Of a DNA stretch of 40,502 nucleotides, positions 1 through 40,502 are shown in pieces. Under the pieces are notes generated by a model, which was given only the letters and a program-made list of their open reading frames with translations, searched no databases and was not told the origin of the DNA. Location: the IMG/VR virus record IMGVR_UViG_3300036771_000028, positions 1-40,502 of that record; one strand, given 5' to 3'. Numbering within the stretch: position 1 is the stretch's first letter; each line of letters opens with the position of its first letter. Made by a program: the position numbers and the translations under genes. Source of the stretch: a virus.

Positions 1-21
1 GTCAGCCGGCGCGTGGCTGAC
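1..21. repeat. 7-bp inverted repeat at the left end
   Basis: GTCAGCC (1-7) and GGCTGAC (15-21) are perfect inverted copies around a 7-base spacer, followed by TAAAAAATT. The A-run lies on the wrong side for a leftward terminator. The position between the HNH gene and the terminase-side genes, exactly at the window end, would fit a packaging or cos-proximal element. That role is inference. Confidence 0.4.
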
Positions 22-52
22 TAAAAAATTGTGACAGCCATGATGCAATCAA

Positions 53-340
53 TTACCATTCAATGCGTGAATGGAATTTAATTAGAGGCTTGTTCCCTCG
101 TGATTGATTGCATTTCTTTTTGCATGTGGGACATCCACTACTACCATGTGATGGTCTCATACCATGTGGGTCTATTGGTTGGTATGGGTCTATGGAGAGT
201 GGTATTAGATGGTCAGCATCCGTGCTGCCAGAGTGGCCGCAGTGTATGCATACGTCACCGTAGATAAGGAACATTGCAGCACGGGCCCTACGATATGGCC
301 TACCTGTGCGATGCTTTCTATTGGCAATTGTGCGCGGCAT
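53..340 (-). CDS. HNH endonuclease
   Basis: This small (95 aa) HNH nuclease is predicted to nick or cut DNA with a beta-beta-alpha metal finger. Visible features are a zinc knuckle pair C31-x2-C34 and C70-x2-C73, the catalytic DADH motif (His44) and CNQSRGNK, which supplies the Asn of the fold. Phage HNH proteins of this size often lie beside the terminase and assist cleavage of packaged DNA. If the molecule circularises, this gene lies next to the methyltransferase, ligase and terminase genes at the right end. The coding DNA is visibly more AT-rich than its neighbours, with long T and A runs, which suggests separate acquisition. The ribosome site is weak (AGAGCG). The family call is secure. 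The packaging role is inferred from position. Confidence 0.85.
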   Translation of the reverse strand: MPRTIANRKHRTGRPYRRARAAMFLIYGDVCIHCGHSGSTDADHLIPLSIDPYQPIDPHGMRPSHGSSGCPTCKKKCNQSRGNKPLIKFHSRIEW

Positions 341-355
341 TGGCGCTCTAATTGG

Positions 356-688
356 TTAGTCGGTTACTACTACAATGCCGCATGGAATGAGGGGGATCTC
401 TGGGCTGTCAGTGATCTGTACCCAGAGCATGTATGTACCAGCAGTAGGTGTTATTACACCACTAGGCCCTACCAACACTCTGGCCTTATATGTGGTGGGG
501 CTGGTGGTGGTATCGGTTTCCCATGAGGCGCTTTTCAGATCACTACTGGTGGGCGAGTCACTGCCTGCCATGAGCGCCATCTTTGCCGTGTCGCCGGTGG
601 GATCTACGGCAGCCCCGGATACGGTGGCACTGATTTTCGACTTGACGTACCAGAGCGCGGATTTCGAGATCACGAGGGGCTGCGGCAT
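356..688 (-). CDS. putative virion protein, beta-rich
   Basis: This 110-residue protein begins MPQPLVISKS. It is rich in Thr, Ser, Val and Gly and has no Cys cluster or membrane segment. Such short all-beta proteins recur in actinophage tail or adsorption modules, and the final segment reading AGTYMLWVQITDSPE is typical of them. An in-frame ATG further upstream (799) would run deep into the neighbouring gene. The ATG at 688 lies 7 bp after the stop of the 696-1529 gene and has GGAAG upstream, so it was chosen. Its neighbours are a DUF4082 tail protein upstream and the HNH gene downstream. A structural role is inferred from composition and context only. Confidence 0.7.
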   Translation of the reverse strand: MPQPLVISKSALWYVKSKISATVSGAAVDPTGDTAKMALMAGSDSPTSSDLKSASWETDTTTSPTTYKARVLVGPSGVITPTAGTYMLWVQITDSPEIPLIPCGIVVVTD

Positions 689-695
689 GGCTTGC

Positions 696-1529
696 TCACA
701 CTTCCGGGGTTCCGGCGGTCCAGGCGACTTGTGGCGGCGCCGCATGCCATGCGACTTCCGGGGCGCCAATAATGAAGTCGATGTCGCGTTGCGGGCCAAG
801 TATCGCGATGGTGAACGAGTCCGTAATGGTCCCGATGTCCGTGAGCGCGGATGCGATGCTGAGCGTCAGCGTGTCGCCGATGGTGCCTGTTTCCGTCTGA
901 CCGGACTGCATCGCGACGGCTGGCGCGTCTGTGACTGTTCCGGCATCGGTGAGCGCACCCGATGCGGCAATGCTCACAGCATCGGTTGCCGTGGCCGTGT
1001 CGGTCTCATCGACGTTGACCGTGCCGGTACCAACGGTGAAGAGTACGTCAGCGAAGTAGCATGATGCGCCGAATGTCTGCTCAGGGAATGCCGCTGTGGC
1101 GCCTACATGAAATTTGCCGTTGGTATTGGGCGTGATGACGTCATTGGCGATGGCTGTTAGGTGGCCGTTGGTTATGCCCGATGATGCGAATAGGCCGCTA
1201 GTTGCGACATACCAATCGGGGGTTAATACGGCTGCCACATACAGCGTACCGGCGGTAATGTTGACGGGGCTGGCGAAGTTAACCGTATTCCATGTGCCCG
1301 CCGTTGGGCTGACGAATGTGGCGCGTGCCAACTCGCTGCCGGTCGTATCTGTCGTGTAGCTGTAGAGCAGTCCTACGGCCGATGCGGGGAGCGTACTGGG
1401 AAAGTACCAGCGAATGCCGGTGATCTGTCCGTCAACCGATGCCGTGAAAAGCGTGCCTAGCGTCAGCCCGGGTGCAGCGTCGCTGAAACTGCCCGATGGC
1501 GTCTGAGAGGTAAAGATAGACTCGCTCAT
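696..1529 (-). CDS. DUF4082-domain minor tail protein
   Basis: This 277-residue protein has two parts. Residues 1-165 match the DUF4082 beta-sandwich pattern (SIFTSQTPS start, then a TLGTLFTAS and ITGIRWYFPS core), a domain often found on exposed carbohydrate-facing proteins. Residues 166-260 are low-complexity and built of imperfect repeats with a recurring ALTDxGTxTD unit (GALTDAGTVTD, SALTDIGTITD). The C-terminus holds short repeats of the type PxVAWxA. The arrangement fits a tail tip or fibre protein whose N-terminal domain contacts the host surface. It sits in a tight leftward cluster (8 bp from the upstream gene, 7 bp to the downstream one). The domain call is from pattern recognition; receptor binding is inference. 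Confidence 0.75.
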   Translation of the reverse strand: MSESIFTSQTPSGSFSDAAPGLTLGTLFTASVDGQITGIRWYFPSTLPASAVGLLYSYTTDTTGSELARATFVSPTAGTWNTVNFASPVNITAGTLYVAAVLTPDWYVATSGLFASSGITNGHLTAIANDVITPNTNGKFHVGATAAFPEQTFGASCYFADVLFTVGTGTVNVDETDTATATDAVSIAASGALTDAGTVTDAPAVAMQSGQTETGTIGDTLTLSIASALTDIGTITDSFTIAILGPQRDIDFIIGAPEVAWHAAPPQVAWTAGTPEV

Positions 1530-1536
1530 GCGAGCC

Positions 1537-2031
1537 TTATGCGGCGCTGAGTGTCAGTGACAGTACCCATGTGTCAGTGGTTTTGCTGCCGTGGTCGGCC
1601 ACTTTCCTGTTGAGCATGCGGCCGCTCGTGCTGGCGTTGAATAGCCCGAATTCCTGCCAACTGAAATTCGCGTCACTCGTCCCGAATGTGCTGCGGAACA
1701 CGATCGAAGCGTTACCCGATGCCGTACCGTCCGTGTGCTGCGGGTACGTCGAATCCATGGCCTTGCGGAGTTTGTTGGTACTGGCTTGCAGGTCCGTTTG
1801 AGTGGCTGCGGCCACCGTAGTCGAATCGCCCACACCTAGGTACGCATTGGTGTTGTCGTACGCAGTGACGCCGGTGCCTATGAGCCGCTCCCAGAGTGCG
1901 GAAGCACCGCCATACATGAGTAGGTTGCCGCCGAATTCGACCACATCGAGCAGTGACGCATCGGACACATCATCGCCACGGTACTTGTGGATGTGCCACG
2001 TGGCGCGACGGTACGTCACCGAGTCAAGCAT
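1537..2031 (-). CDS. putative tail fibre / tail protein
   Basis: This 164-residue protein starts MLDSVTYRRATWHIHK. A longer reading from 2145 is possible, but the ATG at 2031 has a good ribosome site (GGGAG, 8 bases upstream) and avoids the hairpin at 2067-2110. The motif WQEFGLFNASTSGRMLNRK followed by a beta-rich end is common in phage proteins at the end of tail modules. These proteins describe a virion-exposed lattice of Asn, Ser and Thr. It heads the short leftward cluster 1537 to 53. No enzymatic motif is visible. A tail role is inferred. Confidence 0.7.
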   Translation of the reverse strand: MLDSVTYRRATWHIHKYRGDDVSDASLLDVVEFGGNLLMYGGASALWERLIGTGVTAYDNTNAYLGVGDSTTVAAATQTDLQASTNKLRKAMDSTYPQHTDGTASGNASIVFRSTFGTSDANFSWQEFGLFNASTSGRMLNRKVADHGSKTTDTWVLSLTLSAA

Positions 2032-2066
2032 GGGCGCAACTCCCAATGATGGGGCAGAAGTGGAGA

Positions 2067-2110
2067 GCGGGGGGTACGTGCGATGAAGCTCGCATTCCGG
2101 TACCCCCCGC
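2067..2110. terminator. Strong hairpin between replication and tail genes
   Basis: GCGGGGGGTAC (2067-2077) and GTACCCCCCGC (2100-2110) form a perfect 11-bp stem. Inside it TGCGA (2079-2083) and TCGCA (2090-2094) give a second 5-bp stem. No U-run follows on either strand. It lies in the 235-base gap 2032-2266 upstream of the tail gene. It may be an attenuator, an RNA processing site or a rho-assisted terminator separating the replication transcript from the tail cluster. The rest of the gap shows nothing else recognisable. Confidence 0.55.
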
Positions 2111-2266
2111 CCATGTTCCCCGCCCGGAAATGCGGCCGCAGTCACGGGTAACGGGGTGAAGGGGAGTCGCTACCGCCCGATCTTGGCGGTCCGATGCCGC
2201 ACCGCGTGGCGCTCCCTCATTGGCTGTCATTATCCGGCATGGTTACGGCTTTTCGCAGCCGAATCG

Positions 2267-2443
2267 CTAATCCCGTTCACGATTCACTCTTTCGAGCGCT
2301 CTTTCTCCTATCCAGAGCAGCAACTCGGCTAGCAGCGTCTCTATCCGGCGCCGCCGATTCCGATGCGCTGTGACCACCGCTCGATGCGCCGCCATTGCCG
2401 CTTGATACGCCTCTTCCCTGCGCTGATCCCGATCCGCCGACAT
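2267..2443 (-). CDS. small hypothetical protein, Arg-rich helix
   Basis: This 58-residue protein begins MSADRDQRREEAYQ. It is strongly helical, with an Arg-rich middle (RNRRRR) and an amphipathic C-terminal half containing LLAELLLWIGERALERV. Its ATG at 2443 is one base past the TGA of the upstream gene (2445), so translation is coupled. Charge and size would fit a small nucleic-acid- or protein-binding accessory factor. No family was recognised. It is the last gene of the replication cluster, before a 235-base gap with a hairpin. Confidence 0.6.
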   Translation of the reverse strand: MSADRDQRREEAYQAAMAAHRAVVTAHRNRRRRIETLLAELLLWIGERALERVNRERD

Positions 2444-2444
2444 G

Positions 2445-2696
2445 TCAGCCCGGACCAATGCCGGCGCGGCGCGCGGCTTGCTGCTGCATCGTTTCCCGCC
2501 AGATCTTCTGAGTGCAGATATTGCAGTCGTCTGCCTCGCCGATGTGCGCCGATGCGATGTGAAGCGCCAGCCGATCGGCCATGAACCGCACCACATCCGT
2601 TGAGCTTCCCGTGTCCAGCTCCGCTCGCACCAGATCAGCGACTGCCCATGCTGCGGCGCCGGCCGCCCGCGTTACCGGACTCTCTTTTGTCGCCAT
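2445..2696 (-). CDS. small hypothetical protein
   Basis: This 83-residue protein begins MATKESPVTRAAG. The start at 2696 is favoured over 2771 because AACGGGGGTATGGC precedes it; a similar G-rich box precedes the genes starting at 7351 and 8923. The middle is helical (AAWAVADLVRAEL). The C-terminal third contains ADDCNICTQKIWRE, a single CxxC flanked by acidic residues. It overlaps the upstream gene by 25 bp. The sequence looks coding but its function is unknown. Such helical proteins with a single CxxC are frequent in actinophage early operons. Confidence 0.65.
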   Translation of the reverse strand: MATKESPVTRAAGAAAWAVADLVRAELDTGSSTDVVRFMADRLALHIASAHIGEADDCNICTQKIWRETMQQQAARRAGIGPG

Positions 2697-2878
2697 GCCA
2701 TACCCCCGTTCATGTCCTGTATCTGCACGTCGATCAGTTCGACCATTTGAGCGTTCCGCCAGTCGACCCATTGAAGTCGCCAGCGCTCGAGCATTGCCAG
2801 CCCATCATCAAACTCTGACACGATTGACGCGAAGTCATTGCCCGTTTCGACTAGACGCTGACTGATCAGATTTGCCAT
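2672..2878 (-). CDS. small hypothetical protein
   Basis: This 68-residue protein begins MANLISQRLVETG. It is predominantly helical, with several aromatic residues (RWRLQWVDWRN), no Cys cluster and no membrane span. The ATG at 2878 is preceded by CTGGGGGCGCCCAC. It overlaps the genes on both sides (44 bp upstream, 25 bp downstream), consistent with a compact polycistronic message. No family was recognised. Confidence 0.6.
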   Translation of the reverse strand: MANLISQRLVETGNDFASIVSEFDDGLAMLERWRLQWVDWRNAQMVELIDVQIQDMNGGMAWRQKRVR

Positions 2879-3008
2879 GTGGGCGCCCCCAGAGCAGGAT
2901 TGCGATTCGTTGCCGCCGTACCGGTGAGAGCTTCGGCGGGTTGGCTAGGAGTCGGGCGATGCTGGCACGTGCCACGTCCGCATCGGTGAGCGTTGCTGGC
3001 GCGGTCAC
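2835..3008 (-). CDS. small hypothetical protein coupled to RusA
   Basis: This 57-residue protein starts at a GTG whose last two bases overlap the TGA of the RusA gene (GTGA, 3005-3008). That is a coupling signal used repeatedly in this genome. The sequence has a helical segment reading DADVARASIARLLANPP, then KLSPVRRQRIAILL, a pattern common in tiny actinophage proteins that follow resolvase or repressor genes. A longer in-frame reading up to 3221 would overlap RusA almost completely and is rejected. Function is unknown. Confidence 0.55.
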   Translation of the reverse strand: MTAPATLTDADVARASIARLLANPPKLSPVRRQRIAILLWGRPHGKSDQSASSRNGQ

Positions 3009-3520
3009 GGTAGGCACGCGAAGTCTCGGCCGGTGCCGTAGTGCGCGCCAGCAAGAACGTTGCCAGCGTCGGAGCGGGCCAGCCTCGCCACGTCTGCCCG
3101 CGCGGCCTCTGCGGCGGTCCACACGGCCACAGAAACCCCCGGGCCACCCAGCGCACCGGGCGAACCTTCGTAGAGCTTCTGGAGCCGCACGTAGCCGACC
3201 ACCCGCGCGTCGTCGACCCACACCCGCGCGTCGGTCATGCTGTCCTCAACCGCCCGACACAGCTTGGATAGGTCCGGCACCCGGTCCGGCAAGTCGCGGG
3301 TAACCGTCTTCGGCCGAGGCATGGTAAATACCATGGCGCAAATGAGCGGGCCATCCAACGGTAGTGGCTCATTCAATTCGCGCATCATTGCGAGTGCGGC
3401 AATGCGCACCGTTTCCCGCCACGGCTTTAACCGCTTACTCGCTTCAATCATTACGCCATTGCCAACATGTCTTTTACTGCCTTGTGGCGCCGGGTGCCCG
3501 TGTGCGATGAATGACAACAT
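3005..3520 (-). CDS. RusA-family Holliday junction resolvase
   Basis: This 171-residue endodeoxyribonuclease is predicted to resolve four-way DNA junctions during replication and recombination. The N-terminal GHPAPQGSKRHVGNG is typical of the Gram-positive phage RusA group. The central strand PLICAMVFTMPRPK leads to the active-site region VPDLSKLCRAVEDSM (about residues 81-95) and WVDDARVV (101-108). Asp83, Asp93 and Asp103/104 are available for metal binding. The usual PDxDKL reads PDLSKL, so one acidic position is Ser85. The ATG shares one base with the upstream stop (TGATG). It sits with PrimPol and the Cas4-like exonuclease in a replication-recombination operon. Confidence 0.85.
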   Translation of the reverse strand: MLSFIAHGHPAPQGSKRHVGNGVMIEASKRLKPWRETVRIAALAMMRELNEPLPLDGPLICAMVFTMPRPKTVTRDLPDRVPDLSKLCRAVEDSMTDARVWVDDARVVGYVRLQKLYEGSPGALGGPGVSVAVWTAAEAARADVARLARSDAGNVLAGAHYGTGRDFACLP

Positions 3521-3870
3521 CAGAATGGAATCCCCTCGTTTGTGGAGTCCGGTTCTAATGCTTCCGATTCGGCTGCCGATTCATGTCGTATGAAATGCTG
3601 CCCGCATATGTGCGCCGGCATGGTCGGGCCACGTATCCGCATCATGTGTGCACGCTGCGGCGGCGCGAGCGGCACCAGCTCTCGGCCGCCGCACATCAGT
3701 CGGTAGAGCCGTCGGCCGGTGATGGTGGCTGCCAGGATCTCCGGCGCTGTGAGTGCCACCGGGTCGACCCGTGTCCGGAACCCTTCGACCATCGCGCCCA
3801 GGACTACGGCTCCGCAGCGATGGCATCGGCTAGGTGTGACTGGCGTGGAAATGAGATGTTGACCGCTCAT
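3520..3870 (-). CDS. putative zinc-ribbon protein
   Basis: This 116-residue protein begins MSGQHLISTPVTPSRCHRCG. It has CHRC near residue 16, a central MCGGRE segment and a C-terminal HICGQHFIRH. Four Cys and several His could bind one or two zinc ions. It ends in an acidic tail. It is the first gene downstream of the origin-like region in the leftward direction and overlaps the RusA start by one base. Its role may be DNA binding during replication, but that is inference from position. No named family was recognised. Confidence 0.7.
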   Translation of the reverse strand: MSGQHLISTPVTPSRCHRCGAVVLGAMVEGFRTRVDPVALTAPEILAATITGRRLYRLMCGGRELVPLAPPQRAHMMRIRGPTMPAHICGQHFIRHESAAESEALEPDSTNEGIPF

Positions 3871-3898
3871 GGCTGAGCACTTGCCGTTGCTTGCGCAA

Positions 3899-3934
3899 CG
3901 CGAGACGCGTGTACTACGTACACGCGATCTCGCG
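3899..3934. repeat. Long interrupted palindrome in the origin region
   Basis: CGCGAGA (3899-3905) pairs with TCTCGCG (3928-3934). Inside, GCGTGTAC (3907-3914) pairs with GTACACGC (3918-3925) across the triplet TAC. This gives 15 paired bases with one short internal asymmetry. In single-stranded form it could be a hairpin priming or protein-binding site, analogous to single-strand initiation sites. That use is inference. Confidence 0.6.
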
Positions 3935-4085
3935 ATGTTGCGCCAAGCGCAACGTCAAAGCGAGTGCTGTTGTTGCACGCAACGAGTGTGCAACGTGACG
4001 CAACTATAGGCTGTTTCCGCAGGTCAGAGCGTTGCGTGAGATCAACTAGGCGTGTAACTAAATGATGGCCATCACTTAAGGTTCC

Positions 4086-4105
4086 TGTGGATAACCTGTG
4101 GATAA
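4086..4105 (-). promoter_or_regulatory. Two tandem DnaA boxes
   Basis: TGTGGATAA occurs at 4086-4094 and again at 4097-4105, separated by CC. The complement TTATCCACA is the universal bacterial DnaA-box consensus, matched 9/9 in both copies. The 11-bp centre-to-centre spacing is one helical turn, so two DnaA molecules would load on the same face. This implies the phage origin recruits the host initiator. Confidence 0.8.
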
Positions 4106-4152
4106 CTTCCATGGTTGCGTGGCGTTGCGTGGCACAGATGATCTTGTGCAAC

Positions 4153-6168
4153 TTAGTCACCGCCATCGCTGTAAAATGGCCCCTGACCTGCGGATTCCTC
4201 GCGTGAAGGTGTCGCACGCCATACCCGCAGCCGATCCGTGCCCGATTCGATGGCCCGGCCGGAGCTGGTCAGTTCCCGCAGCGCGCGCCATAGCGTTGAC
4301 CTGTGAACGATCTTCAGCTCTGCTGCGATTTGCGGTCCGGACAGCGCCGAGCCACCGGCGTCGACCAGCAGGGACAGCACGCGCACGGCCACCGGCGACA
4401 CTGCCTCGCTGTCGCTGGCCGACTCGATCACGATGCTGTCGTACAGCCGGCGCCGGCGCAACCATCGGCTAGCCCCCGCTTCACCATCCTTCACCTTCTT
4501 CCGCTTCAATTCGATGAGATCTGTTTCTGATTCCCCGCTCAATACCAATACCTCGTCGACGTTTGCTTCTAATTGGTAGCCGCCCCGGGTGCGGCTATTG
4601 TCACTCCAGCCGGGATGGTGAATGAGTAATGCGGTTGCTTGCAAATCGCTGGCCAAGTCGCTTAGTCGGCGGGTCATTAATGCGGCGTCTTTTGTTTCGT
4701 CCGCGTCCGGGGCCAGTGATGAAAACGTGTCCAGCACGATCAGTCCGGCGTCTAATTCGGCGGCTTGCGTGCGCAGTTCCTGCCATGTCTTTATCGCGTT
4801 CAGCGACTCTGGCCGAACCGCAAATATCAGTTCATCGTCTTCTATGGGACGCCCCCATGCCTGCTCCCATGCGCTGACCCGAGCGTTCAGCCCGGACGCA
4901 CCCTCGCCCACCACGTACAGCACGCGCCGCCGCTCCACGTGCTGCCCGAGCCACACCAAACCGCTCGCCACACTGCACGCCCAGGACAGCGCTACGAACG
5001 TCTTCCCTACCCCGGTGCTCCCTACCAGCACTACGGCGGAGCGTTGCGACAGCACACCCGTAATCAGCGGTTCGACGCGTGGCAGCGCTCGCAGTTCACT
5101 GCGCCGCACGAGTGATGCGGCGAATCCCTGCGCCCGTTCCTGCGGCGCGTCGCCGAGTATGGGTATGAACGGTGTCAGCGTCAGCTCTGCCGCCTCGCGC
5201 TGCTGCCCGAAACCCAGCTGCGCCAGTTCCCGGGCCGCCGCAGCATGATCCCCGTTGTGGTGCAGTACGGCGTACGCCCCAAACTTTGTGTAGGGAGTTT
5301 CCGTGTCAAATTGCGTGCTGCTGCTGAAGACAAACAAGCGGTTTCGATCGTTGGCTTTGCCGGTTGTGGCGCTGATCCCCCGGTCTTTTCCTGGCCTGCG
5401 CCACGTGCTGTATCCGTCCTCGTTCCCGCTGACGCATGTCCAGCCGGCGCCGCCCAGCAACATGGAGCTGTCCCATGACACGCGCGCCTCGAAATCGTCG
5501 CCCGGTGACAGCCCCTCGCGCGGGCTGCTGTGCGTTGCGGCCGCCGGAGCTGACGCCGATACAGATGGTGGCGATTCGTCCAGTAGCCGGAACAGCCGAT
5601 GCAGTTCATTGCGTTCGGCCATGGTGAACCATGGGACGCGTCCGGGTTGGCCGGTGATGATTTGCCATGCTTGCCCGCTGGGATGCACAGTGCCGTGTGA
5701 TGGGGCCACAATGACGTAGCCCCCCTCCCCGCGTGTTTCGGCCAGCACCTGCATACGTGAATCGCGGGCCAGTTTGGTGTTGCCGGGAATGATTTCGGCA
5801 TCTGTGATGCGGTACAGCCAATGGAACCCACCACTGGGTGAACGTTCCCAATATCCGCAGATGAGTCGGTCCCATAGGTCTTTCACTCCGGCGACCGTTG
5901 CCGCTTCTGTGAGCGCCGCCAGCGCCCCCGATTCGGCTGCCCTTCCCTCCAACTCCAGCATTTCGAGATTGCCGCTCACACCACCGCAAACCAGGCCAAC
6001 GCCGGTGAAGTTTGACAGCGCATACCATTCTTCAATCTGCCAGCGTGCCGGACGCAAGCGCGTGTATTGCTGCCATGCGGTTGCCGGCGCTTTACTGCCA
6101 TCTTCGCGGGGCGGTATGACACATGCGCCAGCGTCATGCCATGCCAGTGCGGCGGCGCGCGTGTCCAT
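4153..6168 (-). CDS. Bifunctional PrimPol-helicase (replication protein)
   Basis: This 671-residue replication protein combines three parts. Residues 1-200 form an archaeo-eukaryotic primase-polymerase (PrimPol) domain with PSGGFHWLY (111-119) and RGEGGYVIVAPS (146-157). The usual DxD metal motif reads as acidic ELE in MLELEGR (70-76). Residues 365-600 are a RepA/DnaB-like ATPase with Walker A GSTGVGKT (383-390), Walker B LIVLD (476-480) and an IHHPG motif. A C-terminal winged-helix-like segment follows (SGPQIAAELKIVHRSTLWRAL). It should prime and unwind DNA at the origin adjoining its 3' end. The start at 6168 is 2 bp past the upstream stop. No separate DNA polymerase is visible, so elongation probably uses the host enzyme. 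Confidence 0.88.
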   Translation of the reverse strand: MDTRAAALAWHDAGACVIPPREDGSKAPATAWQQYTRLRPARWQIEEWYALSNFTGVGLVCGGVSGNLEMLELEGRAAESGALAALTEAATVAGVKDLWDRLICGYWERSPSGGFHWLYRITDAEIIPGNTKLARDSRMQVLAETRGEGGYVIVAPSHGTVHPSGQAWQIITGQPGRVPWFTMAERNELHRLFRLLDESPPSVSASAPAAATHSSPREGLSPGDDFEARVSWDSSMLLGGAGWTCVSGNEDGYSTWRRPGKDRGISATTGKANDRNRLFVFSSSTQFDTETPYTKFGAYAVLHHNGDHAAAARELAQLGFGQQREAAELTLTPFIPILGDAPQERAQGFAASLVRRSELRALPRVEPLITGVLSQRSAVVLVGSTGVGKTFVALSWACSVASGLVWLGQHVERRRVLYVVGEGASGLNARVSAWEQAWGRPIEDDELIFAVRPESLNAIKTWQELRTQAAELDAGLIVLDTFSSLAPDADETKDAALMTRRLSDLASDLQATALLIHHPGWSDNSRTRGGYQLEANVDEVLVLSGESETDLIELKRKKVKDGEAGASRWLRRRRLYDSIVIESASDSEAVSPVAVRVLSLLVDAGGSALSGPQIAAELKIVHRSTLWRALRELTSSGRAIESGTDRLRVWRATPSREESAGQGPFYSDGGD

Positions 6169-6170
6169 GG

Positions 6171-6638
6171 TCAGCGCTTGCCCGGATCGTCGATCGGCGC
6201 GTCTTGCGTGAGGATTTCATGAAACGTTTTCGCGAGTAGCCGGGCGAATTCGACCGCGTACGAATCGACGTGTACCGGCGCCTCGCACAGCAACTCTTCT
6301 AATGCGGTCAGGGTGGCTTCGACCATATCGGCGAGTACCCAATAGGGCACGATTTCTACCCGGGTGGCTCCGTCGTGTCCGTGGATGCGGCGCACGTCCC
6401 GCAAATCTTTGTGAATGTTGACGGAGTTGACTTCGCCGCGCCAACGCATCGCAACCCCGCCCCCGGCCGCCGGCGGAAATATGCAGCCGTCGGCAACTAC
6501 CCCCGTACCGCTGACGCCGGTTGGGTCTTCATCCCGGCGCAGAATGAATGTGGAGGTGGCCGGTACGCGTGAGTCCAGCCATGCGCGTACCGCTTCGATT
6601 CGGTCGTTCGTTTCGTATTCCTCGGGTGATTCCAGCAT
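6171..6638 (-). CDS. hypothetical protein with HGHxGxTR motif
   Basis: This 155-residue protein begins MLESPEEYETNDRI. The ATG at 6638 is favoured over 6797, which would overlap the upstream gene and read through the hairpin at 6677-6717; GCGGGGTTACACGTG precedes 6638. The N-terminus is a helix followed by TSTFILRRDEDPTGVSGTG. A beta-rich core, VAMRWRGEVNSVNIHKDL, then IHGHDGATRVEIVPY, forms a small module common in actinobacterial phage and prophage proteins of unknown function. The C-terminus is helical. It lies 2 bp upstream of the PrimPol-helicase and is likely co-translated, suggesting an accessory replication role. Confidence 0.7.
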   Translation of the reverse strand: MLESPEEYETNDRIEAVRAWLDSRVPATSTFILRRDEDPTGVSGTGVVADGCIFPPAAGGGVAMRWRGEVNSVNIHKDLRDVRRIHGHDGATRVEIVPYWVLADMVEATLTALEELLCEAPVHVDSYAVEFARLLAKTFHEILTQDAPIDDPGKR

Positions 6639-6676
6639 CACGTGTAACCCCGCATTTCCCGAAAGTCGAATGGGTG

Positions 6677-6717
6677 CGGAACGGGGCGCGCCCCCGTACA
6701 TATCGCGCCCCGTTCCG
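6677..6717. terminator. 14-bp hairpin between two replication genes
   Basis: CGGAACGGGGCGCG (6677-6690) and CGCGCCCCGTTCCG (6704-6717) are perfect inverted copies with a 13-base loop. The gap 6639-6727 lies between leftward genes and has no U-run after the stem. It is more likely an attenuator or mRNA-stabilising hairpin after the highly expressed-looking 6728-7351 gene than a full terminator. Confidence 0.6.
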
Positions 6718-6727
6718 TGAGTTGCTG

Positions 6728-7351
6728 CTACGCGCCGGCTGGACGTGCGCCGGCTGCGATGAGTTGTGTTCGGGTGTCTTCGGGCAGCGCCGCCCACACG
6801 GCCGGGTCAATGCCACCGGACGGCGCTGACGCCATCTGTGCGGCTACCGGAACGGCTACTGGCTGAGTGGGTAGGGACTGCACGGGGATGATGGCTGCGG
6901 GTACGGCTGCCGGCTGCTGAACGGGCTGCACGGGGGCTACTGCTGCGGCTGCGGATACGGGTGTGGTGCGGCTGGCGAATTCGGGGTGTGCTGCGATGAA
7001 CGCGGTTGCTGCGGCTACGGCTTGCGGGTCGGTCATGGCATCCACCAGCTCCCACGCTGGCTCTTGCCCTGGCTTGGCCGCACCTTGACTCATGCGGCCG
7101 AGCACCAGTTGCCCCAACGTCTTCTTGAGACTGGCAATCAGCTTTGAGCTCAACCACGTCACACCCTCATATACGAGGGGCTGGCCAGTGTTGTCACGTG
7201 CGGTCAATACCGCAATGTCGACGCGGATGCCGTCTTTGAGTCCGTACTGCGTCTTGACACCTTCCACATGCTCAATCGGTCGCACGATGAGCAGGTGCCC
7301 TAGCAGTTCCTTTGGTCCGATGAAATCGGATGATGCTGGTGCGGTGAACAT
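6728..7351 (-). CDS. putative ssDNA-binding / recombination-associated protein
   Basis: This 207-residue protein has a folded N-terminal half: SDFIGPKELLGHLLIVRPI, then GIRVDIAVLTARDNTGQPL and VYEGVTWLSSKLIASLKK. The C-terminal half (about 130-190) is low-complexity and rich in Ala, Pro, Val and Gln, and the last 20 residues form a helix. This OB-like N-domain followed by a disordered tail is found next to Cas4-like exonucleases in many actinophages. It is sometimes annotated as a single-strand-binding protein. The start has the box ACGGGGGTAACAC (7352-7364), also seen at 8923. The binding role is inferred from context and architecture, not shown by a motif. Confidence 0.65.
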   Translation of the reverse strand: MFTAPASSDFIGPKELLGHLLIVRPIEHVEGVKTQYGLKDGIRVDIAVLTARDNTGQPLVYEGVTWLSSKLIASLKKTLGQLVLGRMSQGAAKPGQEPAWELVDAMTDPQAVAAATAFIAAHPEFASRTTPVSAAAAVAPVQPVQQPAAVPAAIIPVQSLPTQPVAVPVAAQMASAPSGGIDPAVWAALPEDTRTQLIAAGARPAGA

Positions 7352-7380
7352 GTGTTACCCCCGTGATGCTGCTGGTGTTG

Positions 7381-8151
7381 CTACCTTCCCGGACAGCCGT
7401 TTGTGTCCGGTAAGTCTGCGCCCGGTGCGTAGAACGGGCAATAAACGCATTCACTGCCCGCGTGGGCTGGAATGGATGCGGGCCACACATCGGGTAGCAC
7501 GTCAACCATTGCTTTGATGCTGGCTACCCTGGATATTGCCGCTTCGGCCACATCTTTGCGGTATGGCTCCTGCCACACGTATGCATCATCCAGGTAGCCG
7601 TTGCGTGGCAGGAATGCGAGTGCAACTGTGTTGACGTGCTGTTGTGACTGCTCCAATCCCAACCCGTACACGTGTACCTGTGTGCGGTAGCGTTGGCTTG
7701 GCCCGTTGCTGCGGTATGTTTTCAGCGCCGTTGGCCCCACCACTTTGTAATCCACAACGGTGCCCGTTTCGACGTCGAACAGATCACATGTGCCGGCAAT
7801 GTTGAGTCCGGCAGCGCTGGCCACTACCCGGATCTCGGCGTGGTAGCGGCGCTCCGACCATCTGATGCGGCCATGTTTGGCATCCCACTTGTCCATGACA
7901 AGCGTCATGCGTTCATGCACAGCGCTGCCGACGAAAGCGAACCACGGGTCAGCCATTGTGTTGACTGGTGCAACCTCGGCAACGGTGTAGGCGATGCGGC
8001 GCATGCATTCGTCGCCCACCCCGCTCGGTCCGATGGTGCGTTGCATGCTGCGCGCCGTGGTCTGTTCGGAGTGCCGCACGGCTGCGATGATGGTGGCTTT
8101 CAGCTCTGACAGATCAGACGCTGGCGCGACCAGTTCCGCGCACCCGGTCAC
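7381..8151 (-). CDS. Cas4-like PD-(D/E)XK exonuclease
   Basis: This 256-residue RecB/Cas4-type nuclease probably resects DNA ends during phage recombination or replication. Visible motifs are GSAVHE (75-80), GTCDLFD (120-126; Asp123), VVDYK (132-136; the D-x-K pair) and Gln158 in RTQVHVYG. Four cysteines can hold an iron-sulphur cluster as in Cas4/AddB: Cys49 (GDEC), Cys235, Cys238 (ECVYC) and Cys253 (NGCPG). No CRISPR array or other cas gene is present, so this is the standalone phage form. Its stop overlaps the downstream-reading neighbour (8148) by ATGA, and the ssDNA-associated candidate follows 29 bp later. Confidence 0.88.
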   Translation of the reverse strand: MTGCAELVAPASDLSELKATIIAAVRHSEQTTARSMQRTIGPSGVGDECMRRIAYTVAEVAPVNTMADPWFAFVGSAVHERMTLVMDKWDAKHGRIRWSERRYHAEIRVVASAAGLNIAGTCDLFDVETGTVVDYKVVGPTALKTYRSNGPSQRYRTQVHVYGLGLEQSQQHVNTVALAFLPRNGYLDDAYVWQEPYRKDVAEAAISRVASIKAMVDVLPDVWPASIPAHAGSECVYCPFYAPGADLPDTNGCPGR

Positions 8152-8333
8152 AGCGTCTCAACTGATTGTGTGTCAGCGTAGGTGCCGGCTGCGAACCCGG
8201 TCGGGTGGTGCGCCGGTGCCGTGTCGCGCCACAGTCTCAACGCCAGATCGGCGAGCGTAAGCCCCCTGTCCGTGTCGTCTTTCGCGGTTTCCAGGGTTAC
8301 TTCTCTGCCTTGCGCATTGATGTGCACTTTCAT
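8148..8333 (-). CDS. small hypothetical protein
   Basis: This 61-residue protein begins MKVHINAQGREVTLETAK. The ATG at 8333 overlaps the stop of the upstream gene by 4 bp (ATGA), which decides the start over 8372. The first 20 residues look like two beta strands and the rest is helical, then Gly/Thr-rich. No motif was recognised. It is coupled at both ends to the zinc-binding protein and the exonuclease, so it is probably part of the same recombination unit. Confidence 0.65.
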   Translation of the reverse strand: MKVHINAQGREVTLETAKDDTDRGLTLADLALRLWRDTAPAHHPTGFAAGTYADTQSVETL

Positions 8334-8584
8334 CGCCCCCGACTTTCTTCCGCGATGCGGTGAAGACTGCACACGTACCGCACCGATGTGTCGCTACTTC
8401 TACGCCAGCGCGCAGCCGCCACCGGATACGAGGTGCCCTGATGATTGACTAGTACGCAATCCGCGCATTGAATACGCGTCTTGCCACGGTAGGGTGTGAA
8501 GCTTCCCGGTCGCTCCGGTGGCCGTTGCGGAATTGCTGGCGTTGGCCTGGTCGGGCTGGGAAACAATGCGGGTACGGCAGTCAT
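8330..8584 (-). CDS. small zinc-binding protein
   Basis: This 84-residue protein has a proline-rich N-terminus (residues 7-28) and one probable zinc finger. The finger is IQCADC (Cys40, Cys43), then His48, and CSLH (Cys72, His75). It starts one base after the stop of the 8585-8923 gene and ends with an ATGA overlap onto the next gene. This places it firmly in the leftward recombination operon. Similar small CxxC...CxxH proteins accompany phage exonucleases. The molecular role is unknown. Confidence 0.7.
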   Translation of the reverse strand: MTAVPALFPSPTRPTPAIPQRPPERPGSFTPYRGKTRIQCADCVLVNHQGTSYPVAAARWRRSSDTSVRYVCSLHRIAEESRGR

Positions 8585-8923
8585 TTACTGCAACACGAAT
8601 GGACGGGTGCGGTACTGGGAGTACAGTTCCGGGAAGTCTTCTCGCAGCCGGTCCGTGTCGATTTCGGTGCCGGACTTTGGGCGCGAGTACTTTTCGGCGA
8701 GTTCTTTTTGCTCGGTCATGAACTGCGCCGATTTGAATGCACCGTCACGGCGGTAGCTGACAACCCGTCGGCCGTGGATGATTCCTTCGTCAGCATCGCC
8801 CATGGCTTGCTCGATGCGGCGCCGCAAGACTTCGGCAGCGTCTTGCCAGCGGGCGATTTCGGTGCGCGCATTTCGGTACGCTTCGATGATTGGGGCCAAG
8901 GATTCTAGGGACGCTTGCGGCAT
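8585..8923 (-). CDS. hypothetical protein, first gene of the replication operon
   Basis: This 112-residue protein has an N-terminal coiled-coil-like helix (IIEAYRNARTEIARWQDAAE). A short beta hairpin GRRVVSYRRDGAFKS follows, then a helical end (FMTEQKELAEKYSRP). The GRxVVxYRxDGxF pattern resembles the segment attached to YqaJ/RecB-type phage nucleases, suggesting it works with the Cas4-like protein. The start has a strong site ACGGGGGGTAACAC (8924-8937). It is the promoter-proximal gene of the leftward operon facing the divergent region. Confidence 0.7.
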   Translation of the reverse strand: MPQASLESLAPIIEAYRNARTEIARWQDAAEVLRRRIEQAMGDADEGIIHGRRVVSYRRDGAFKSAQFMTEQKELAEKYSRPKSGTEIDTDRLREDFPELYSQYRTRPFVLQ

Positions 8924-9186
8924 GTGTTACCCCCCGTTGCGCTTGGCGCCTGCCTGCTACCGGATGGGGAGGCTTGGCGCCTGGATACAAGGTAGGCGCG
9001 CCGGGTGGGATGTGGGGGGCGAGCAAACCTCATGTCACCCGAAGGGGGCGCATCTTACCGGCGGCGCTGTGCGTTGCCCTGCATCTTGCACACCTGTGGC
9101 GTGTCCCATATGTCCGGTCACCCGTTAGGCGTAACCTTCGCGCCTCTTCGCGCGCAAACTGCCGCCATCTGCATAATCTGCGCCCC
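8924..9186. promoter_or_regulatory. Divergent control region of replication and early operons
   Basis: This 263-base non-coding stretch lies between the leftward replication operon (start 8923) and the rightward early genes (start 9187). It contains two perfect direct copies of GCTTGGCGCCTG at 8941-8952 and 8972-8983. They are 31 bp apart (three helical turns), each contains the palindrome GGCGCC, and they sit just upstream of the leftward gene. A rightward -10-like CATAAT lies at 9172-9177, only 9 bases before the ATG at 9187, which has no ribosome site. That suggests a leaderless or near-leaderless mRNA. No clear -35 element was found. Confidence 0.5.
8941..8983. repeat. 12-bp direct repeats, operator candidate
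   Basis: GCTTGGCGCCTG is present at 8941-8952 and 8972-8983, identical in all 12 positions and spaced 31 bp start to start. Placement immediately upstream of the leftward replication operon, in a divergent intergenic region, is typical of repressor or activator sites. The cognate regulator was not identified in the window. Confidence 0.5.
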
Positions 9187-9555
9187 ATGTCCGCGCAACC
9201 AAATTTCAGCTTCCCGCATCCGCTCTACCATCACACCCATGAACCGCCCCCGGGTGAGTCGCCGCCGCGCGTGTGGTACATGCCCGACAGCGGCGGCCGC
9301 GTGTACCTACTGGTGGTGCGCGCCATCCCGCACCTCACGGGCGAGCCGCGCTGGGTCTGCTACGGGCCGGCGCACGTCGTCATACCGGAGGGGTTACGCG
9401 TGCGATGTGCGCCACGGGAAGCACGGAAACAATGCGTACTGATGCTGCTGCGATGCACCAATGGTACGTGGGTATGGATGCCGCAGGGACGGTCGCTGAT
9501 TGAACGTGAGCTGCTGCCGCAGCCACAGGGAGGATGGGACGGATATGGCAGATAG
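9187..9555 (+). CDS. hypothetical early protein
   Basis: This 122-residue protein begins MSAQPNFSFPHPLYHH. It has a His/Pro-rich first 30 residues, then a compact beta-rich domain (GRVYLLVVRAIPHL, WVCYGPAHVVIPEGLRVRC). No Shine-Dalgarno sequence precedes the ATG, while CATAAT lies 9 bases upstream, so a leaderless transcript is plausible. In-frame readings starting upstream (8890) would run through the operator region. It is the first of six overlapping rightward genes. No family was recognised. Confidence 0.6.
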   Translation: MSAQPNFSFPHPLYHHTHEPPPGESPPRVWYMPDSGGRVYLLVVRAIPHLTGEPRWVCYGPAHVVIPEGLRVRCAPREARKQCVLMLLRCTNGTWVWMPQGRSLIERELLPQPQGGWDGYGR

Positions 9556-10366
9556 GATATTCAGGCGTTACACGTGTGACGTGGATGGGGACACCGCTGT
9601 CGTTCGGTTTGTCTTTCAGTTGCCGGGCATGAAACCGATGGTTGTCGACCTATGCGAGTCGCTGTGGTCGCCGATTGAATCCACGCTTCGTGAGGCGGTT
9701 GACCGGGGTGGGGCGCGGCCGGTGCGAGACCCGTCCATGCGTAGCTCGATACTAGTCGACGAGGATTCGTTGGATGATGGTCCGGCGCCGGTGCCGAGTC
9801 GACCCGCTAGGGGTGCACCACCCGATGCCGCTGGCGGCCGGTGGGTTGCCAGCATGGGCAGAACCGGTAACGGGGGGTACCGGCACATTGAGCATTGGTG
9901 CTTCGGGGAGCCCCTCCGCGCTCGATGCGGTTTGGCCGGTCCTGCCACGCTTGACCCGGCGCAGCCAGTTAGTTCGACGGTCAAACGTTGCGCGAAGTGT
10001 CAAACATTGATTCGTGGTGACGGCATCGACGCGAGTCCGCCACCCGTACCCCCCGCCGATGGCGATGCTGCGCTGTTCCCCCGTCCGCATGCCGCAGGGC
10101 AGTTTGTTGACGTTGCCGCATCGCTTCCCTTTGATGAGTGGCCGCGCTTCAGTCGGTGGGAGTGGGTTGACTACGGGTCTAGGCCATCGACGGTCAGAGC
10201 GCATGCCCGTCGCGTCGCCGGTGGCGTGTCGCTGTGCAGCCGTGTGGATGCTGAAAGACTGGCGGAAGCCACTCCGTCCACCGGTGAAGCTCCGCTGTGT
10301 TCGCTGTGCATGGGTACGGCAAACAAGATTCTCCGTGATGAACGGCTAGTGAAGGGAGCCAAGTAA
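9545..10366 (+). CDS. protein with duplicated zinc-binding module
   Basis: This 273-residue protein begins MADRIFRRYTCDVDG. Residues 1-60 form a beta-strand-rich head with weak Lsr2-like character (RFVFQLPG...VVDL), which is too weak to name. After a Pro-rich linker come two modules with identical spacing, H-x10-C-x20-C-x2-C. Module 1 is His117, Cys128, Cys149 and Cys152. Module 2 is His220, Cys231, Cys252 and Cys255. Single versions of this His/Cys module occur widely in actinophage proteins; the exact duplication is notable. The ATG at 9545 has GGGACGG upstream, and 9500 is a poorer start. It overlaps the preceding gene by 11 bp. It is probably a nucleic-acid-binding early protein. Confidence 0.7.
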   Translation: MADRIFRRYTCDVDGDTAVVRFVFQLPGMKPMVVDLCESLWSPIESTLREAVDRGGARPVRDPSMRSSILVDEDSLDDGPAPVPSRPARGAPPDAAGGRWVASMGRTGNGGYRHIEHWCFGEPLRARCGLAGPATLDPAQPVSSTVKRCAKCQTLIRGDGIDASPPPVPPADGDAALFPRPHAAGQFVDVAASLPFDEWPRFSRWEWVDYGSRPSTVRAHARRVAGGVSLCSRVDAERLAEATPSTGEAPLCSLCMGTANKILRDERLVKGAK

Positions 10367-10815
10367 TGGCTAGGGCAGCAGCAGCGACACGACGCAAGGC
10401 GCCATCAGCGCCAGCTCCGGTCAGCTTGTTTGACGATGATGCCCGTCTAGACGACATGCCGGCAGAGTTTCGGGAGTGCTACGAAGGGCAGCGACATGAT
10501 TTTGTGAAGACGAGCGCCGAGACGGTGGCAACCGCACGTGGCAAGATCAAACAGCGAATCATCTATTTACGCTGCACGCGTTGCACCATGACGGCGCGCG
10601 ACACATTCGACGTGATTTTGCGTTCAGAGTCTGGCCGCTATGTGTTGCGGCGCGCGAAACAGCGCAGCTACGAAAGGCCATCGGTGACTGGCGACGATGG
10701 GACGGAAATCAAATACGGTGTCACGGGTGGGCGCGTCGACCATGACATACTCGTCACTCGCCGAATGCTTTTGATTGATCCCGAGCTTGCCGATTTGATG
10801 GCGGGTGGTATGTGA
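10366..10815 (+). CDS. hypothetical early protein with CxxC
   Basis: This 149-residue protein has a basic, Ala-rich N-terminus (ARAAAATRRKAPSAP) followed by an acidic patch (FDDDARLDD). A core holds GQRHDFVKTSAE and YLRCTRCTMTARD, with His43 and the CxxC pair as a possible half zinc site. The latter part is beta-rich and ends helical. The ATG shares the A of the upstream TAA (TAATG), so translation is coupled. DNA or RNA binding is plausible from charge and CxxC. No family was recognised. Confidence 0.65.
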   Translation: MARAAAATRRKAPSAPAPVSLFDDDARLDDMPAEFRECYEGQRHDFVKTSAETVATARGKIKQRIIYLRCTRCTMTARDTFDVILRSESGRYVLRRAKQRSYERPSVTGDDGTEIKYGVTGGRVDHDILVTRRMLLIDPELADLMAGGM

Positions 10816-11147
10816 TGGCTAGGGATATGGGAGTTCCTTACTTCGCGTTCTTTTCGCCGATTGAACAGGACAGCCAAACGTTATGGCAGTTGCTCGCCAC
10901 GGTGCATGACTGCGAAGTTGTGGCGATGGTAGGCCGCTATGAGCCGGACGGGTCGCGGCGGCTACTGGTCGGGGTGGCGCCGTGGTGGGTCATTCTGGCC
11001 GGGTTGACGGCGCTTGGCTCTCAGACGCATCCAACGGGGGATCTGCTGCAAGCGTTGCGGATCTATGCCGAAGCGACCATGAGCGATGACGACTTCTCTG
11101 GCATCGTGGTTCCCGACCCGGGCCCAGACTCAACGGAGCTGACCTAA
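10815..11147 (+). CDS. hypothetical early protein
   Basis: This 110-residue protein begins MARDMGVPYFAFFSP. The ATG overlaps the upstream stop (TGATG); an in-frame GTG three bases earlier is a possible alternative. It is mixed alpha/beta, with a hydrophobic strand-helix stretch GVAPWWVILAGLTALG too short and broken for a confident membrane span. The end is acidic (SDDDFSGIVVPDPGPD). It ends in TAATG, coupling it to the next gene. No family was recognised. Confidence 0.62.
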   Translation: MARDMGVPYFAFFSPIEQDSQTLWQLLATVHDCEVVAMVGRYEPDGSRRLLVGVAPWWVILAGLTALGSQTHPTGDLLQALRIYAEATMSDDDFSGIVVPDPGPDSTELT

Positions 11148-11440
11148 TGCCGCGCCCGGCCGCGTTCACTATTGACGTGACGCTGACGAAACGTGACGTG
11201 CAAGTGTTGCGGCGACTCGTCGTGGAAGAGTGGCAGCGCAGAGCACGGCGGCCGAGTGCCGGACTTGCTGCCGTGGCCCGTAAGGTGTGGCACGCTCGGC
11301 AGTGTGTGACGGAGCTGGAGCGTGCGCGGAAGGGGGCGGATGGCGGAGACTCCGGAGCAGTACGAAGAGAGGATGAAAGAGGAGCAGCGCAAGCGGCGTC
11401 AAGTGGAGCAGCAGCAGGAGAGGGAGCGGCAGCAGAATAA
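11147..11440 (+). CDS. hypothetical early protein with frame-overlapped tail
   Basis: This 97-residue protein has a well-formed N-terminal part: FTIDVTLTKRDVQVLRRLVVEEWQRRAR, then AAVARKVWHARQ, giving two basic helices. From about residue 65 onward it becomes Gly/Ala/Ser-rich (GAAQAASSGAAAGEG). That part is the +1-frame shadow of the overlapping 11340-11468 gene. Either the tail is unconstrained, or the DNA is read in two frames. It starts by TAATG coupling. A helical nucleic-acid-binding role is possible but not shown. Confidence 0.55.
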   Translation: MPRPAAFTIDVTLTKRDVQVLRRLVVEEWQRRARRPSAGLAAVARKVWHARQCVTELERARKGADGGDSGAVRREDERGAAQAASSGAAAGEGAAAE

Positions 11441-11468
11441 AGATCAGGCTGAGCAGAATGGGCATTGA
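11340..11468 (+). CDS. tiny charged coiled-coil protein
   Basis: This 42-residue reading frame begins MAETPEQYEERMKEEQRK and is almost entirely Glu, Gln, Arg and Lys, which predicts one long charged helix or coiled coil. It has a clear ribosome site, GGAAGGGGGCGG, directly before its ATG. It overlaps the 3' third of the 11147-11440 gene in another frame. Another charged small protein is encoded at 12030-12188. The real-gene call rests on the ribosome site and on composition that is coherent in this frame but degenerate in the overlapped one. Confidence 0.5.
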   Translation: MAETPEQYEERMKEEQRKRRQVEQQQERERQQNKDQAEQNGH

Positions 11469-11475
11469 GTACGAC

Positions 11476-11525
11476 GGAACCCCCGGGTACATGTGGCCAG
11501 CGATGGCGCCGTACCCGGGGGTTCC
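11476..11525. terminator. 15-bp hairpin, convergent terminator
   Basis: GGAACCCCCGGGTAC (11476-11490) and GTACCCGGGGGTTCC (11511-11525) are perfect inverted copies with a 20-base loop. It starts 8 bases after the stop of the last rightward early gene (11468). A leftward gene (11632-11835) ends about 107 bp beyond it. No U-run follows. It is probably a bidirectional, structure-driven terminator. The remaining bases to 11631 show nothing recognisable. Confidence 0.65.
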
Positions 11526-11631
11526 CGCATCCGCACCGGTGGGCTAGACGGCCGTCCGCTCCCGGTGGCGCGATGCTCGCAGATCTGAGCCGTTCGCGCC
11601 GGCTGTCAGGCAGATCTGCGGACTGTGCCGC

Positions 11632-11835
11632 TCAGGGTTTTATGAACCGCGATGGCGTGTTGCCGTGCCGCGCCACGTCTGGGTCGTAGGGCAGCGCGGT
11701 CGGGTAGATCGAGTGAAACGCGATGGACGGGCCATAGTATGGCCTCACGTCTGGGTACCGGCGCCGCTGCTTGCGCAGCCAGAAGTATCTGTCGATGGCT
11801 CCGATGAGTTGGCGGAGTACCCAAAGTGGTCTCAT
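11632..11835 (-). CDS. small basic hypothetical protein
   Basis: This 67-residue protein begins MRPLWVLRQLIGAIDRYFWL. The first 20 residues form one hydrophobic, amphipathic helix. It is followed by KQRRRYPDVRPYYG and a Pro/Tyr-rich end. It may be membrane-associated through the N-terminal helix. The ATG at 11835 has the conserved box AAGGGGGCCAGC immediately upstream (11836-11847) and lies in one arm of a perfect palindrome, the other arm of which starts a divergent frame. No family was recognised. Confidence 0.6.
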   Translation of the reverse strand: MRPLWVLRQLIGAIDRYFWLRKQRRRYPDVRPYYGPSIAFHSIYPTALPYDPDVARHGNTPSRFIKP

Positions 11836-11878
11836 GCTGGCCCCCTTGACGCGATGATCGGGTGCAGGGGCCAGCATG
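11833..11878. repeat. Palindrome carrying two divergent start sites
   Basis: CATGCTGGCCCC (11833-11844) and GGGGCCAGCATG (11867-11878) are perfect 12-bp inverted copies. Each arm contains a G-rich start box and an ATG, so the same signal faces both ways. A further inverted pair TGCAGGGGCCA (11864-11874) and TGGCCCCTGCA (11924-11934) lies alongside. It may be a regulatory dyad or the product of duplicated start-associated boxes. Confidence 0.55.
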
Positions 11879-11965
11879 GTTTCCCTCGGCGAGGCGGGAG
11901 AGCTAGCGACTAAGGATCAACGTTGGCCCCTGCAAGATGCAGCCTATGCGGTTACCGACCAGTAG
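11876..11965 (+). CDS. possible 29-residue protein
   Basis: An ATG directly after CAGGGGCCAGC opens a 29-codon frame, MVSLGEAGELATKDQRWPLQ and on, ending with TAG at 11963. The box is the 4-G version of the start-associated sequence found before confirmed genes nearby. Residue content is protein-like, but the frame is very short and no homologue was recognised. It may be a real micro-gene or a by-product of the palindrome. Confidence 0.3.
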   Translation: MVSLGEAGELATKDQRWPLQDAAYAVTDQ

Positions 11966-12029
11966 CACATAGCAATCTGTGCATCACAAATTACACTTTC
12001 GCGTGATGTGCACATCCATGATCCACTCG

Positions 12030-12188
12030 TTACGTACGCGGCTCGTTGTGCTGGTGCGTGACGGCCACGTTGATCCCGGAGATGACCTGCCGCTCCTCGC
12101 GCGCCGCTTCCCGTTCCGCAGCCTTTCGATCTTGCTCTAGTTGATCTTCGTTGGCCTGGTCGTCGACCTGGTCGCGGTTGTCGCACAT
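12030..12188 (-). CDS. small acidic coiled-coil protein
   Basis: This 52-residue frame begins MCDNRDQVDDQANEDQLEQD and continues as a charged helix (RKAAEREAAREERQ) with a short beta-like end (VISGINVAVTHQ). It has a good ribosome site AAGGAGCCG nine bases before the ATG, and the box CAGGGGGCCA about 20 bases upstream. The longer overlapping frame 11944-12294 on the same strand is Arg/Gly-rich nonsense. Function is unknown. The composition parallels the 11340-11468 product. Confidence 0.6.
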   Translation of the reverse strand: MCDNRDQVDDQANEDQLEQDRKAAEREAAREERQVISGINVAVTHQHNEPRT

Positions 12189-12372
12189 GGTTTTCGGCTC
12201 CTTGCCCTGGCCCCCTGAGATGGGCGCAGCCCCTCCGCATGCCCTTGCAAGGGGGCCAACCCTCTACCCGGTCTCGTGGGCCTGGCGGCGACACGGGGAA
12301 GGATTAAGGGACATGCGAAGGGGCCACTACCGCCGGTCAGAGATTCGGGCCCCGGCCGCCGGTGACCGCAGT
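12189..12372. other. Non-coding gap with an orphan start box
   Basis: This gap holds the upstream box of the 12188 gene (12208-12217, leftward). It also has a perfect 12-bp palindrome CCCTTGCAAGGG (12242-12253) and a rightward AAGGGGGCCAAC (12249-12260) that leads to no convincing reading frame. The orphan box may be a relic of a lost gene or show that the box has a role beyond translation. Nothing else was recognised. Confidence 0.4.
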
Positions 12373-12813
12373 CTATGGGATCTGTGGCCCCTCTGCCAGC
12401 GTCGGCACCGGTGGGTGGCCATCGTTGATCGTGTCCAGCGTCGCCCCGCACGTGCAGCGCCCCCCGGCCACACGCAGGATCCGGTTGCGCTCACCCATCC
12501 GTAGCCAGTGCGCCGGGGCGTACAGATCACGTGCAACGCGCTGTTTGCACAACCCGATCACGGACACACCCGGTGGCACGAAAAGATCGTTGATCCCGTA
12601 GAGATTTTTGCGGTGAATGTCTGCGAGGCTTCGCACCACAAGCCATGGCGTGTCAGCCGACATCCCGTGCGCATGCTGCGGCAAGCCGCTGATCCGCTCG
12701 CCCATCTGCCAAATCGCAATGGCATCATCGCCACTACCGATTAAGATCGACACATCGCCGGACGGGGCGGTCACCATCCACACAAAATCCGATTCAACAA
12801 ACATGCCAGCCAT
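12373..12813 (-). CDS. hypothetical protein with CTCG motif
   Basis: This protein of about 146 residues begins MAGMFVESDFVWMVTAPSGD. It is alpha/beta, with IAIWQMGERISGLPQHAHG, a central LYGINDLFVPPGVSVIGLCKQRVARDL and a near-terminal GGRCTCGATLDTIND. No ribosome site is visible for either candidate ATG (12813 or 12804). The integrase terminator lies directly upstream, so its expression mode is unclear. It may use read-through or a promoter inside the integrase 3' end. Coding character is clear. Function is unknown. Confidence 0.6.
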   Translation of the reverse strand: MAGMFVESDFVWMVTAPSGDVSILIGSGDDAIAIWQMGERISGLPQHAHGMSADTPWLVVRSLADIHRKNLYGINDLFVPPGVSVIGLCKQRVARDLYAPAHWLRMGERNRILRVAGGRCTCGATLDTINDGHPPVPTLAEGPQIP

Positions 12814-12819
12814 GGTGCC

Positions 12820-12862
12820 ACGAAAGAGGGGCGCCAGCAGCGATCAGCTACTAGCGCCCCTC
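12820..12862 (-). terminator. Rho-independent terminator after the integrase
   Basis: On the leftward strand GAGGGGCGC (12862-12854) pairs perfectly with GCGCCCCTC (12834-12826) across a 19-base loop, and TTTCGT follows immediately. It lies 31 bp past the integrase stop at 12893. This is a conventional stem plus short U-tract. Confidence 0.65.
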
Positions 12863-12892
12863 CGATCCACCCCGGCGGGAGGAAAACCAAGC

Positions 12893-14299
12893 CTACATGA
12901 TGGCCGCTGACACGTTCACCCGGGCCGGCCGCCACCCGTACCCCTCGCCACGCTCCAGCGGCCGTACGGTGATGCTCAGCAGCTCCGCCACGATGTCATA
13001 GCACACGTGGGCAGGCAGGGAGGCCAGTCGGGCGTACACGGCGTCAGCGTCGGCGTAATCCACGTCACCTAGCGCGCGGTTGCCGGCCGGGCGGGACAGC
13101 TCTGTTACGCGTCGCTGTGCCACGTCCAGGCGCTGCCGGCGCACCGGCTCCATTTCCATCGCCATCTCTAGGGTCAGCTTGCCGGTACGTGCGGCTTGCT
13201 TGAGCTCGTTCAGCTCTTTCTCGGCCATGGCCGCATCCGCTTCGGCTGCGCGCAGTTCCGAATCGTCAGTGGCCGGCGCGATGGCTGCCTCGGCAATAGC
13301 GGCTGCCGCGTGCTTCATCACATACTCGTCAACTTCGACCATGAAGATGCGCAGATGTCCGGCCGGGCACGTGTAGTAGCGGCGCCCCTTGTCTGAACTG
13401 GTTTGCAACCCGATGCCGCACACGGAGCAGCGCAGCAGACCGGACAGCCGATGCCTACGAAGAGTGGGCTTCGTGCAACGCGACCGGGGTGCAAGATAGG
13501 CGATGGCTTCCCGCTGCTGTACCGGGTCGACCAGCGCGGGCCATACGGCTTTCGTCTGCTGCGGCTTGCCGTGCCTGTCGACGTACTCACGGATGCCGGA
13601 GTAGGCAAGGTTACGTGCGATGTACGTGATCAACTTGCGGTCCCAACTGCGAAGCTGACCGATACCGGGCCGGCTGGCGATGTCACGTGCAATGGCGCGC
13701 ACCGGCTCCCGCGCCGCCAGCCGCTTGATAATTTCCTTGATCACAGGTGCTGTGATCGGGCACGGAATTTGGCCGAGAAATTCGCGGGTCTGCGGATCGT
13801 ACTGGCGGATGTATCCGACCGGGCAGTGCGAGTGCGGCTTGCCGCTGGCGGCTGAGCGATGTAGCCCCCGGGTGGTGCGCTTGCGGATCTGGTCTGATTC
13901 GCTCTGCGCTTTGACACCTTCCGTGGCCAGGAATTCCCAATCCTGTCCACCGTCTGCCGGGTTGTAGATGCGCGCCGCTTTGAGTACCAGGATCTGTACG
14001 CCATGCTCCGCACACACGTCGAGCACTTGCAGCCACGCTGCCGCCTTGCGGTCACCCCGGCTGACTTCCCAGAGAATGAGTACGTCAATTTCCCGGCCGG
14101 TGATCCATGCCATGACGGTTGGCCAGTTCTCGCGCACCTTGCGTGCGTACCGGCTGGCCGATGTTCCGTCGGACGTTTCCCGCACCAGCGTCAAGCCCAT
14201 GTCTTCGCACTGCTCCACAGCATCCAGGCGCTGATCATCTTGTGACTTCCTGCTGCCGTGCGACTGGCGCACGTACAGTCCGGCGCGCTTGGCGGTCAC
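12893..14299 (-). CDS. int: Large serine recombinase (integrase)
   Basis: This 468-residue serine integrase is predicted to join attP and attB by a four-strand break with Ser13 in GLYVRQS (with Arg11). The catalytic domain continues through DDQRLDAVEQCEDMG, DGTSASRYARKVRENW and IDVLILWEVSRGDR. The recombinase domain spans about 175-290 (PVGYIRQYDP, SGIREYVDRHGK). A zinc ribbon follows (LRCSVCGIG, then YYTCPAGH), and then a long coiled coil (about 370-430), as in phage large serine integrases. The GTG at 14299 overlaps the preceding TGA by GTGA; the longer reading from 14461 lacks any domain and is rejected. It indicates a temperate life cycle. The attP site was not located. Confidence 0.92.
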   Translation of the reverse strand: MTAKRAGLYVRQSHGSRKSQDDQRLDAVEQCEDMGLTLVRETSDGTSASRYARKVRENWPTVMAWITGREIDVLILWEVSRGDRKAAAWLQVLDVCAEHGVQILVLKAARIYNPADGGQDWEFLATEGVKAQSESDQIRKRTTRGLHRSAASGKPHSHCPVGYIRQYDPQTREFLGQIPCPITAPVIKEIIKRLAAREPVRAIARDIASRPGIGQLRSWDRKLITYIARNLAYSGIREYVDRHGKPQQTKAVWPALVDPVQQREAIAYLAPRSRCTKPTLRRHRLSGLLRCSVCGIGLQTSSDKGRRYYTCPAGHLRIFMVEVDEYVMKHAAAAIAEAAIAPATDDSELRAAEADAAMAEKELNELKQAARTGKLTLEMAMEMEPVRRQRLDVAQRRVTELSRPAGNRALGDVDYADADAVYARLASLPAHVCYDIVAELLSITVRPLERGEGYGWRPARVNVSAAIM

Positions 14300-14565
14300 G
14301 GCTTCACGCTCCCGGTGATGATGGCTTCCGTGGTGGCGATGCTCAGGCGCCGGGTGGGTCCGGCGATGGCGTTGCGACTGGTGCACGCTAGCCGGCCGCC
14401 TAGCTTGCCGTCCGACCAGTGCAGGTACACGGCTGCGGCTGCCGTGATGGCGATGCGCCACCCGTAGGGATGAAGTCGCCGATCAATCCGGGTGACGGTG
14501 CGCCCGTGGTGCTGTGCTAGCTGGAGCAGACGCTCCACGCGCTCCGGAACATCCTTGTCGATCAT
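14296..14565 (-). CDS. small protein coupled to the integrase
   Basis: This 89-residue protein begins MIDKDVPERVERLLQLAQ. The ATG at 14565 is set by the box CAGGGGGCCAACC (14566-14578). Residues 3-17 form a helix, then a basic turn (HHGRTVTRIDRRLH) leads to an Ala-rich strand-helix (WRIAITAAAAVYLHWSDGK). The rest is mixed. Its stop is embedded in the integrase GTG, so the two are translated together. That would suit an integration accessory factor or directionality factor. No such family signature was recognised, so this remains inference. Confidence 0.6.
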   Translation of the reverse strand: MIDKDVPERVERLLQLAQHHGRTVTRIDRRLHPYGWRIAITAAAAVYLHWSDGKLGGRLACTSRNAIAGPTRRLSIATTEAIITGSVKP

Positions 14566-14625
14566 GGTTGGCCCCCTGTTTCCGCTGGTCACGGCATGTC
14601 CGCAACCCCCTTACGATCATACATG

Positions 14626-14892
14626 TTATAGGCGGTCCACCAACGTGGCAACCCCATTACCCGCATGATCGCGCAACGGGGTACCTGACCTGCGGTTTTG
14701 CGGCCGAGTCGGCCACGTGCGCCACGCCCAGTAGCCCAGCCAGCCGCATTGAACCACCGCCACCCAGTACCAGGGATAACCGAGCCAGCCATTTCCTATC
14801 CAGCCGATCACGAACGGGCCAAGCGTCATCAGCGCCGTTGCCAGCAGTCGGGCGCGCCACCATCGCCAGTCGCGGTAGCGCGGGTGGCTCAA
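14626..14892 (-). CDS. putative two-span membrane protein
   Basis: This protein of about 88 residues has a basic, Trp-rich start (RYRDWRWWRARLL). Two hydrophobic stretches follow, ATALMTLGPFVIGWIG and WYWVAVVQCGWLGYWAW, and then a polar tail. The only upstream start is TTG at 14892; the first ATG (14829) would remove part of the first span. No convincing ribosome site is seen. It heads the leftward integrase-side transcript, back to back with the rightward 15070 membrane protein. It may serve immunity or exclusion at the membrane. That is speculative. Confidence 0.5.
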   Translation of the reverse strand: MSHPRYRDWRWWRARLLATALMTLGPFVIGWIGNGWLGYPWYWVAVVQCGWLGYWAWRTWPTRPQNRRSGTPLRDHAGNGVATLVDRL

Positions 14893-14963
14893 CGCCTACA
14901 CTTTGATCATGAGTGTGTCGCGCTGGCCGGACTCGCGCCAACCCGGTCAAGATCTTTCACTGC

Positions 14964-14997
14964 CGAACTTTGCGCACACGTAAAGTTCGTGTACTGT
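14964..14997 (+). promoter_or_regulatory. Rightward promoter with overlapping operator
   Basis: CGAACTTT (14964-14971) and AAAGTTCG (14982-14989) are perfect inverted 8-mers around a 10-base centre. Overlapping them, TTGCGC (14970-14975) and TACTGT (14992-14997) are spaced 16 bp, as in a sigma-70-type promoter reading toward the 15070 gene. A dyad lying across the spacer and -35 box is the usual position for a repressor. The cognate protein is not identified. Confidence 0.5.
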
Positions 14998-15006
14998 GGC
15001 AGTTGT

Positions 15007-15038
15007 CGGGGTACCGGCATCGCGCTGCCGATACCCCG
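15007..15038 (+). promoter_or_regulatory. Leader hairpin
   Basis: CGGGGTA (15007-15013) and CGGCA (15015-15019) pair with TGCCG (15026-15030) and TACCCCG (15032-15038). Together they give a 12-bp stem with one C/A mismatch and a 6-base loop. It begins about 10 bases after the predicted -10 box, so it would lie in the 5' leader of the 15070 transcript, 16 bases before the start box. It may protect the mRNA or control its translation. Confidence 0.55.
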
Positions 15039-15069
15039 CCCCATATCCAAGACAAGGGGGCCAACGAAA

Positions 15070-15261
15070 ATGGACAACGTCAAACTACGGCGCGCAACCG
15101 CATGGCTCGCCAATGCCGCATGGACACTCGATCCGATTTGGTGGATCGGTGCCGGCGCAATCGCAGTCACGCTCGGAGCCGTTGCCGGGAACGTCATGAC
15201 CGGTGGTGCGGTTGTCGGGTTTTACATCGAAGTGTGGCGCAGCATAGTCGGTGCGCTGTGA
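15070..15261 (+). CDS. small membrane protein
   Basis: This 63-residue protein begins MDNVKLRRATAWLANAAW. Two hydrophobic segments are visible: WTLDPIWWIGAGAIAVTLGA and AGNVMTGGAVVGFYI. The ATG follows the conserved box AAGGGGGCCAAC (15054-15065) at slightly longer spacing. An upstream in-frame extension to 14698 would cross the promoter and leader hairpin and is rejected. It is the first gene of a five-gene rightward operon. Its stop forms GTGA with the next start. Function is unknown; early or superinfection membrane roles are possible. Confidence 0.65.
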   Translation: MDNVKLRRATAWLANAAWTLDPIWWIGAGAIAVTLGAVAGNVMTGGAVVGFYIEVWRSIVGAL

Positions 15262-15539
15262 CCACAGTTCCCGCGAAGGTTCAGCGGCTGATCAACATTG
15301 CTGAGCGGCAACGCTTAGACGTTACGGCAAACTCTGATGACGCTTGGACCGTCGACGATGGCTTGGATTACGGCTGGTGCGTATGGATCTACTACACGCC
15401 CGGCGCGCGGGGCGGCCGGATCATTTGCTACCTTTACTCGAAAATCAATCTCAGTTCCCGTCGCATGACCATCCGCGCGGCAGTCAGCGAAATGGCCACC
15501 ATGGGCGATCATCTGCGCAACCGGAAAGAGGCGAGCTAA
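15258..15539 (+). CDS. hypothetical protein
   Basis: This 93-residue protein starts at a GTG overlapping the upstream TGA (GTGA). It begins VTTVPAKVQRLINIAERQ. A helix is followed by a DDAWTVDDGLDYGWCVWIYY segment and a beta hairpin GRIICYLYSKINLSS. The end is helical. No motif was recognised. It ends in TAATG, coupling it to the 15539 gene. Confidence 0.6.
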   Translation: MTTVPAKVQRLINIAERQRLDVTANSDDAWTVDDGLDYGWCVWIYYTPGARGGRIICYLYSKINLSSRRMTIRAAVSEMATMGDHLRNRKEAS

Positions 15540-15787
15540 TGCCTAACCCGCCGAACCCGCGCCGGCAACTGCTGTACACGCTGCGCCTCGCGAGCATCCA
15601 AATCATCACCCTATACAAGACATGGGATGTGCGGGGCGTACTTGGCCGAGACCCGAGCGAGTTGCCGGAGAATCAGCCGGACGCCATCCAAGCCGCAATC
15701 GCTGATCTGATTCAGATACAGCGGATTCTGGGAGGCGCCATAAAAGATCTTAAAGCCGAAGCTGAGCGAGTGGGAGTTGGGCGATGA
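15539..15787 (+). CDS. hypothetical helical protein
   Basis: This 82-residue protein begins MPNPPNPRRQLLYTLRLAS. It is nearly all helical, with a central Gly/Asp-rich turn (VRGVLGRDPSELPENQ). The second half, AIQAAIADLIQIQRILGGAI, is an amphipathic helix with regular hydrophobic spacing suited to oligomerisation. Start and stop are both coupled (TAATG, ATGA). No family was recognised. Confidence 0.6.
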   Translation: MPNPPNPRRQLLYTLRLASIQIITLYKTWDVRGVLGRDPSELPENQPDAIQAAIADLIQIQRILGGAIKDLKAEAERVGVGR

Positions 15788-16218
15788 CCGAGGTAACCGT
15801 GGAAGCGCATGAGGAGACCTGGACGTACGCGGGGCGCCGGGAAGCCAAGGGCAAGCGGTACTACGTGTGGCTCGACGCATCCGGGGCTGAGCGCTACTAC
15901 GCGAAGGTGCCAGCCACCAGCGTCGGCGGCCGGTACATAATCAAGGTCCGCAACGAAGGGGAGCGCGTCATCGTTTTGAGCGACCCGGTTTATCTCGGCG
16001 ATCGGGTTGACGTCGAAGCGCGGCTAACGATGGAAGCACAGGATCTTGTAGCCGTCGCCCGGTTGGCGGGGCTAGCACGTGAGCGCAGCGACTCGCGCAA
16101 GGCGGCGCTAGACGAGGCGCTGGCACCGCTGATCGCGATCGCAGCTAATCTCAAATTCGGCCATGAGCGCGACGCGTTCCTCGCGTACGTGATCCGGCGC
16201 ATCACTCAGGGATGGTGA
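15784..16218 (+). CDS. hypothetical protein
   Basis: This 144-residue protein begins MTEVTVEAHEETWTYAGRRE. Residues 1-80 form a small beta barrel-like domain (KRYYVWLDASGAERYYAKVP, GRYIIKVRNEGERVIVLS). Residues 85-144 are helical, with a charged ERSDSRKAALDEALAPLIAIA stretch. The ATG overlaps the upstream stop by ATGA. No family was recognised. The barrel plus helix layout is reminiscent of small nucleic-acid-associated early proteins, but nothing specific supports that. Confidence 0.6.
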   Translation: MTEVTVEAHEETWTYAGRREAKGKRYYVWLDASGAERYYAKVPATSVGGRYIIKVRNEGERVIVLSDPVYLGDRVDVEARLTMEAQDLVAVARLAGLARERSDSRKAALDEALAPLIAIAANLKFGHERDAFLAYVIRRITQGW

Positions 16219-16224
16219 ACCCAA

Positions 16225-16653
16225 ATGGCGAAGCTAGTAGCAGTTAACGATCTGATCAACACTGAGCTACGTACGTTCGTGGCCGATGCTGCCAACATTC
16301 GCGATGCGATGCTAGCCGCCGGTTGGTTCACGGGCGGCAACGCCGATGCCCTGGACGCGTTGGACCGACTTCAAGCGGCGCTCATCGCCGATGACCCTAC
16401 GGAGCAGTGGGAAAACTATCTGATGATCCAGGTGGCGCCTGTCACCGAATATCGATCCGAAATCCAGGCAACCGCAGATGGTGGCCGGGTCTGGCAAACC
16501 ATCGAAGCTGTCCGCGTGCCGGCAGTTTACTTGCCGGATGATCTCGCGAAGATGGTCGCGGAGGAGCAGAACATCACGGAAGCGTGCGACTGGCGGGTGT
16601 GCATCTTCATCGGTGACGACAACAATCACGTAGCCGAAGTTTACGGCTACTAG
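16225..16653 (+). CDS. hypothetical protein
   Basis: This 142-residue protein begins MAKLVAVNDLINTELRTF. It has a helical first half (NIRDAMLAAGWFTGGNADAL, ALDRLQAALIADD) and a beta-rich second half (WENYLMIQVAPVTEYRSEIQ, WRVCIFIGDDNNHVAEVYGY). Overall it is acidic. It lies 6 bp after the upstream gene and ends the rightward operon, 17 bp before a strong hairpin. No family was recognised. Confidence 0.6.
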   Translation: MAKLVAVNDLINTELRTFVADAANIRDAMLAAGWFTGGNADALDALDRLQAALIADDPTEQWENYLMIQVAPVTEYRSEIQATADGGRVWQTIEAVRVPAVYLPDDLAKMVAEEQNITEACDWRVCIFIGDDNNHVAEVYGY

Positions 16654-16670
16654 CCGCCGCCGCACGTCAC

Positions 16671-16704
16671 GGGGCGCCCGAAGCATCTATGCGGCGGGCG
16701 CCCC
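16671..16704. terminator. Convergent terminator hairpin
   Basis: GGGGCGCCCG (16671-16680) and CGGGCGCCCC (16695-16704) form a perfect 10-bp stem. Inside it GCAT and ATGC (16683-16692) can extend the structure, and the flanks GTCAC and GTGAC add a further interrupted 5 bp. It separates the rightward operon ending at 16653 from the leftward gene ending at 16773. It probably stops transcription from both sides. Confidence 0.65.
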
Positions 16705-16772
16705 TCTATGTGACCGGCTGCACCGTACCCCCGTGTCAATCAGCAGTGGGCCGGGGGCGAGCGCCAGTCAAC

Positions 16773-17036
16773 CTATTCAACGTGCGGCGGATCGGATGGT
16801 TGCGGCAGATCATCCCTACCAACGATTCTCCGGAAGCCGTGCAGCATGTGCGGCGCCGCCCTGGCTTCCATCATCACTTGCACGCCTGCCGTCGCCCACC
16901 GGCGGTGAAACACATGGTCGCATGCGAAACAGCCGTGATACAGCGGACCGTCGTACACTCCAGGTATGTGCACATCGGCGATGTGTTTGCCGGTGGCGCC
17001 GCAGTTGGGACACGTCACATCGTCATCGGATGTCAT
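16773..17036 (-). CDS. small zinc-ribbon protein
   Basis: This 87-residue protein begins MTSDDDVTCPNCGATGKHI. A four-Cys ribbon is clear: Cys9 and Cys12 in TCPNCG, and Cys36 and Cys39 in HGCFACDHVFHRR, with several His residues. The C-terminal half is polar, helical at first, then Pro/Asp-rich. The ATG overlaps the upstream stop by ATGA. A long rightward frame (16689-17783) covers the same DNA but lacks motifs. The ribbon suggests nucleic-acid or protein binding; the target is unknown. Confidence 0.68.
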   Translation of the reverse strand: MTSDDDVTCPNCGATGKHIADVHIPGVYDGPLYHGCFACDHVFHRRWATAGVQVMMEARAAPHMLHGFRRIVGRDDLPQPSDPPHVE

Positions 17037-17413
17037 GGCGTCACCTCGATGAACTGCACGTTAATCAACGGTCGGGTCATCATCGTCAGTGCGCCAATGC
17101 ATATCCAGCAGATAGGCGTAAGAGCGGTGCCCGGATACTTCGGCGGCAGCCAACACTCAGCGTGGCATGCGGTGCAGTGCGCGCGTTGCGTGCCTACGGG
17201 AAATCTCATCAGTGCGTCCGCCATTAACTCCCGGGGCGAATCAGCGGTCATGCGCAGCAGCATTGCGGTATTAACGTTGCGGCATGGCATGAGGGGAATG
17301 TCGCTCATGGTGGCTCGCTTGCACGCGGCTAAAGCGGAGGGGGCGCGGCGCACCAGCTCCCACCTATCCTCGCCACCCAAGTGTGCCGGTACTTTCATCG
17401 CGATGTTATCCAT
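17033..17413 (-). CDS. hypothetical protein with CxxC pairs
   Basis: This 126-residue protein begins MDNIAMKVPAHLGGEDRWEL. The first two-thirds are helical (WELVRRAPSALAACKRATMS, MLLRMTADSPRELMADALMR). The last third holds HCTACHAECW and PICWICI, two CxxC pairs that could bind zinc. A hydrophobic segment then runs to the end. The ATG at 17413 overlaps the upstream stop by 8 bp; a longer reading to 17482 would overlap more. It lies in a run of coupled leftward genes. No family was recognised. Confidence 0.6.
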   Translation of the reverse strand: MDNIAMKVPAHLGGEDRWELVRRAPSALAACKRATMSDIPLMPCRNVNTAMLLRMTADSPRELMADALMRFPVGTQRAHCTACHAECWLPPKYPGTALTPICWICIGALTMMTRPLINVQFIEVTP

Positions 17414-17642
17414 GGTTGACCGGCCTAATAACGTCACCATCGGTGCGTACCGAGAAGTGTGCGACGGTAATGGTGCGGCCACTGATGTTAGCCAACTTCT
17501 GCGCGATCGGCCGCAGTTGGCTTACCACGCTCAGATCCGCACCGACCAGAGGGAGATCCCCGAGAGCTACTACCCCCTCCGTGCCATCGGCGTCGACTGC
17601 CAAGAACGCATACAGGGACAGCACGCGAAGTTGCCCGTTCAT
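17406..17642 (-). CDS. hypothetical protein
   Basis: This 78-residue protein begins MNGQLRVLSLYAFLAVDADG. It is compact and beta-rich, with alternating strands (LRVLSLYAFLAVDADGTEGV, TITVAHFSVRTDGDVI) around one helix (LRPIAQKLANIS). The ATG overlaps the upstream TGA (ATGA, 17639-17642), which excludes the longer reading to 17786. No Cys cluster and no membrane span are present. No family was recognised. Confidence 0.6.
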   Translation of the reverse strand: MNGQLRVLSLYAFLAVDADGTEGVVALGDLPLVGADLSVVSQLRPIAQKLANISGRTITVAHFSVRTDGDVIRPVNHG

Positions 17643-18130
17643 GACTCGCCTTGCTGCTGCTGCGGTACCAGTGGCATGGGTTGCGCACCTAGCTGTCTGG
17701 CCACATCGTCGAGGGAGTTGACGACATCGCACGGCCACGGCCGCCCGGACGCGTGGCACGGATCGGTGTCGACGTTCAGGTGACACATAAAGATTTCGTT
17801 GAGTTTGGCGCTGGCATGCTGCACGCTGACGAATTCGCCGGACGCAACGCGCGACATGAGCGGCCCGTAATAGTCGATCGTGGCTTCAAGTGCCCGCAGC
17901 CGTACGCGCCCCGCTCCGATTACAACCATGCCCGGCAGGGAAACGGCGATGCCGCCAGCGGTCCAGAGTGGTCCGTGCCATCCGGGTGTGGCGTCACCGA
18001 TGCCCATGAACGTCCCACCGGCCAGCACTGCCAGCATCGGCAACCCGTCGCGGACGGTGTCAGTCCATGCAGCCGCATGCCATCGGACGCGCCCCGGCAG
18101 CCCCCGCCACCACGTCAAGATTTTTTGCAC
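17639..18130 (-). CDS. putative membrane protein
   Basis: This 163-residue protein starts at GTG 18130 (VQKILTWWRGLPGRVRWH), directly after the box GAGGGGGGCCAAGC (18131-18144). Two hydrophobic segments are visible, GLPMLAVLAGGTFMGIG and WTAGGIAVSLPGMVVIGAG. They are followed by a soluble C-terminal half with SRVASGEFVSVQHASAKLNE and a Gln-rich end. It probably forms an inner-membrane hairpin with a cytoplasmic tail. It heads the four-gene leftward cluster downstream of the structured segment 18151-18496. Function is unknown. Confidence 0.6.
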   Translation of the reverse strand: MQKILTWWRGLPGRVRWHAAAWTDTVRDGLPMLAVLAGGTFMGIGDATPGWHGPLWTAGGIAVSLPGMVVIGAGRVRLRALEATIDYYGPLMSRVASGEFVSVQHASAKLNEIFMCHLNVDTDPCHASGRPWPCDVVNSLDDVARQLGAQPMPLVPQQQQGES

Positions 18131-18150
18131 GCTTGGCCCCCCTCCGCGTG

Positions 18151-18496
18151 TTAGCGCCGTGCGGCCGACCAGTCACGGGTAATCGGCCGCACGGCTCGCC
18201 AGTGCATCCGGGTCAAGGGAGTCAACGGCGTACCGGGTACAACGATGCTGCCGGGCATCGGGTGACGGGTGCGTAACCGCCGACCGGCCGCTATCGTTTG
18301 GGCTGGCAGGGATGCGCTGCACGTGTGTGAGCGGGCGCCACGTTGCCGGGGCTCTACCCCCGTACGGGTGAGGTCCGACCCGGCAACGTTGGGGACTTCG
18401 GCGCCCGCTCCGCAGGGGAGCTGCGGCGCATCCCTACCCAAGCGACACGCCGCGCGCCCCATCATCATCCACAGGTGCGCGGGGCGCGCGGCGTGT
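18151..18496 (-). ncRNA. Structured non-coding segment with nested hairpins
   Basis: This gap of 380 bases (18131-18510) between coupled leftward genes is packed with perfect inverted repeats. They are 18445-18460 with 18481-18496 (16 bp); 18331-18339 with 18400-18408 (9 bp), continuing as 18340-18350 with 18379-18389 (11 bp); 18309-18320 with 18423-18434 (12 bp, one G-U); 18243-18248 with 18255-18260; and 18156-18168 with 18183-18195 (13 bp). A 16-bp stem 15 bases after the 18511 stop could terminate the upstream message, leaving the rest as leader of the 18130 gene or an independent RNA. A 35-codon frame exists within (MPGSIVVPGTPL and on) but lacks a start box. No known RNA family was recognised. 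Confidence 0.5.
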
Positions 18497-18510
18497 CTTG
18501 CGGTTGCGGG

Positions 18511-18789
18511 TTACTGCTCTGGAGCTTCTGCGGGGCTGTCAGGGGCCACAGGTGCGGGTGTGAGCACGTACACCCGGTCGACCACGTACCGGCCGGCATC
18601 GGCCATGATTCCAATGCGGCGGCGCGGCTGCACCTGCCGGTAACCCCCTTCACCATCTGGCAAGCACAAGGTGAACGTGTACGACCATGCGACGGCCGGA
18701 TGCGGTGGCTCCTCGCCTTGACCAACCACGGTCACGTATGCCGCTTTGCACATGAGCGCCACTACTGGTGTATCGGCTTTGTCGCTCAT
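18511..18789 (-). CDS. hypothetical protein
   Basis: This 92-residue protein begins MSDKADTPVVALMCKAAYVT. It is beta-rich through residue 70 (YVTVVGQGEE, WSYTFTLCLPDGEGGYRQV, RRRIGIMADAGRYVVDRVYV) and has a Pro/Ala-rich acidic end. The ATG at 18789 overlaps the upstream TGA (ATGA). No motif was recognised. Its stop is followed at once by the structured segment, so it is the last gene of a two-gene message. Confidence 0.6.
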   Translation of the reverse strand: MSDKADTPVVALMCKAAYVTVVGQGEEPPHPAVAWSYTFTLCLPDGEGGYRQVQPRRRIGIMADAGRYVVDRVYVLTPAPVAPDSPAEAPEQ

Positions 18790-19340
18790 TGGCCCGGCCA
18801 CCGTTCCGCCGAGTCACGAAGCATGGCAGCCGCCAGCCGCTCCTCTTGCAGTTGACGCAGTTTGCGCATGCTCATTTTCAGTGTTGGCGCCGGCATGGGT
18901 ACGCCCCACACGGCCGGCACCATGTCCCATGCTGGCGGTTGGATCCGTTCATGGGGCATCCGTGCCACCGGCAGCCCCATCCGGTCGTACGCAACTTCAC
19001 CGGTTGGATGCTCGCGCTCGCTCAGCCACAGCTCAGTTAGCCTCGCGCGCAGAAACGGATCATCCTCTTGCGCGCGCCACGCGGCATGATACTGGCGCAT
19101 CAAACGAATCATGCTTGTCCGGTCCACCGGGGCGCACGGTACGCGCACCATAACCGGACACGCCAGGCAGCGGAAATACATGTCCGCTTCGGTCCAGCGA
19201 CGCCACCAGCGCACGCCTAGCAGCGGGTACGATTCCACGCCCCGGAACGGCTTCCCGTCCGGCCGCAGGTCACAGACGTTTGGTGCAGCATTTGGCCCCC
19301 TGGCTTCCGTGGAAACGAGGGCCGAATCTCTCGTTTTCAT
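18786..19340 (-). CDS. hypothetical protein with Cys cluster
   Basis: This protein of up to 184 residues has a core reading GVRWWRRWTEADMYFRCLACPVMVRVPC, a CxxC plus Cys cluster near residues 58-70. It continues with a helical region (RLMRQYHAAWRAQEDDP) and a basic helical end (MSMRKLRQLQEERLAAAMLR). The start is uncertain. The ATG at 19340 has no ribosome site. A textbook start box (AGGGGGCCAA, 19292-19301) and ATG (19289-19291) lie inside the gene but in another frame, opening only 24 codons. Either the N-terminus is misread, a short leader peptide exists, or there is a frameshift. No family was recognised. Confidence 0.55.
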   Translation of the reverse strand: MKTRDSALVSTEARGPNAAPNVCDLRPDGKPFRGVESYPLLGVRWWRRWTEADMYFRCLACPVMVRVPCAPVDRTSMIRLMRQYHAAWRAQEDDPFLRARLTELWLSEREHPTGEVAYDRMGLPVARMPHERIQPPAWDMVPAVWGVPMPAPTLKMSMRKLRQLQEERLAAAMLRDSAERWPGQ

Positions 19341-19445
19341 GGCTCACACGGTGCCTGACCAGGCCAAACACGGCAACCCGGAGCTGCCCGAATTTACCGA
19401 TTTGATAGTCGTACTTTCGGTCAGACTTTGTGAATTGGTACAAGA

Positions 19446-19489
19446 GAATGGCAATTAGATTTGCCATTCAATGGTGATGCGAATAGTAT
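19446..19489 (+). promoter_or_regulatory. Rightward promoter with operator dyad
   Basis: GAATGGCAA (19446-19454) and TTGCCATTC (19461-19469) are a perfect 9-bp dyad with a 6-base centre. TTGCCA (19461-19466) also serves as a -35 box, 17 bp from TAGTAT (19484-19489), close to the sigma-70 consensus. The start box of the 19524 gene follows at 19511. The dyad overlaps the -35, so a bound regulator would block the promoter. Confidence 0.55.
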
Positions 19490-19523
19490 AGAGACACAAG
19501 AGAGAAACGCAGAGGGGGCCACA

Positions 19524-19700
19524 ATGAAGCAGCTAATCAAGGCAAACGGAATCGCCCGGAAGTGGTGCGCGGTGAATGTGGAGCGCCAGCCATGGGTAAT
19601 CACCCTGACGGACGGCCGGAGCGTACAGATCCTCTGCCCGCTGGGCGCGGCAGTCGAGATCGAGGAAAAGGGAATCAGCATCACGGGTGGATGGCTGTAA
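19524..19700 (+). CDS. small hypothetical protein
   Basis: This 58-residue protein begins MKQLIKANGIARKWCAVNVE. It is a small beta-rich protein (PWVITLTDGRSVQILCPLG, AAVEIEEKGISITGGW) after a short basic helix. The ATG follows AGAGGGGGCCACA (19511-19523) and a good promoter, so expression is well supported. No family was recognised. Size and fold class would suit a regulator or inhibitor, but no direct evidence exists. Confidence 0.6.
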   Translation: MKQLIKANGIARKWCAVNVERQPWVITLTDGRSVQILCPLGAAVEIEEKGISITGGWL

Positions 19701-19716
19701 ATGGTCGGACGCGCGT

Positions 19717-19746
19717 GTGGGATTCAGCCGCCAATCTGAATCCCAC
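19717..19746. terminator. 11-bp intergenic hairpin
   Basis: GTGGGATTCAG (19717-19727) and CTGAATCCCAC (19736-19746) are perfect inverted copies with an 8-base loop, 17 bases after the 19700 stop. No U-run follows. It may attenuate transcription into the 19823 gene or stabilise the upstream message. Confidence 0.55.
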
Positions 19747-19822
19747 CCGGGTCGCCAAGACCACAACAAACGTAGATATATCAGCGAATTCGGACGCTGA
19801 ATCAAAAGCCAAGGGGGCCACA

Positions 19823-20380
19823 ATGAACACGGACAAGGCGAAGATTGCCAAGGCAGTCAACCGCATGAAGCTGATCGGCCGCACCATCGGGCTGGGAATC
19901 ATGGGCTACGGTCTGTGGATCAGCGCCGGACACATCACTGAGGTAGGGCACGCTTTGCAGCTCACCGACATGGAAGCCAAGACGCTATTCATCTTCGTAG
20001 ACGTGGTGGCGCTGTTCGGTAAGTTGCTCACCTCGCACTATCTGGTCGCGAAGACCCGGCGCATCGGATTTAAATTGATGGTGTCCGGTGGGGCTGCTAG
20101 CTTGCTCTGCAACGTGACCGCTGGTCTGCTGACCGGTGGACTCGGCCGGGCACTCTACGGCGTTGTGATCGTCGCAATCGTCGCTGGGATCGAGTACGCC
20201 ACCCTTAATATCAAGGGCAAGACGGTGGACGTCAACCGCACCAGCAAGCCGCAGACCGCAGCCCCGGCCGTACCCGCAGCCGCCCCGGCGCAGCGTCGCA
20301 AGTGCGCCGCCGGATGCCAGTGCGGGCGCCACAACCGCGCCGCCGCGCCCCGCAAGCTGCGCCTAGTCGCCACCCCGTAG
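19823..20380 (+). CDS. four-span membrane protein with Cys-rich tail
   Basis: This 185-residue protein has about four membrane segments: around 19-38 (IGLGIMGYGLWISAGHI), 55-75 (LFIFVDVVALFGKLL), 85-108 (MVSGGAASLLCNVTAGLLTG) and 112-130 (LYGVVIVAIVAGIEY). A Pro/Ala linker follows, then the basic cluster RRKCAAGCQCGRHNR with three Cys. The S-x2-H and Asp-containing spans resemble actinobacterial DUF2637-type membrane proteins; this match is weak. The ATG follows AAGGGGGCCACA (19811-19822). It is the last rightward gene before a strong terminator. An early membrane role such as exclusion is possible. Confidence 0.62.
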   Translation: MNTDKAKIAKAVNRMKLIGRTIGLGIMGYGLWISAGHITEVGHALQLTDMEAKTLFIFVDVVALFGKLLTSHYLVAKTRRIGFKLMVSGGAASLLCNVTAGLLTGGLGRALYGVVIVAIVAGIEYATLNIKGKTVDVNRTSKPQTAAPAVPAAAPAQRRKCAAGCQCGRHNRAAAPRKLRLVATP

Positions 20381-20387
20381 CCGCAAC

Positions 20388-20434
20388 AATTCGGCCCCCG
20401 TCACAGGGAAGTGTGACGGGGGCCGAATTCTTTT
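20388..20434 (+). terminator. Strong rho-independent terminator
   Basis: AATTCGGCCCCCGTCACA (20388-20405) pairs perfectly over 18 bp with 20412-20429 across the loop GGGAAG, and CTTTTG follows. It lies 7 bases after the 20380 stop. It is the strongest terminator in the window and closes the rightward early operon facing the end of the late operon. Confidence 0.85.
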
Positions 20435-20646
20435 GTGCGCCCCCTGCGCTGACAGGGTTGTCACCCGGAGCAGCTCCGGAGGATGCGCCCGGGGACGGCA
20501 TCCCGTGCCAGCGGAAAGGGACGTGACGGCTCCCCGCTGACGTTCGCAACCGCCCCCCGCCGACCGGGGCGTAATCCAGCCGCCCCGGGTGACACGTTGA
20601 ATCCTCGCCAACAGTGCCCGGCTGCCGCAGCCGAACCCGCTTGACG
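20435..20646. other. Gap between convergent early and late operons
   Basis: No coding frame with a start signal was seen. Small dyads are present (CCGGAG/CTCCGG at 20465-20479), along with a widely spaced pair GTCACCCGG (20460-20468) and CCGGGTGAC (20585-20593). TGACGTCA (20642-20649) spans the late-operon stop. One of these may end late transcription. No U-tract marks a clear leftward terminator. Confidence 0.4.
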
Positions 20647-21060
20647 TCACTCGATCGGGTGTGGCGGTTCCGTGTGGCCGTTGCCGCCGTTGCCGTTGCT
20701 CAGTGCTTTCAGCCGCAGATCCGCCAGCTCTGCGCGCAGCGTCCACACTTGCTCGTGCAGATCTCTGACCAGTTTGGCGCGTGCGTCTGAGATTTCCTGC
20801 TCTGCGGCCAACTGCTGGCGCACCCGATCCACTTGCCGCTCAAGATCTGCGACGATCTTGACGTAGGTTTCCTTCGCCCGCTCATAGGCTTGCGCTTCGA
20901 CGGCGGCGCGGCTGTCTTCGGCTTCCCGGCGCTCCAGCTCCTCGCGGGACTCGCGCGCGTCACGCTGTGCGGCTCTGGCACCCAGCAGCGACAGCAGCGC
21001 CACGGCGAGGGTTGCGGCGCCGGTGATGAGCGCCACGGCCACGCCACCATCGCCGCTCAT
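20647..21060 (-). CDS. membrane-anchored coiled-coil protein, holin/spanin-like
   Basis: This 137-residue protein begins MSGDGGVAVALITGAATLAV. One N-terminal membrane span (about 6-27, ending LLSLLGARAA) is followed by a long charged coiled coil (about 30-118; RDARESREELERREAEDSRA, DLERQVDRVRQQLAAEQ). The tail is Gly/Asn-rich. Its ATG overlaps the upstream stop by ATGA. The topology suits a holin-like or envelope-spanning lysis helper. It is the last gene of the late operon, two genes after the amidase. The lysis role is inferred from context. Confidence 0.65.
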   Translation of the reverse strand: MSGDGGVAVALITGAATLAVALLSLLGARAAQRDARESREELERREAEDSRAAVEAQAYERAKETYVKIVADLERQVDRVRQQLAAEQEISDARAKLVRDLHEQVWTLRAELADLRLKALSNGNGGNGHTEPPHPIE

Positions 21061-21461
21061 CGCCGATTCTCCCGCCACCCGGAGTCGACGAGCACCAACC
21101 CGGCGAACGTGAGCCACACGGCTGCGCCCATGAGGCCGCGCGGCTGCGTGCCGTTGTGCCAGCCGTCCAGGTATGCGAGTCCCCACGCGGTTTTAGTGCC
21201 TGCGGCTATGAAGAATGCGTACGGCCGGAACGGTATCCACAGTACGGCGACGGCGCATGCGAGTCCGGCCATGAGCCACACGCCAGCCCATGCGCGTAGC
21301 GGGGCCAGGTGAACCATGGGCGCGTAGACTTGCGCCGCCGTCAGCCCAAACGGCAGCGAGGATCGTAGGGTCTGATATTGGAGTACGTCGACTTCGGCGA
21401 GGAATGCCAGCGTGGCCCCGCGCCGGCCGATGTGATAGAGCAGCGGTCGAACGTTGATCAT
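21057..21461 (-). CDS. multi-span membrane protein, holin candidate
   Basis: This 134-residue protein begins MINVRPLLYHIGRRGATLAF. It has three or four hydrophobic segments: APLRAWAGVWLMAGLACAVAVL, PYAFFIAAGTKTAWGLAYL and GLMGAAVWLTFAGLVLVDSG, plus a weaker one near the N-terminus. It lies directly after the endolysin and is coupled to the 20647 gene. Phage holins in this position are typically small multi-span proteins. No specific holin family was recognised. The ATG at 21461 was preferred over 21494 because the latter would sit inside the hairpin 21472-21509. Confidence 0.62.
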   Translation of the reverse strand: MINVRPLLYHIGRRGATLAFLAEVDVLQYQTLRSSLPFGLTAAQVYAPMVHLAPLRAWAGVWLMAGLACAVAVLWIPFRPYAFFIAAGTKTAWGLAYLDGWHNGTQPRGLMGAAVWLTFAGLVLVDSGWRENRR

Positions 21462-21471
21462 AAAACGATGC

Positions 21472-21509
21472 TGCGCCGCCCCGCACAATGTCACATGCGG
21501 AACGGCGCA
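21472..21509. terminator. Hairpin between endolysin and holin candidates
   Basis: TGCGCCG (21472-21478) pairs with CGGCGCA (21503-21509). Within it CCGCA (21481-21485) pairs with TGCGG (21496-21500) around a 10-base loop. It sits in the 64-base gap between the amidase stop and the next start. It may reduce read-through or translation into the membrane genes and so time lysis. That is inference. Confidence 0.5.
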
Positions 21510-21525
21510 GGGTTCACTCGTTTGA

Positions 21526-22347
21526 CTACGCCCCGGCTGCCAGGAACGCCAGCAGACGCGCGTGTAGATCCTTCGCCAGCCCGGTCAGAACGTCACTGGC
21601 GGCTTGCAGCTCCGTTGCCGTGGTCGTCATGTCCGGCAGCGTACCCAGCGCCGTAGAGATGCTCTGAACCCCTTGGGCGACGGCGGCAATGCCCTGCTGC
21701 ACGGTGGCAATCAAAGATTTGACGTCCGGGCTGAAATGGTTGGCCGTGTAGTCGGTGCGCACCAAAAGCACGTTGAGCACATCGGCCACACTGTGCCCTT
21801 GCAGCGGGCCACCGGGCATCGTTTCGGTCAGCATGATGTCTCCCAATTCTGCGGCGCGCGTCAGGATCTGCTGACGTTGCGCAATGATGGCCGGACCGGG
21901 ACAGTCAGCGTGCCCCCAATCGTCAGCGAACCCGTGGTGTGAACCCATGGAGTGATAGCCCAAACCCCGCCCAGATGGCGTATCAGCCAGTTGCAGCGGC
22001 CACCCGTACTCGCGCACACCCCGGGCGTAAATGATGGCGTTAGCTTCGATTTGAGCCGCCGTGAGTGGCGCTGGGATGCTGCCTTCATTCTCAATGCTCA
22101 GCCAATGACCGTTCCCGGCCGCTTGCGTCCACGCGGTCACATCAGTGTCAACCATCTGCCCAATGTGGCCAGTCTTCGACACGATAAAATGCGACGATAC
22201 TTCGGCCGCCGGGTTGCGTTGCCATGCCACAGTGCCGACATAACTGCCCTGCGCAATATGCACGACCAGGCCGCGATGTTCAACCATGGGGCCAGCCTGA
22301 TTGACCGTTGGTCCGACCCATTCCGCGATGTCAGTCCAGCGTGCCAT
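21526..22347 (-). CDS. Endolysin, N-acetylmuramoyl-L-alanine amidase
   Basis: This 273-residue lysin is predicted to cut the amide bond between N-acetylmuramic acid and the stem peptide. The amidase_2/PGRP zinc domain spans about 10-165. LVVHIAQG gives zinc ligand His30. SHFIVSKTGHIGQMV is the usual core. WLSIENEG gives Glu86. YHSMG (His132) and WGHADCPG (His147, Cys149) complete the site. The last 80 residues form helices with Ala/Thr/Leu repeats (GIAAVAQGVQSISTALG) and may bind the wall or oligomerise. No signal peptide is present, so export needs a holin; candidates follow directly. The amidase call is firm. Confidence 0.9.
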   Translation of the reverse strand: MARWTDIAEWVGPTVNQAGPMVEHRGLVVHIAQGSYVGTVAWQRNPAAEVSSHFIVSKTGHIGQMVDTDVTAWTQAAGNGHWLSIENEGSIPAPLTAAQIEANAIIYARGVREYGWPLQLADTPSGRGLGYHSMGSHHGFADDWGHADCPGPAIIAQRQQILTRAAELGDIMLTETMPGGPLQGHSVADVLNVLLVRTDYTANHFSPDVKSLIATVQQGIAAVAQGVQSISTALGTLPDMTTTATELQAASDVLTGLAKDLHARLLAFLAAGA

Positions 22348-22868
22348 TAGTGCGGAGTCAGCTTCAAATAGGAACCGGCGTAAATGGTGAGTCCGGCTGC
22401 ATTGCTGCTATTCTGGCACCATTGGAATTGGAGCGTTCCCGTGGTGGCACCCATCACGAGGGTGCCTTTGATCATCGAGAAGATGTTACTTCCCGAGCCG
22501 AAACTGATGGTCAGCGTTGGCGTGGAAGTGTCGCCCGCGCCGGCCGCATACTGCCCGGTGCTGTTCGTTAGTCCGGCGCCCAGACTGGTATCGGGGCCCA
22601 GCGCACCAATGGAAAGCGTCGCATTCGCGGGGAATGTGAATGCCGCATTCATGTCAATGATGCTGCCGGCCACGAAATGGTAGATGCACAGCTCTAGGTC
22701 ATAGGTGGTGCTGACCGCAGGCGACAGAAACAGTTGATCATCGTTCTGCAAAACGGCGGAACTGGTAACGGTCTCGTTGGCCGTTTTCAGCGCCCACAAC
22801 GGGGTTACTGCGGCAAGCGCACTATTCAGCAAATCGGCGGTCACCGTCTGCCCGGCATTAAAGGTCAC
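22347..22868 (-). CDS. putative tail tip / fibre protein
   Basis: This 173-residue protein starts at GTG 22868, one base after the upstream TGA; a TTG at 22883 is an alternative. It begins VTFNAGQTVTADLLNSAL. That phrase, describing the placement of objects in a lattice, is typical of small actinophage tail-appendage proteins. The remainder is beta-rich (STTYDLELCIYHFVAGS, ATTGTLQFQWCQNSSN). It lies between the large minor tail protein and the lysin, where receptor-contact proteins often sit. No enzymatic motif was seen. Role is inferred. Confidence 0.65.
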   Translation of the reverse strand: MTFNAGQTVTADLLNSALAAVTPLWALKTANETVTSSAVLQNDDQLFLSPAVSTTYDLELCIYHFVAGSIIDMNAAFTFPANATLSIGALGPDTSLGAGLTNSTGQYAAGAGDTSTPTLTISFGSGSNIFSMIKGTLVMGATTGTLQFQWCQNSSNAAGLTIYAGSYLKLTPH

Positions 22869-22869
22869 G

Positions 22870-25134
22870 TCAGAGCCCCACAATCATTTTGTGCCACAAG
22901 GCAACATCGGTGCCGGTGGCATGCGTCGCGCTGTAGCCATTCACGGACGCCACAGAAACCGTGAATGTCTGCGGGTTACTGCCGCTACAGCCAGACACGG
23001 TGACGCGCTGACCACCCACGTTCAAGTCAAACGGGTATTGCGTGCTGTCCGTGGTCCACTCGACCGCGCCACTCGCGAAGTCAGTTGTGACAACGGTGAA
23101 ACTGCCGCTAGCCCCATCCCACTGTGCCGCGAGTGTGCTACCCGATGTGTCAGCTTTACCAAGCACGCTGTCATCGAACACACCCACCACATCAGGCATC
23201 GCCGGAGTGGTGTTAATCGTCGCGGTCCAAATGAACGGGTCGACCTGTTCGGAGCGGCCTTCAATGAACACGTCAATGGTGGTGGGCGAGACTTGCGCCG
23301 GAGGGTTGACGATCTGGACTCGCGACCCGTACGGCAACGCAGACCATGCGCTGATCAGATCAGGGGTGGCGGCGAAATTCAGCGCGACAGCGGGCCACCG
23401 GTCATCGTCTGTCGTACCAACGTGCACGCGCCAGCCTGCCTCGTCAGGCAGTTGACTATCCGCATACACGTTGAGCGTGGCCCCGTTGCCGTACACGCCC
23501 ACCGTGTCGCTGCCCAGCGGTCCCGAGGTTTGCTCTATGGTGCTGGTGGCGCCGCCGGAACGGTCGGCCGTGTACCGGTTCAGAATGCGTTGATCGTCGT
23601 CAGTTGGTTCCGGCTCAACGGCCACATCGCCCGCGTCGAAGTCGAGCGTCAACCCCACCGGTGCGTTGTAGCGTTCCGCGCGCGACTGATATGCCAGCCC
23701 GAAGTGCCGCTCATACAGAACGCCCATGTCGACGGTTTCGGCGTCGCGCATCGCGTCCAATGCGGTAGCTGTCGGCTGCGGGCCAAGCGCCACAGATGTT
23801 GACGCCACAGACGAATAGATGATGGCTTCCTCGGTGCACAGTCGGGCGATGCGTACGTGTGCCCGTTCGCCCACATAGCCGAATCCGGCAGCCCCAATGT
23901 CGGATACGGAGCTGTCATCGTGTACTGCCATCTGACCCATGCCAACGACAACGCCCGTGTTATCGACGGTCACCGAATCGAGGGTTCCGGCCAGCCCGTA
24001 CATGCCCTTGACTGTGATGGGCAGTGTCAGCGCCCCGGCAAACGTGTCCGAATCGGCGAGCACACCGTCAATCCACAACTCTGCGGTATTGGCATTCAGC
24101 GCAGTGTGCGTCATGCGAAGCTGTACCGTGTGCGGTTCACCATCGAACGGGTTGACGCCGCTGGCAACCGAGTCAAGCGCCACGGGCGCATCAATGCTGA
24201 ATCCGCGCGTTGCGGTGAAAGCGCCACCCGTGTATCCGGCGTAGGCGAGGATGTTGGTAATGGCGCCCAGTGATGTTGCGGTCCGGGCTAGCTGTATCTG
24301 CACCGGGTGCGGGGTAGAACCCATGTGTCCGCGCATGACAAACGACACGGAGTAAAAGGACGTGACAGGCGATGTGCCGTTGGCAACAATGGTGCCCGAG
24401 TACTTGCTGCCCGCATCGATTGAGAATTGCGCCAACGGTCCGGTACCGGCTGCGGCTGTTTCGGCCGCTGGCGTCACCGCACTCCACGGCATGGACTGGC
24501 CGCCGGGCAGCGTGGATGCGGCCGCTAGTGTGGCGTCTGCTCCGTCATCCATCGCCCAGTACGCCACCGGCACCGGACCGGCCGCCGACAGCATCGTGCG
24601 CGTGAGTGGTGGCAGGGACACGCCAGCCTGATTGATGCGCCGCAACACGCCAGCACACACAATCGGCACCGTTGAATCGTTGCCGGATCGGTCCCAGCGG
24701 ACCGGCCATTCATTGACAAACATTTCGCACAGCGTGTACGCGCCGGCGCCAGCGTCGACCAGAATCCAAATAGGCGTGTTGAAGGTCAGCAGCCCGAAGT
24801 ATGGTGATGTGGGATTGCGGCGCGCGAATCGACCGTCACGGTTGTCCAGCGTGAGGGAAGCACTGCCCGGGTTGACTTGTGATGCTTCGTCAGCTCTGCC
24901 CGTGGTGACGTCAATTCCCGTGTCGATGCGCACGTACGCTGTTACGTCAACCCAGGGCCACGTTTCCGGCGCATCGAGCACCGCGCCGGGGGCGATGAGC
25001 ACAGTTGTGCGCAGATTGGTGGCCGGGAATGTGTTCGGCGATAAGCCACCCGGCAGCAGCGCAAAGGGGGCTAGACCAGGTCGACGCTTCCGAATTCGTG
25101 GGTCATCCCACACGGCCGGACACGGATGCCGCAT
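22870..25134 (-). CDS. Large minor tail protein with LamG-like insert
   Basis: This 754-residue protein is probably a baseplate hub or distal tail component. Residues 55-190 read VDVTAYVRIDTGIDVTTGRA and SASLTLDNRDGRFARRNP, a hallmark of actinophage minor tail proteins that follow the tape measure. Residues 200-400 form a concanavalin/LamG-like sugar-binding sandwich (VPVAYWAMDDGADATL, VQLRMTHTALNANTAELWID). The C-terminal part (400-754) has a hub-like domain (GFGYVGERAHVRIARL) and beta domains. Position after the tape measure and one short gene fits. Receptor or wall glycan contact through the LamG-like part is inference. Confidence 0.82.
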   Translation of the reverse strand: MRHPCPAVWDDPRIRKRRPGLAPFALLPGGLSPNTFPATNLRTTVLIAPGAVLDAPETWPWVDVTAYVRIDTGIDVTTGRADEASQVNPGSASLTLDNRDGRFARRNPTSPYFGLLTFNTPIWILVDAGAGAYTLCEMFVNEWPVRWDRSGNDSTVPIVCAGVLRRINQAGVSLPPLTRTMLSAAGPVPVAYWAMDDGADATLAAASTLPGGQSMPWSAVTPAAETAAAGTGPLAQFSIDAGSKYSGTIVANGTSPVTSFYSVSFVMRGHMGSTPHPVQIQLARTATSLGAITNILAYAGYTGGAFTATRGFSIDAPVALDSVASGVNPFDGEPHTVQLRMTHTALNANTAELWIDGVLADSDTFAGALTLPITVKGMYGLAGTLDSVTVDNTGVVVGMGQMAVHDDSSVSDIGAAGFGYVGERAHVRIARLCTEEAIIYSSVASTSVALGPQPTATALDAMRDAETVDMGVLYERHFGLAYQSRAERYNAPVGLTLDFDAGDVAVEPEPTDDDQRILNRYTADRSGGATSTIEQTSGPLGSDTVGVYGNGATLNVYADSQLPDEAGWRVHVGTTDDDRWPAVALNFAATPDLISAWSALPYGSRVQIVNPPAQVSPTTIDVFIEGRSEQVDPFIWTATINTTPAMPDVVGVFDDSVLGKADTSGSTLAAQWDGASGSFTVVTTDFASGAVEWTTDSTQYPFDLNVGGQRVTVSGCSGSNPQTFTVSVASVNGYSATHATGTDVALWHKMIVGL

Positions 25135-25137
25135 TGG

Positions 25138-25641
25138 CTATTCGTCCCATACAATCCAGCACGTCATGCTGACCGCAGATGCGAACGTGACGCGCACGCG
25201 GACAAACTTCGACACGGCCACGATGGGGCGCTCGTCATAGACGAATTGGTAGGCGTAGCTGAGATCTTCGCCACCGGCAGTCGCCGGAATGTTGCGGCCA
25301 TCAAATGTGCGCGTAGCCGTGGTCGAACCTTCGGCCGATGCCGTGTAGCCGGTGGCCGCTGTTCCCAGCGTCAGCAGCGACGCCGGTGCGTTAGGGTCCA
25401 GGGGCTGAACCCCGGCCGCCACATGTGCCGTGACAGTCGCGGCAACGTCTGTCTGTATCAGCTCCACTTGCCCGATGCCACCCGGAACAGCGTCCAGCGA
25501 ATAGCCCCATGAGATGATCTGGAGCTGTCGCGTGGATGGTGTGGCCAGTTGCAGCATGGTCTTAATGGCCGTGCCCGTGGTCACCTTCGGCTGCGCCGCA
25601 GTGGTCGGCATCGCTCCGTTGTACGCCTTATACCTGTGCAT
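25138..25641 (-). CDS. minor tail protein
   Basis: This 167-residue protein begins MHRYKAYNGAMPTTAAQ. The phrase GTAIKTMLQLATPSTRQLQIISWG, followed by GGIGQVELIQTDVAATVTAH, marks a common actinophage tail protein encoded directly after the tape measure. The rest is beta-rich, ending in VRVRVTFASAVSMTCWIVWDE. The ATG at 25641 is 5 bp past the tape-measure stop; the longer reading from 25698 would overlap it. It probably belongs to the tail tip. No enzymatic function is suggested. Confidence 0.72.
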   Translation of the reverse strand: MHRYKAYNGAMPTTAAQPKVTTGTAIKTMLQLATPSTRQLQIISWGYSLDAVPGGIGQVELIQTDVAATVTAHVAAGVQPLDPNAPASLLTLGTAATGYTASAEGSTTATRTFDGRNIPATAGGEDLSYAYQFVYDERPIVAVSKFVRVRVTFASAVSMTCWIVWDE

Positions 25642-25646
25642 TGTGC

Positions 25647-28313
25647 TTAACTCCCAAACGCTGTTTGAACATCTCCGCCACCATCCACGCGGACCCATTT
25701 ACGGAGCAGTTTCTTTAGCTCGCCATCGCCCCCGCGCACGTCGATGACAAGTCGCATCGTTTGCGCGCTGCCTCGGCTACCCAGTGGCCGAATTTCTTCA
25801 TCCCGGCCGCCTTCACCCACCAGCACCAGCCGGCCGCCCGGAGTTGCCGGCACAACGCCACCGGCCGCCAATTGGGGTATGTTGCCGATGTGTGGAAAGT
25901 TGACGCCAGGAATCTTGTTCGCCTTGTCGATGAAGTCGCGATTAACAAAGCCGATGGCCGAGTTGATTAAGCCGATGACAATGTTTATGTCACCCTTGAC
26001 GGCATCCACGATGATGTGAAAACCGCGCGCCGCATTGCTGCCAAGCCCTTTGAACAGGGCAATAGCGCCATCGGCCAGCCCTTTGATTCCGGCGAGTACC
26101 CGATGCCAGGGCCCTTCCAGTTTCGCGACGAAACCTTCAACCAAGCCCAGCACGATATGGAATCCGGCTAGCCACACGTGGTACCAATGGTTGATAAAGC
26201 CGCCGACCCAGACGATGATGCCCCAAATGAAGTGGCCGAATGCGAGCGTTTTACTTGCCAGCCAATCCCAAATGGCGATGACGCGGTTACCGACCCACAG
26301 TATCGCGGCGGCTAGCGGCAGTACGACGCGAGTGCGCACCCACACGACTAGCCATGTGAATATGCCGGCCAGCCATGTGATTGCGGCTCCGATGGCGTGG
26401 AATATGGGCAGCACTACAGCGTGATAGAAAACTAGTATGCCGGCTTCCCACGCGTGCAGTCCGGCCATGAAGATGGTCCAGAATGGCCGAATGGCTTGCA
26501 CGATCAGCCACTTGAACAGGTTCACGAATGACACAACAATGCGGCTCACAATGCCGATGAACCGCATTGCCACGCTAATGATGCGAGTGATCACGGCCGT
26601 GATGACATTCTGTACGGCCATAAATGCGCCATACACCACGTGCCACAGACCAACGAAGAATCCGGCGAATGGTCCCGCGAACCATGAGCCGATGGCTTTC
26701 AGGAAGCCCCACACGTGCTGCCAGCCGGACACGAAGAAATGCGCGAACGGGCCGCCGAACCATGCGCCAATGGTTTTGAAGAAACCCCAAATGACACGCC
26801 ACTGATACACGAATGCTCCGGCGAATGGTCCAGCAAACCACGCGCCGATTGCCTTCAGCACACCCCAAATGTCGTGCCACGCTGCGATAAAGAATTTGCG
26901 GAATGCGGCGCTATGAGTCCACAAATAGTAGATGCCTACGGCGAGTGCGGCTACCGCTAAAACGATCAGCCCAACGGGGCTCAGATCCATAACCGCAGTC
27001 AGCAACTCCTGTAGCGCAATCCAAATCTTCATGGGCGCGGCAATGGCCATGACCGTAGCTTTGTAAAGCACAAACGCGCTCACCACGATCAGCGCCGCAA
27101 TGCCGATCGTCTTCATGAGCCCTTGATGTTTTGACATCCAGGGAATGCTGGCCGAGAACGCGTCGACCAGCTTTGTCACATAGGGCAGCAGCAGCGTTCC
27201 TAGCCGGATGCCGAGTGCCTCAACGGTGCCATTCGCTTGCGCCAAGTGCTGGTTGAAATTCTTCTGTACCAGCGCCCAGCCTTCAATGTTCTTGCCGCCA
27301 GACTTGACCTTCTCATTGATGACATTGGTGTTGGCGACAAACGTTTTCATGTTGCCGCCGGTCAGCTCCAATGCGGCTTGCATCGACTTGGTTCCGCCGA
27401 CCATCGTCGCCAAAGCGCCCACATACGTTTGCTGGGCCGGCGGAATATCGGCAAGCACTTTTTGAAACGCTGTCGTGTTCTTGGCAGCGTCTTTCAGATG
27501 CTGGATAAGTACTGTGCCGGCTGGCCCCATGTGTTTGGTGACCGCGTCAGTAATGAGATTCAGGGTGGCGGCTAGCCCCCTGTGGCCGAGCGATTGACCC
27601 ACCTGCACGGACGTCAAACCTAGGTCTTTCATTTCGCGCGCCGCTTTGCCGGACGGGTTGCTGAGCTGACCAATGGTCTGTTTGAGATATGTTGCCGCAC
27701 TGGCAGCGTCGGTGCCCTGGCTGGTCATGGTGGCCATGGCGCCCAGGACTTCGTTAAGCCCCACGTGTGCGGCCGCCGCAATCGGCGCCACCGTCGACAA
27801 TGAGCTAGCCAACGCTTCTAGATTCGTCTTGCCTTGCCCTTCCGCAGCGATGAGCGCATTGGTGGCGGCCGCCGCACCCTGCGCGCCCATGTGATACGCG
27901 TTCAGCGCAGTTGTCACCGCATCGGCAACGGTGGCCATATCCGCGTTGCCGACCTTGGCACCCTCGGCGGAAATCTCCAGCACCTTCAACGCGTCGGACG
28001 CGTGGAATCCGGCCGACTCAATGAGGTACAGACCTTTACTCAAATCCCCGGTGGACTCGCCAACTTTGCCGGCAAGATTCAACACACCATTGCTGACAAG
28101 CCCCATGTTCTTTTGCGCTTCACCGGCGCCGGTGACAATGCGGGTCATGCCCTGCTGAAAATCGGCGCCCATCGTGATTGCTTTGGCGCCCACGAAAAGC
28201 GCAGCCCCGCCAAGCCCCAGCGCCATTTTGCCGAAAGCGCCGCTAACCCCTTTGACGACATGGGTAATCCCATCCCGTGCCAAGAGGTTAAACAGCAGTG
28301 ACGTTTCGGCCAT
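25647..28313 (-). CDS. Tape measure protein with internal 26-residue repeats
   Basis: This 888-residue protein sets tail length and threads the tail tube. The N-terminal 350 residues match the TP901-like tape-measure domain (GADFQQGMTRIVTGAGE, VADAVTTALNAYHMGAQGA, GLNEVLGAMATMTSQGTDA). Hydrophobic, Ala/Trp-rich spans follow (IGIAALIVVSAFVLYKA, SPVGLIVLAVAALAVGIYY). From residue 474 three 26-residue repeats occur in tandem plus a partial fourth, each built on FFxxxWxxxWGxxKxIGxWF and GPFA. More Trp-rich hydrophobic segments run to about 780. A Gly-rich C-terminus ends RLVLVGEGGRDEEI. The largest gene lies after the frameshift chaperones, as expected. Confidence 0.93.
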   Translation of the reverse strand: MAETSLLFNLLARDGITHVVKGVSGAFGKMALGLGGAALFVGAKAITMGADFQQGMTRIVTGAGEAQKNMGLVSNGVLNLAGKVGESTGDLSKGLYLIESAGFHASDALKVLEISAEGAKVGNADMATVADAVTTALNAYHMGAQGAAAATNALIAAEGQGKTNLEALASSLSTVAPIAAAAHVGLNEVLGAMATMTSQGTDAASAATYLKQTIGQLSNPSGKAAREMKDLGLTSVQVGQSLGHRGLAATLNLITDAVTKHMGPAGTVLIQHLKDAAKNTTAFQKVLADIPPAQQTYVGALATMVGGTKSMQAALELTGGNMKTFVANTNVINEKVKSGGKNIEGWALVQKNFNQHLAQANGTVEALGIRLGTLLLPYVTKLVDAFSASIPWMSKHQGLMKTIGIAALIVVSAFVLYKATVMAIAAPMKIWIALQELLTAVMDLSPVGLIVLAVAALAVGIYYLWTHSAAFRKFFIAAWHDIWGVLKAIGAWFAGPFAGAFVYQWRVIWGFFKTIGAWFGGPFAHFFVSGWQHVWGFLKAIGSWFAGPFAGFFVGLWHVVYGAFMAVQNVITAVITRIISVAMRFIGIVSRIVVSFVNLFKWLIVQAIRPFWTIFMAGLHAWEAGILVFYHAVVLPIFHAIGAAITWLAGIFTWLVVWVRTRVVLPLAAAILWVGNRVIAIWDWLASKTLAFGHFIWGIIVWVGGFINHWYHVWLAGFHIVLGLVEGFVAKLEGPWHRVLAGIKGLADGAIALFKGLGSNAARGFHIIVDAVKGDINIVIGLINSAIGFVNRDFIDKANKIPGVNFPHIGNIPQLAAGGVVPATPGGRLVLVGEGGRDEEIRPLGSRGSAQTMRLVIDVRGGDGELKKLLRKWVRVDGGGDVQTAFGS
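26661..26894 (-). repeat. Three 78-bp tandem repeats inside the tape measure gene
   Basis: Codons 474-551 encode three consecutive 26-residue units with ends WFAGPFAG, WFGGPFAH and WFAGPFAG. A partial fourth unit (FFVGLWHVVYGAF) follows from 26660. DNA similarity between units is clear but imperfect. Repeat number would change the length of the tape measure and thus of the tail. Confidence 0.75.
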
Positions 28314-28316
28314 GCG

Positions 28317-28406
28317 CTACTGGGCGCGCAGATACTGGCGCCACAACCACCCTTCGGCGAGTCCCTGCAAAACAACGTTCGCGACCAGCAGCAGAGCACC
28401 AATCAC
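28317..28406 (-). CDS. possible 29-residue membrane peptide
   Basis: A GTG overlapping the TGA of the frameshifted chaperone (GTGA) opens a 29-codon frame reading VIGALLLVANVVLQGLAEGW and ending LRAQ. It stops 3 bp before the tape-measure ATG. The first 16 residues form a hydrophobic helix. Tight coupling at both ends and absence of wasted bases argue for a real micro-gene. Function is unknown. Confidence 0.45.
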   Translation of the reverse strand: MIGALLLVANVVLQGLAEGWLWRQYLRAQ

Positions 28407-28950
28407 TTTGATTTGTCCCGCTCTCTTTTGAATGAAGCCACAGCCTGCCGAATCTGTGAGATCGTCAGATCTCCGATGTGCCACGGCATGACATGCAACT
28501 CACTGGCAAACCACGACCACCACTCATCGACGGCCTGTTCTAGCTCGCTTTTCCCACCGGCGGCGCAGCATTCTCGCGCTCCATGGCCTCATCGATGGCG
28601 ATTTCGAAAGCCTCCAGCATCTGCTGTCGCTTGCCTTCATCTTCCATGCGTGCTTTGCCGATGCGCTCCCGCAGCTCCAGCAGCTCCGCCGTGGTGTAAT
28701 CGAGCGTGAATTCGTCGAAACAGAAGTCCGGCATGTCTTCGAATCGCAGCGTCGGATGTGCCTGCCAGATCAGATACCAGAGCAGCACACGTCGGGCCCG
28801 GGTCTGCCCTTGCTGTATCGCCACCTGAAATTCTTGGTACGTCCCGCCGAAGCGCTTCTCAATGACTTCGGCTGCGGAACCCTTGACCTTACCCGGGTCG
28901 AACGTCCAGCTCTGCGTTTCGCTGTCACTGGGCTTGTATGTGGCAATCAT
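28403..28950 (-). CDS. Tail assembly chaperone, -1 frameshift product
   Basis: Translation starts at 28950 and runs in the first frame to the slippery heptamer at 28555-28549. It then slips back one base and continues to the TGA at 28403. The fusion is about 182 residues: 134 shared residues plus 48 from the second frame, starting SELEQAVDEWWSWFASELHV and ending RERDKSK. The second frame is clearly coding but has no own start. This matches the G/GT chaperone arrangement of lambda-like siphophages, where the fusion coats the tape measure during assembly. The gene is followed by the tape measure, as usual. Confidence 0.82.
28540..28950 (-). CDS. Tail assembly chaperone, unshifted product
   Basis: This 136-residue protein begins MIATYKPSDSETQSWTFDPG. 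The theme TFDPGKVKGSAAEVIEKRFGGTYQEF and later RRVLLWYLIWQAHPTLRFED, then FTLDYTTAELLELRERIG, is typical of actinophage G-type chaperones. It stops at TAG (28540-28542), 7 bases after the slippery site. The ATG at 28950 is preferred over 29052, which would overlap the upstream gene. It works with the longer fusion in tail assembly and is absent from virions by analogy with lambda. Confidence 0.82.
   Translation of the reverse strand: MIATYKPSDSETQSWTFDPGKVKGSAAEVIEKRFGGTYQEFQVAIQQGQTRARRVLLWYLIWQAHPTLRFEDMPDFCFDEFTLDYTTAELLELRERIGKARMEDEGKRQQMLEAFEIAIDEAMERENAAPPVGKAS
28549..28555 (-). promoter_or_regulatory. Programmed -1 frameshift site GGGAAAA
   Basis: Read leftward the bases are G GGA AAA in the chaperone frame, a canonical X XXY YYZ slippery heptamer. 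The zero-frame stop lies 7 bases further on. Slippage gives access to a 48-codon extension that would otherwise lack a start. Confidence 0.8.
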
Positions 28951-28963
28951 TCGGAAGTCTCCT

Positions 28964-29473
28964 CTATCGTCCGGCGAGCCGGTTTGCCATGTCTTGCATT
29001 GCCTTGCGGCATGCTTCCCTGTATTCGCGTCGGCCGCGCCGCAATGGGTCATCGAAGAAACCCGGGTGGCCTATCTGTTCAACCCACACATCACGGCCGA
29101 AAACGCGATGCCGGAATTGCTTCGCATTGATGCGCCGTGGTGCCTGTTTGAACTCCCTTGTCTGCGGCGTGGTTTTCGCCTTCACGCGTACGCCAATGAA
29201 TCGACCGGTCATGCGCACTTCGGCGCGGACAGCGTTGGCGATGGCGTCACCCAGCGACCCGGCCGCCACATGCCGGGGTTGAGCTGACGAGCGTTGAATC
29301 TCACGCGCCCCGACACGGATCTCCCGCAACGCAGGTTCGACGGCCAGGCGTAGGTTGCGCGCCAACTCCCGTTTAAGCTTGCGTCCGTCTTCCTCGCGCG
29401 CCATGCGGATGCGCAGCCGCTCTAGTGAGCGCTGATCTACTGTCAGCTCAATGGCAGGCTTGCCGGCCGCCAC
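28964..29473 (-). CDS. Tail completion / HK97 gp10-like protein
   Basis: This 169-residue basic protein starts at GTG 29473 (VAAGKPAIELTVDQRSLERL). The first 60 residues are helical (RLRIRMAREEDGRKLKRELA, NLRLAVEPALREIR). They are followed by HVAAGSLGDAIANAVRAEVR and a C-terminal GHPGFFDDPLRRGRREYREA segment. These are characteristic of the HK97 gp10 / tail completion group in actinophages. It lies between tail tube and chaperones. It probably helps join tail to connector or terminate the tube. The call rests on motif phrasing and position. Confidence 0.68.
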   Translation of the reverse strand: MAAGKPAIELTVDQRSLERLRIRMAREEDGRKLKRELARNLRLAVEPALREIRVGAREIQRSSAQPRHVAAGSLGDAIANAVRAEVRMTGRFIGVRVKAKTTPQTREFKQAPRRINAKQFRHRVFGRDVWVEQIGHPGFFDDPLRRGRREYREACRKAMQDMANRLAGR

Positions 29474-29482
29474 GATGCGCTA

Positions 29483-29896
29483 CTAGCTGGTGGCGCGGGT
29501 AACAGCACCCGAGGTCGGAAAAGTCAGATCCTGCGATGCCAGATCACCCACGGACCCGGCCACAGGCTTGATTTCCTTAATCAAGATCGAGCCCGTGTAC
29601 TTCGGGTTACCGGTGCTGACGGCGGAGCTGGTCGCGCGTATCTCGAATGCCACGACCGTTCCGAGCAGCGGCCACAGAACCGAGTCCAGATTTGCGGCTA
29701 CAAAATCGTCCAGGAACGACACCGTGATGGTGCCATCCTTTAGGCCACCGGTTCGCGACTTCCACGTGGCGCCGAAACAAGTCGTGTCCTTGTCATCGAC
29801 CGACGCGTTGATTTCGACCTTATTCGCGTGGTCACTGATGACGTTTGATGCGATGCTGATATACGCATCGGTCAGCACCGTAGGCGTTAGCGCCAT
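29483..29896 (-). CDS. Tail tube protein, shorter paralogue
   Basis: This 137-residue protein begins MALTPTVLTDAYISIASNVI. It resembles the N-terminal region of the next upstream gene: LTPxVLTD, then ANKVEINASVDDKDTTCFG against GNKVELSGMVDDLDVTTFA, then RTGGLKDGT against RVGGLHEST. The core is a beta fold with a single helix, as expected for major tail tube proteins. The start has GAAAGGCAATACATC upstream, a box resembling that before 33242. Having two tube-like genes side by side suggests one main tube protein and one specialised ring or a recent duplication. Confidence 0.75.
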   Translation of the reverse strand: MALTPTVLTDAYISIASNVISDHANKVEINASVDDKDTTCFGATWKSRTGGLKDGTITVSFLDDFVAANLDSVLWPLLGTVVAFEIRATSSAVSTGNPKYTGSILIKEIKPVAGSVGDLASQDLTFPTSGAVTRATS

Positions 29897-29917
29897 GATG
29901 TATTGCCTTTCGTATTA

Positions 29918-30667
29918 CTAGAAAGCGGCAATGCCTGCCGATGCCGCAAACAAAAATGAGGGGCTACTACCCGATATGGTCCAGACCACACGCCACCATG
30001 TGTCAGTGATTGCCCCGGCAACGCTGCCCGACTGGCCACTGATGGCCGTGGCGCCGGTGAATGTGATTTGATCCGTGGGGCTGGCAAACGTGTTATCCGT
30101 GTAGCTCTGAACCTTCACCGTCAATGTGGGGCTGGACGTACCGGCAACAGAGAAAACATGCAGATTCGCGTACAACTTCTGCGCCGCAGAAACCGCGCCT
30201 AGCTGAATCGCGGTGCCGCTACCCGTCGCGGTCCGCGCAGTACCCTGCGGATGCATGATCTGGCCCCGCACCATCGGCCAATTGCCCTTGGCGTCAGCGG
30301 TCCAGGACAACACTTTGCCGACTTCGCCGGTGATTTTGTAGGCACCTTCGAAATTGCGGGTCAAGTAGGCGAGCGAGGAAACGGCGCCGCTGGTCGGTAC
30401 GATCGTCTGCGGAACTGTGGCGGCGCCAATGTTCGCCCACCATGTGTCATCGGGCATGGTGTTGTCAGTGGCCTGCCAGAAACCTTCAATGGCGGTTGTC
30501 GACTCATGCAAGCCGCCGACCCGATCGTGCCAACCGTTCGATGCAAACGTGGTTACGTCGAGATCATCGACCATGCCGGACAGCTCCACTTTGTTGCCGT
30601 ATCCGGTGAGGTCTGCGCCGGCCGTGTAAATGCGAACGTCGGTCAGAACCTGCGGTGTTAGCGTCAT
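29918..30667 (-). CDS. Tail tube protein, longer paralogue
   Basis: This 249-residue protein begins MTLTPQVLTDVRIYTAGADL. The N-terminal 150 residues match the tube-like fold also seen in the 29483-29896 gene. The C-terminal 100 residues form an added beta domain (LYANLHVFSVAGTSSPTLTV, VAGAITDTWWRVVWTISGSS), probably an Ig-like or decoration domain on the tube surface. The ATG overlaps the upstream TAA (TAATG), setting the start over 30676. It is likely a structural tube or tail-terminal ring protein. Which paralogue is the main tube cannot be decided here. Confidence 0.75.
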   Translation of the reverse strand: MTLTPQVLTDVRIYTAGADLTGYGNKVELSGMVDDLDVTTFASNGWHDRVGGLHESTTAIEGFWQATDNTMPDDTWWANIGAATVPQTIVPTSGAVSSLAYLTRNFEGAYKITGEVGKVLSWTADAKGNWPMVRGQIMHPQGTARTATGSGTAIQLGAVSAAQKLYANLHVFSVAGTSSPTLTVKVQSYTDNTFASPTDQITFTGATAISGQSGSVAGAITDTWWRVVWTISGSSPSFLFAASAGIAAF

Positions 30668-31077
30668 TAGCCCCATACCCTGATGTCGAATTGCGCGCCG
30701 AAAAACGAGGTGCCGGCAACGTCATAGATGCCGTATCCGTGGATGCGTTCGACGTGCAGGGTTTTGCAGTTGCCGCCTAGTGTCCGATCGGATTCGATTG
30801 CGGCCATGATTGACTGCGCCCCATCGGGTAAGAGGTAGCTGTCTAGCCGTTCCTGCCCGGTCCGATCATCGGCGCGGGATACGTACAATCGGCCGAGAAA
30901 GAGCCCTTCGACCAGGCCAGCGCGCCCAGCGCGAAACGTCTTATCAAAGTCGAGCGTTACCTCTCCGGCCACGAAAACCGGGGGTTCCAATGAGTCGCGC
31001 AGATACGCCATCCCACGCATGCCGGGAATGGTTGCCGCAGCATCGGCGATGCCTTGCCGTACTCCCGAAACGTCCAT
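30667..31077 (-). CDS. Head-tail joining / minor connector protein
   Basis: This 136-residue protein begins MDVSGVRQGIADAAATIPGM. The reading RGMAYLRDSLEPPVFVAGEV, then AGLVEGLFLGRLYVSRADDR and LDSYLLPDGAQSIMAAIESD, is a familiar connector-module protein of actinophages between the adaptor and tail tube genes. It ends IYDVAGTSFFGAQFDIRVWG. Start and stop are coupled to neighbours. It probably serves as a stopper or tail terminator. The exact role is inferred from order. Confidence 0.68.
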   Translation of the reverse strand: MDVSGVRQGIADAAATIPGMRGMAYLRDSLEPPVFVAGEVTLDFDKTFRAGRAGLVEGLFLGRLYVSRADDRTGQERLDSYLLPDGAQSIMAAIESDRTLGGNCKTLHVERIHGYGIYDVAGTSFFGAQFDIRVWG

Positions 31078-31685
31078 TACCCTGGACCCCCGAATCCCGG
31101 CTGCACGTATGGGTAAATCAGTGCGTCGTAATCCGGATCGGTGCGACTGACCCGGATGGGGCCCATGTCACCGAAACCGGCCACACCTTCGGGGCTATTG
31201 CGGCGCCGGAACAGTCGAGCCGCGCGGAGTAGCGTTGCCTCTTTGATGGGCGCGGGAACGCTCGGCCAGCCCCATTTTGCGGTGACGCGTACGCGCTGCC
31301 GTGGCCACCATATCCAGGGGCGCCACAATCGCAGTAGCCACTCGATCGGCTCACCCATGGCCAGCGCATTGTCTGGGCCGGTTTCATAGTCGTCTGTGGC
31401 TGTGAGCGCCACATATGACGTGCCCTGGCCGACTTCGACAATCAGCCCGGCCGTGTCGCCGATATCGTCGATCAGCAGTTTGTCGCCTTCACGGGTACGC
31501 ACCACCCGGCCGGCCGGATTCAACGTGCGCGCCGATGCGGCAGCGTCCAGAGTAAACACACGGCCGGTGTCTTGCTCGATTTGCCGGCTGGCAGTGTCAA
31601 GCTTGTCAGACAACTCCGCATCGTTTTGCGAGTCGTCTATCTGGAGCCGTAGCCGCAGATCCTGGACGGTGGCGTAGGCGGTCAC
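31077..31685 (-). CDS. Head-tail adaptor protein
   Basis: This 202-residue protein begins MTAYATVQDLRLRLQIDDSQ. It follows the helical plan of head-tail connector (gp6/gp15-like) proteins: YATVQDLRLRLQ, then LSDKLDTASRQIEQDTGRVF, a beta insert, WGWPSVPAPIKEATLLRAAR, LFRRRNSPEGVAGFGDMGPI and DALIYPYVQPGF. The ring it forms would attach below the portal. The ATG overlaps the upstream stop region (31682) by ATGA. The family call is well supported. Confidence 0.82.
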   Translation of the reverse strand: MTAYATVQDLRLRLQIDDSQNDAELSDKLDTASRQIEQDTGRVFTLDAAASARTLNPAGRVVRTREGDKLLIDDIGDTAGLIVEVGQGTSYVALTATDDYETGPDNALAMGEPIEWLLRLWRPWIWWPRQRVRVTAKWGWPSVPAPIKEATLLRAARLFRRRNSPEGVAGFGDMGPIRVSRTDPDYDALIYPYVQPGFGGPG

Positions 31686-32098
31686 GGGATTAGCAGCGCC
31701 CCAACCGAATACGTGATCGAGTTGGCATTTCCGTGCGTGGCAATGACTCGCCAGCGTGGCGGTAGCACGTCCGATACGGTCACGTTGGTTACCGCTGTCA
31801 GCCCCGGATAAACGCGCAGGATCGTCGTACCGGCGGCCACAATCGCGGCACTCGCGAGGATGGTATAGAACTTGCCCGAGAGTGGGTCGCTGCCCTGAAT
31901 CGTGAACACGACGCTTGGCGAAGATGCGATGGCCGTGCAGTCAATGACCATGTGGCAACCGCGCAGCACCGCGTCGGTTGGCATGGCAAAGTCAAACGGG
32001 GTAGGCGTTGCCGTACGTGCCGTACTGGTAAAGACGGTTACCGGCCCGTACGTGTCCAGAGTCGGTACGCCGCTAGATACGGCTACAGCGATGGGCAT
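31682..32098 (-). CDS. putative virion decoration protein
   Basis: This 138-residue protein begins MPIAVAVSSGVPTLDTYGPV. It is an all-beta protein rich in Thr, Val, Ala and Pro, with DPLSGKFYTILASAAIVAAG, a YPGLTAVTNVTVSDVLPP segment and an end reading ITYSVGALLIP. Similar short beta proteins follow capsid genes in actinophages and may decorate the head. It lies between the glycosyltransferase and adaptor genes. No direct evidence sets its site in the virion. Confidence 0.6.
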   Translation of the reverse strand: MPIAVAVSSGVPTLDTYGPVTVFTSTARTATPTPFDFAMPTDAVLRGCHMVIDCTAIASSPSVVFTIQGSDPLSGKFYTILASAAIVAAGTTILRVYPGLTAVTNVTVSDVLPPRWRVIATHGNANSITYSVGALLIP

Positions 32099-32100
32099 TG

Positions 32101-32991
32101 CTACTCCTGCTCAGGATTGCGATTCATGTTTGACTCGAAAACGCGGAATGCCTCTTGCCGCCAATAGGTTTCGTCGTCAAGGAAAACGCCACCCTTGTCA
32201 TGCGTAGTCTTTACGCTCGTATCAACAAAGATGGGCATTCCGACGCTGGCAACACGAATACAGAACGACAAGTCTTCGGAGAATGTGCGGGGCTTACCCC
32301 GGTCGCCGGTCGGGTGAGTAATCAAGTCGTACCAGCATGGTCCGTGCTTTTCGGCGATGCGCTCCAGAACGCTGCGGTGAATGAGCACACACGCGGCACC
32401 GGTGCCGGCAACCTGCGTGATGGCGTCAATCGGGTACGCCCCGATGGCACGAAACCCCACTTCGGCATCCGTGGTCACGAAGTCATACAGGGTGGGCTGG
32501 AGCGAGTACCTTTCCGCGTGTAGGTCGGCATGTCCGGCGCCACGTAGGCAGAAACACAGTGCGCCCATGACTGGTGCACCGGCCGTTTCGGCGCTCTCCA
32601 TCAATCGCTCTACGGTGTCGGGGGCGAAACCCATGTCGGTATCAACCATCCACAGCCATTCGCCATCTGTGGAGTCGAGAAAGCGCCGCGCTACCTCGTT
32701 GCGGCCGGCTGAAATGCCACCGGCCCCGGTGACCTTGCGCAGTTCACTGCCACCGGGCCGCACGATGCGTTTCGAACCAAGCGCATCAAACAAGCTCAGA
32801 TCACGGTACGAAAGTCCGAAACAGGCAGCCCATTGCCCGTTGTCGAGCATTCCGGCGACCACACTGCCGGCGCGCATTTCTCCGGCCGCCACGGGCGCCG
32901 GCGCAAGCGTTTCGCCGCTGGTCAGCGATGACAGCTCCGGATGATCAGTGATGAACGCATCAAAGCTGTCCGTCATGGCTGCGGCTACCAT
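32101..32991 (-). CDS. Family 2-like glycosyltransferase
   Basis: This 296-residue GT-A-fold enzyme is predicted to transfer a sugar from a nucleotide donor. After about 90 residues of variable N-terminus come ISAGRNEVARRFLDST and the metal-binding DxD site WMVDTDMGF (Asp117, Asp119). Later PVMGALCFCL, VAGTGAACVLIHRSVLE and SEDLSFCIRVASVGMPIFVD give the acceptor-side motifs. There is no membrane span. Its location inside the head genes suggests it modifies a virion protein, such as capsid or tail, rather than host wall. The start is either 32991 or 32976. The enzyme class is secure; donor and target are unknown. Confidence 0.82.
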   Translation of the reverse strand: MVAAAMTDSFDAFITDHPELSSLTSGETLAPAPVAAGEMRAGSVVAGMLDNGQWAACFGLSYRDLSLFDALGSKRIVRPGGSELRKVTGAGGISAGRNEVARRFLDSTDGEWLWMVDTDMGFAPDTVERLMESAETAGAPVMGALCFCLRGAGHADLHAERYSLQPTLYDFVTTDAEVGFRAIGAYPIDAITQVAGTGAACVLIHRSVLERIAEKHGPCWYDLITHPTGDRGKPRTFSEDLSFCIRVASVGMPIFVDTSVKTTHDKGGVFLDDETYWRQEAFRVFESNMNRNPEQE

Positions 32992-33242
32992 TCCGAGCGC
33001 CGGGTACCGGGGCGCTGCCGCACCGATTCAACGCGGACACTTTCCACCGGCGGCGCTGTTTGTTCGGCATGAATTTCTTCATCGCTGCCGAACAGCCACG
33101 GGTACGCCATCACCAGCGGGTCATCGGCGCGCCACGGCTGATCGTTGGTCGGCACCACCAGCTCCCCGGTGTCGGGGTGCCTTACGGCGGCCGGCTGCCG
33201 CACCCGCAGTAGCTTCGGACCGGCGTTGATTCGCTCACGCAT
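32985..33242 (-). CDS. hypothetical capsid-module protein
   Basis: This 85-residue protein begins MRERINAGPKLLRVRQPAAV. It is Pro/Arg/Val-rich, with a WRADDPLVMAYPWLFGSDEE centre and an acidic to basic tail. No Cys cluster was found. The start has GAAAGGCAACACAC upstream. It sits directly after the capsid gene hairpin and overlaps the glycosyltransferase by 7 bp. Such short proteins in this position may be head accessory factors. No family was recognised. Confidence 0.6.
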   Translation of the reverse strand: MRERINAGPKLLRVRQPAAVRHPDTGELVVPTNDQPWRADDPLVMAYPWLFGSDEEIHAEQTAPPVESVRVESVRQRPGTRRSEW

Positions 33243-33268
33243 GTGTGTTGCCTTTCATTGGGAGTTCA

Positions 33269-33315
33269 CCGGACAGTGATGCGACCCGACTCCCGAAAGC
33301 CGCATCACTGTCCGG
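33269..33315. terminator. 15-bp hairpin downstream of the capsid gene
   Basis: CCGGACAGTGATGCG (33269-33283) and CGCATCACTGTCCGG (33301-33315) are perfect inverted copies with a 17-base loop, in the 122-base gap between the capsid stop (33365) and the next start (33242). There is no U-run, so partial attenuation or 3'-end protection of the abundant capsid message is more likely than full termination. Confidence 0.7.
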
Positions 33316-33364
33316 GCACAATCCCGCCAATTCACTGGGAATGACGGGGACCAAAAACGACGTA

Positions 33365-34747
33365 CTACGCGGTGGTCTTGTCCACCAGGAGCTCGAAAGC
33401 CTTTGCGGTCAGTACGTCACTACCGTTGCGCCAGTATGAAAACCAGCCACTGGCACCAGTCGGCAGGTTGTTGCCGGTGTTGAAGAGGTCCGGCACGTAT
33501 CTCACGGACATTCCGCCTGGCTTGTCGACGATGAGGAATTGGGAGAAGTCGCCGAGTAGGATTTCCTGGTCCTTGACCGTGGTGGTCTGAGTGATTGGCG
33601 CGTCATCGGTTTCGACTACGGGCCGGCCCAGAAGCTGATCGGTCAGCGGCTGAGTCAGATTGCTGGTGTAGCTTGCGCTCAGTGCGGTACCCAGAGCCTG
33701 CACGGCCAGTAGGTAAGTGGGGTTCATTACCCACGTGCTACTCGCGCGCCAGCGCCGGCCCAGTGCCTTGTAAACGGCTTGCAGATCAACCAACCCGATG
33801 GTCGCGCCGGTGGTCGATACGGTCTGCTGCGCCGCCGTCGCGTTAATGGCAGTAAAAATGCCCTTCGGCTCACTGGTGCCATTGCCGTTGCAATGCTTGT
33901 CACCTTCGAGCCGGTTTCGCGCGTCAGCGAACAGCATCAGCACGTCGGACGTGAGGTTAGCGACATCCTCCATTGCCTCAATGCTGGCCTGAACGAATGC
34001 CCTCGCCGTGTACAGAGTCACGCTGGGATTCGAGAAAGTCGGGCTATCGTCCGACACTTCGGCCAACTCGGCGTCGAATGACGCATTGACGCCAGCGGTC
34101 GAAACTCCGTGCCACACATTGCCGACGGTAAGCGTCGTAGTCCGCGCGATTGGGCGAATCGCATTGGCACTACCCGTATTCGTAAGTATCAGGGTTGGGT
34201 CCAGGTGAGTCGGTACGAGATATCCACCTTGTGAATTCGTACCAACCGCTACTGCGGCCCTTTCCTCGACGGTCAGAAGCTCACCACGACCACACATGAG
34301 TTTGGCCCAAGCCGACTCATACTGCGGCCGGGAGCGGGCCAGCAAATTGGCCGCCCAATCACGGTCGCCCGCGTGCCGCTTGAAAAGCCGCTCGACGTGC
34401 TTCTGGTCGCCGGTGTCATCAATCTTGCCGTCAAGCGCGCGCAGATTCGCATCAATCAGATTCTGACGCGACATGGTGTGCACGTTCTGCAAACCGGCGA
34501 ACGGGTCGTTTTCCTTGCCGACCTGAACGGAGCGCCACTTGCTGCGCGACTCAGTTACGCGCTGGGCGCGCTGCTCAGCCTGCTCCGCATCGGCCAGGCG
34601 CGCACGCATGTCTGCCTCGTCCGTGTCGAGCGCATCCCAGCGGGTCTGCTGCTCATCGGTCAGCGGGTTGTCACCTGCCGCCTCGTGAATGCCGCGCCGC
34701 TCAGCTTCAATGCTTTCCAGCTTCGCGCGCAGTTCCGCGATATTCAT
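33365..34747 (-). CDS. Major capsid protein (HK97 fold)
   Basis: This 460-residue protein has an N-terminal coiled-coil delta domain (about 1-75; AELRAKLESIEAERRGIHEA, ADMRARLADAEQAEQRAQRV) that is likely removed by the protease. The HK97 core then reads EERAAVAVGTNSQGGYLVPT, ASIEAMEDVANLTSDVLMLF and DRNRLEGDKHCNGNGTSEPK-like phrases (here ARNRLEGDKHCNG). It continues with SSTWVMNPTYLLAVQALG and ends KAFELLVDK. No separate scaffold gene is seen, as expected for HK97-type heads with a fused delta domain. The ATG has GAGAGG before it. The capsid call is secure. Confidence 0.93.
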   Translation of the reverse strand: MNIAELRAKLESIEAERRGIHEAAGDNPLTDEQQTRWDALDTDEADMRARLADAEQAEQRAQRVTESRSKWRSVQVGKENDPFAGLQNVHTMSRQNLIDANLRALDGKIDDTGDQKHVERLFKRHAGDRDWAANLLARSRPQYESAWAKLMCGRGELLTVEERAAVAVGTNSQGGYLVPTHLDPTLILTNTGSANAIRPIARTTTLTVGNVWHGVSTAGVNASFDAELAEVSDDSPTFSNPSVTLYTARAFVQASIEAMEDVANLTSDVLMLFADARNRLEGDKHCNGNGTSEPKGIFTAINATAAQQTVSTTGATIGLVDLQAVYKALGRRWRASSTWVMNPTYLLAVQALGTALSASYTSNLTQPLTDQLLGRPVVETDDAPITQTTTVKDQEILLGDFSQFLIVDKPGGMSVRYVPDLFNTGNNLPTGASGWFSYWRNGSDVLTAKAFELLVDKTTA

Positions 34748-34750
34748 TGG

Positions 34751-35593
34751 TTAACCTCTCAGGTATGGGTAAATAACCGCGCGCCGTGCGGCGTGCGACA
34801 TTCCCGAGTGGCTGCGCGCCGGCTCGATCTCAGGTGGTGCGGCTGGCGTTGGGTCAGTGCCGGGGGCGGCTGACTTTCCGGCAGTGCGTTGCGCGATGAC
34901 GCGCATTTTCATTTCGGCAACGTGGTCCGCGTTGCGCTTGGCTAGCTGTTCGTAGTACTGGTCGGTTGCACCGCGCATCTTCGACGTGGCGCTGGGCGAT
35001 GCCGGGTAGGTGACCGGGCCAGCCTCGAATAGCCGCACCTCTTTGATGGTGCGTTCCGGCAGCCCGTCGGGGTTGGAATCGGAGCGCTCCGGCTCCATGT
35101 CCCACTCATCTTTGATGACTTGAAATCGGAAGCTAGAGCCATACAACCCGCGCTTGAGTGCCGGCATTAAGTCGCGGTTGTAGCTGGTATCGAGTAGGTC
35201 AATGGCATAGGCGGCGCCTACGTCATCCTCCTCTAATCGCGTGAACGGGCCGAGGACTTTGTCACCGATGGTGGGATCAAAGCCGTGGTCGAATGCGGAT
35301 ACGATGCGGTCGCCCCGCTCGCTCATCGTCTTTGTGAATGAGCCCCGGCTGACCGATTCGACGAAATCACCCTCCCACCATGAGGAGATGCGATAGGGCG
35401 TGTCGAACACGGAGAAATGGCCGAACACGCTGCCGAGAACATCGGCATCGCGCATTTCGTCCATCAAATCATCGGCGGGGTTTTCCGGGTCGGGTCCGTC
35501 GCCATCATCGGCCGCACGCGAATTGAAACCGGCGCGCTCCACGTTGCAGCGCACAACGATCAGCGCCGGGTCTGGTAGCACAAAATCAGTCAT
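34751..35593 (-). CDS. HK97-type prohead protease
   Basis: This 280-residue S78-type maturation protease cuts the scaffold domain of the capsid. The ATG at 35593 lies 4 bp past the portal stop; an upstream reading from 35677 would overlap portal. Motifs seen are RISSWWEGDFVESVSRGSF, SAFDHGFDPTIG (His103 as the probable base) and GLYGSSFRFQVIKDEW (Ser153/Ser154 as nucleophile). REVRLFEAGPVTYPA-like text (KEVRLFEAGPVTYPASPSA) is also typical of the family. The tail is Ala/Pro-rich. It lies in the canonical portal-protease-capsid order. Confidence 0.88.
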   Translation of the reverse strand: MTDFVLPDPALIVVRCNVERAGFNSRAADDGDGPDPENPADDLMDEMRDADVLGSVFGHFSVFDTPYRISSWWEGDFVESVSRGSFTKTMSERGDRIVSAFDHGFDPTIGDKVLGPFTRLEEDDVGAAYAIDLLDTSYNRDLMPALKRGLYGSSFRFQVIKDEWDMEPERSDSNPDGLPERTIKEVRLFEAGPVTYPASPSATSKMRGATDQYYEQLAKRNADHVAEMKMRVIAQRTAGKSAAPGTDPTPAAPPEIEPARSHSGMSHAARRAVIYPYLRG

Positions 35594-35597
35594 GTGT

Positions 35598-36806
35598 TTA
35601 ATCCACGGTCGGCTGTTTGATTTTGATTGGCAACTTCGGCTCGCTCGCGGGATCGTTCGGCTGATCGCCCCAAGCAACGGGCGCCATGTCTTCGACCGCG
35701 CGTACTTCGTTTACGGTTGTCCACCGGTTGGCGAGTGCGACTTGATGTGCGGCGAAGCGGTCCAGAGTGGTCGTTTCTAGCAGCGCCTTGCGGTTCAGCT
35801 TCGCGTACTGCGGGCGCGGCAGCATAGAGGAAAGTTGACGCTCAATACGTCGAATCCACTTATTCAGCGTGTAGACGGAAAGGTGGACGGACTTGCCTTC
35901 AACGGTCACGTAGGTAAGCGAACCGCCGGTTTCGTAGCCGAGAATCTCAGCCATACCAGGTCCGAAGATGCGCGCACATTCGGCCGCCGTGAAACGCTGC
36001 GTTTCGAGAAACTGCGACTCTTCCGGCGCGATTTGAATCGGCTGGTAAGCCCAGCCCCTGCCCAGAATCGCAGGCTCTCGGTTGCCTCGCATTGCAGCCA
36101 TGAACCGGTCGCGGACACCGTTGGATGCTTTCTTATCCATCTCCTGCTCAGAGTTGGATAGAATCCCTCCCGGGTGCGCCCCGTCTTTGAACCACTGCAA
36201 ACCAAATTGTGTACCGGTCAGATTGAGTCCGATGGTGGCCGCGTGCGCGGAAATCATCGACAAGCCGGTGATCCGGTTGGGGATAGCGTTTACCCGGGTG
36301 TGCCAAAAGTCTTTAGGGTTGGTGACCGGCTGCCCGTACACGGACCATTTAGGCTCGCCATGCTCATCAATCCAACCACTGACCGCGTCCGGATGAAACA
36401 ACGCAATTTGTGTGGGATAGCCGCTCGGGCCACGGCTCAGAATGTCGCCGAATGCGTTGCCTCGCATGAGCCAGGAAACGAGTACTTGGCTTATCCAATC
36501 CTCGGTACCGTAACCGTCGCCCGCGATGTCGGACAGGTACCCGGGTTCGGCGCGCTGCCTGCGCTCAGCACCGTCGCCGGAAAATACGTCAATCGGTAGC
36601 TCTGACACGAGCGAGGTAATGAGATCAATGCTCGCCCCGATGGCCACGGATTGGCGCGCCGTTTCCCCGACGGTCGGATCTACTTCTTGATAGTTGCCCG
36701 ACCATGACGAAAACAGCCCGGTGAATTGCTGGGTTGGCCAATTCCACGGACCATCTTGCGACCGTGTACGCGATCGCTGTCTGTCTCGGCGCGTGAACAG
36801 TGCCAT
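35598..36806 (-). CDS. Portal protein (HK97 family)
   Basis: This 402-residue portal would form the dodecameric ring at the capsid vertex. Typical features are ASIDLITSLVSELPIDVFSG, SWLMRGNAFGDILSRGPSGY, WHTRVNAIPNRITGLSMISA, QFGLQWFKDGAHPGGILSNS and TTLDRFAAHQVALANRWTTV with VNEVRAVEDM. It is slightly shorter than average because it ends soon after the clip and stem. The ATG shares a base with the stop of the 46-residue gene (TAATG). Portal identity is secure. Confidence 0.93.
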   Translation of the reverse strand: MALFTRRDRQRSRTRSQDGPWNWPTQQFTGLFSSWSGNYQEVDPTVGETARQSVAIGASIDLITSLVSELPIDVFSGDGAERRQRAEPGYLSDIAGDGYGTEDWISQVLVSWLMRGNAFGDILSRGPSGYPTQIALFHPDAVSGWIDEHGEPKWSVYGQPVTNPKDFWHTRVNAIPNRITGLSMISAHAATIGLNLTGTQFGLQWFKDGAHPGGILSNSEQEMDKKASNGVRDRFMAAMRGNREPAILGRGWAYQPIQIAPEESQFLETQRFTAAECARIFGPGMAEILGYETGGSLTYVTVEGKSVHLSVYTLNKWIRRIERQLSSMLPRPQYAKLNRKALLETTTLDRFAAHQVALANRWTTVNEVRAVEDMAPVAWGDQPNDPASEPKLPIKIKQPTVD

Positions 36807-36946
36807 TAGATCCGGTAGTCAACGTACAACAGTGCAGCACCGGCGAGGATACATGCGGCTGGCCAGTAGATCAGACCAACGCCCAACACGACCAGCAGCG
36901 CGCCCAGTGCCCCGGGCACATACCGCCGGTACTTACGAACGTTCAT
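36806..36946 (-). CDS. 46-residue membrane protein
   Basis: A short frame between terminase and portal begins MNVRKYRRYVPGALGALLVV and ends LYVDYRI. Two hydrophobic stretches separated by a turn (LGALLVVLGVGLIYW, ACILAGAALLYV) make a membrane hairpin after a basic N-terminus. It has a GAGG ribosome site before its ATG, lies 7 bp after the terminase stop, and ends TAATG with portal. Filling the gap completely with both signals makes it a credible gene. Its role in packaging, membrane association or lysis is unknown. Confidence 0.62.
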   Translation of the reverse strand: MNVRKYRRYVPGALGALLVVLGVGLIYWPAACILAGAALLYVDYRI

Positions 36947-36953
36947 GCATTCC

Positions 36954-38432
36954 TCACATGATGAAATTCAGCGCGTTGTATGGTCTGGTGACCAGCGGCG
37001 CCCGGGTCACGTACGCCCAAACCGCATTGGTGGCGGCAATCAGCGGCGCCGTGTCCGCTGTCCCCCGGTAGTCCCATGCGCTGCCACCGGCGAGCGGACG
37101 TACTCCGGCCGCATCAATGGCCAAATTCAGGGGCGCATCATCGGCGTGAATGAGTTCCTTTTGCCGCACATGATCGACGAAGACGGCGAACGCAGTCGCA
37201 ACGTCATTGCTGGACATGACCAGTAGGTCGCCGCGCGAGGGTGGCGCCTCTTTATCCTCCTGCGCCATGATGCCGTGGCGCTCCAGCTCCAGCAGCAGCG
37301 AACTACCCGGACCCGGGTCGGAAGCAATCGCCACCGGCGACCAGCGTTCGCGGAGCTGCGCCAGTCTCGGCGCAATCCAGTCAGTGCCGGCCCGATGATC
37401 AACAATGCTGGCCACGATCAAACCATCGGTGCGCGGTCCAGCGGCTGCGATGCACCCGTACGTCCGTGCCGTGTTAACCGTGACCGCGAAAGCGACTTGT
37501 GTTGGTCGTTCCGTGCGCGCGTCCGCGAGCGAATGCCACAGGTCTGCACTGATGATGCGGTTGTTTCCCAGTGAGCGGGGCGCCCATACGCCGAGACGCT
37601 CCGATGCGAAACCTAAATTGAGTCTGGCTAGTTCGGTTTCACAAAACGATTCTGTGAGCCGTATGCCTAATGCTGGGTTGGCTGCATACCAGTTGTCGCG
37701 GTCCGCCATCGGTGACGGGTCGCGCGCCAACTCGTCCAGATCGAGATCTAGTCCCCAATCGAAGTACGCGAGATTGGGTTGCCGGTCAATGGCGGATTGC
37801 CGCAGCCCGTAAATCCACGCGCCCGGGTCAAGTGGCGGGGTTCCCATGTACCACAGTTGCGGGTTAGGTCGCGCGGAAAGCGTCGACATGAGTGCGCGCA
37901 TCTGATCCTCGGTCAGTGCCTGCGCTTCATCAAGAATGATCGTGTCGCCCGAGAATCCACGACCGGAACCCTTGGAACGGGCCAGGAACCGCAGCCGCTG
38001 ACCGGACTTTAGCTCGATGCCCTGTTCGCCGGAGCCTTCCCAGTACCGTTTGACTTTGGCATGGAATTCGGGCGCGCCGCGGATCAGTTCCCGCATGCGC
38101 AAGAAACCCTCTTGCGCTGTTTTGTACTCGTGGGCAGTCCACACGATGAGCCGTTCGCCGAACAGGAACAACCCCGCCAGTACGCGGATTTCGATCAACG
38201 TACCCTTGCCGTTTTGGCGTGGTACGAAGACTCCGACTTCGCTGGCAGCCCACTTGTTGCCGGGGCGTTCGGTAAGCGCTTTTTGCATGACGCGCTGCTG
38301 CCACGGATCAAGTGGCATGCCGGCTAATTCGGCTGCGGTTACCGCATCATTGCCAGCGTCGACCAGGCCGCGCGGTGCGAGTTCAATGCGCGCTACTTGC
38401 GAGCCTATCCGCGCGTTTCTGCGCGAGTTCAT
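36954..38432 (-). CDS. terL: Terminase large subunit
   Basis: This 492-residue packaging motor has an ATPase with Walker A region VFVPRQNGKGT (about 68-78; Lys76), Walker B TIILDEAQ (164-171) and the coupling stretch YMGTPPLDPGAW. The nuclease part is marked by VNTARTYGCIAAAGPRTDGL, SDPGPGSSLLLELE and HADDAPLNLAIDAAGVRPL, which supply acidic residues. GGGGAG precedes the ATG at 38432, which overlaps the small gene upstream by 50 bp; the in-frame start at 38492 has weaker support. Terminases of this group act with HNH proteins; one lies just across the window end. Confidence 0.94.
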   Translation of the reverse strand: MNSRRNARIGSQVARIELAPRGLVDAGNDAVTAAELAGMPLDPWQQRVMQKALTERPGNKWAASEVGVFVPRQNGKGTLIEIRVLAGLFLFGERLIVWTAHEYKTAQEGFLRMRELIRGAPEFHAKVKRYWEGSGEQGIELKSGQRLRFLARSKGSGRGFSGDTIILDEAQALTEDQMRALMSTLSARPNPQLWYMGTPPLDPGAWIYGLRQSAIDRQPNLAYFDWGLDLDLDELARDPSPMADRDNWYAANPALGIRLTESFCETELARLNLGFASERLGVWAPRSLGNNRIISADLWHSLADARTERPTQVAFAVTVNTARTYGCIAAAGPRTDGLIVASIVDHRAGTDWIAPRLAQLRERWSPVAIASDPGPGSSLLLELERHGIMAQEDKEAPPSRGDLLVMSSNDVATAFAVFVDHVRQKELIHADDAPLNLAIDAAGVRPLAGGSAWDYRGTADTAPLIAATNAVWAYVTRAPLVTRPYNALNFIM

Positions 38433-38748
38433 CGACTGCGCTCCCCATTGGTGCGGCCGGTGCGTGCGCTTCGCGCTGGCGCAGTTCCGCAAGGATTGTT
38501 TTCAGCGCGACGGCTTGCTGTCTCGCCTCGCCTAGCGCTTTGTCGACCACCAGCACCGGTAATCCTTCGGCGCTGTCGACACGTACCCACTCGCGGCTTT
38601 CGCCCCGCAGGATGGCGTCTAGGCGGTCCAGGCGGTCAGCTAGCCGGCATGCTTCCTCGGCCAGCACGCGCGCTGCCGGGTCTGCGGTACGCCCGGCTAG
38701 CTCCAGCTCCAGCCAGAGCCGTGCGCCCCGCTCCGCAAAGAGTGCCAA
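38383..38748 (-). CDS. Putative terminase small subunit
   Basis: This protein of about 121 residues starts LALFAERGARLWLELELAGR from a TTG at 38748, just past the ligase stop; a TTG at 38760 is an alternative. The reading LAEEACRLADRLDRLDAILR, then VVDKALGEARQQAVALKTIL, is typical of small helical proteins encoded directly before TerL in actinophages. It probably recognises DNA and docks it to TerL. It overlaps TerL by 50 bp. Start choice is uncertain. The terminase role is inferred from order and fold. Confidence 0.7.
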   Translation of the reverse strand: MALFAERGARLWLELELAGRTADPAARVLAEEACRLADRLDRLDAILRGESREWVRVDSAEGLPVLVVDKALGEARQQAVALKTILAELRQREAHAPAAPMGSAVDELAQKRADRLASSAH

Positions 38749-38749
38749 C

Positions 38750-39421
38750 CTAAGCCGCAATCACTAGCGTCCCGTAGTACGGCACGGCGCGGATCGGGAA
38801 GTCACACGCCTTCACCTTGACGATCAGCCGCTCTCCGGAGCGGGCGAGCAACCCGCAACGGGTCACACCCACCAGCCCCTCCGCACGTAGCGCCGGATTC
38901 CATGCGGACTGTAACCCGTCGCTGACAATGTCAATGGCTTCCTGGATGGGGCCAGAGTGCACCAGTGGTACGCAGTCGATACCCAGTGCACCGGCTACGC
39001 CTTCAACGTCTGACCGGTTCAGCCACCAGCGGCCAACGCGCACGTCGAACAGAACGAAGTCGATGTGGTCGCGATAAAGTCCGCCCCGCTGAATGCCGGC
39101 GCCATAACCCTCCCCATACAGGGTTACCGGGTCTGCGCCGGAATACTGCTCCAGCAGTTCCTCCGGGAACAGCTCCGCCAGGCGCTCCATTAGCTTGACT
39201 GGCATCTGCGCCCGGTCGGTGCGGCCGCCGAACGTCACACGATGCCCATCCCACATCACGCGAACATTCGTGCCGTCAACCTTTTCAGTCCAGCACCATT
39301 CGAGCGTGGCCGTGGCTTGCAGCTCCGGCGAAGTCCAGTAACCCTCGATCAGTTGATTGCGGTTCGGACCTTCAATGTGGCGCCGGTACGGGCCGGGAAT
39401 CTTCGGATACTCGTGCGTCAT
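38750..39421 (-). CDS. ATP-dependent RNA ligase (Rnl2-like)
   Basis: This 223-residue nucleotidyltransferase is predicted to seal RNA nicks through a covalent AMP-lysine intermediate. The motif I KxDG region is WTEKVDGTNVRV (Lys47, Asp49, Gly50). GGRTD follows at 65-69. VTLYGEGYGAGIQ is motif III, DFVLFDVRVGRWWL is IIIa, AEGLVGVT is motif IV and LIVKVKACDF is motif V. It lacks additional DNA-ligase domains, and its size fits the compact RNA ligase group (PF09414). It lies between a C5 methyltransferase and the terminase genes, overlapping the former by 50 bp. Substrate is not shown; repair of tRNA cut by host defence is one possible role. Confidence 0.85.
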   Translation of the reverse strand: MTHEYPKIPGPYRRHIEGPNRNQLIEGYWTSPELQATATLEWCWTEKVDGTNVRVMWDGHRVTFGGRTDRAQMPVKLMERLAELFPEELLEQYSGADPVTLYGEGYGAGIQRGGLYRDHIDFVLFDVRVGRWWLNRSDVEGVAGALGIDCVPLVHSGPIQEAIDIVSDGLQSAWNPALRAEGLVGVTRCGLLARSGERLIVKVKACDFPIRAVPYYGTLVIAA

Positions 39422-40067
39422 GGGGAGTCCGCATCTGCGCTAGAAGTTGCCTACCTATGTGTTCCGTGTACGCCGGTGGGATGGCTTGCGACAGTTCCCG
39501 AATCGTCATCCACTCGATGCCCATTGCCGTCGAGCGCGCAGCCTTGTCAGCTTTCGACCAGCCGCCGGAGTGGCCGTAAATGCCTAGCTTCCGCACCGTT
39601 GGGGAGCACTGGCAGCCGGGCGATTCAAGCGGCACATTCGATGCGAACAGGCGATGCCGGCGCACCATTCGCCAACCATCGGCACATTGAGCGCCCAAAC
39701 CAAAAGCTGCGCCACAATACGTAACCGCACCCGGCATTTCCGGTGAAGCGCGCTCAACGTTTTCCACCACCCACGGTTTGCCGTGCAGTCCGAGCCACTC
39801 AATTACGGTAGGAATCAGCGCCGGATATTCCCGATCCCAATGGCGCATGACACTGTATGCCTGACACGGTGGCGAGGCATGGAACGCGGATATGGTCGGC
39901 AGATTCCAACGCAACCAATGCATCGCGTCGGCTTGCACGAATTCATCGCCCACGTAGTGCGGCTGCGGGTGGATGTCTACGCCGATGACGTGGAAGCCTG
40001 CCCGCTGATAGCCTCGTGCCGCGCCACCAGCTCCACAGAACAAGTCCAGCAGGATGGGCTTACTCAT
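39372..40067 (-). CDS. DNA cytosine C5-methyltransferase
   Basis: This 231-residue enzyme should transfer methyl from S-adenosylmethionine to cytosine C5. SAM-binding motif I is LLDLFCGAGGAARGY (6-20). The catalytic PCQ loop is ASPPCQAYS (Cys68), ENV is WVVENVERA (about 99-107), and RxR is MVRRHRLF. The C-terminal IPPAYTEHIG matches motif X. At this size the target-recognition part is small, as in several phage orphan enzymes. The ATG at 40067 overlaps the upstream stop; 40082 is also possible. No restriction enzyme partner is present, so it probably protects phage DNA from host cleavage. Recognition sequence is unknown. Confidence 0.9.
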   Translation of the reverse strand: MSKPILLDLFCGAGGAARGYQRAGFHVIGVDIHPQPHYVGDEFVQADAMHWLRWNLPTISAFHASPPCQAYSVMRHWDREYPALIPTVIEWLGLHGKPWVVENVERASPEMPGAVTYCGAAFGLGAQCADGWRMVRRHRLFASNVPLESPGCQCSPTVRKLGIYGHSGGWSKADKAARSTAMGIEWMTIRELSQAIPPAYTEHIGRQLLAQMRTPHDARVSEDSRPVPAPH

Positions 40068-40215
40068 CCCGGTGGCAGTCACACAGACAAGGCGATTCGC
40101 AAATCTTGCAGCGGCCTTTACAGTCCGTGTGATTGCGGTGCCGGCAATGAGTCGACCAGTACAGATGCATGTCGGCGGTAATCATGTCCAGCCGAATGTT
40201 GTCGCTGGCGTCCAT
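40060..40215 (-). CDS. Small Cys/His-rich protein
   Basis: A 51-residue frame begins MDASDNIRLDMITADMHLYW. Its second half is dense in metal ligands: HCRHRNH, then CKGRCKICE and CLCDCHRD, seven Cys and several His within 26 residues. That is enough for two zinc sites. The ATG is one base after the upstream TGA, and the stop overlaps the methyltransferase start by 8 bp. Position suggests a partner or regulator of the methyltransferase or ligase. No family was recognised. Confidence 0.65.
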   Translation of the reverse strand: MDASDNIRLDMITADMHLYWSTHCRHRNHTDCKGRCKICESPCLCDCHRDE

Positions 40216-40216
40216 G

Positions 40217-40453
40217 TCAGTGTCCGATGCGACGACAGATCACAACGTCATCTGTGGTGACCCGCTCAATCCGGTACCGCAGCGTGCCGGCAATGACTAC
40301 CGTCAAGTCCGGCTGAACGTAAAATGACTCTGACTGTTCGGACAGCATCGACAGCGCAATACCGATAACCGGGTCGGCCCGGTCGATGATCAGCGAACCG
40401 TCGGCGGCCCGGCGCACCTCGACGGAGCCGTAATCCGCATCGTCGTACCACAT
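40217..40453 (-). CDS. hypothetical protein, first gene of the late operon
   Basis: This 78-residue protein begins MWYDDADYGSVEVRRAADGS. It is a mixed beta protein (SLIIDRADPVIGIALSMLSE, YVQPDLTVVIAGTLRYRIER, TDDVVICRRIG) without Cys cluster or membrane span. A GTG at 40486 would extend it by 11 residues; the ATG at 40453 has GGGGGG upstream at long spacing. It heads the leftward late operon near the window end. No family was recognised. Confidence 0.55.
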   Translation of the reverse strand: MWYDDADYGSVEVRRAADGSLIIDRADPVIGIALSMLSEQSESFYVQPDLTVVIAGTLRYRIERVTTDDVVICRRIGH

Positions 40454-40502
40454 GCGCGCCACCAAGCCCCCCGAATTTTGTCGCACACAGAGAAACGGAA
40501 AC

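Follow-up and report, generated by a model that had tools for sequence, protein, structure and literature searches.

The window, the whole stretch of 40,502 nucleotides analysed here, comes from an IMG/VR virus record. It carries genes for terminase, portal, capsid, protease, tape measure and endolysin, and further genes encode a PD-(D/E)XK exonuclease, a serine integrase and a RusA resolvase. No end repeats were found on this contig of an uncultured phage. A single-sequence search of IMG/VR gave no close relatives, so that profile searches were needed, and among phage records there was no close DNA relative beyond a 6% stretch of Shambre1. Near the replication genes the window encodes a 277 amino acid protein with a DUF4082 domain (696-1529, minus strand), and near the capsid and tail genes a glycosyltransferase-like protein (32101-32991, minus strand). 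The genes and domains of the replication region are as follows.

3005-3520, minus strand: RusA-like Holliday junction resolvase
3520-3870, minus strand: next gene downstream of the initiator (phrog_10480)
4153-6168, minus strand: initiator of 671 amino acids with PrimPol (AEP), RepA/AAA_25-type ring helicase and predicted C-terminal winged helix
4213-4413, minus strand: winged-helix domain, residues 586-652, proposed iteron reader (model, HTH_11)
4600-5115, minus strand: RecA-fold helicase domain, residues 352-523 (Pfam, structure match)
5650-6132, minus strand: PrimPol domain, residues 13-173 (Pfam; identity to L129 and L130)

Primase, helicase and winged helix are thus assigned to one 671 amino acid polypeptide by Pfam matches to Prim-Pol (residues 13-173, E 1e-12), AAA_25 (residues 352-523, E 3e-30) and HTH_11 (residues 597-642, E 1.3e-4, slightly under the gathering score). 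The AlphaFold2 model of the initiator (pLDDT 82) has its best PDB matches in RepA of RSF1010 (1nlf/1g8y), and in this model residues 586-652 follow an H-H-H-E-E pattern, with a pLDDT mostly of 81-92 over the block. The isolated C-terminal 81 residues gave a low-confidence fold with winged-helix-like structure matches, none of them at E <= 0.001. The PrimPol half resembles those of Arthrobacter phages and actinobacterial prophages, and in the PrimPol-half relatives scanned the helicase is mostly of the D5 type. A resolvase gene likewise follows the PrimPol gene in the Arthrobacter phages RootBeer and Peas.

The repeat array behind the initiator gene

The segment 3880-4152 lies directly 3' of the initiator gene, as the preliminary description of this DNA had reported, and upstream of the gene at 3520-3870 (minus strand). 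The following elements were located in it, the sign after each copy giving its orientation.

3886-4152, no strand: iteron array, twelve copies of GCAAC/GTTGC (word counts)
3886-4035, no strand: distal iteron block, copies 3886+, 3895-, 3937+, 3949-, 3972+, 3979-, 3990-, 4000-, 4031+
3906-3926, no strand: inverted repeat CGCGTGTAC-tac-GTACACGCG at the distal end of the array, perfect 9-bp arms
4036-4113, no strand: AT-richer gap between the blocks, with the DnaA boxes (GC 0.44 versus 0.61 for the contig)
4063-4074, no strand: 12-bp palindrome TGATGGCCATCA
4086-4094, minus strand: perfect DnaA box TTATCCACA
4097-4105, minus strand: perfect DnaA box TTATCCACA
4114-4152, no strand: proximal iteron block, copies 4114+, 4124+, 4148- (word positions)

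The twelve pentamers, six per orientation, extend from +1 to +267 relative to the initiator stop, the array starting 1 nt past it, and the recurrent longer form of the word is ACGCAAC. The whole window holds 159 copies of GTTGC/GCAAC, and therefore about 1.07 would be expected per 273 bp; the value of 0.5 given in the preliminary description was slightly low. The strong enrichment noted there was borne out and is limited to this gap: any other 273-bp window of the contig contains at most 4 copies, and dinucleotide shuffling of the segment gave 1.73 copies on average and never more than 6, with twelve reached in 0 of 2000 shuffles. When all 5-8-mers at all positions were compared, GTTGC/GCAAC ranked first among the word clusters of the contig (corrected log10 p -3.8).

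The two 9/9 DnaA boxes described earlier as 11 bp apart are indeed so spaced from start to start, which leaves only 2 bp between them, and those at 4086 and 4097 are the sole 9/9 matches in the 40.5 kb. The 12-bp palindrome is also present as described. The 36-bp interrupted palindrome stands in its core of perfect 9-bp arms, while its outward extension past these arms is imperfect. Rfam and tRNA scans of the sequence gave no match. A GC skew minimum at the segment had been named as a supporting sign; the skew along the contig has neither minimum nor switch near 4 kb, and is uninformative on the origin.

Arrays behind related initiators

The regions behind the initiator stop were examined for 30 PrimPol relatives from viral contigs, for 80 more found in the genomes of bacteria, almost all of them named actinobacteria, and for 80 proteins related to the helicase part. 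After near-duplicates and short fragments were dropped, 147 non-redundant loci remained, chosen by homology of the initiator protein alone. A dense array of one word, running from the initiator stop to about +300, was detected with a fixed threshold at 111 of these 147 loci, compared to 60 of 3048 other ORF stops and 28 of 940 random positions. The count is conservative, because arrays such as that of RootBeer, which start at about +300, miss the fixed window; in about one quarter of the 147 loci no array was detected. Loci found through tandem DnaA boxes were left out of this count; among those with an AAA_25 helicase a word cluster lies behind the gene in 14/14, weakly in one (L050). The search for the array in related phages, proposed in the preliminary description, thus found counterparts at the same position in over a hundred phage and prophage genomes, and the arrangement, which had been thought unusual, is not: short words in both orientations behind the initiator gene are the rule for the class.

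At most loci examined a single word of 5-8 bp is repeated densely in both orientations. The words vary by lineage and include AGTGACA (RootBeer, Peas), ATGACGC (L129), AAGTGCC (L130) and CGGTCA (L136), while CGTAAC and GGTAC are found in many of the Toprim-AAA_25 viral contigs and CGCAAC in L262. Relatives with a Toprim primase likewise carry arrays, one of them being L241, whose helicase part is 56% identical, and an array is present in L242, where no primase domain was recognised. At 107 of the 111 loci the region 3' of the initiator has a higher AT content than the locus to which it belongs; a two-block layout or a large gap between blocks did not exceed chance across loci. Strong hairpins are more frequent near these stops (30% versus 2%). 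A conserved hairpin was rejected as an element, the inspected hairpins being mostly inverted iteron pairs.

Among complete plasmid-collection records with related initiators, four of five have an array behind the initiator. The arrays consist of GCAGGGA in 13 copies (Streptomyces plasmid of 34 kb), TGCCGCA in 6 (Klebsiella plasmid of 17 kb, which has phage genes), CGCAACA in 8 (Methylobacterium plasmid of 35 kb, which has a phage tail gene) and TGCGGAA in 12 (Caenibius plasmid of 38 kb, which has a terminase gene); L330 is the one of these records with CGCAACA. A Streptomyces plasmid with a separate P4-type primase has no array. Named phages with arrays include Sortsnevirus IME279 and Dhillonvirus EK99P-1, and Baloo, HokkenD, Morrissey, Jflix2 and Shemara have a related helicase with no array near it. 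In phage Peas (L127) the array at 40729-40950 lies within annotated gene 61 (40642-40983, hypothetical protein), which may have been annotated in error over the origin.

At 7 of the 147 loci, the window included, a perfect DnaA box lies no more than 400 bp from the initiator stop. Such boxes are present at 6 of 91 PrimPol loci, again including the window, and at 1 of 56 helicase-only loci, the expectation being 0.0041 per locus. In L179, L192, L314 and L011 DnaA boxes lie within or around the array. With so few loci having them, the boxes were ruled out as a core element; in these sequences they seem to be a genuine accessory element, an optional helper. The role of DnaA is uncertain because the boxes are absent from most relatives.

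Tandem DnaA boxes also occur in viral contigs where an AAA_25 helicase was not detected, beside CTAAGA arrays in L088, L037, L085 and L074 and beside lineage-specific arrays in L112 (ACCGG), L063 (ACCCTTG) and L026 (ACAGT). A second conserved element, CCCTAAAGGG/CCCTTTAGGG, lies close to the array at about 15-18 of the 56 AAA_25 loci, where less than 1 would be expected; it is placed 3' of the AAA_25 gene in L244, L250, L252, L262, L268, L270, L275, L281 and others, and is possibly a priming hairpin or a terminator. One or two copies of the 9-mer CTGACCTGC lie close to the initiator stop at 11 of the 147 loci, including the window (4019-4027, inside the array, and 4183-4191), L239, L147, L154 and L193. 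Some PrimPol phages have second clusters away from the initiator, namely CATGTC in 9 copies (L129, 1230-1502), ATGCAA in 8 (L153, 626-811) and CTAGA in 6 (L157, 49-168). The PrimPol-D5 initiator of L156 (6001-9186) has matches to intein splicing and LAGLIDADG domains, and is followed by an array of ATCTGTA in 10 copies and two DnaA boxes.

The word and the C-terminal domain of the initiator

Fusions of AEP primases with RepA-type helicases and winged helices were described by Kazlauskas et al., who suggested that it is the winged helices which read origins (PMC5862659). In order to relate the word to the parts of the protein, word similarity was regressed on the identity of each part for 64 PrimPol loci (2016 pairs). 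The standardised coefficient was 0.60 for the C-terminal segment of about 125 residues (permutation p 0.001), 0.07 for PrimPol and -0.14 for the middle, or helicase, part. These values come from a set almost wholly of the D5-type class and from a regression without phylogenetic contrasts, which removes common descent incompletely. As judged from these sequences, the word of D5-type relatives differs by lineage and tracks the C-terminal domain rather than the primase or the helicase.

The nearest relatives of the window itself can be set beside this pattern. Its PrimPol is 61-63% identical to those of L129 and L130 over the first 325 residues, and in spite of this closest PrimPol half their words, ATGACGC and AAGTGCC, are unrelated to that of the window. 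Its closest relative in helicase and winged helix is L239 (65% and 42% identical, respectively), which carries 11 copies of CGCGACA, one base away from the recurrent ACGCAAC of the window. Neighbouring words in the same orientation are spaced by 8-12 bp in 303 of 502 cases, with a peak at 10, while the spacing of opposite orientations is flat, without a preferred distance. We infer that the same-strand phasing of about 10 bp is the signature of proteins stacked on one face of double-stranded DNA.

Comparison with known replication systems

The closest parallel is the pri-rep-ori module of SaPIs and PICIs (SaPIbov1, SaPI5, EcCICFT073), islands that parasitise phages, in which short multi-copy iterons likewise lie immediately 3' of the initiator gene. 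Both SaPI Rep and SCCmec Cch2 use the C-terminal domain to bind iterons that lie directly downstream of the respective gene, and rep-ori segments of the SaPI/PICI layout drive plasmid replication. In the window the predicted winged helix would take the role that the C-terminal domain has in SaPI Rep. The primase is sometimes fused in SaPI/PICI modules, and the PrimPol is fused in the window. Two iteron sets around an AT-rich region are a PICI trait; the window has two blocks around a gap of GC 0.44, a layout whose gap size does not exceed chance across loci. The helicase is different, SaPI Rep being an AAA+ protein (DUF927- or D5-type) and the window protein a RecA-fold, RepA-type AAA_25 helicase, and, unlike a PICI, the window encodes a capsid, a portal and a terminase of its own and has DnaA boxes inside the array. 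The segment would act as a PICI origin does, with another helicase class and added DnaA boxes.

SCCmec Cch2, a D5-type protein, is similar in having 5-nt iterons directly downstream, and reads AAGTG by its C-terminal domain; the words AGTGAC and AAGTGCC of D5-type relatives resemble this AAGTG. It differs from the window in having only three iterons, a separate polymerase-primase and another helicase class. The window helicase is modelled like RepA of RSF1010, a hexameric type, and in RSF1010 as well a helicase of this kind works with an AEP primase. However, in RSF1010 the RepA helicase, RepB' primase and RepC initiator are separate, while in the window primase and helicase are fused with a winged helix, and the RSF1010 iterons are longer than those of the window. 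The alpha protein of phage P4 also joins a primase, a helicase and a winged helix that binds origin repeats, but its primase is of the Toprim type and the P4 repeats are of another length. A chromosomal oriC has a cluster of DnaA boxes next to dnaA, whereas the window has two perfect boxes and a PrimPol-helicase gene as neighbour.

ORF904 of pRN1 has the same order of PrimPol, helicase and C-terminal winged helix, and the essential region of pRN1 is directly downstream (PMC4234260). It differs from the window in its SF3 helicase and large downstream stem-loop, for which the authors state that there is no iteron structure (PMC4234260); the window has a RecA-fold helicase, iterons and only an inverted repeat with 9-bp arms. 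In NrS-1 the PrimPol half carries out recognition, unlike in the D5-type relatives, where the word tracks the C-terminal domain, and arrays exist without PrimPol.

The proposed origin and alternative explanations

The segment 3880-4152 is very probably the replication origin of the phage, to judge from its sequence and that of its relatives. Comparison strongly supports the earlier reading as an origin, with an array confined to the gap, located beside the initiator and having counterparts at 111 of 147 loci; GC skew gives it no support. We hold with good confidence that it would be an iteron origin read by the winged helix of the initiator itself, with DnaA as an optional helper. The C-terminal winged helix would bind the GCAAC iterons, and within each block initiators would be arranged head to tail on one helix face. 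The helicase ring would then be assembled over the AT-richer gap between the blocks (4036-4113), a plausible candidate melting site, which would be unwound, and the PrimPol domain would prime the opened strands. Host DnaA on the two phased boxes in the gap may aid melting or loading. With each initiator having its own origin directly behind its gene, word and reader would therefore move and diverge together.

The gene next to the array encodes a PrimPol, and the words could instead be single-stranded start sites for it, the two orientations serving both strands. NrS-1 PrimPol requires an 8-nt recognition sequence (PMC7102993), and the SCCmec enzyme CCPol-MP prefers starts near iterons. We regard such start sites as very unlikely to be what the array is for: the NrS-1 genome has two sites only (PMC7102993), arrays also lie behind Toprim-type initiators, and word similarity in D5-type relatives does not follow PrimPol identity. 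As a main function they are disfavoured by the 10-bp phasing, which points to double-stranded binding, by the word-domain regression and by L242, which has an array and no primase domain found.

The array is also just upstream of the gene at 3520-3870 (minus strand), and could be an operator regulating this gene and rusA, or a partition-type array segregating a plasmid-like prophage. Winged helices are common among regulators. This explanation is very improbable in view of the array position, which is tied to the initiator stop across very different genomes, and of the word, which tracks the initiator's C-terminus; among the window genes scanned there is no partition gene. Autoregulation could coexist with origin function. 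A host-type origin driven by DnaA, in which the boxes act and the pentamers are secondary, would account for the two perfect phased boxes and for the enrichment of perfect boxes near PrimPol initiators noted above. It appears extremely unlikely, as 111 of the 147 loci have an array whereas at 140 there is no perfect box within 400 bp, and the window offers two boxes only and no dnaA among its scanned genes.

Significance of the arrangement

The PICI paper states that its origin layout is shared by no other known replicon, and our literature search turned up no origin described for phages of this kind. We lean towards reading the cassette of an initiator with its own origin, described as unique to PICIs, as a general plan of small temperate phages that is used with two unrelated helicase classes. 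This reading includes the claims that initiators with a PrimPol, a Toprim primase or no primase share the cassette, and that only winged helix and word co-diverge, giving many mutually exclusive replication specificities in which DnaA is optional. If it is true, word arrays would predict the origins, and perhaps the incompatibility, of many uncharacterised phages from sequence alone. For most phages of the class the rule for a candidate origin is one dense short word right past the initiator stop. Each word being linked to a winged-helix domain, initiator-origin recognition becomes testable across dozens of natural pairs, and what had been published as speculation, origin recognition by the winged helix in PrimPol initiators, becomes a supported, testable claim.
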